22,310 bases of DNA from a virus. Below the pieces are notes generated by a model. That model had not been told where the DNA came from, did no database searches, and worked only from the letters and a program-made list of their open reading frames with translations. Of this stretch, positions 1-22,310 are shown one piece after another. The translations under genes and the position numbers were made by a program. The stretch lies in the IMG/VR virus record IMGVR_UViG_3300022743_000025, positions 1 to 22,310 of that record; one strand, written 5' to 3'. Position 1 is the first letter of the stretch; the number at the start of each line of letters is the position of its first letter.

Positions 1-1
1 C

Positions 2-1315
2 ATTCGCATGATGAGTGACTTCTACGTTGCGTTTGGCGCAGATAGAAATGGAAATATCTCTTATCAACGTGTGCCAGTTGTGTATGGAGATCAAAGCAGA
101 CAGGCTGCGACTATTCTACGCAACAACAGTGAAAACACATTGAATAGTGTACCAGCAATGGCTGTGTATATCAGCGGTCTTAGTTTTGATCAAGCACGAT
201 TACAAGACCCAACATTCACACAAACAATGCAGATTCGTCAGCGACACTTTGACAATGAAACTGGTACATATACTTCTCAAGAAGGACAATCGTACAGCGT
301 AGAACGTTTGATGCCAGCCCCATACAAGTTGACATTAAAACTTGATATCTGGACAAGTAACACAGAACAGAAACTACAGTTAGTTGAACAGTTGAGTCAG
401 CTATTCAAGCCAGCACTTGAATTACAAAGCACAGACAATTACATTGATTGGGCCAGTTTGACTTACGTATTGTTGACTGATACTACATGGGACAGTCGTT
501 CAGTACCAACAGGCAGTGAAGAACCAATCAGCATTGCGACTTTGACTTTTGAAATGCCAATTTGGATCAGCACAAGTGTCAAAGTCAAGAAGATGGGCGT
601 CATTCAGAAAGTCATCACAAACTTTCAAGAACTTGAGACTATGGCCGAAATTGGGCAGACAGTAACCACAGTCAACAACTATGGCATCATGCTATACAAC
701 GTTGGCTCTAATTACTTTTTGAAGTTGCTGAAACCAAGTGACATTGTTACTGCCAACACTTATGGTATTGACGCAGTTACTGCACAGCATAGTTGGACTC
801 AATTGATTGGTGAGTACGGTGAGTACAGAGCTAATTCAAGTGAGATTCGCATCTCTACCCCAAATGATAGTGAGATCATTGGAACTATTGCCATCAACCC
901 AACCGATGACTCTGTATTGATCTTCAATCCATTCAATGATACATTGCCAGCAAACACCATGCAGAATATCAATGCTATCATTGACCCACTGACAGTAAAT
1001 GTAAACAGTTTCTTGACCAACCCAGCAGTTGGCACAAGATACTTGCTAGTGAATGATGTTGGTGATTATGAAAACGGTAGTGATGGTGCAGAAGCGTGGA
1101 AGGGTACCAGTGGACAGAATCTAGTAGCCCATGCTAATGACATTGTTGAGTACAATGGAAACTTTTGGAGAGTTGTATTTGACAGTCAGCTAGTAGATAG
1201 CTTACAATACGTTACTAACCTCACTACTGGTATTCAATACAAATGGCAACATCATCAATGGACAAAGAGCTACGACGGAGTGTACAACGCCGGCGAGTGG
1301 ATGCTGGTCCTTTAA
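2..1315 (+). CDS. 15: Tail sheath stabiliser/completion protein, gp15-like (5' end outside window)
   Basis: Likely homologue of T4 gp15, which caps the contractile tail sheath at the head-proximal end and links tail to neck. The first ~190 residues carry the resemblance: a 'xRVPVVYGD' strand (T4 'IRVPITYAS'), then 'PAPYKLTLKLDIWT' followed by 'LVEQLSQLFKPALEL', matching T4 'PSPIKMIYELSIFT' and 'IVEQILPYFQP'. The frame stays open to the left edge and reads Ile-Arg just before Met8-10. T4 gp15 has an 'FRR' segment before the same region, so the true start is probably upstream of the window and the ATGs at 8 and 11 are internal. At 437 visible residues it is much longer than T4 gp15 (272). Residues ~200-435 are an extension I do not recognise, ending in a Trp/Tyr-rich tail. 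Its 3' end overlaps the Nudix gene. Family call fairly sure; role of the extension unknown. Confidence 0.75.
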   Translation: MRMMSDFYVAFGADRNGNISYQRVPVVYGDQSRQAATILRNNSENTLNSVPAMAVYISGLSFDQARLQDPTFTQTMQIRQRHFDNETGTYTSQEGQSYSVERLMPAPYKLTLKLDIWTSNTEQKLQLVEQLSQLFKPALELQSTDNYIDWASLTYVLLTDTTWDSRSVPTGSEEPISIATLTFEMPIWISTSVKVKKMGVIQKVITNFQELETMAEIGQTVTTVNNYGIMLYNVGSNYFLKLLKPSDIVTANTYGIDAVTAQHSWTQLIGEYGEYRANSSEIRISTPNDSEIIGTIAINPTDDSVLIFNPFNDTLPANTMQNINAIIDPLTVNVNSFLTNPAVGTRYLLVNDVGDYENGSDGAEAWKGTSGQNLVAHANDIVEYNGNFWRVVFDSQLVDSLQYVTNLTTGIQYKWQHHQWTKSYDGVYNAGEWMLVL

Positions 1316-1722
1316 TCAGCGCAGGCGCTCTAATCTATTGCAAGTCCACACATAGATATTTGTTTCTATTAAGAAACGGATCACACAGCGGTTCTTGGGG
1401 ACTAGTGGGTGGCAAGATTGAAGTTGGTGAAACTATCGTTGCTGGCCTGACCCGAGAAATGATTGAAGAATTGGGTGGCTTTGTCAAAGATGCCAAGCTG
1501 ATTCCCATTGAAAAATTCACCAGCGATAGTAACAACTTTGAGTATCACACTTATGTGATCAAAGTAGATGATGAGTTTGTCCCAGAGTTGAACAAAGAGC
1601 ATCGTGGGTACTGCTGGGTGCCATTAGACGATTACCCAAAGCCCTTACATCCAGGCGTTTGGCGTACCTTCAAGTTTGATAAAGTTGTTGATAAGTTACG
1701 AGTCTTAGAGCAATTACCCTAA
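1243..1722 (+). CDS. Nudix hydrolase
   Basis: Nudix (MutT-superfamily) pyrophosphohydrolase, which cleaves a nucleoside diphosphate linked to another moiety. A complete Nudix box G-x5-E-x7-RE-x2-EE-x-G is visible at residues 57-78: Gly57, Glu63, Arg71-Glu72, Glu75-Glu76, Gly78. It is preceded by 'SGSWGLVGG', typical of the strand entering the box. The substrate cannot be told from the sequence. The start is uncertain: ATG 1243, ATG 1258 and GTG 1297 are all in frame, all inside the gp15-like gene and none has a clear Shine-Dalgarno, though the Nudix fold needs only residues from about 'AGPLISAGALIYC' on, so GTG 1297 is possible. Overlap with gp15 suggests translational coupling. Its TAA lies within the last codons of the oppositely transcribed 242-aa gene (tail-to-tail overlap 1714-1722). 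Confidence 0.85.
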   Translation: MATSSMDKELRRSVQRRRVDAGPLISAGALIYCKSTHRYLFLLRNGSHSGSWGLVGGKIEVGETIVAGLTREMIEELGGFVKDAKLIPIEKFTSDSNNFEYHTYVIKVDDEFVPELNKEHRGYCWVPLDDYPKPLHPGVWRTFKFDKVVDKLRVLEQLP

Positions 1723-2442
1723 GTTCGTTTCAATGACAAATTCTCTGAAATCTATCTGACGTAGATTGAGCAAGTACTTCCAGCTTTCTGGCATGTACTG
1801 TGTGTTAGACGGGGCGACTCTGACAAAATCAACATCGTCATAGGTTTGCATGACCATTAGCATAGAGTGCTCAAAATAACCCTCTGTGGTCAAGTCGTAA
1901 GTCTCTGGGTACCCGCTAGTGCCAGCGTAGACATTTGATTGATAGTTATGTTCTTGACTGAACAAGTCATGTCCCATCAAGTAGACTGTTCTGGCACCAT
2001 CAAAGCAAGCAAGATATACTGCCATAGCACCAGTGTTCCAATTTGGATTTTGCGGGATATGATAGAACTTTCCGGGATGTGTTTCTATCATCTTAGCAGT
2101 GCCATAGACCACAGTTTGATCGTAATAGCCCTGTTGAACAAACTCATCCATCATTGCGTCACTTGCCACTACAAAGTCAGGTGTAAAGTCTCGCATGATT
2201 GCATTGCAACCATATAGCTTCATTGTGCTGTGATGTTTAAGAATAGCAAAAAGATCGGGGTATAATGAAACACGACTAGAGCCATTACCCAAGACTATGG
2301 CTTTGGCATCTGCGCTGCTGTGATTGACAGATGCAGACATGTTCTCGTGAGTTTTAACCCAATGACCCTGTGTTAGGGTCATTTCGCTGACAATATCTTC
2401 ACCTGTATATCCCGAACGATATAGCTTCTTAATCTTTTGCAT
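1714..2442 (-). CDS. GT42/DUF115-like putative nucleotide-sugar-binding protein
   Basis: 242-aa protein of uncertain function. What can be seen: 'AIVLGNGSSR' at residues 48-57 (a Rossmann-like strand-loop), 'YGCNAIMRDFTPDF' at 77-90, Ser-Asp at 94-95, 'NWNTGAMAVYLAC' at 134-146 and 'VYLMGHDLF' at 153-161. This order (GNGxS near the start, a Cys-Asn segment, an xTGxxA helix, then xYLxGxDx) is like GT42 sialyltransferases (Cst-II type) and the DUF115/MAF flagellin-glycosylation family, so a glycosyltransferase-like fold is a reasonable inference, not proven. Related 'LGNGxSR' proteins are, from memory, common in marine T4-like phages as hypothetical proteins. It is the last gene of the - strand cluster and starts 4 bases after the halogenase stop. 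No good Shine-Dalgarno is seen, so reinitiation is likely. No terminator is visible after it. Confidence 0.6.
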   Translation of the reverse strand: MQKIKKLYRSGYTGEDIVSEMTLTQGHWVKTHENMSASVNHSSADAKAIVLGNGSSRVSLYPDLFAILKHHSTMKLYGCNAIMRDFTPDFVVASDAMMDEFVQQGYYDQTVVYGTAKMIETHPGKFYHIPQNPNWNTGAMAVYLACFDGARTVYLMGHDLFSQEHNYQSNVYAGTSGYPETYDLTTEGYFEHSMLMVMQTYDDVDFVRVAPSNTQYMPESWKYLLNLRQIDFREFVIETNLG

Positions 2443-2446
2443 ACGC

Positions 2447-4075
2447 TTATTTATGAATATGCTCTGCTAGGAATTCTCTGTGAGTCGGTAGAGTATCAAT
2501 ATAAGCCATCACTTCTGCGCGATGTTCTAACCATTTGTTGTAGACTACTTCTGAGTAGTCATTGGGTTCACGGTACTTGGCATCTAGGTGACGCTTAATA
2601 TCAGCATCCATTGGATTGTAATTCATACCAGCCGCAATATACACAATGCCGCCCATACTAGTGTCAAAGGTTCGTGTACGATGCATTCTAGTACCAAAAT
2701 CACTTTGCACCTGTGCTTGATTGGCATGATAGCCAGACAAGACTGCACTGTTTATATTGGTCTGCGCAAACTCAATTTCACCCGAAACTGTTTTCCAATA
2801 TGGGGTATCGTTTCTGTAGCTTAACGCATAGTGATTGCTGATAAAGTCCTTGAAGCCCATGATTTGTGCTTGAAATGCACTGTTGAACAAATCAACATCA
2901 TACTTGGATACGTTGCCGTTGCGCATGGTCAATACTGCCACTAACTTGATAATAGCTTCATGAGTCAACATCAATCCAGTGCTCTCAAGTGGCTCAATGA
3001 ACCCATTGGCCAGTCCCACACCAACAACGTTCTTGACCCATGCACGTTCATGTACCCCGTGCTTGATTTTAATGTGTCTGAACTCTGCGGCGTCTGCTCT
3101 TGCGTCATCGGGGCAGACCATGCGATTGCTTTTTAGATGCTTACGGAATTGTTCTTCTGCCTGTTGTTCAGTTGCAAACTTGCTACTGTAAACATATCCA
3201 GTACCAATTCTGTGCCACAATGGAATATTCCATACCCAGCCAGCTTCAATTGCAGTACAACTAGTATAGTTTTCCATTTCTCGTTCTGCGTCTAGATATG
3301 GGATTGTAGTTGCAATAGCACGATCATTCAACAATGTATCATGAAAACTGATGAATGGTGTTTTTAATATTTGCTCTAATAACAAACTTCTAAAGCCAGT
3401 GCAGTCAATGAACAAATCTGCTTCAAGATATCCAGAGTTCTTTGTGCCAATCTTCTCAATGCTACCATTATCTCTCAACACAACATCATCAACCATCACT
3501 TCATCAAGTATGTGTGTCATACCCGATGGTAAGCAAATATGATCACGCAAGTATGCCCCGAAGGCAGTTGCATCCATGTGATATGCAGTGTCTGCATCAA
3601 AGTTAAACCCGCGAATTCTATGATCTTCGTTCTTGGTCATCTTTGTCGCGTCTGTCATCAAAATGGCATCGTGATAGAACTCTGCAAAGTTTTGTGGGTC
3701 AAGTTCAGTATGATCTGCTTTGTACAAGAACCATTCCATGATATTACGTGGCTTGTCTGTTACGTCAAAGATACCAAATGGATAGTGAAATGTATGTGGC
3801 TTTTCTTGTGGATTTTCCCTAAAGTCAATGAACTTGATACTAGTCTTGTAAGTAGCGTTACAATGCGGCATCCAATCTTCATCTTTCAAATCTAGTAAGT
3901 GAAAGTATTGATTGATATGTCCAATAGTGCTTTCACCCACGCCAATTGTTGGGATGTTTGGACTCTCAATTAGAGTTAATTTGATGTTTGGTAGTTTCTT
4001 GGCAATTGCCGCTGCTGTCATCCAGCCACTGCTACCACCACCGACGATTGTAATTGATTTAATATTGTGGTACAT
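2447..4075 (-). CDS. Flavin-dependent halogenase (tryptophan-halogenase family)
   Basis: Full-length (542 aa) member of the tryptophan halogenase family, which uses FADH2, O2 and halide to make HOX and passes it to an aromatic substrate through a lysine. Landmarks in order: FAD-binding 'GGGSSG' at residues 12-17; 'IPTIGVGEST' at 41-50; 'TYKTSIKF' at 75-82 with Lys77 matching catalytic Lys79 of PrnA/RebH; 'DCTG' at 224-227; the diagnostic WxWxIP as 'WVWNIP' at 280-285; and 'FIEPLESTG' at 359-367, with Glu364-Ser365 where PrnA has Glu346-Ser347. All key residues are present, so it is probably active. Phage halogenases of this type are known (VirX1 of cyanophage Syn10), and family membership does not fix tryptophan as substrate. 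No flavin reductase is seen here, so FADH2 would come from the host. The start overlaps the oxygenase gene by 17 bases and there is no clear Shine-Dalgarno, so translation is likely coupled. Confidence 0.92.
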   Translation of the reverse strand: MYHNIKSITIVGGGSSGWMTAAAIAKKLPNIKLTLIESPNIPTIGVGESTIGHINQYFHLLDLKDEDWMPHCNATYKTSIKFIDFRENPQEKPHTFHYPFGIFDVTDKPRNIMEWFLYKADHTELDPQNFAEFYHDAILMTDATKMTKNEDHRIRGFNFDADTAYHMDATAFGAYLRDHICLPSGMTHILDEVMVDDVVLRDNGSIEKIGTKNSGYLEADLFIDCTGFRSLLLEQILKTPFISFHDTLLNDRAIATTIPYLDAEREMENYTSCTAIEAGWVWNIPLWHRIGTGYVYSSKFATEQQAEEQFRKHLKSNRMVCPDDARADAAEFRHIKIKHGVHERAWVKNVVGVGLANGFIEPLESTGLMLTHEAIIKLVAVLTMRNGNVSKYDVDLFNSAFQAQIMGFKDFISNHYALSYRNDTPYWKTVSGEIEFAQTNINSAVLSGYHANQAQVQSDFGTRMHRTRTFDTSMGGIVYIAAGMNYNPMDADIKRHLDAKYREPNDYSEVVYNKWLEHRAEVMAYIDTLPTHREFLAEHIHK

Positions 4076-4652
4076 AATTTACTGTGATTACCATTCTTCT
4101 ATCGTGTTGTTTTGGTTTACTACTTGCGTGAAATTGAAGCCCGTCAAATACACACAGACGACCTTTCTTTGGGCTGCTACGTGTTTCAATAGTGAAATTA
4201 GTTTTAGCCACATAATCTAATACTGCTTGCTCTGTGAGATTGTCTATTGCAGCATCTGCAACAGTCTGATTAAAAATCACAGTGTCTCCGTCACAATCGT
4301 TTACATAGTAACAAGCAGTCTTGTGCGGTATCAAAAAATCTACGTGGGGAGTGTTGAAATCGCTGTTCGGGTCCGGCGTCATGGTCAATAGACCAACACG
4401 AATGCGTAACAATTGTTCTATACGTTGACCAGTAGCTTCTTCTATACTATAGACAAGTGGCTTGATGAACGGGTACCATTCACTTGGTTCTGAGCCAAAG
4501 TCTGTGGCCATGTGAACAAAACCACTATTGCTGCCATATGCTTTGTTAGTCACATCATCAATATAGTGCCATGGGAACTGAACACGTTTCAAATCTTGTT
4601 CAATCTGATCTGCATAGCCCTGTGGGATTATTTTATCAAATATTTGAGTCAT
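4059..4652 (-). CDS. 2-oxoglutarate/Fe(II)-dependent oxygenase
   Basis: 197-aa 2OG-Fe(II) dioxygenase, a family that hydroxylates proteins, amino acids or small molecules with decarboxylation of 2-oxoglutarate. The iron facial triad HxD...H is visible: His103 and Asp105 in 'TPHVDF', His175 in 'DGLQFHASS'. Arg185 or Arg186 ten residues later is the expected 2OG carboxylate ligand. The spacing and the 'GDTVIFN' and 'GRLCVFDG' strands fit the double-stranded beta-helix of the prolyl-4-hydroxylase-like group; the substrate is unknown. I chose ATG 4652 ('MTQIFDK') over a longer frame opening at 4847: the longer version would add 65 residues lying wholly inside the preceding gene and rich in Cys/Val without family resemblance. 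An AGAAAG sequence lies upstream of 4652. It overlaps the preceding gene by 17 bases and the halogenase by 17 bases. Confidence 0.85.
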   Translation of the reverse strand: MTQIFDKIIPQGYADQIEQDLKRVQFPWHYIDDVTNKAYGSNSGFVHMATDFGSEPSEWYPFIKPLVYSIEEATGQRIEQLLRIRVGLLTMTPDPNSDFNTPHVDFLIPHKTACYYVNDCDGDTVIFNQTVADAAIDNLTEQAVLDYVAKTNFTIETRSSPKKGRLCVFDGLQFHASSKPKQHDRRMVITVNYVPQY

Positions 4653-5880
4653 TGCTGATCTTTCTAATTTGCAATGCACTATCAATATCTTGCATACCGA
4701 ACGTGCGCTCACATTCGTGACAATCCCAACATTGGTTGCGACAAGTACGCAAAATCTTTTCAAGTCGTTTACCCGGATCTGTGGCCCAAATACCAGTATA
4801 TGGCTTGTAGGTCTTACGCCAATCTTCTTTTGTATATCGTGTATCAATCCATCCTGGAATCCAGCTGTGGATAGGGCCGAGATTATTTTCTACAATTTCT
4901 GCAAAATCATCCGCATATACAGTCTTGCCGATTATACTCACGTTCTGTTTGAATTTGCTTGCATCATCATAAAACCATGTTGCTTTTAAGTATGGAGCAT
5001 CCTCTGCTCTAAACATAGGGTTCGTTAATCTACCGCTGGTCTTGAATACATCAACCAAGCTGGCAAATTCTTCAAATGTACTGGCCTGCCCTGCAACGAT
5101 GTTGACTCCTGATCTTGGTAGTTCTGCAAACTCTGCATGACCACGCCAGCCACTGCAACTCAAATCTGACGGTCCTCTAAAGTAGTTTGTGCTGATAACT
5201 TCGCCCACGCTGTCGTGTTCTTTCTTGAATGGGCAGTGATAGATACATGCCTCAGCTACAAGCAGAATAGTCTTTAATGGCTTAGCAGGATTCATGCTAT
5301 TAAGATGATCTTGTGCACGTTTGATTCTCTTTAGCTCTCTGATATTTCTATTGAGACTTCTATCAAGGTTGATAGAGTTATAGCCCAAATATGCCATATC
5401 AATGAACTGTTGAGCGTCTGCACAAATCTGATTAACAGTTGACTTCCAGCGCATGTCTGGGCAGCGTGTTTGCAGAACACCCATGCGCATGATGTGTTCA
5501 CTGCTCATAGTGCAGCTACGCAAACCACGATCATAGTATGCGCCAATCCATTCAACAAATTGATTGCGGATATTATCGTCCCAAACTACTTCGTGTGGAA
5601 CTTCTACTGTGTTGAATGTCAGACTGATTTCAACACCCGTTTCTTCTTGTAACTTGAATAGATAATCAATCTGCTCATCACTTGCTTCAACTCCCATTGG
5701 GTTGCCACAACGTTTTTGCTGACCCCTCCACTCGTAGTAAAAGAATTTACCAAAGTAAATATCGTGAATACTAGCTAGGTATTTGGGATCAGCGTTTTTA
5801 TATAAATGGTAGAAAGATGATGCGTGTTCACCATGAAACTGGTCATAGTGTGCGACCGAAAATCGCTTGTTGAAATCCAT
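4636..5880 (-). CDS. Peptidase U32-like/TIM-barrel protein with candidate Fe-S cysteines
   Basis: 414-aa protein not firmly assigned. The middle reads 'GYNSINLDRSLNRNIREL' (residues 166-183), then 'LLVAEACIYHCPFKKEHD' (206-223), a pattern like peptidase U32-type TIM barrels, where a strand ends in a Glu/Asn-x-Cys...CP...H motif. Cys212 and Cys216 lie there, Cys242 follows, and the C terminus has a dense cluster Cys380, Cys384, Cys387, Cys390 ('CWDCHEC'). Several U32 members (UbiU/UbiV, RlhA, TrhP) carry 4Fe-4S clusters and hydroxylate substrates or RNA, so an Fe-S enzyme is a reasonable guess. There is no CxxxCxxC radical-SAM motif. ATG 5880 is chosen over a frame opening at 5961 because a GGAG lies about 9 bases upstream and the extra 27 residues would fall inside the preceding gene. 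It opens the enzyme cluster, 16 bases after the 136-aa gene. Confidence 0.6.
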   Translation of the reverse strand: MDFNKRFSVAHYDQFHGEHASSFYHLYKNADPKYLASIHDIYFGKFFYYEWRGQQKRCGNPMGVEASDEQIDYLFKLQEETGVEISLTFNTVEVPHEVVWDDNIRNQFVEWIGAYYDRGLRSCTMSSEHIMRMGVLQTRCPDMRWKSTVNQICADAQQFIDMAYLGYNSINLDRSLNRNIRELKRIKRAQDHLNSMNPAKPLKTILLVAEACIYHCPFKKEHDSVGEVISTNYFRGPSDLSCSGWRGHAEFAELPRSGVNIVAGQASTFEEFASLVDVFKTSGRLTNPMFRAEDAPYLKATWFYDDASKFKQNVSIIGKTVYADDFAEIVENNLGPIHSWIPGWIDTRYTKEDWRKTYKPYTGIWATDPGKRLEKILRTCRNQCWDCHECERTFGMQDIDSALQIRKISNDSNI

Positions 5881-5896
5881 TGAAAACTCCAGGGAA

Positions 5897-6307
5897 TTAG
5901 ACGTTACCCTGCATTGACTGCCAATATTGCTGATTCCATGCAAGCACTGCTGCAGGATCATCTTTTGGAATTGCTGCTTTTACACTAGCAATATGTGTAG
6001 CCCAGGGTCCACTATTACTTATAGTACCAGTAGCCTGTAGCTCCTTAAAAAGCATGTCCATTTGGTTGCCAACATCTGTGTAGGCAATCGTTCTAGCAAC
6101 TTTATATGCATGTTCTGCAAATCCAGGTTGCGAAAGTATATCAAACTTTGTTATAGTACCATCTGGGTTGTAAGTATCTGCTGTAGTTGTACCATCTGGA
6201 ATGTCCACCCACTGGAAGGTTTCATGAACTTCAAATTCATTGCCCGCTTCTACGATATCGCAGATTCTTCCAGGTTCATTTGTATTGAGTAATCCCTTTA
6301 ATGCCAT
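5897..6307 (-). CDS. Small fibre-associated phage protein of unknown function
   Basis: 136-aa protein with two visible parts. Residues ~1-45 hold a 'GRICDIVEAGNEFEVHE' plus 'FQWVDIPDGTT' segment, of a type I recall from small phage proteins near tail fibre genes. Residues ~60-125 hold 'YKVARTIAYTDVGNQMDMLFK' followed by 'HIASVKAAIPKDD', a helical pattern (xRxxAYPSIGDQLDMLY...IxAVKxxxPK) found in many small fibre-adjacent phage proteins, some annotated as tail-fibre assembly or YorD/XkdW-like. The biochemical role is not established. It lies between the adhesin-like genes and the enzyme cluster. The start is supported by AAGGAAA a short distance upstream. A fibre assembly or accessory role is inference from position. 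Confidence 0.7.
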   Translation of the reverse strand: MALKGLLNTNEPGRICDIVEAGNEFEVHETFQWVDIPDGTTTADTYNPDGTITKFDILSQPGFAEHAYKVARTIAYTDVGNQMDMLFKELQATGTISNSGPWATHIASVKAAIPKDDPAAVLAWNQQYWQSMQGNV

Positions 6308-6318
6308 TTTGATTTTCC

Positions 6319-7047
6319 TTATCTATATGAATATACAATTACGAGACCGTTGCTGCCGTATTCACCAGCACTGTGTCCCCTATATTGACCAGAACCCCAA
6401 TCCGTGACGTTGGCTGGTCCGCCTGCGCCCGGGGCACCCGTTGGCCCAATACCGTGTTGTACCCCGAATCCTAAATTTCCGTGATTTCTAATGTGTGCTC
6501 TTGGTCCACCGAAGTAACCGCTGCCACCAATAACACTGGCAGTAGAGTGACCCACACCATTAATATGTCCGCAGCCACCGCCGCCGTGTACTGCGAATTG
6601 TTGACCACCAGCACTGTTGCCTCCGTGCCCACCACTGTGACTATATTGTTGATTTGCACCATAGCCGCCAATGGCACTTATGTATCCGCCGAAGCTACTC
6701 GTACCACCTTGACCAGCTGCTGCGTAATAGGCCACATAACCGCCACCACCGCCCACAGTTACTGCAACTGAGCCAACACCTGATACGTTATAAAGCCCTT
6801 CGGCATAACATCCTGCTCCACCGCCTTCGCAGTACCCAGCTCCCCCACCACCGCCGCCAATTAGCTTAACGTGTACAGTTGTTGCACCAGGGTTATACCA
6901 AGTACCACTTGCTGGGAACGATTGTACATCAATCAATGCCCCATAATCGTAGGACAAGTTAGAAGGACTGCCCTGACCAGCAGTAGCAGACGATTGACTT
7001 GATCCGTCATTGAATGTAATACCCGTTGAATTTAATGTTGCTGTCAT
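6319..7047 (-). CDS. Glycine-rich adhesin-like fibre-tip protein (paralogue 1)
   Basis: 242-aa member of the local trio of glycine-rich paralogues. It has the N-terminal tag 'TGITFNDGSSQSS', a short beta region ('ATTVHVKLIGGGGGGAGYC'), a glycine-rich core with 'YYAAAGQGGTSSFGG' and 'YSHSGGHGG', and the closing strand 'NGLVIVYSYR'. This resembles the glycine-rich phage domain family and, by analogy only, the gp38 adhesins of T-even phages such as S16, whose polyglycine-II sandwiches carry receptor-binding loops. Residues ~145-230 differ strongly from the other two copies and are rich in His and Asn. ATG 7047 is preferred to one at 7083: AAGGGC sits just upstream of 7047 and the longer version would overlap the preceding gene. 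The coding strand is unusually G-rich because of GGN codons. Confidence 0.8.
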   Translation of the reverse strand: MTATLNSTGITFNDGSSQSSATAGQGSPSNLSYDYGALIDVQSFPASGTWYNPGATTVHVKLIGGGGGGAGYCEGGGAGCYAEGLYNVSGVGSVAVTVGGGGGYVAYYAAAGQGGTSSFGGYISAIGGYGANQQYSHSGGHGGNSAGGQQFAVHGGGGCGHINGVGHSTASVIGGSGYFGGPRAHIRNHGNLGFGVQHGIGPTGAPGAGGPANVTDWGSGQYRGHSAGEYGSNGLVIVYSYR

Positions 7048-7055
7048 GTCTGCCC

Positions 7056-7715
7056 TTATGTATACGCAATAACAACACAGCACCCTGACGTACCAGTGGT
7101 ACCAGAGCCTCCGTCATTTGTTCTACCACCATTGGCTCCTGAACCCCATGCACCGGGGCCGTTGTTTTCCCCATGAGTTGTATTTCTGTTTTGTGCGCCA
7201 CCACCGCCAAAGAAGCTAGGACCACCGCCTGCAGGTTTGCCATGGCCTGCACTGTTACCATGCCCAGTACCTGTACCACCCTCGATATTGATTTGTCCCC
7301 CAGAAGACCCACCACCGTGGCCGCCACCATGGCTGTAATTTCTGTTAGAACCATAACCGCCGCTGGCGCTGATAAGTGAGCCAAAACTGCTAGTGCCACC
7401 ATCACCTGCTGCTGCGTAATAGCCCACGCCGCCGCCGCCACCGCCAATAGTCACCGCATATGTTGCGCCAGGGCTTACACTGAAAAAGCCCTCTGCATAA
7501 CCGCCAGAACCGCCCGCTTCGCAATATCCTGCGCTGCCGCCGCCACCTCCTACGATTTGAACAAGAATAGTACTACAGTTGCTGGGCACTGTATAAGTTC
7601 CGTTACCAGTGTATGAAGTAATGCTGATTGGCTTGCCTCTGTCTCTGGCATAGTTAGTTGATTGTGTTGAGCCGTCTGCGAATGTGACGCCCGTTGAACC
7701 TAATGTTACTGACAT
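7056..7715 (-). CDS. Glycine-rich adhesin-like fibre-tip protein (paralogue 2)
   Basis: 219 aa, the middle copy of the trio. N-terminal 'TGVTFADGSTQST', then 'TGNGTYTVPSNCSTILVQI' leading into GGGGG, core 'GVGYYAAAGDGGTSSFG' and 'YSHGGGHGGG', ending in 'CCVVIAYT'. The first ~140 residues align without difficulty to both neighbours. Residues ~140-208 ('GGTGTGHGNSAGHGKPAGG' onward) do not, apart from Gly/Asn/His richness. AGGAAG lies upstream of the ATG. Its stop is 9 bases from the start of paralogue 1, so the three are co-translated. Role as receptor-binding tip is inferred from composition, position after the fibres and the constant/variable layout. Confidence 0.8.
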   Translation of the reverse strand: MSVTLGSTGVTFADGSTQSTNYARDRGKPISITSYTGNGTYTVPSNCSTILVQIVGGGGGSAGYCEAGGSGGYAEGFFSVSPGATYAVTIGGGGGGVGYYAAAGDGGTSSFGSLISASGGYGSNRNYSHGGGHGGGSSGGQINIEGGTGTGHGNSAGHGKPAGGGPSFFGGGGAQNRNTTHGENNGPGAWGSGANGGRTNDGGSGTTGTSGCCVVIAYT

Positions 7716-7724
7716 ATTTCTTCC

Positions 7725-8384
7725 TCACGCATACGCATAGACTACAACCATACCTGCTCTTCCGGCCTTGCCGCCACCGCCATTACCTGTAGTACCAGGG
7801 CTTGCACCGCCACCTGGTGCACTGTGCCCGATTTGTTCTCCGCCGCTATGGCGAGTACCAAAACTGCCGCCCCAGTATGTAGGAACTCCGCGTGGTCCCC
7901 AGCTACCGAAACCGTTTGTATGCCCGATACCACCGCCACCCGCTAGCGTCACTTGACCACCAGACCCAGTACCACCATGACCGCCAGTATGACTATAGTT
8001 ATTATTTGCCCCATAGCCACCACTGGCCGAACAATAACCTCCAAAGCTACTTGTGCCCCCAGCACCAGCGCCTGCATAGTAACCCACGCCACCACCACCA
8101 CCGCCGATGGTAACTGCCACAGTTTGGCCTGCGCTGACACCGGGAATGAATCGTTCCGAATATCCACCAGCGCCACCGCCTTCGCAGTGCCCCGCACTAC
8201 CGCCACCACCGCCTTGTACTTTTACAAGTAGTCGTGTACACCCAGTTGGTACTGTATACGTACCGTTACCGGTAAACGTAGTAATAGAGATAATCTGCCC
8301 GTAGTCATACCCAGCGTTTGGGTTTGTTCCTTGAACAGTACCATCACTATATTGAAGTCCGAGAGGAGTTAATGTAACTGCCAT
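7725..8384 (-). CDS. Glycine-rich adhesin-like fibre-tip protein (paralogue 3)
   Basis: 219 aa, first of the trio in transcription order, starting 2 bases after the stop of the S74 fibre. N-terminal 'LGLQYSDGTVQGTN', then 'TGNGTYTVPTGCTRLLVKV' into GGGGG, core 'GVGYYAGAGAGGTSSFGG' and 'YSHTGGHGGTGSGGQ', ending 'GMVVVYAYA'. The variable segment (~150-210) has 'GPRGVPTYWGG' and 'GTRHSGGEQIGHSAPGG', unlike paralogues 1 and 2. No strong Shine-Dalgarno is visible ahead of its ATG, suggesting coupling to the S74 fibre gene. Of the three it keeps the most complete conserved core. Confidence 0.8.
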   Translation of the reverse strand: MAVTLTPLGLQYSDGTVQGTNPNAGYDYGQIISITTFTGNGTYTVPTGCTRLLVKVQGGGGGSAGHCEGGGAGGYSERFIPGVSAGQTVAVTIGGGGGGVGYYAGAGAGGTSSFGGYCSASGGYGANNNYSHTGGHGGTGSGGQVTLAGGGGIGHTNGFGSWGPRGVPTYWGGSFGTRHSGGEQIGHSAPGGGASPGTTGNGGGGKAGRAGMVVVYAYA

Positions 8385-8386
8385 AG

Positions 8387-8719
8387 TTATTTGAGTTGTA
8401 GCTTAATACTATTTAATTCTTGACGTAGCTCTTTGATACCTTCTACTAATAATGGTACAAGACGTTCATAATTGACTGTCAAATAGTTCTCGCCGCTCTT
8501 GCTGTTACCATCTTTATCCCTGTCAAATGGGGCAAGACTTACAGCTTCTGGCTGAACACGTTTAACTGCCTGAGCACTCAATGCCACTTGCTGTTCTGTG
8601 TTATTGAAACCCAATGATCTTGCCAAGTCGTTTTCAACATACAAGAATCCAGCAAGTTCATCAATCTTGTCTAGAGCATTATCAATCTTACTTATTTTTG
8701 TTTTTAATCGTTCGTCTGA
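8387..8719 (-). other. Peptidase S74 (CIMCD) domain region with Ser267/Lys272 dyad
   Basis: This is the part of the 376-aa fibre gene coding for the predicted self-released chaperone. The Ser267 codon is at 8717-8719. The family cuts just N-terminal to this serine, so the mature fibre would end at Tyr266, giving 'AYY' as its C terminus. The dyad is intact. Confidence 0.8.
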
Positions 8720-9517
8720 GTAGTATGCAACTACTGTAGTGGTTGCCGTTATGCCACCAGTGACGTTCAAGAACCCGTATGCGTTGACTCCACCACTACG
8801 ATAGTAGTTTAAGTAGATTGGGTAACTTGCGCCCAATGATTCTAAGTGCAAGTTGCCGTTGGTTGCAGCGACTTGTGCTGTAGTACCATCAATACCGTTG
8901 CCACCCACTTTCAAGTATGCTGACCATGAACTGTTTGGGCCGAACGTGATACCGTTGTTACCCGAAAGAGTCATAGCACCCGACATGTTCGCAGCAGCCC
9001 CAGTGAATGTACCAGAAGCGCTCAATGTCGTAAATGCCCCAGTGCTTGCTGTGGTTGCACCGACTGCTGTTGCGTTAATACCACCAGATATACTCAAGCT
9101 GGCCGCAGTCAATGCGCCTGAAGTTGTTAGTGCGGAAGCTGTTAAACCACCGTTGAATGTTGCTGCACCTGTAACTGTTGCTGCACCACCCACATATACT
9201 GCACCACCGATACCAGCACCACCAGTTACTACAAGAGCACCCGATGTTGTACCAGTACTTGCTGTACTACTTGCCGCAGTCAATACCCCGTTGACAGTAA
9301 TTGTACTTGCAGCAGTCATGGCACCTGGCCATGTGCCCGAAGCAACGTCTGCTGCTGTTAACGTGACTGCACCAGTGCGACCAGCAACACTTAATACTGG
9401 ACTCGCTGTTGCAACTGCACCCTGTACGTTCCAGACGCCCAAGCCCGCACTATACACATAAGTGACGTTGTTGTTTACATACGTTTGTCCGTCTACTGGA
9501 CTTGCCGGAAAAGCCAT
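8387..9517 (-). CDS. Tail fibre with C-terminal S74 intramolecular chaperone
   Basis: 376-aa trimeric-fibre-type protein. The N-terminal 'FPASPVDGQTYVNNNVTYVY' (residues 3-22) is a small module common at fibre starts. Residues ~60-200 are Ala/Thr/Gly-rich repeats ('TTSGALVVTGGAGIGGAVYVG'). Residues 267-376 form a peptidase S74/CIMCD domain: 'SDERLK' gives Ser267 and Lys272, the same Ser+5Lys spacing as the Ser911/Lys916 dyad of endosialidase NF. Self-cleavage before Ser267 would release a 110-residue chaperone after trimerisation. The end has a heptad-like helix ('LLVEGIKELRQELNSIKLQL') fitting the coiled coil of the released domain. GGGGAG lies upstream of the ATG, which overlaps the preceding stop by one base (TAATG). 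Confidence 0.88.
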   Translation of the reverse strand: MAFPASPVDGQTYVNNNVTYVYSAGLGVWNVQGAVATASPVLSVAGRTGAVTLTAADVASGTWPGAMTAASTITVNGVLTAASSTASTGTTSGALVVTGGAGIGGAVYVGGAATVTGAATFNGGLTASALTTSGALTAASLSISGGINATAVGATTASTGAFTTLSASGTFTGAAANMSGAMTLSGNNGITFGPNSSWSAYLKVGGNGIDGTTAQVAATNGNLHLESLGASYPIYLNYYRSGGVNAYGFLNVTGGITATTTVVAYYSDERLKTKISKIDNALDKIDELAGFLYVENDLARSLGFNNTEQQVALSAQAVKRVQPEAVSLAPFDRDKDGNSKSGENYLTVNYERLVPLLVEGIKELRQELNSIKLQLK

Positions 9518-12500
9518 TAAAATCTCCCCACTACAACTTCAATAGTTGCAAATTCTTTGTCTGCTACAGTGCCCAATGCTTTACCAAGAATACATCCTGG
9601 ACGATACAGAGCATCTGTCATTCGTTCTGCATAACCTTCGTATGCACTTGTTACCAATACATCACCCTTTTCTACTGGGCCACGCACTTTACATGGCACA
9701 CGTCCTGTAAATGCCACAGGAAGACCAGTTGCTTCACTGTTCATCAAATAAGCTGGGTCAGTACTAATAACACCCGCTACTCGTGTGTCATGCGTTTTCT
9801 TGGTTGTTGTAATTTCAGATGTTCCACCAAATACAACAACTGTGGCTGGCTCATAACTATTATCGGCAGCATAAATTTCTGCCAAGTCAGCATACTTTGC
9901 TTGACTTGCAACACCGATAAAGTTAGTTGCTGTCAAGTTTGCACCAGCATCACGCAATGCCAATGTGTTTGCAGTTGCCGTAGTAGTTGCGTTGTATAGC
10001 GCACTACTAAAGTTAACCCAGTTATAAGTGTTACTTACGTTATCATATACATACTTGTATAGCGAACCAGTATTGGCTGCAAACCATTCATCACCCTGCA
10101 ATGGTGTTGTTGGGGCTGTGTTACCAGTAAAGTTAGTGACAACGTTTCTGTTGTTGCGTGTGATGTTTGCTGCCACAGAGATGTTAGCAGTCAAAGTCAC
10201 AGCACCAGTGATTGTCGCACCAGCAAAAGTAGGACTTGCGTTTGTTTGCAAGTTCTGAGGGTTAGTCAATGTAATTGTGCTACCACTGACTGTTGCACCA
10301 AAGCCGTTGCTACCCGCAAATGTTAATGTACCGCCACCAGCCACGCTACCAGTACCACTCGTACCAGCCAAGTTGATAGTTGTACTAACTGCTTGTGATG
10401 TTAGAGCAGTGATACGTCCATAAGCGTCAGTTGTAATAACTGGGATAGCAGTGCTGCTACCAACAGTAGTCACACCTGGGCCCATTGTAGGTAAACTGAT
10501 GGCTGCGCCAGAGATAGTCAAGTTACCAGCACCAGAGCTTGTGCTGACTACACGATTACCCGAGTCATACACTGAACCAGCATAGACTGCGCCGCTGACG
10601 CCCGCGCCACCTGTAATTCTTAACGCACCTGTAGTAGTACTGGATGCGGCAGTGCCAGTTGTGATTTGCAAGTAACCACTTGTGCTTGCATTACCATGGA
10701 ATCGTGCCACTTCTGCGTTAGCATAAAAGCTGCCAGTAGCAATAACGATATCGTTGTATGTACCAGTGCTATCAGTAGCAAGAATCAAGTTACCACCAAG
10801 TGCAGAACCGTTTCTTGCACTTGCAAACAAGTAACCATCGTTGGCTTTTGTAATTGTATACGCTGGGTCAGCAAACAAGTTGCCAGTGAAACCCATGTCC
10901 ATGAAACCAGTACTACCATCAGTAGTGTTGTTTGGATATGCAACAATGTCAGCACTACCTGTACCGCTGTTGTTGATCAGAGCACTTTGAACATAGAACT
11001 GACCAGCATTAACAGCTTGACTTGATTGAGTAGCAATAATACTTGGGTTGATCAACGGAGTGCTTGCGGCATTGTAACCAATATATGCCGCACTGTTAAC
11101 GTTTAAGTTACCCCCAATACCTGCACCACCAGTTACTACAATCGCCCCAGAACTAATACTTGTACTTGGTGTAGCGTTGGCAAAGATCGCGCCGCCTGCA
11201 TAGATAGTATCATAAATGATACCAGTATCAGCAAAGTTAATTGTTGTGCTTGTTGGTTCTGTTCTTACATTACTAAAGAATGTCCAATAGTTGTTATTGT
11301 GATTACGAACAAAACCTGTGTGAGCATATACGTTAGCAGGTCCGCCAACAAAGTGACTGTAGAAACCAGTTTCGTAGTTGTATGGGTAGCTAGGGGTGAC
11401 TTGGAAGTAGGCCATTGGACTACTTGTATTCAATGTGCTTGTACTGGTTGCAACAAGGTTAGGTGTAAAGATGTTACCTGTAACATACAAGTCGCCGCCA
11501 AAGTAACTTGTTGCACCTGCACCGATACCACCAGTGATTACAAGAGCGCCAGTACCTGTACCCGAACTCACAGTTGAGTTTGTGATTGTTGTTACACCGG
11601 TAACACCTAATGTACTATTAATCTGTGTGGCACCATTGGTTGTCAGGCCAGCAAATGTTGGGGTTCCAGTTGTTTGTAAGTTCTGAGGAGTAGATACACT
11701 GATTGTGCTGCCGCTAGCAGCAACCAACATACCGTTAGTGCTAGTAAATGTTAACGTGCCGCCACCGCTTACACTGCCCGTACCACTAGTACCAGCTAGG
11801 TTAATTGTTGTGCTTACTGTGCTGCTTGTTAATCCAACAACACGACCATATGCGTCAATGGTAATGACTGGAATACTTACACTGCTACCAACAGTCGTTG
11901 CACCAGGACCCGCTGTGGGCAATGAAACAGATAAAGTAGGAGCTGTTCCGCCAATAGTTAATGCACCATCACCCGAACTTGTTAGTGTTGTTACAACACG
12001 ATTACCTGCATCATAAACTGATCCAGAGTATGTTGCACCCGCAACTCCCAAACCGCCAGCGACTACAAGAGCGCCAGTAGTTGTACTTGAACTTGTCGTC
12101 GTGCCAGTGATGTTTGCAACTGTACTATTTGCGCTTGTGAACAAACCTGTAGTAAATGTACCAGAGCTTGCAGTGCTACTACCGATAGGAGTGGCCTGAA
12201 TACTGCCTGCATATAATGCGCCTTGAATGCCAACACCACCTGCGACTTGTAATGCACCAGTAGTTGTGCTTGTGGCTACTGTGGTTGGCAATACACTGAC
12301 GTTAGAACCAGAAGCCCACATGACTTGTGTACTTGTACCAGTACTACCAGAATAAACACGAATAACGTCATCACCTGCACCAGCGCTGGCTTCTGCGCTA
12401 ATGTATGCTTTTCCGTCTACGGACTTAACGCCACCAAGACTTGACCATGCGCTGCCTGCACCAAAACCTTCGTAGCTGCTGATATCGCTGTTATAGCGAA

Positions 12501-13119
12501 TCATGCCCAATGAACCCACTGATGGGCGTTGAGCATTTGTGCCCGCTGGGATTTGCATGTAACCGGTGCCAGTAGACACAATGCTACTGCCCACATAGAT
12601 GTTACCTGAAACACCAACACCGCCATTAACCACTAGAGCACCAGTAGTTGTGCTTGTGCTTGCTGCTCCACTGTTTACCACCAACTGATTGGGCAACGTG
12701 CCACCAGAGAAGGTTCCCGGAGGTGCCCAACTCAATCCGCCAGTTCCGCTAGCAGTAAGAACGTATCCAGAAAGACCCGAACTACCATTCAAGATAATAC
12801 CCGCATTAGGGGCAAACTGAATCGCAGAGCCGTTGATAGTCAATAAACTACCAATAGTCAAGTTAGCATAGCCAGTTGGGGCTATGTTTCCGTATTGAGA
12901 ACCGTCTTGTCCACTGTTAGCAGTAAATGCCGTTACAAATGTATTTCCAGTCTCAGACCAATATAATGCAACGTTACTGACAAGGCCGTTTGCGCGGTTG
13001 AATAAGAAGCCAACATCAACGTTGGCCTGCGTAGAACCCTGATGCAATGTTGTGATAGGGTCCATGAAATACTGAATATTAGTATCTATGTCCCAAATCT
13101 TTGGTCTTGTTAATGCCAT
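9517..13119 (-). CDS. Large repeat-containing tail fibre protein
   Basis: 1200-aa fibre or virion-decoration protein. The N terminus (1-75, 'RPKIWDIDTNIQYFMDP', 'DVGFLFNR', 'ALYWSE') looks like an attachment region. The body is a string of 'TTTGALVVxGGxGVxGxxYxG' repeats typical of trimeric beta-rich fibres. It contains an internal duplication of ~125 residues ('YDAGNRVV/YDSGNRVV ... DAYGRVVGL ... INLAGTSGTGSVxGGGTLTF ... NLQTxxxPTFAG') and one copy of a 'NDGYLFAS...GGNL...NDIV' module also found in the 1971-aa fibre. Residues ~1079-1200 ('LAEIYAADNSYEPATVVVFGG' minus last residue, to 'EVVVGRF') are a C-terminal domain matching the separate 123-aa protein. A GGTGAG Shine-Dalgarno lies 6 bases before the ATG, downstream of its own late promoter. 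Host-binding role is inferred. Confidence 0.82.
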   Translation of the reverse strand: MALTRPKIWDIDTNIQYFMDPITTLHQGSTQANVDVGFLFNRANGLVSNVALYWSETGNTFVTAFTANSGQDGSQYGNIAPTGYANLTIGSLLTINGSAIQFAPNAGIILNGSSGLSGYVLTASGTGGLSWAPPGTFSGGTLPNQLVVNSGAASTSTTTGALVVNGGVGVSGNIYVGSSIVSTGTGYMQIPAGTNAQRPSVGSLGMIRYNSDISSYEGFGAGSAWSSLGGVKSVDGKAYISAEASAGAGDDVIRVYSGSTGTSTQVMWASGSNVSVLPTTVATSTTTGALQVAGGVGIQGALYAGSIQATPIGSSTASSGTFTTGLFTSANSTVANITGTTTSSSTTTGALVVAGGLGVAGATYSGSVYDAGNRVVTTLTSSGDGALTIGGTAPTLSVSLPTAGPGATTVGSSVSIPVITIDAYGRVVGLTSSTVSTTINLAGTSGTGSVSGGGTLTFTSTNGMLVAASGSTISVSTPQNLQTTGTPTFAGLTTNGATQINSTLGVTGVTTITNSTVSSGTGTGALVITGGIGAGATSYFGGDLYVTGNIFTPNLVATSTSTLNTSSPMAYFQVTPSYPYNYETGFYSHFVGGPANVYAHTGFVRNHNNNYWTFFSNVRTEPTSTTINFADTGIIYDTIYAGGAIFANATPSTSISSGAIVVTGGAGIGGNLNVNSAAYIGYNAASTPLINPSIIATQSSQAVNAGQFYVQSALINNSGTGSADIVAYPNNTTDGSTGFMDMGFTGNLFADPAYTITKANDGYLFASARNGSALGGNLILATDSTGTYNDIVIATGSFYANAEVARFHGNASTSGYLQITTGTAASSTTTGALRITGGAGVSGAVYAGSVYDSGNRVVSTSSGAGNLTISGAAISLPTMGPGVTTVGSSTAIPVITTDAYGRITALTSQAVSTTINLAGTSGTGSVAGGGTLTFAGSNGFGATVSGSTITLTNPQNLQTNASPTFAGATITGAVTLTANISVAANITRNNRNVVTNFTGNTAPTTPLQGDEWFAANTGSLYKYVYDNVSNTYNWVNFSSALYNATTTATANTLALRDAGANLTATNFIGVASQAKYADLAEIYAADNSYEPATVVVFGGTSEITTTKKTHDTRVAGVISTDPAYLMNSEATGLPVAFTGRVPCKVRGPVEKGDVLVTSAYEGYAERMTDALYRPGCILGKALGTVADKEFATIEVVVGRF
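9520..9885 (-). other. C-terminal fibre domain homologous to the stand-alone 123-aa protein
   Basis: Codes for residues ~1079-1200 of the 1200-aa fibre. Shared landmarks with the 123-aa protein, in order: Ala-Glu near the start, 'xGTVxxxGGxxEVT/EIT', a 'VxGVxSxxPAxxMN' segment, 'GRVxCxVxGPVxKGDxLV', 'GKALG/GKAV' and the closing 'IEVxxGRx'. The match spans the whole domain, so the two are paralogues. Confidence 0.8.
10225..10575 (-). repeat. Internal fibre duplication, copy A (approximate limits)
   Basis: Codes for 'YDSGNRVVS ... VTTVGSSTAIPVITTDAYG ... INLAGTSGTGSVAGGG ... NLQTNASPTFAGA' in the 1200-aa fibre. It is the C-terminal copy of a ~125-residue unit whose other copy is at ~11655-12020. 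Similarity is clear in protein and partly kept in DNA. Confidence 0.7.
11655..12020 (-). repeat. Internal fibre duplication, copy B (approximate limits)
   Basis: Codes for 'YDAGNRVVTTLTSSGDGALT ... TVGSSVSIPVITIDAYG ... INLAGTSGTGSVSGGG ... NLQTTGTPTFAGL'. Same unit as copy A with scattered substitutions and small length differences, including a few extra residues after NRVV. Confidence 0.7.
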
Positions 13120-13141
13120 TTTGTACTCACCAATTTTAATG

Positions 13142-13149
13142 TATTTATC
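13142..13149 (-). promoter_or_regulatory. T4-type late promoter octamer (GATAAATA)
   Basis: The - strand reads GATAAATA followed by CATTAA, one mismatch from the T4 late consensus TATAAATA. It is intergenic, directly after the terminator hairpin and 22 bases before the ATG of the 1200-aa fibre. Transcription would start near 13136 and leave a short leader carrying GGTGAG. Confidence 0.55.
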
Positions 13150-13182
13150 AAAAACAAAGGGGCATTGCTGCCCCCATTGTTG
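13149..13182 (-). terminator. Rho-independent terminator after the 123-aa gene
   Basis: On the - strand, GGGGCA pairs with TGCCCC around a GCAA tetraloop. An outer A/T-rich stem extends it (AACAA with TTGTT, broken by a mismatch), and the U-rich TTTGTTTTTG follows. It lies 17 bases past the stop of the 123-aa gene. This is the only clear terminator in the window and it divides the fibre genes into two transcription units. Confidence 0.75.
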
Positions 13183-13198
13183 TTTGGATCAGAGTTGA

Positions 13199-13570
13199 TT
13201 AGACTCGTCCGATGAGTACTTCAATTGTGCCTTTTTGGCTGCTTGGGAAGTCTTGAACTGCTTTGCCAATCACTGTACCCACTGCTGGATTATTGTTGGT
13301 CTTTGCGAATCCCCAACCCGCGCTGACAAGCAAATCGCCCTTAGCCACTGGGCCAATAACATGACATGATACTCTGCCCAATAATGCGATTGAAGTGACA
13401 TTTGTGCCTTTCAATCCACCGTTCATTACTGTTGCTGGGGAGTTTGTAACTACCCCAACCACTTTTGTTGTTGTCGCATCTGCTAGTGTAACTTCTGCGG
13501 CTCCGCCCATCATCAAAACGGTACCTGCATCATATTCTTTGTCTGCTAGATAGTTTTCTGCTATAGTCAT
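13199..13570 (-). CDS. Stand-alone fibre C-terminal domain protein
   Basis: 123-aa protein that is essentially one domain, matching the last ~120 residues of the 1200-aa fibre along its full length ('YDAGTVLMMGGAAEVT', 'VVGVVTNSPATVMN', 'GRVSCHVIGPVAKGDLLVS', 'GTIEVLIGRV'). It probably folds as a small beta domain and could cap or decorate a fibre; whether it joins the 1971-aa fibre encoded just before it is inference. It has its own AAGGAAG Shine-Dalgarno a few bases before the ATG and starts 9 bases after the 1971-aa gene's stop. It is followed directly by the terminator. No signal peptide or membrane segment. Confidence 0.75.
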   Translation of the reverse strand: MTIAENYLADKEYDAGTVLMMGGAAEVTLADATTTKVVGVVTNSPATVMNGGLKGTNVTSIALLGRVSCHVIGPVAKGDLLVSAGWGFAKTNNNPAVGTVIGKAVQDFPSSQKGTIEVLIGRV

Positions 13571-13579
13571 GTGTCTTCC

Positions 13580-16500
13580 TTAAATCGCTTGATAATCACG
13601 CTTAATACGCATGATTGTGTTGTTATTTGCTGTTGTTGCCTTCAATTGCGCAATGTTTCCGCTTGTACCAGCAGTCCATGTCACTAGAGTATTACCCGCT
13701 GTACATAAGCTGCTGATTACTGTAACGCTTGCAGTTCCAGCACCCGAACCATTACCATTATGAATCATCAATAGCTTGGTGATTTCTCTGACATTTGACC
13801 CCTGAATAGTAGAAGTAATTGTATACTCTGCGCTGCTGTATGAGTTGGCAAACAAGTTATCTACCACCGCAGTAATACCAGCATTTGCCACAGTCACGTT
13901 CGGAGTAAGAGTCACGAACCCGCCCTGTGAATCAATACCATATTGGTTAGCTTGATTACCAATTGTTCCAGTTGTAAAGATCAGACCAACGTTACCAGCA
14001 GTTGTCAATGCTGGGTTAGTTTGTACGCTATTGATACCGCTTCCGTCGCTCAATGTACCAATGGTAGCAGAAGTAGACAAGGTGCGAACATCAATAATGT
14101 CGCCTGCTGTTGGATTTTCAGTGAATGTCAGTGTTGTTCCACCAGTGATTGCATAAGCAAGAGATGGGATTTGAATCACACCGTTGATACTTACGATTGT
14201 TGCTGCTGTAGTTGTAGCAGTAGACAATGTGTAAGAAGCAGTCAAACCAGTTGCCGTGAACTGTTGATCAGTGATAACAGTAAAGGTATTTGAAGGAACT
14301 TGCCACGACGAACCATTATAGAATTCAAGAGAATTCAACGATGTGTTGTATCGCAACATACCAGCAACGTCAGTATAGCCCAAGCTGCTTGGGCGCTGAC
14401 CCGTAGTACCAGCTGGCATCAACATAGAATCGTTACTGTTGACAACTAGTTTAGCACCGTTGGTCAATGCGTTTGTGCCCAGAGTATTACCAATCACAAC
14501 TGTTTCGTAAGTGCTGTTTGGTCTTGCCCACAACAAGTTAGTCGTGTTTACACCAGCAACTTTGAAGTCATAGTTGCTTGACTGTGATCCGTTGAAAGTA
14601 GCTGCGCCGCCGTGATATACGTTACCACCAAAACTTGCTCCGCCGTATACTTGCAATGCCCCAGTGTTAGCACTGACTGTGCCTGTGGCATTTGTTGGCA
14701 ACTTCAATACTAAAGTACCATTGTTACTTGCGTTACCGTGGAATCTTGCAACTTCTGAATTAGCGTAAAAACTGCCGACCCCGATGACTATATCATTGTA
14801 ACCGCCCGCGTAGTCTGTTGCTAGAACTAAGTTACCACCGACTGATGTATTAGCGCCTGACGCAAACAAATATCCATCGTTCGCCTGAGTGATGCTGTAC
14901 AATGGGTCGCTGAATGCATCCCCAGTGAAGCCAACGTCCATCCAACCGTGATCGTTGTTTGGGCCTGGATAATTGTTGCCATAGGCAATATAGTCACTTG
15001 ACCCAGTATTTGTGCCGTTGATAATAGCATGTTGTGTGTACTGAGTACCCGGACCCGTAGCGCTTGTTCCACGCTCAACAGTAAATGCATTAGTTAGAAC
15101 TGTTGTCTGAGCGCCTGTACCAACAAACAATTGGCCAGCAGCATTCAAATTACCAGAAGTAGCAATACCGCCCTGCACTACTAATGCACCACTAGTAGTA
15201 TCGTTGGTTGAGGCTGTATTAGAGATAGTAATTCTACCATCAAAGTTTGCAAGATTAGCAAAGTTTGAAGTACCGATGACCGAAAGATCCGATTGTAATG
15301 TTACTGGTTTAAGATTATACAATGTACCATTAATTTGCACATCGTTATAAAATATAGAACTACCACCAGCATCAATCTTTAACGCAGTAATGGCTGCGTT
15401 GCTGCCCATTGGAATAGTATGAAGTTCTAACCAAGTACCTTGATTAGTGTCTGTAAAATTCTCTGCTGCTCTGAATACTAGACCAGCACTCACAGTAGCA
15501 TTGCCTAATAGGAACCCAGTTGACCCATAACCACGACTAATGAATCCTCCGAGAGTATCTGTTGCAAGCACTGCCGACGGAGCACTTGCAGTACCTCTAG
15601 CAGTACGAGTAATCATCAACGATGGGAAGTTACCAGCACCAACGCTGTCCAGCGTAATTTTACCAGCAGTACCTTCTTTAGCAACAATGTGCGCAACAGA
15701 TGTAGTATTAAACGGAGTAGCATTGTTCTGATTTACAACAAATGTTGAAGTTTGTCCAGGTGCACCATTGCCATATCCAACAACGACATTACCAAGAAGT
15801 TGGTGATAGCTAGAGTTTGCAACACCCACATTCAAATTACCAGTAATACCGATACCGCCATTTGGCACTACCAACGCGCCTGTTGTAGTATTTGTGCTTG
15901 GGGTGGTTGCCTCTGCAACAATATTTCCCCAACTTGTTGTTGTTCCCACTACGCTAAGTGATGTTATGTTACCAACAGTTGTAATATTTGGCTGGCTTGC
16001 AGTACTTAAAGTACCTGTCAACACTGCGCCCACGTTACCAATCGTAGCTGCTTGAACTGTAGTAGCAGTTGTAGATTGTAAGTTTGTAGAACCACTCACT
16101 GTTAGACCAGTCAATGTACCAAGACTTGTTACGTTTGTCTGAGCAGCAGTGCTTAGAGTACCTGTCAACACTGCGCCAGTATTACCGATAGTAGCCGCTT
16201 GAACTGTAGTAGCAGTTGTAGATTGTAAGTTCGTAGAACCGCTTACTGTTAGCCCAGTCAGGGTGCCCACAGTAGTGATATTTGATTGATTGGCGCTTGA
16301 ACTATTCAATGTACCGTATAAGATAGCGCCGCTGTTACCGATAGTAGCAGCCTGCAAGGTAGTAGCAGTAGTAGATTGTAAGTTTGTAGAACCGCTTACA
16401 GTTAGACCAGTTAGTGTACCAAGACTTGTTACGTTTGTCTGTGCTGCTGTGCTTAATGTACCTGTTAGAGTAGCACCAGTGTTACCGATAGTAGCAGCAT

Positions 16501-19495
16501 TGAATGTTGTCGCACTCAAAGTTGTAAATGCACCTGTGCCAGGCGTTACGTTACCAATTGCTACTGCTTGTAATCCGCCTGTTGTTGCTGTAGTGAACGC
16601 AGCAGTGCCAGGGGTTACGTTACCAATTGCCACTGCTTGTAATCCGCCAGTGGTCTGAGTCGTGAACGCAGCAGTGCCAGGGGTTACGTTACCAATTGCC
16701 ACTGCTTGTAAGCCATTTGTAATGACTGTAGTAAACGCACCAGTGCTTGCAGATGTACTACCGATCGGGGTCGCTTGTATACTGCCTGCATACAGTGCCC
16801 CGACAACGCCTGCACCACCAGCCACCTGTAGCGCACCGCTAGTTGTGTTTGTCGCGGCAGCAGTTGAGTTGGCAGTTAGAATGCCTGCAACAACTTCTGA
16901 TCCATTAATGACTTCTTTATTAATATAAGTCGTTGTAGTAGTACCAACAACATACAAATTACCTGAAATAATAGTATTACCGCTGTTGATAGTTGTGTTC
17001 CCAGTGCTTGCACCAAGATTCAATGTTGTTGCTGCGCCAAATGCATTAACTGTAGTGGCTACAGTGTTGTATACGTTTTGAGTTGACTGTGTACCAACCA
17101 GAGTTGGGTTCGCTAAAGTAGCTGTACCACTTGATGCGCCCATGTTTAATGTTGTAGCAGCGGAACCCATGTTTAGAGTTGTAGCATTTTCATTAAACAC
17201 ATATCCAGCTGCTTGTGTTGTAACAAGAGCACCGCCAGCAGTTACTGTAATGTTTCCATTAACCTGAGCAGTGCTATTTGTGTAGACTGCCCCGCCGATT
17301 CCCACTCCACCAGCTACTACAAGAGCACCGTTAGTATATGCAGTGCTTGCAGTGTTGTTTGTTACTTGAGTTATACCGCTTGCAGTTAGTGTAGTAAATG
17401 CACCAGTGCTCGGAGCAGAGTTGCCAATTGGTGTGCTGTTTACTGCTGTTGCAGTTGTCAAGCCAAGTTGAGTAGTTCCACTTGCTGTCAGCGTAGTAAA
17501 CACAGCAGTACCAGGGCTAGCATTACCAATTGCTACAGCTTGTAAACCGCCTGTTGTTGCTGTAGTGAATGCTGCTGTACCTGGAGTTACGTTACCGATG
17601 GCTACTGCCTGAAGACCACCCACTGTCTCAGTGTTAGATGTTAATGTAGTAAATGCACCAGTACTAGGAACAGAATTACCAATTGGGGTACTGTTAAGTG
17701 CTGTTGCAGTTGTCAAGCCAAGCTGTGTTGTGCTAGATGTTGTTAGTGTAGTAAATGCGCCAGCAGCTGGAGTAACGTTACCGATAACACCTTGGAAGCT
17801 TGCCCCAGTGATTGTGTTTAGTGTACTTGACCCAGATACGTTAACTGTAGTAAATGCACCAGTACTAGGAACAGAATTACCAATTGGGGTACTGTTAAGT
17901 GCAGTTGCAGATGTTAGACCAAGAGTTGTGCCATTGGCAGTTAAAGTAGTAAATGCAGCAGTATTGGGGACAGAATTACCAATTTGTGTATTCTGAATAC
18001 CGCCAGAGAATTGGCCCAATCCACCAGCATACACAGCACCTTGAATACCAACGCCACCTGCAACAGTGATAGCACCTGTAGTTGTACTTGTAGCTGCAAC
18101 AGTTGAACGAATAACAAACACGTTGGCAGCATTGATACGACCATATTCGTTGTTTGCGTTAGAGCCACCAGGAGCGAATACAATATCATTCAAGCCACTG
18201 GTTAAAACAAGATTACCGCCACCAGTAGTGACATTACCTTGCACAAGCAAGTAACCATCGTTTGGTTTTATGATGCTGAAGCCAGCATAGTTGTATGTGC
18301 TGCTTGCGATACCCATGTCAATGTAAGTATCGTTTGCACTACCGTTGTTTGCAGTAGCAACATAGTCGCTACTTGCAAGAGATCCTGAGTTAATGTTTTG
18401 ATGATTTAACTGGGCGTAGCCGTTGAAGTTTGTGCTACTTTGTAAAACTGTCTGCGGTTGATAAACAAATCCAGTATTAATACCAGCATACAATGCCCCA
18501 AAGCCCGCAGTGTTACCAAAGAATTGAGCACTATTACCCGTGACGTTCACAACGTTAACGTTACCACCAGTAACAATGTTGCCTGCAACAATGGCGTTGC
18601 CACCAATGTATACGTTAGCACCAAATCCTGCACCACCAGTTACTTGTAATGCACCGTTAGTATACGATAGCCCATTGTTATTTGTTGAGTTAGTGACTTG
18701 TGTTATGCCACTTGCTGTCAGTGTGGTAAATGCAGCAGTACCAGGGCTAGCATTACCAATTGCTACTGCTTGTAATCCACCCGTCATTGCTGTAGTGAAG
18801 GTCGCAGTACCAGGAGTCACGTTACCGATTGCTACGGCTTGTAAGCCACCAGTAGTCTGAGTAGTGAATACTGCCGTTCCAGGTGTTACGTTACCGATTG
18901 CTACTGCTTGTAATCCACCAGTAGTCTGAGTAGTGAAGGCAGCAGTACTAGGAGTTACGTTACCAATAACTCCTTGAAAACTTGCACCGACTATTGTGTT
19001 TAGAGTACTTGCCCCAGTGACATTAAATGTCCCACCCACAGTCTGAAATCCAGTGACTGAACTGTTACCAACTTTAATGTTTGCATAGCCAAGATTTAAG
19101 ATACCTGTAGTACCAGTACCAGTATCACTTGTAGCAATAGCCTCAAACGCTTGATCAGCTTCAACCCACATCCATGCAGTGTTGACTTGATTTCCGTATG
19201 GTAGCATAGGGCTCAAGTTACGATTGACCAGCATACCGATATCGTAGCCGGTCAATGAGCCGCTGTAGCCGTTGTTAAACACGACCACTGGGTCGTTAAT
19301 GTAAGTATTCGTAGCGTTTACAATTGCGGTATTACCAGTGTTCGCTAGGAACAAGTTACCGTTGATAGTGACGTTACTGTTAAGAGTAACTGTGGGTGCA
19401 AATAAATTACCAGTTAGCGATCCAGCTTGCAGCTTCGCATACGCAACAATCGTGCTATCTGTAATCTGGTTATTCTGAATCCGGGTAATAGACAT
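13580..19495 (-). CDS. Giant repeat tail fibre protein (1971 aa)
   Basis: Very long fibre or virion protein. Residues ~1-95 form an N-terminal region with 'NGNLFLANTGNTAIVNATN' and 'YDIGMLVNR', the same kind of start as in the gene at the right edge. The body contains three arrays of a 23-residue unit ('GGLQAVAIGNVTPGTAAFTT' core), a four-copy array of a ~49-residue unit ('LTGLTVSGSTNLQSTTATT', 'QAATIGN', 'TGTLSTAAQTNVTSLGT'), many 'TTGALxVxGGxGxxGxxYxG' modules and two 'NDGYL' modules. Near the C terminus come an 'MLRYNTSLNSLEFYNGSSW' + 'VSINGVIQIP' module and a final ~90-residue domain ('SAEYTITS' ... 'MRIKRDYQ') shared with the 492-aa fibre. AAGGA sits 7 bases before the ATG, inside the 3' arm of a hairpin. 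Likely a long trimeric fibre; exact virion location unknown. Confidence 0.82.
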   Translation of the reverse strand: MSITRIQNNQITDSTIVAYAKLQAGSLTGNLFAPTVTLNSNVTINGNLFLANTGNTAIVNATNTYINDPVVVFNNGYSGSLTGYDIGMLVNRNLSPMLPYGNQVNTAWMWVEADQAFEAIATSDTGTGTTGILNLGYANIKVGNSSVTGFQTVGGTFNVTGASTLNTIVGASFQGVIGNVTPSTAAFTTQTTGGLQAVAIGNVTPGTAVFTTQTTGGLQAVAIGNVTPGTATFTTAMTGGLQAVAIGNASPGTAAFTTLTASGITQVTNSTNNNGLSYTNGALQVTGGAGFGANVYIGGNAIVAGNIVTGGNVNVVNVTGNSAQFFGNTAGFGALYAGINTGFVYQPQTVLQSSTNFNGYAQLNHQNINSGSLASSDYVATANNGSANDTYIDMGIASSTYNYAGFSIIKPNDGYLLVQGNVTTGGGNLVLTSGLNDIVFAPGGSNANNEYGRINAANVFVIRSTVAATSTTTGAITVAGGVGIQGAVYAGGLGQFSGGIQNTQIGNSVPNTAAFTTLTANGTTLGLTSATALNSTPIGNSVPSTGAFTTVNVSGSSTLNTITGASFQGVIGNVTPAAGAFTTLTTSSTTQLGLTTATALNSTPIGNSVPSTGAFTTLTSNTETVGGLQAVAIGNVTPGTAAFTTATTGGLQAVAIGNASPGTAVFTTLTASGTTQLGLTTATAVNSTPIGNSAPSTGAFTTLTASGITQVTNNTASTAYTNGALVVAGGVGIGGAVYTNSTAQVNGNITVTAGGALVTTQAAGYVFNENATTLNMGSAATTLNMGASSGTATLANPTLVGTQSTQNVYNTVATTVNAFGAATTLNLGASTGNTTINSGNTIISGNLYVVGTTTTTYINKEVINGSEVVAGILTANSTAAATNTTSGALQVAGGAGVVGALYAGSIQATPIGSTSASTGAFTTVITNGLQAVAIGNVTPGTAAFTTQTTGGLQAVAIGNVTPGTAAFTTATTGGLQAVAIGNVTPGTGAFTTLSATTFNAATIGNTGATLTGTLSTAAQTNVTSLGTLTGLTVSGSTNLQSTTATTLQAATIGNSGAILYGTLNSSSANQSNITTVGTLTGLTVSGSTNLQSTTATTVQAATIGNTGAVLTGTLSTAAQTNVTSLGTLTGLTVSGSTNLQSTTATTVQAATIGNVGAVLTGTLSTASQPNITTVGNITSLSVVGTTTSWGNIVAEATTPSTNTTTGALVVPNGGIGITGNLNVGVANSSYHQLLGNVVVGYGNGAPGQTSTFVVNQNNATPFNTTSVAHIVAKEGTAGKITLDSVGAGNFPSLMITRTARGTASAPSAVLATDTLGGFISRGYGSTGFLLGNATVSAGLVFRAAENFTDTNQGTWLELHTIPMGSNAAITALKIDAGGSSIFYNDVQINGTLYNLKPVTLQSDLSVIGTSNFANLANFDGRITISNTASTNDTTSGALVVQGGIATSGNLNAAGQLFVGTGAQTTVLTNAFTVERGTSATGPGTQYTQHAIINGTNTGSSDYIAYGNNYPGPNNDHGWMDVGFTGDAFSDPLYSITQANDGYLFASGANTSVGGNLVLATDYAGGYNDIVIGVGSFYANSEVARFHGNASNNGTLVLKLPTNATGTVSANTGALQVYGGASFGGNVYHGGAATFNGSQSSNYDFKVAGVNTTNLLWARPNSTYETVVIGNTLGTNALTNGAKLVVNSNDSMLMPAGTTGQRPSSLGYTDVAGMLRYNTSLNSLEFYNGSSWQVPSNTFTVITDQQFTATGLTASYTLSTATTTAATIVSINGVIQIPSLAYAITGGTTLTFTENPTAGDIIDVRTLSTSATIGTLSDGSGINSVQTNPALTTAGNVGLIFTTGTIGNQANQYGIDSQGGFVTLTPNVTVANAGITAVVDNLFANSYSSAEYTITSTIQGSNVREITKLLMIHNGNGSGAGTASVTVISSLCTAGNTLVTWTAGTSGNIAQLKATTANNNTIMRIKRDYQAI
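14085..14400 (-). other. 'RYN...EFYNG...SING' module in the 1971-aa fibre (approximate)
   Basis: Codes for 'GMLRYNTSLNSLEFYNGSSW', then 'YTLSTATTT', 'VSINGVIQIPSLAYAI' and 'LTFTENPTAGDIIDVR'. The same order occurs in the 492-aa fibre (about 19900-20200) and makes up most of the stand-alone 142-aa protein. Confidence 0.65.
15965..16540 (-). repeat. Array of four ~147-base coding repeats (approximate limits)
   Basis: Consecutive in-frame copies of a unit coding for 'QAATIGNxGAVLTGTLS', 'xQTNVTSLGTLTGLTVSGST', 'NLQSTTATT'. Unit length is 147 bases, with one 153-base variant carrying 'YGTLNSSSANQSNITT'. Matching points at 16130-16140 and 16430-16440 are exactly 300 bases apart (147 + 153). Copies differ mostly at synonymous sites. 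Confidence 0.75.
16515..16740 (-). repeat. 69-base coding repeat array 1
   Basis: Units coding for 'GGLQAVAIGNVTPGTAAFTT' plus three residues. The sequence GTTACGTTACC recurs at 16545, 16614 and 16683, exactly 69 bases apart. Neighbouring copies are nearly identical in DNA. Confidence 0.8.
17480..17625 (-). repeat. 69-base coding repeat array 2 (two units, approximate)
   Basis: Two adjacent units of the same 23-residue repeat ('GGLQAVAIGNVTPGTAAFTT', then an 'AIGNASPGTAVFTT' variant), between longer 'STPIGNSVPSTGAFTT' relatives. Confidence 0.65.
18705..18970 (-). repeat. 69-base coding repeat array 3 (four units, approximate)
   Basis: Four consecutive units of the 23-residue repeat near the N-terminal side of the 1971-aa fibre: 'IGNVTPSTAAFTT', 'IGNVTPGTAVFTT', 'IGNVTPGTATFTT', 'IGNASPGTAAFTT', joined by 'xxTGGLQAVA'. 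Confidence 0.75.
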
Positions 19496-19498
19496 TAA

Positions 19499-19550
19499 TC
19501 AATCCTTAGCTTGCCAATATATTACGTATTTATGCTGGCTAAAGGATTGA
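19499..19550 (-). promoter_or_regulatory. RBS-sequestering hairpin in the leader of the 1971-aa fibre gene
   Basis: On the - strand UCAAUCCUUUAGC (5' arm, 19550 to 19538) can pair with GCUAAGGAUUGA (3' arm, 19510 to 19499), giving 12 base pairs with one bulged U and a ~27-base loop. The 3' arm contains the AAGGA Shine-Dalgarno 7 bases before the ATG at 19495. Read-through RNA from the 492-aa gene would mask this site. Confidence 0.6.
19527..19534 (-). promoter_or_regulatory. T4-type late promoter octamer (CATAAATA) in the hairpin loop
   Basis: CATAAATA on the - strand, one mismatch from TATAAATA, followed by CGTAAT. The expected start point is near 19521, after the 5' arm of the surrounding hairpin, so late transcripts would keep a free Shine-Dalgarno. 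It sits in the 59-base gap between the 492-aa and 1971-aa genes. Confidence 0.55.
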
Positions 19551-19554
19551 AGTC

Positions 19555-21033
19555 TTAGACGTTGAAGTAGGTGCGCTGGATTCTAAGTTGATTAGATGCT
19601 GTAGTGCCTTTGGCGATCAAATTCACTGTGCCACCAGAGATATTTGAATAGAATGTCAAATAGCTCGTACCAGTGTTGATATTACCAATTGTACCCAATA
19701 CTGTGGCAGATCCGTTCTGAGTCAACAAGACTTTCAGCATAGAAGTATCTGTATTATTGCTACTTGAGACTACGTATTCAGCACTTCTGTACAAACTTGC
19801 ACTAAAACTGTCAACAATAACGTTGGCTGTTCCCACTGCTACGTTACCAACGTCAACTAAGTTATAGTCAAGAGTTGTAGTACCTGGACTGCCGATAAAA
19901 CGAACGTCCACAATATCAGTGACTTGTGGGATTTCAGAGAATGTAATTGTAGTTCCAGTTACTGTGTATGCACCGCCCGGACGTTGTAACGTACCGTTAA
20001 TACTCACAATAAGACCCGTTGCTGTTGCTGTCTGACTTAGAGTAAAGCTATTGCTTACCCCATCAGGAGTAATCTGTTGGTCAATAATTGTATTAGTAAA
20101 CGGAGTCCATGCAGATCCGTTGTAGAATTCAATAGTGGCCAGATCAGAGTTATATCTGAAATATCCAGCAACCCCTGCAGGACGTGCTGTTGTGCCGCCA
20201 GTTGGGAGTTTTACCGCAGTATTGTTAGTGAATGTAACTACCCCTGTTTGATAAGGGGTGATTGTATCTGCTACGACATTACCAAAATAACTTGCTGTAG
20301 TTATTACATTAGATGCCGTGATATTACCACCGACCGTCAGCCCAGTCAAAGTACCAAGACTTGTGATGTATGGTTGTGCAGCAGTAAGCACGTTGCCATT
20401 TATGTTACCAGTAAGATTGCCCGTTACGTTACCAGACACACTACCAACAAATGTTGTCGCAGTCATTACGTTTGCAGAAATATTTCCACTATAAGTCGTA
20501 AAGTACGATGCAGCATTTGCGTTTGCATAAATCTTTGACATTGTGTATGTCAAGTTTGCAGTTACGTTACCAACGTTCTGATTTAATAATGCGATACTGT
20601 CGGCAATGGTATAAGTTGTACCAATAGTGATGGCATTGCTCATGCTACCCTGTGTCGGGGTACCAATAGAGACATTATTGCCACTGAATCCTTGATTAGA
20701 TACCAGAGTCGCCAATGATGCGAAGGCCAATGAGCCCGCACCATCAGTGTACATGATGCTGTTTGCGCTGCCACCGTTGATTACTAGACTAGATACACTA
20801 CCGAGATTGAGTTTGAATCCACCTTCTGTTGTGATAGTGTTGCCCAACACATAGATATTGCCCATGTGTACGTTACCATTAACGTCAAGAGCATAGTTTG
20901 GTGTAGTATTGTTTATACCCACACGTCTATTGTTTACGTCCCAATACATTAAGTTCGCGTCAAGGGCGATATTCACCCCTTGGCGTTCCAAGTTGGGTTG
21001 AAGCATTGGTCCGTTAATCTTGCCGATAGCCAT
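19555..21033 (-). CDS. Tail fibre/virion structural protein (492 aa)
   Basis: Fibre-type protein. The N terminus has 'NLERQGVNIALDANLMYWDV' followed by 'RVGINNTTPNYALDVNGNVH', a common beta-structured start of phage fibres. The middle holds Asn/Gly/Thr-rich strands including 'GNVTGNLTGNINGNVLTAAQ' and 'ITSLGTLTGLTVGGNI', a relative of the 49-residue repeat in the giant fibre. Next is the 'YFRYNSDLATIEFYNGSAW' ... 'VSINGTLQRPGGAYTV' module, and a C-terminal ~90-residue domain ('YRSAEYVVSS' ... 'LRIQRTYFNV') matching the end of the 1971-aa fibre. AAGGAG precedes the ATG. It looks like a short-shaft version of the giant fibre. Virion position is not known. Confidence 0.8.
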   Translation of the reverse strand: MAIGKINGPMLQPNLERQGVNIALDANLMYWDVNNRRVGINNTTPNYALDVNGNVHMGNIYVLGNTITTEGGFKLNLGSVSSLVINGGSANSIMYTDGAGSLAFASLATLVSNQGFSGNNVSIGTPTQGSMSNAITIGTTYTIADSIALLNQNVGNVTANLTYTMSKIYANANAASYFTTYSGNISANVMTATTFVGSVSGNVTGNLTGNINGNVLTAAQPYITSLGTLTGLTVGGNITASNVITTASYFGNVVADTITPYQTGVVTFTNNTAVKLPTGGTTARPAGVAGYFRYNSDLATIEFYNGSAWTPFTNTIIDQQITPDGVSNSFTLSQTATATGLIVSINGTLQRPGGAYTVTGTTITFSEIPQVTDIVDVRFIGSPGTTTLDYNLVDVGNVAVGTANVIVDSFSASLYRSAEYVVSSSNNTDTSMLKVLLTQNGSATVLGTIGNINTGTSYLTFYSNISGGTVNLIAKGTTASNQLRIQRTYFNV

Positions 21034-21041
21034 AGCGCTCC

Positions 21042-21470
21042 TTAAGCTGGCACGTTAGTGCTATTGATATTATGAATTACAACAATCGTAGTTGGGTTGA
21101 TTGTGCCCAATGGGGGTGCTGTACTAAATTGAATACCAAAGCCACTAACAGTATAGTGAGTTCCCGGTTGTTGATAAACACCACCAACGAATACTGCAAC
21201 TGCATTAGGGTCTGTCTCTGCTTGTGACATAGAGAAGTTGATAGTCATACCATCACCAGGCCCAAGAGTATCAACTACAATCTGCACTGATCCGATTTTA
21301 GCAATCTGACTCCATGCATTGTTGTAGAAGAATTCAATACGATTGGTTGCTTGATTGAAACGAATCAATCCGTTTGTAGGAGCATCGCCATAAGCACTGC
21401 TTGGAACTATTGGGAGTTTCGCAGCCTGTGCCCCGTTTACCAAGTCAGGATTTTTAAGAAATCTTGCCAT
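21042..21470 (-). CDS. Stand-alone fibre-module protein (142 aa)
   Basis: Small virion-type protein built from one module. Residues ~27-130 read 'YGDAPTNGLIRFNQATNRIE', 'FFYNNAWSQI', 'INFSMSQ', 'VAVFVGGVYQQPGTHYTV' and 'IQFSTAPPLGT', matching in order the module near the C-termini of the 492-aa and 1971-aa fibres. The N-terminal 'MARFLKNPDLVNGAQAAKLP' is particular to this protein. Such small beta modules can serve as adaptors or decorations; the exact role is not known. It sits 8 bases upstream of the 492-aa fibre and directly after the 103-aa gene. Confidence 0.7.
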   Translation of the reverse strand: MARFLKNPDLVNGAQAAKLPIVPSSAYGDAPTNGLIRFNQATNRIEFFYNNAWSQIAKIGSVQIVVDTLGPGDGMTINFSMSQAETDPNAVAVFVGGVYQQPGTHYTVSGFGIQFSTAPPLGTINPTTIVVIHNINSTNVPA

Positions 21471-21471
21471 T

Positions 21472-21783
21472 TTAGAATCCTAGTGAACTTACTGTTGCCG
21501 TTACTGAGTTTGATGCACTGACGTTTGCATAAATGGTGTCACCGTTGGCCAATACAAACTTTTCTTGGTAAATGATCAATGTGTTATATGCACTGATAGT
21601 TACGTTACCGTAAAGTACTGTGGTATTGTTTGCTACGTTTGCTGTGCTTGGGGCAACATAAATGTTTGCTTGCACACTGCTACCTGTGTAATTGCACAAG
21701 TGAATGGTTGTCACTGCGCTATTACCAGAGCTTACGTATACTGGAACTGCCGTTGTTGTTAATGCTGTATTCTGAATTGCCAT
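21472..21783 (-). CDS. Small beta-rich virion protein of unknown function (103 aa)
   Basis: 103 residues, rich in Val/Thr/Asn/Ala with alternating hydrophobic positions. Segments such as 'AVTTIHLCNYTG', 'ANIYVAP', 'YQEKFVLANGDTIYANVS' and 'VTATVSSLGF' suggest a single beta-sandwich domain. I recall similar small proteins ('xxTIYLCNxG ... KFVLxxGDxI') among structural genes of marine T4-like phages, with no assigned role. AGGATAAC lies upstream of the ATG. It is tightly packed between the edge fibre gene (12-base gap) and the 142-aa gene (1-base gap). No signal peptide or membrane segment. Confidence 0.65.
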   Translation of the reverse strand: MAIQNTALTTTAVPVYVSSGNSAVTTIHLCNYTGSSVQANIYVAPSTANVANNTTVLYGNVTISAYNTLIIYQEKFVLANGDTIYANVSASNSVTATVSSLGF

Positions 21784-21795
21784 TTTGTTATCCTG

Positions 21796-22310
21796 TTATC
21801 CGAAAATAATACTGTAGACAATGCTCTTGGTCTTGTTCATTAACTCAACATTGCCGTATTGTGAATTTGATACTGTCAAACCAGTTCCACCACCGCCAGG
21901 AGCTGTCGTGCTCCAAAGTTGCACACCGTTAACGTTGCTATAGATAGACTTGTTATAGATGTTCAAGTTTGCACTTAGAGTAGGAGTTGGGTCTTGACTA
22001 AGGTGAGAGATGAGAGTATCTGTTGTCGTAGTAGTTGCAATGTTTGCAGTGTAGTAGCTACCGTTGATAACTTCACTGATTTGCCATGCGCCAACCGTTT
22101 CACTCCAAGTGATCATAGCGTTTGCGCTAGATCCGCGATTCACAAGAATGTATGCACCTAGTGGGTTAGGACTAGTTGCCCCAGCATTAAGTGTGATGGT
22201 GTGATCTGTGATCATAGTATCAGTAGTAGAATAGGTCTGGGTATTACCTGAGACCAGCAAGTTACCCTCAATGATAACGCTACCACTACTGATTAAAATT
22301 TTGTCTGAGG
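21796..22310 (-). CDS. Fibre/virion structural protein, C-terminal part (start beyond window)
   Basis: About 170 residues are visible; the frame is open to the right edge with no in-frame ATG at the expected place, so the start lies outside. The visible start 'ILISSGSVIIEGNLLVSGNT' followed by 'YSTTDTMITDHTITLNAG' and 'GAYILVNRGSS', 'ITWSETVGAWQI' is a module found near the N termini of cyanophage-type structural proteins and mirrored at the starts of the 1971-aa and 1200-aa fibres here ('IGMLVNR', 'VGFLFNR...ALYWSE'). The end, 'GNVELMNKTKSIVYSIIFG', is probably complete. A TTG at 22258-22260 could be read as a start but would cut the module, so it is not used. Confidence 0.7.
   Translation of the reverse strand, partial: SDKILISSGSVIIEGNLLVSGNTQTYSTTDTMITDHTITLNAGATSPNPLGAYILVNRGSSANAMITWSETVGAWQISEVINGSYYTANIATTTTTDTLISHLSQDPTPTLSANLNIYNKSIYSNVNGVQLWSTTAPGGGGTGLTVSNSQYGNVELMNKTKSIVYSIIFG

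Follow-up and report, generated by a model that had tools for sequence, protein, structure and literature searches.

A Late Promoter Inside a Leader Hairpin Predicted to Mask the Shine-Dalgarno Sequence of a Giant Fibre-Like Gene in a Jumbo T4-Like Phage

Leader Hairpins in T4 and Related Phages

The control of late genes by a leader hairpin that hides the Shine-Dalgarno sequence has so far been described for a handful of genes and is explained as a protection from early expression. The leader hairpin of gene e is experimentally known; its late promoter lies in the hairpin region, the Shine-Dalgarno sequence is masked on the longer RNA, the late RNA lacks the 5' strand of the stem, which begins 1 nt past the nudE stop codon, and the early read-through RNA reportedly yields about 100-fold less product (PMC3014915). 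Lysozyme and homing endonucleases are gene classes that T4 controls in this way (PMC3014915, PMC2988022). In particular, I-TevI, I-TevII, I-TevIII, and segB of T4 and mobE of phage Aeh1 are homing endonuclease genes located in early or middle units, some of them also autorepressed, and in all of them a late promoter lets the late RNA escape masking (PMC2988022). The late capsid gene soc has an inhibitory leader structure on the longer RNA as well (PMC3014915); in the predicted fold its Shine-Dalgarno sequence is in the loop. The T4 literature does not require that such structures be conserved in close relatives.

The leader analysed here, which precedes a gene of 1971 aa in an uncultured phage, belongs to the gene e/I-TevI kind of device. 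It differs from that of gene e in that the upstream operon seems to be late and the gene is giant and fibre-like, from the endonuclease leaders in that those serve homing endonucleases of early or middle units, and from that of soc in the position of the Shine-Dalgarno sequence, most of which is inside the stem. The gene class and the transcriptional setting make the usual early/late explanation doubtful for this leader.

The Phage and Its Gene Order

The window, i.e., the whole stretch of DNA that was analysed (22,310 bases, a complete virus record), is part of the genome of a freshwater jumbo phage of the T4-like type. The tail-sheath stabilizer that it encodes shares 31–34% identity with those of Agrobacterium phage Atu_ph07 and Pseudomonas phage PA5oct, and a 33% match in Escherichia phage 121Q covers part of the same protein; among named phages, no relative of the window was found by DNA and none by the first 100 aa. 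The minus strand carries, in this order, genes of 170, 103, 142, 492, 1971, 123, and 1200 aa, and the order 170-103-142-492-1971 is common to the relatives (Table 1). The 1971-aa product, which has no match in Pfam or PHROG, is called fibre-like on account of its neighbours, its homologues, and its repetitive beta-rich sequence; a structure model of its C-terminal 547 aa is poor, with a mean pLDDT of 42.6 and confidence restricted to the all-beta stretch of the last ~100 residues.

Two further features of the minus strand concern the tail genes. A tryptophan-halogenase-like gene (2447-4075) is located among phage tail genes (phrog_2928), and three adjacent genes at 6319-8384 are all assigned to phrog_863 (tail fiber assembly), an arrangement that resembles a tandem duplication.

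Table 1. Features of the 1971-aa gene, its leader, and the genes upstream of it, in window coordinates.
Feature	Position	Strand	Sequence	Remarks
1971-aa gene	13580..19495	-		fibre-like by homologue context
3' arm of hairpin	19499..19510	-	GCT-AAGGATTGA	from sequence and folding
Shine-Dalgarno of 1971-aa gene	19503..19508	-	TAAGGA	most of site inside 3' arm
Late-promoter octamer	19527..19534	-	CATAAATA	in loop; motif, conserved position in relatives
Family-specific element 5' of late promoter	19535..19548	-	AATCCTTTAGCCAG (window version)	overlaps 5' arm
5' arm of hairpin	19538..19550	-	TCAATCCTT-(bulged T 19541)-AGC	from sequence and folding
492-aa gene	19555..21033	-		upstream of 1971-aa gene; weak PHROG tail-fibre matches
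142-, 103-, and 170-aa genes	21042..22308	-		upstream operon; 170-aa gene cut by window end

The Late Promoter of the 1971-aa Gene

The hexamer TAAATA is scarcer in the window than expected (5 occurrences vs 16) and the longer form ATAAATA is found at three sites, all on the minus strand. Those at 13142 and 19527 are at the proper promoter distance ahead of a gene, while that at 2448 precedes an ATG by only some 6 nt, too near to it, and is therefore probably not a promoter. A search with the N-terminal 265 aa of the giant protein as the query retrieved 31 IMG/VR loci, and all 25 nonredundant relatives with a visible start have NNTAAATA 27–40 nt ahead of it and a Shine-Dalgarno sequence about 10–16 nt ahead of it. 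A profile search, whose hits overlap partly with the phages of the previous one, yielded 80 loci, whose distinct leaders number 63; 53 of these leaders have both a Shine-Dalgarno sequence and a promoter located at -26 to -46. In the contigs of the relatives, TAAATA followed by a Shine-Dalgarno sequence and an ORF was counted 130 times, vs 24–46 times for each of four control hexamers and 82 times for a fifth control, which overlaps the TAAATA motif. The motif and its conserved position make a late promoter belonging to the 1971-aa gene itself well supported.

The late promoter of T4-like cyanomyoviruses is published as NATAAATA, which the octamer of the window fits, and the passages on this motif describe no leader hairpin (PMC2984593). 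Compared with the cyanomyovirus promoters, the family of the 1971-aa gene has in addition an element upstream of the promoter and a strong G at position -2. In the window and in leaders L234-L313 this arrangement approximates GCARGCC-n-TTTCCTACGGCYRYG-TAAATAC; its core YACGR is present in 17 of 61 family leaders vs 1 of 104 other late leaders, and the element is also retained in leaders devoid of the hairpin.

The 1200-aa gene has another form of insulation than the hairpin of the 1971-aa leader: its late promoter, GATAAATA, is directly preceded by a terminator-like hairpin whose tail is rich in T (13175-13150, minus strand).

The Hairpin and the Predicted Masking of the Shine-Dalgarno Sequence

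The hairpin occupies the minus strand between the stop codon of the 492-aa gene (19555) and the ATG of the 1971-aa gene (19495), and its 5' arm begins 4 nt past that stop codon, close to it as in T4 e. The stem is composed of 12 bp (9+3) with one bulged U. An earlier note on this DNA had described a 12-bp stem that buries AAGGA and bears the octamer in its loop, and this description is accurate by both sequence and folding. The T4-type late promoter is placed between the two arms, so that the 5' arm is present solely on RNA read through from upstream; the RNA of the promoter, with a start inferred near 19521-19522, would be without it.

Other identities of the hairpin were rejected. The 3' arm is followed by UUAAUGUC, with no U-run on the transcribed strand as an intrinsic terminator would have, and there is no terminator-like site on the minus strand between the 492- and 1971-aa genes, nor did the test used detect one in any family leader between the upstream stop codon and the promoter. 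A known RNA family is ruled out by the absence from the window of any Rfam match above the gathering score.

The masking was expressed as the energy required to open the Shine-Dalgarno sequence on the read-through RNA and on the RNA started at the promoter. The values for the window are 9.8 and 0.5 kcal/mol, respectively, with folding parameters at 37 °C, lower natural temperatures being expected to stabilise the stem; the leader of T4 e gives 12.7 and 0.6 kcal/mol by the same metric. In the computed folds, the read-through RNA forms the hairpin whereas an RNA starting near 19522 does not, and the Shine-Dalgarno sequence is computed to be paired on the former and free on the latter. The leader of soc, tried as a second positive control, does not stand out, the metric viewing the Shine-Dalgarno sequence alone.

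When the sequence 5' of the promoter was shuffled, 13 of 4000 shuffles reached 9.8 kcal/mol (shuffled mean 2.1), a p value that is optimistic because the site had been picked for its striking look, the surveys of the family and of the contigs being a fairer test. The presence of a rare inverted repeat as such was discarded, since 9-bp repeats are at chance level in the window (11 vs 8.6 expected); the unusual feature is the placement of the repeat over the Shine-Dalgarno sequence with a promoter in its loop. A mechanism in which the site is masked solely on the read-through RNA is likely, and the T4-like mechanism that the earlier note had proposed is well supported at the sequence level by the similar score of T4 e and by homologous leaders that share the layout with unrelated stems.

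Upstream Transcription and the RNA That Would Be Silenced

The window ends inside its 170-aa gene. In most relatives the homologue of this gene is preceded by a late promoter of its own, and few further TAAATA are found in the relatives' upstream operon (170-103-142-492-aa homologues) before the site of the giant gene. Since this operon is late in the relatives, the RNA read through into the 1971-aa gene is probably late too, and late read-through, not early RNA, is probably what is silenced; for the same reason an uncoupling of the giant protein is likelier than a guard between early and late expression. The best explanation, which we favour with some reserve, is that the gene combines its own late promoter with a hairpin masking read-through, and that the giant protein is in this way dosed apart from the upstream late operon. 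The upstream RNA, carrying both arms, would form the 12-bp hairpin and hide the Shine-Dalgarno sequence, so that the giant protein would be poorly made from it, as computed, while the RNA begun at the loop promoter, without the 5' arm, would be translated, as its geometry and folding predict. The main effect would probably be that the giant protein is no longer made from the upstream late message but under its own promoter, in an amount set separately; the silencing of any early read-through would be a by-product.

According to the classical interpretation, the hairpin silences early or middle RNA until late transcription begins, as in T4 e. The anatomy matches that of T4 e, and in the published T4 cases a late gene is carried on early or middle transcripts (PMC3014915, PMC2988022), but in the relatives the directly upstream genes are driven by a late promoter, and upstream sites resembling sigma-70 promoters are no more frequent than chance would give (6 vs 10.3 expected, by a consensus that may differ from the early promoters of this phage), which makes this interpretation unlikely. 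The blocking of early read-through, with a strictly late protein as its purpose, had been advanced in the earlier note and is unsupported; its other suggestion, that the hairpin sets the ratio of the giant protein to the product of the 492-aa gene, fits the late operon of the relatives better. When the operon upstream is late as well, the usual explanation is insufficient, and protein dosage is a testable alternative.

The Stem in Relatives and Homologous Leaders

The nearest relatives (L001, L002, L004, and L025) do not have such a stem; the structure is therefore not kept in close relatives and, by this comparison, the stem is dispensable in the lineage. Among 61 nonredundant family leaders, on the other hand, a gain of at least 8 kcal/mol was obtained in six (the window, L248, L252, L258, L271, and L291) vs 0.21 expected, and one of at least 6 kcal/mol in eight vs 0.89 expected. 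The stems of masked family leaders are unrelated to each other, as illustrated by the pairs of arms TCAATCCTT/AAGGATTGA, GTTTTCCTT/AAGGAAAAC, TTTCCTTG/CAAGGAAA, and ATCTCTAATTTT/AAAATTGGAGAT. The survey of 117 late leaders in the contigs of the relatives gave three cases, including the window, with a gain of at least 9 kcal/mol (0.06 expected) and four with at least 8 kcal/mol (0.18 expected). With near relatives stemless and distant ones bearing unrelated stems, the exact stem is, as far as these leaders indicate, not inherited, yet the layout recurs far above chance. The stem conservation whose absence the earlier note had named as a refutation is indeed missing in the nearest relatives; the recurrence in distant homologues offsets this solely for the class of element, not for the exact stem.

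The recurrence also bears on an accidental origin of the pairing, by which the conserved pyrimidine-rich element before the promoter resembles an anti-Shine-Dalgarno sequence and pairs by chance with no effect that matters. A p of ~0.003 per leader with several leaders available to be noticed, the conservation of the element in hairpin-free leaders, and the stemless near relatives are in its favour, but the class excess corresponds to a few per cent of false positives at such strength and the pairing reaches past the Shine-Dalgarno core (TTGA with TCAA), and an accident is accordingly improbable.

The 5' arm, beginning 4 nt past the stop codon, is within the footprint of a terminating ribosome and would be covered by one that stops at 19555, which counts against masking. 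It is nevertheless very improbable that the giant protein is made from the polycistronic RNA solely when its neighbour is translated, with the ribosome that finishes the 492-aa gene opening a hairpin closed by default: the stem of T4 e is still nearer to its upstream stop and its read-through RNA is the one reported as poorly productive (PMC3014915), and the promoters of the remaining masked family leaders are 32–128 nt past the upstream stop, with little room for contact in most.

Returning to the masking of read-through between late genes, a broader proposal can be made tentatively, with somewhat less than even confidence: the device would operate between two late cistrons, with translation limited to messages started at a gene's own promoter, dosing a giant fibre-like protein apart from the fibre operon that reads into its gene, and would have arisen repeatedly at the same leader, with unrelated stems, in environmental jumbo T4-like phages.

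The same arms were searched elsewhere in IMG/VR and four matches were found, of which only that of phage contig L112 precedes a start codon. On its minus strand near 12253, the 9-nt arms of the window flank a GATAAATA, followed by an ORF starting MSIPGQQNINVG; the identity of these arms to those of the window is probably convergent.

The Same Layout Before Other Genes

A scan of IMG/VR with the pattern AACTCCTT...TAAATA...AAGGAGTT detected 67 places, 46 of them with a start and an ORF behind. Of the controls, AATAAT in place of TAAATA gave 29 matches in 28 contig stretches, an ORF being present in 11, and a scrambled 5' arm gave 11, with an ORF in 3; the distinct leaders, counted by eye, are about 17 vs about 4 and 2, respectively. 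The genes behind such leaders, from the scan or the contig survey, encode a GH19 endolysin (PF00182, phrog_181), an HNH/NUMOD3 endonuclease, a T4-type terminase large subunit, a tail tube protein, and an HNH-like protein below the Pfam cut-offs. That this layout turns up repeatedly in uncultured phages, on stems of unrelated sequence and in front of fibre-like, terminase, tail-tube, endolysin, and endonuclease genes, suggests that the regulatory module is a general one and evolves easily.

In the contig survey, the promoter-in-loop hairpin with the greatest strength is that of the GH19 endolysin (L182/L217, on the 354-kb contig G014), whose leader is a functional parallel to T4 gene e; in L218 and L220, relatives of this leader, the promoter-in-loop fold is kept while the sequence differs.
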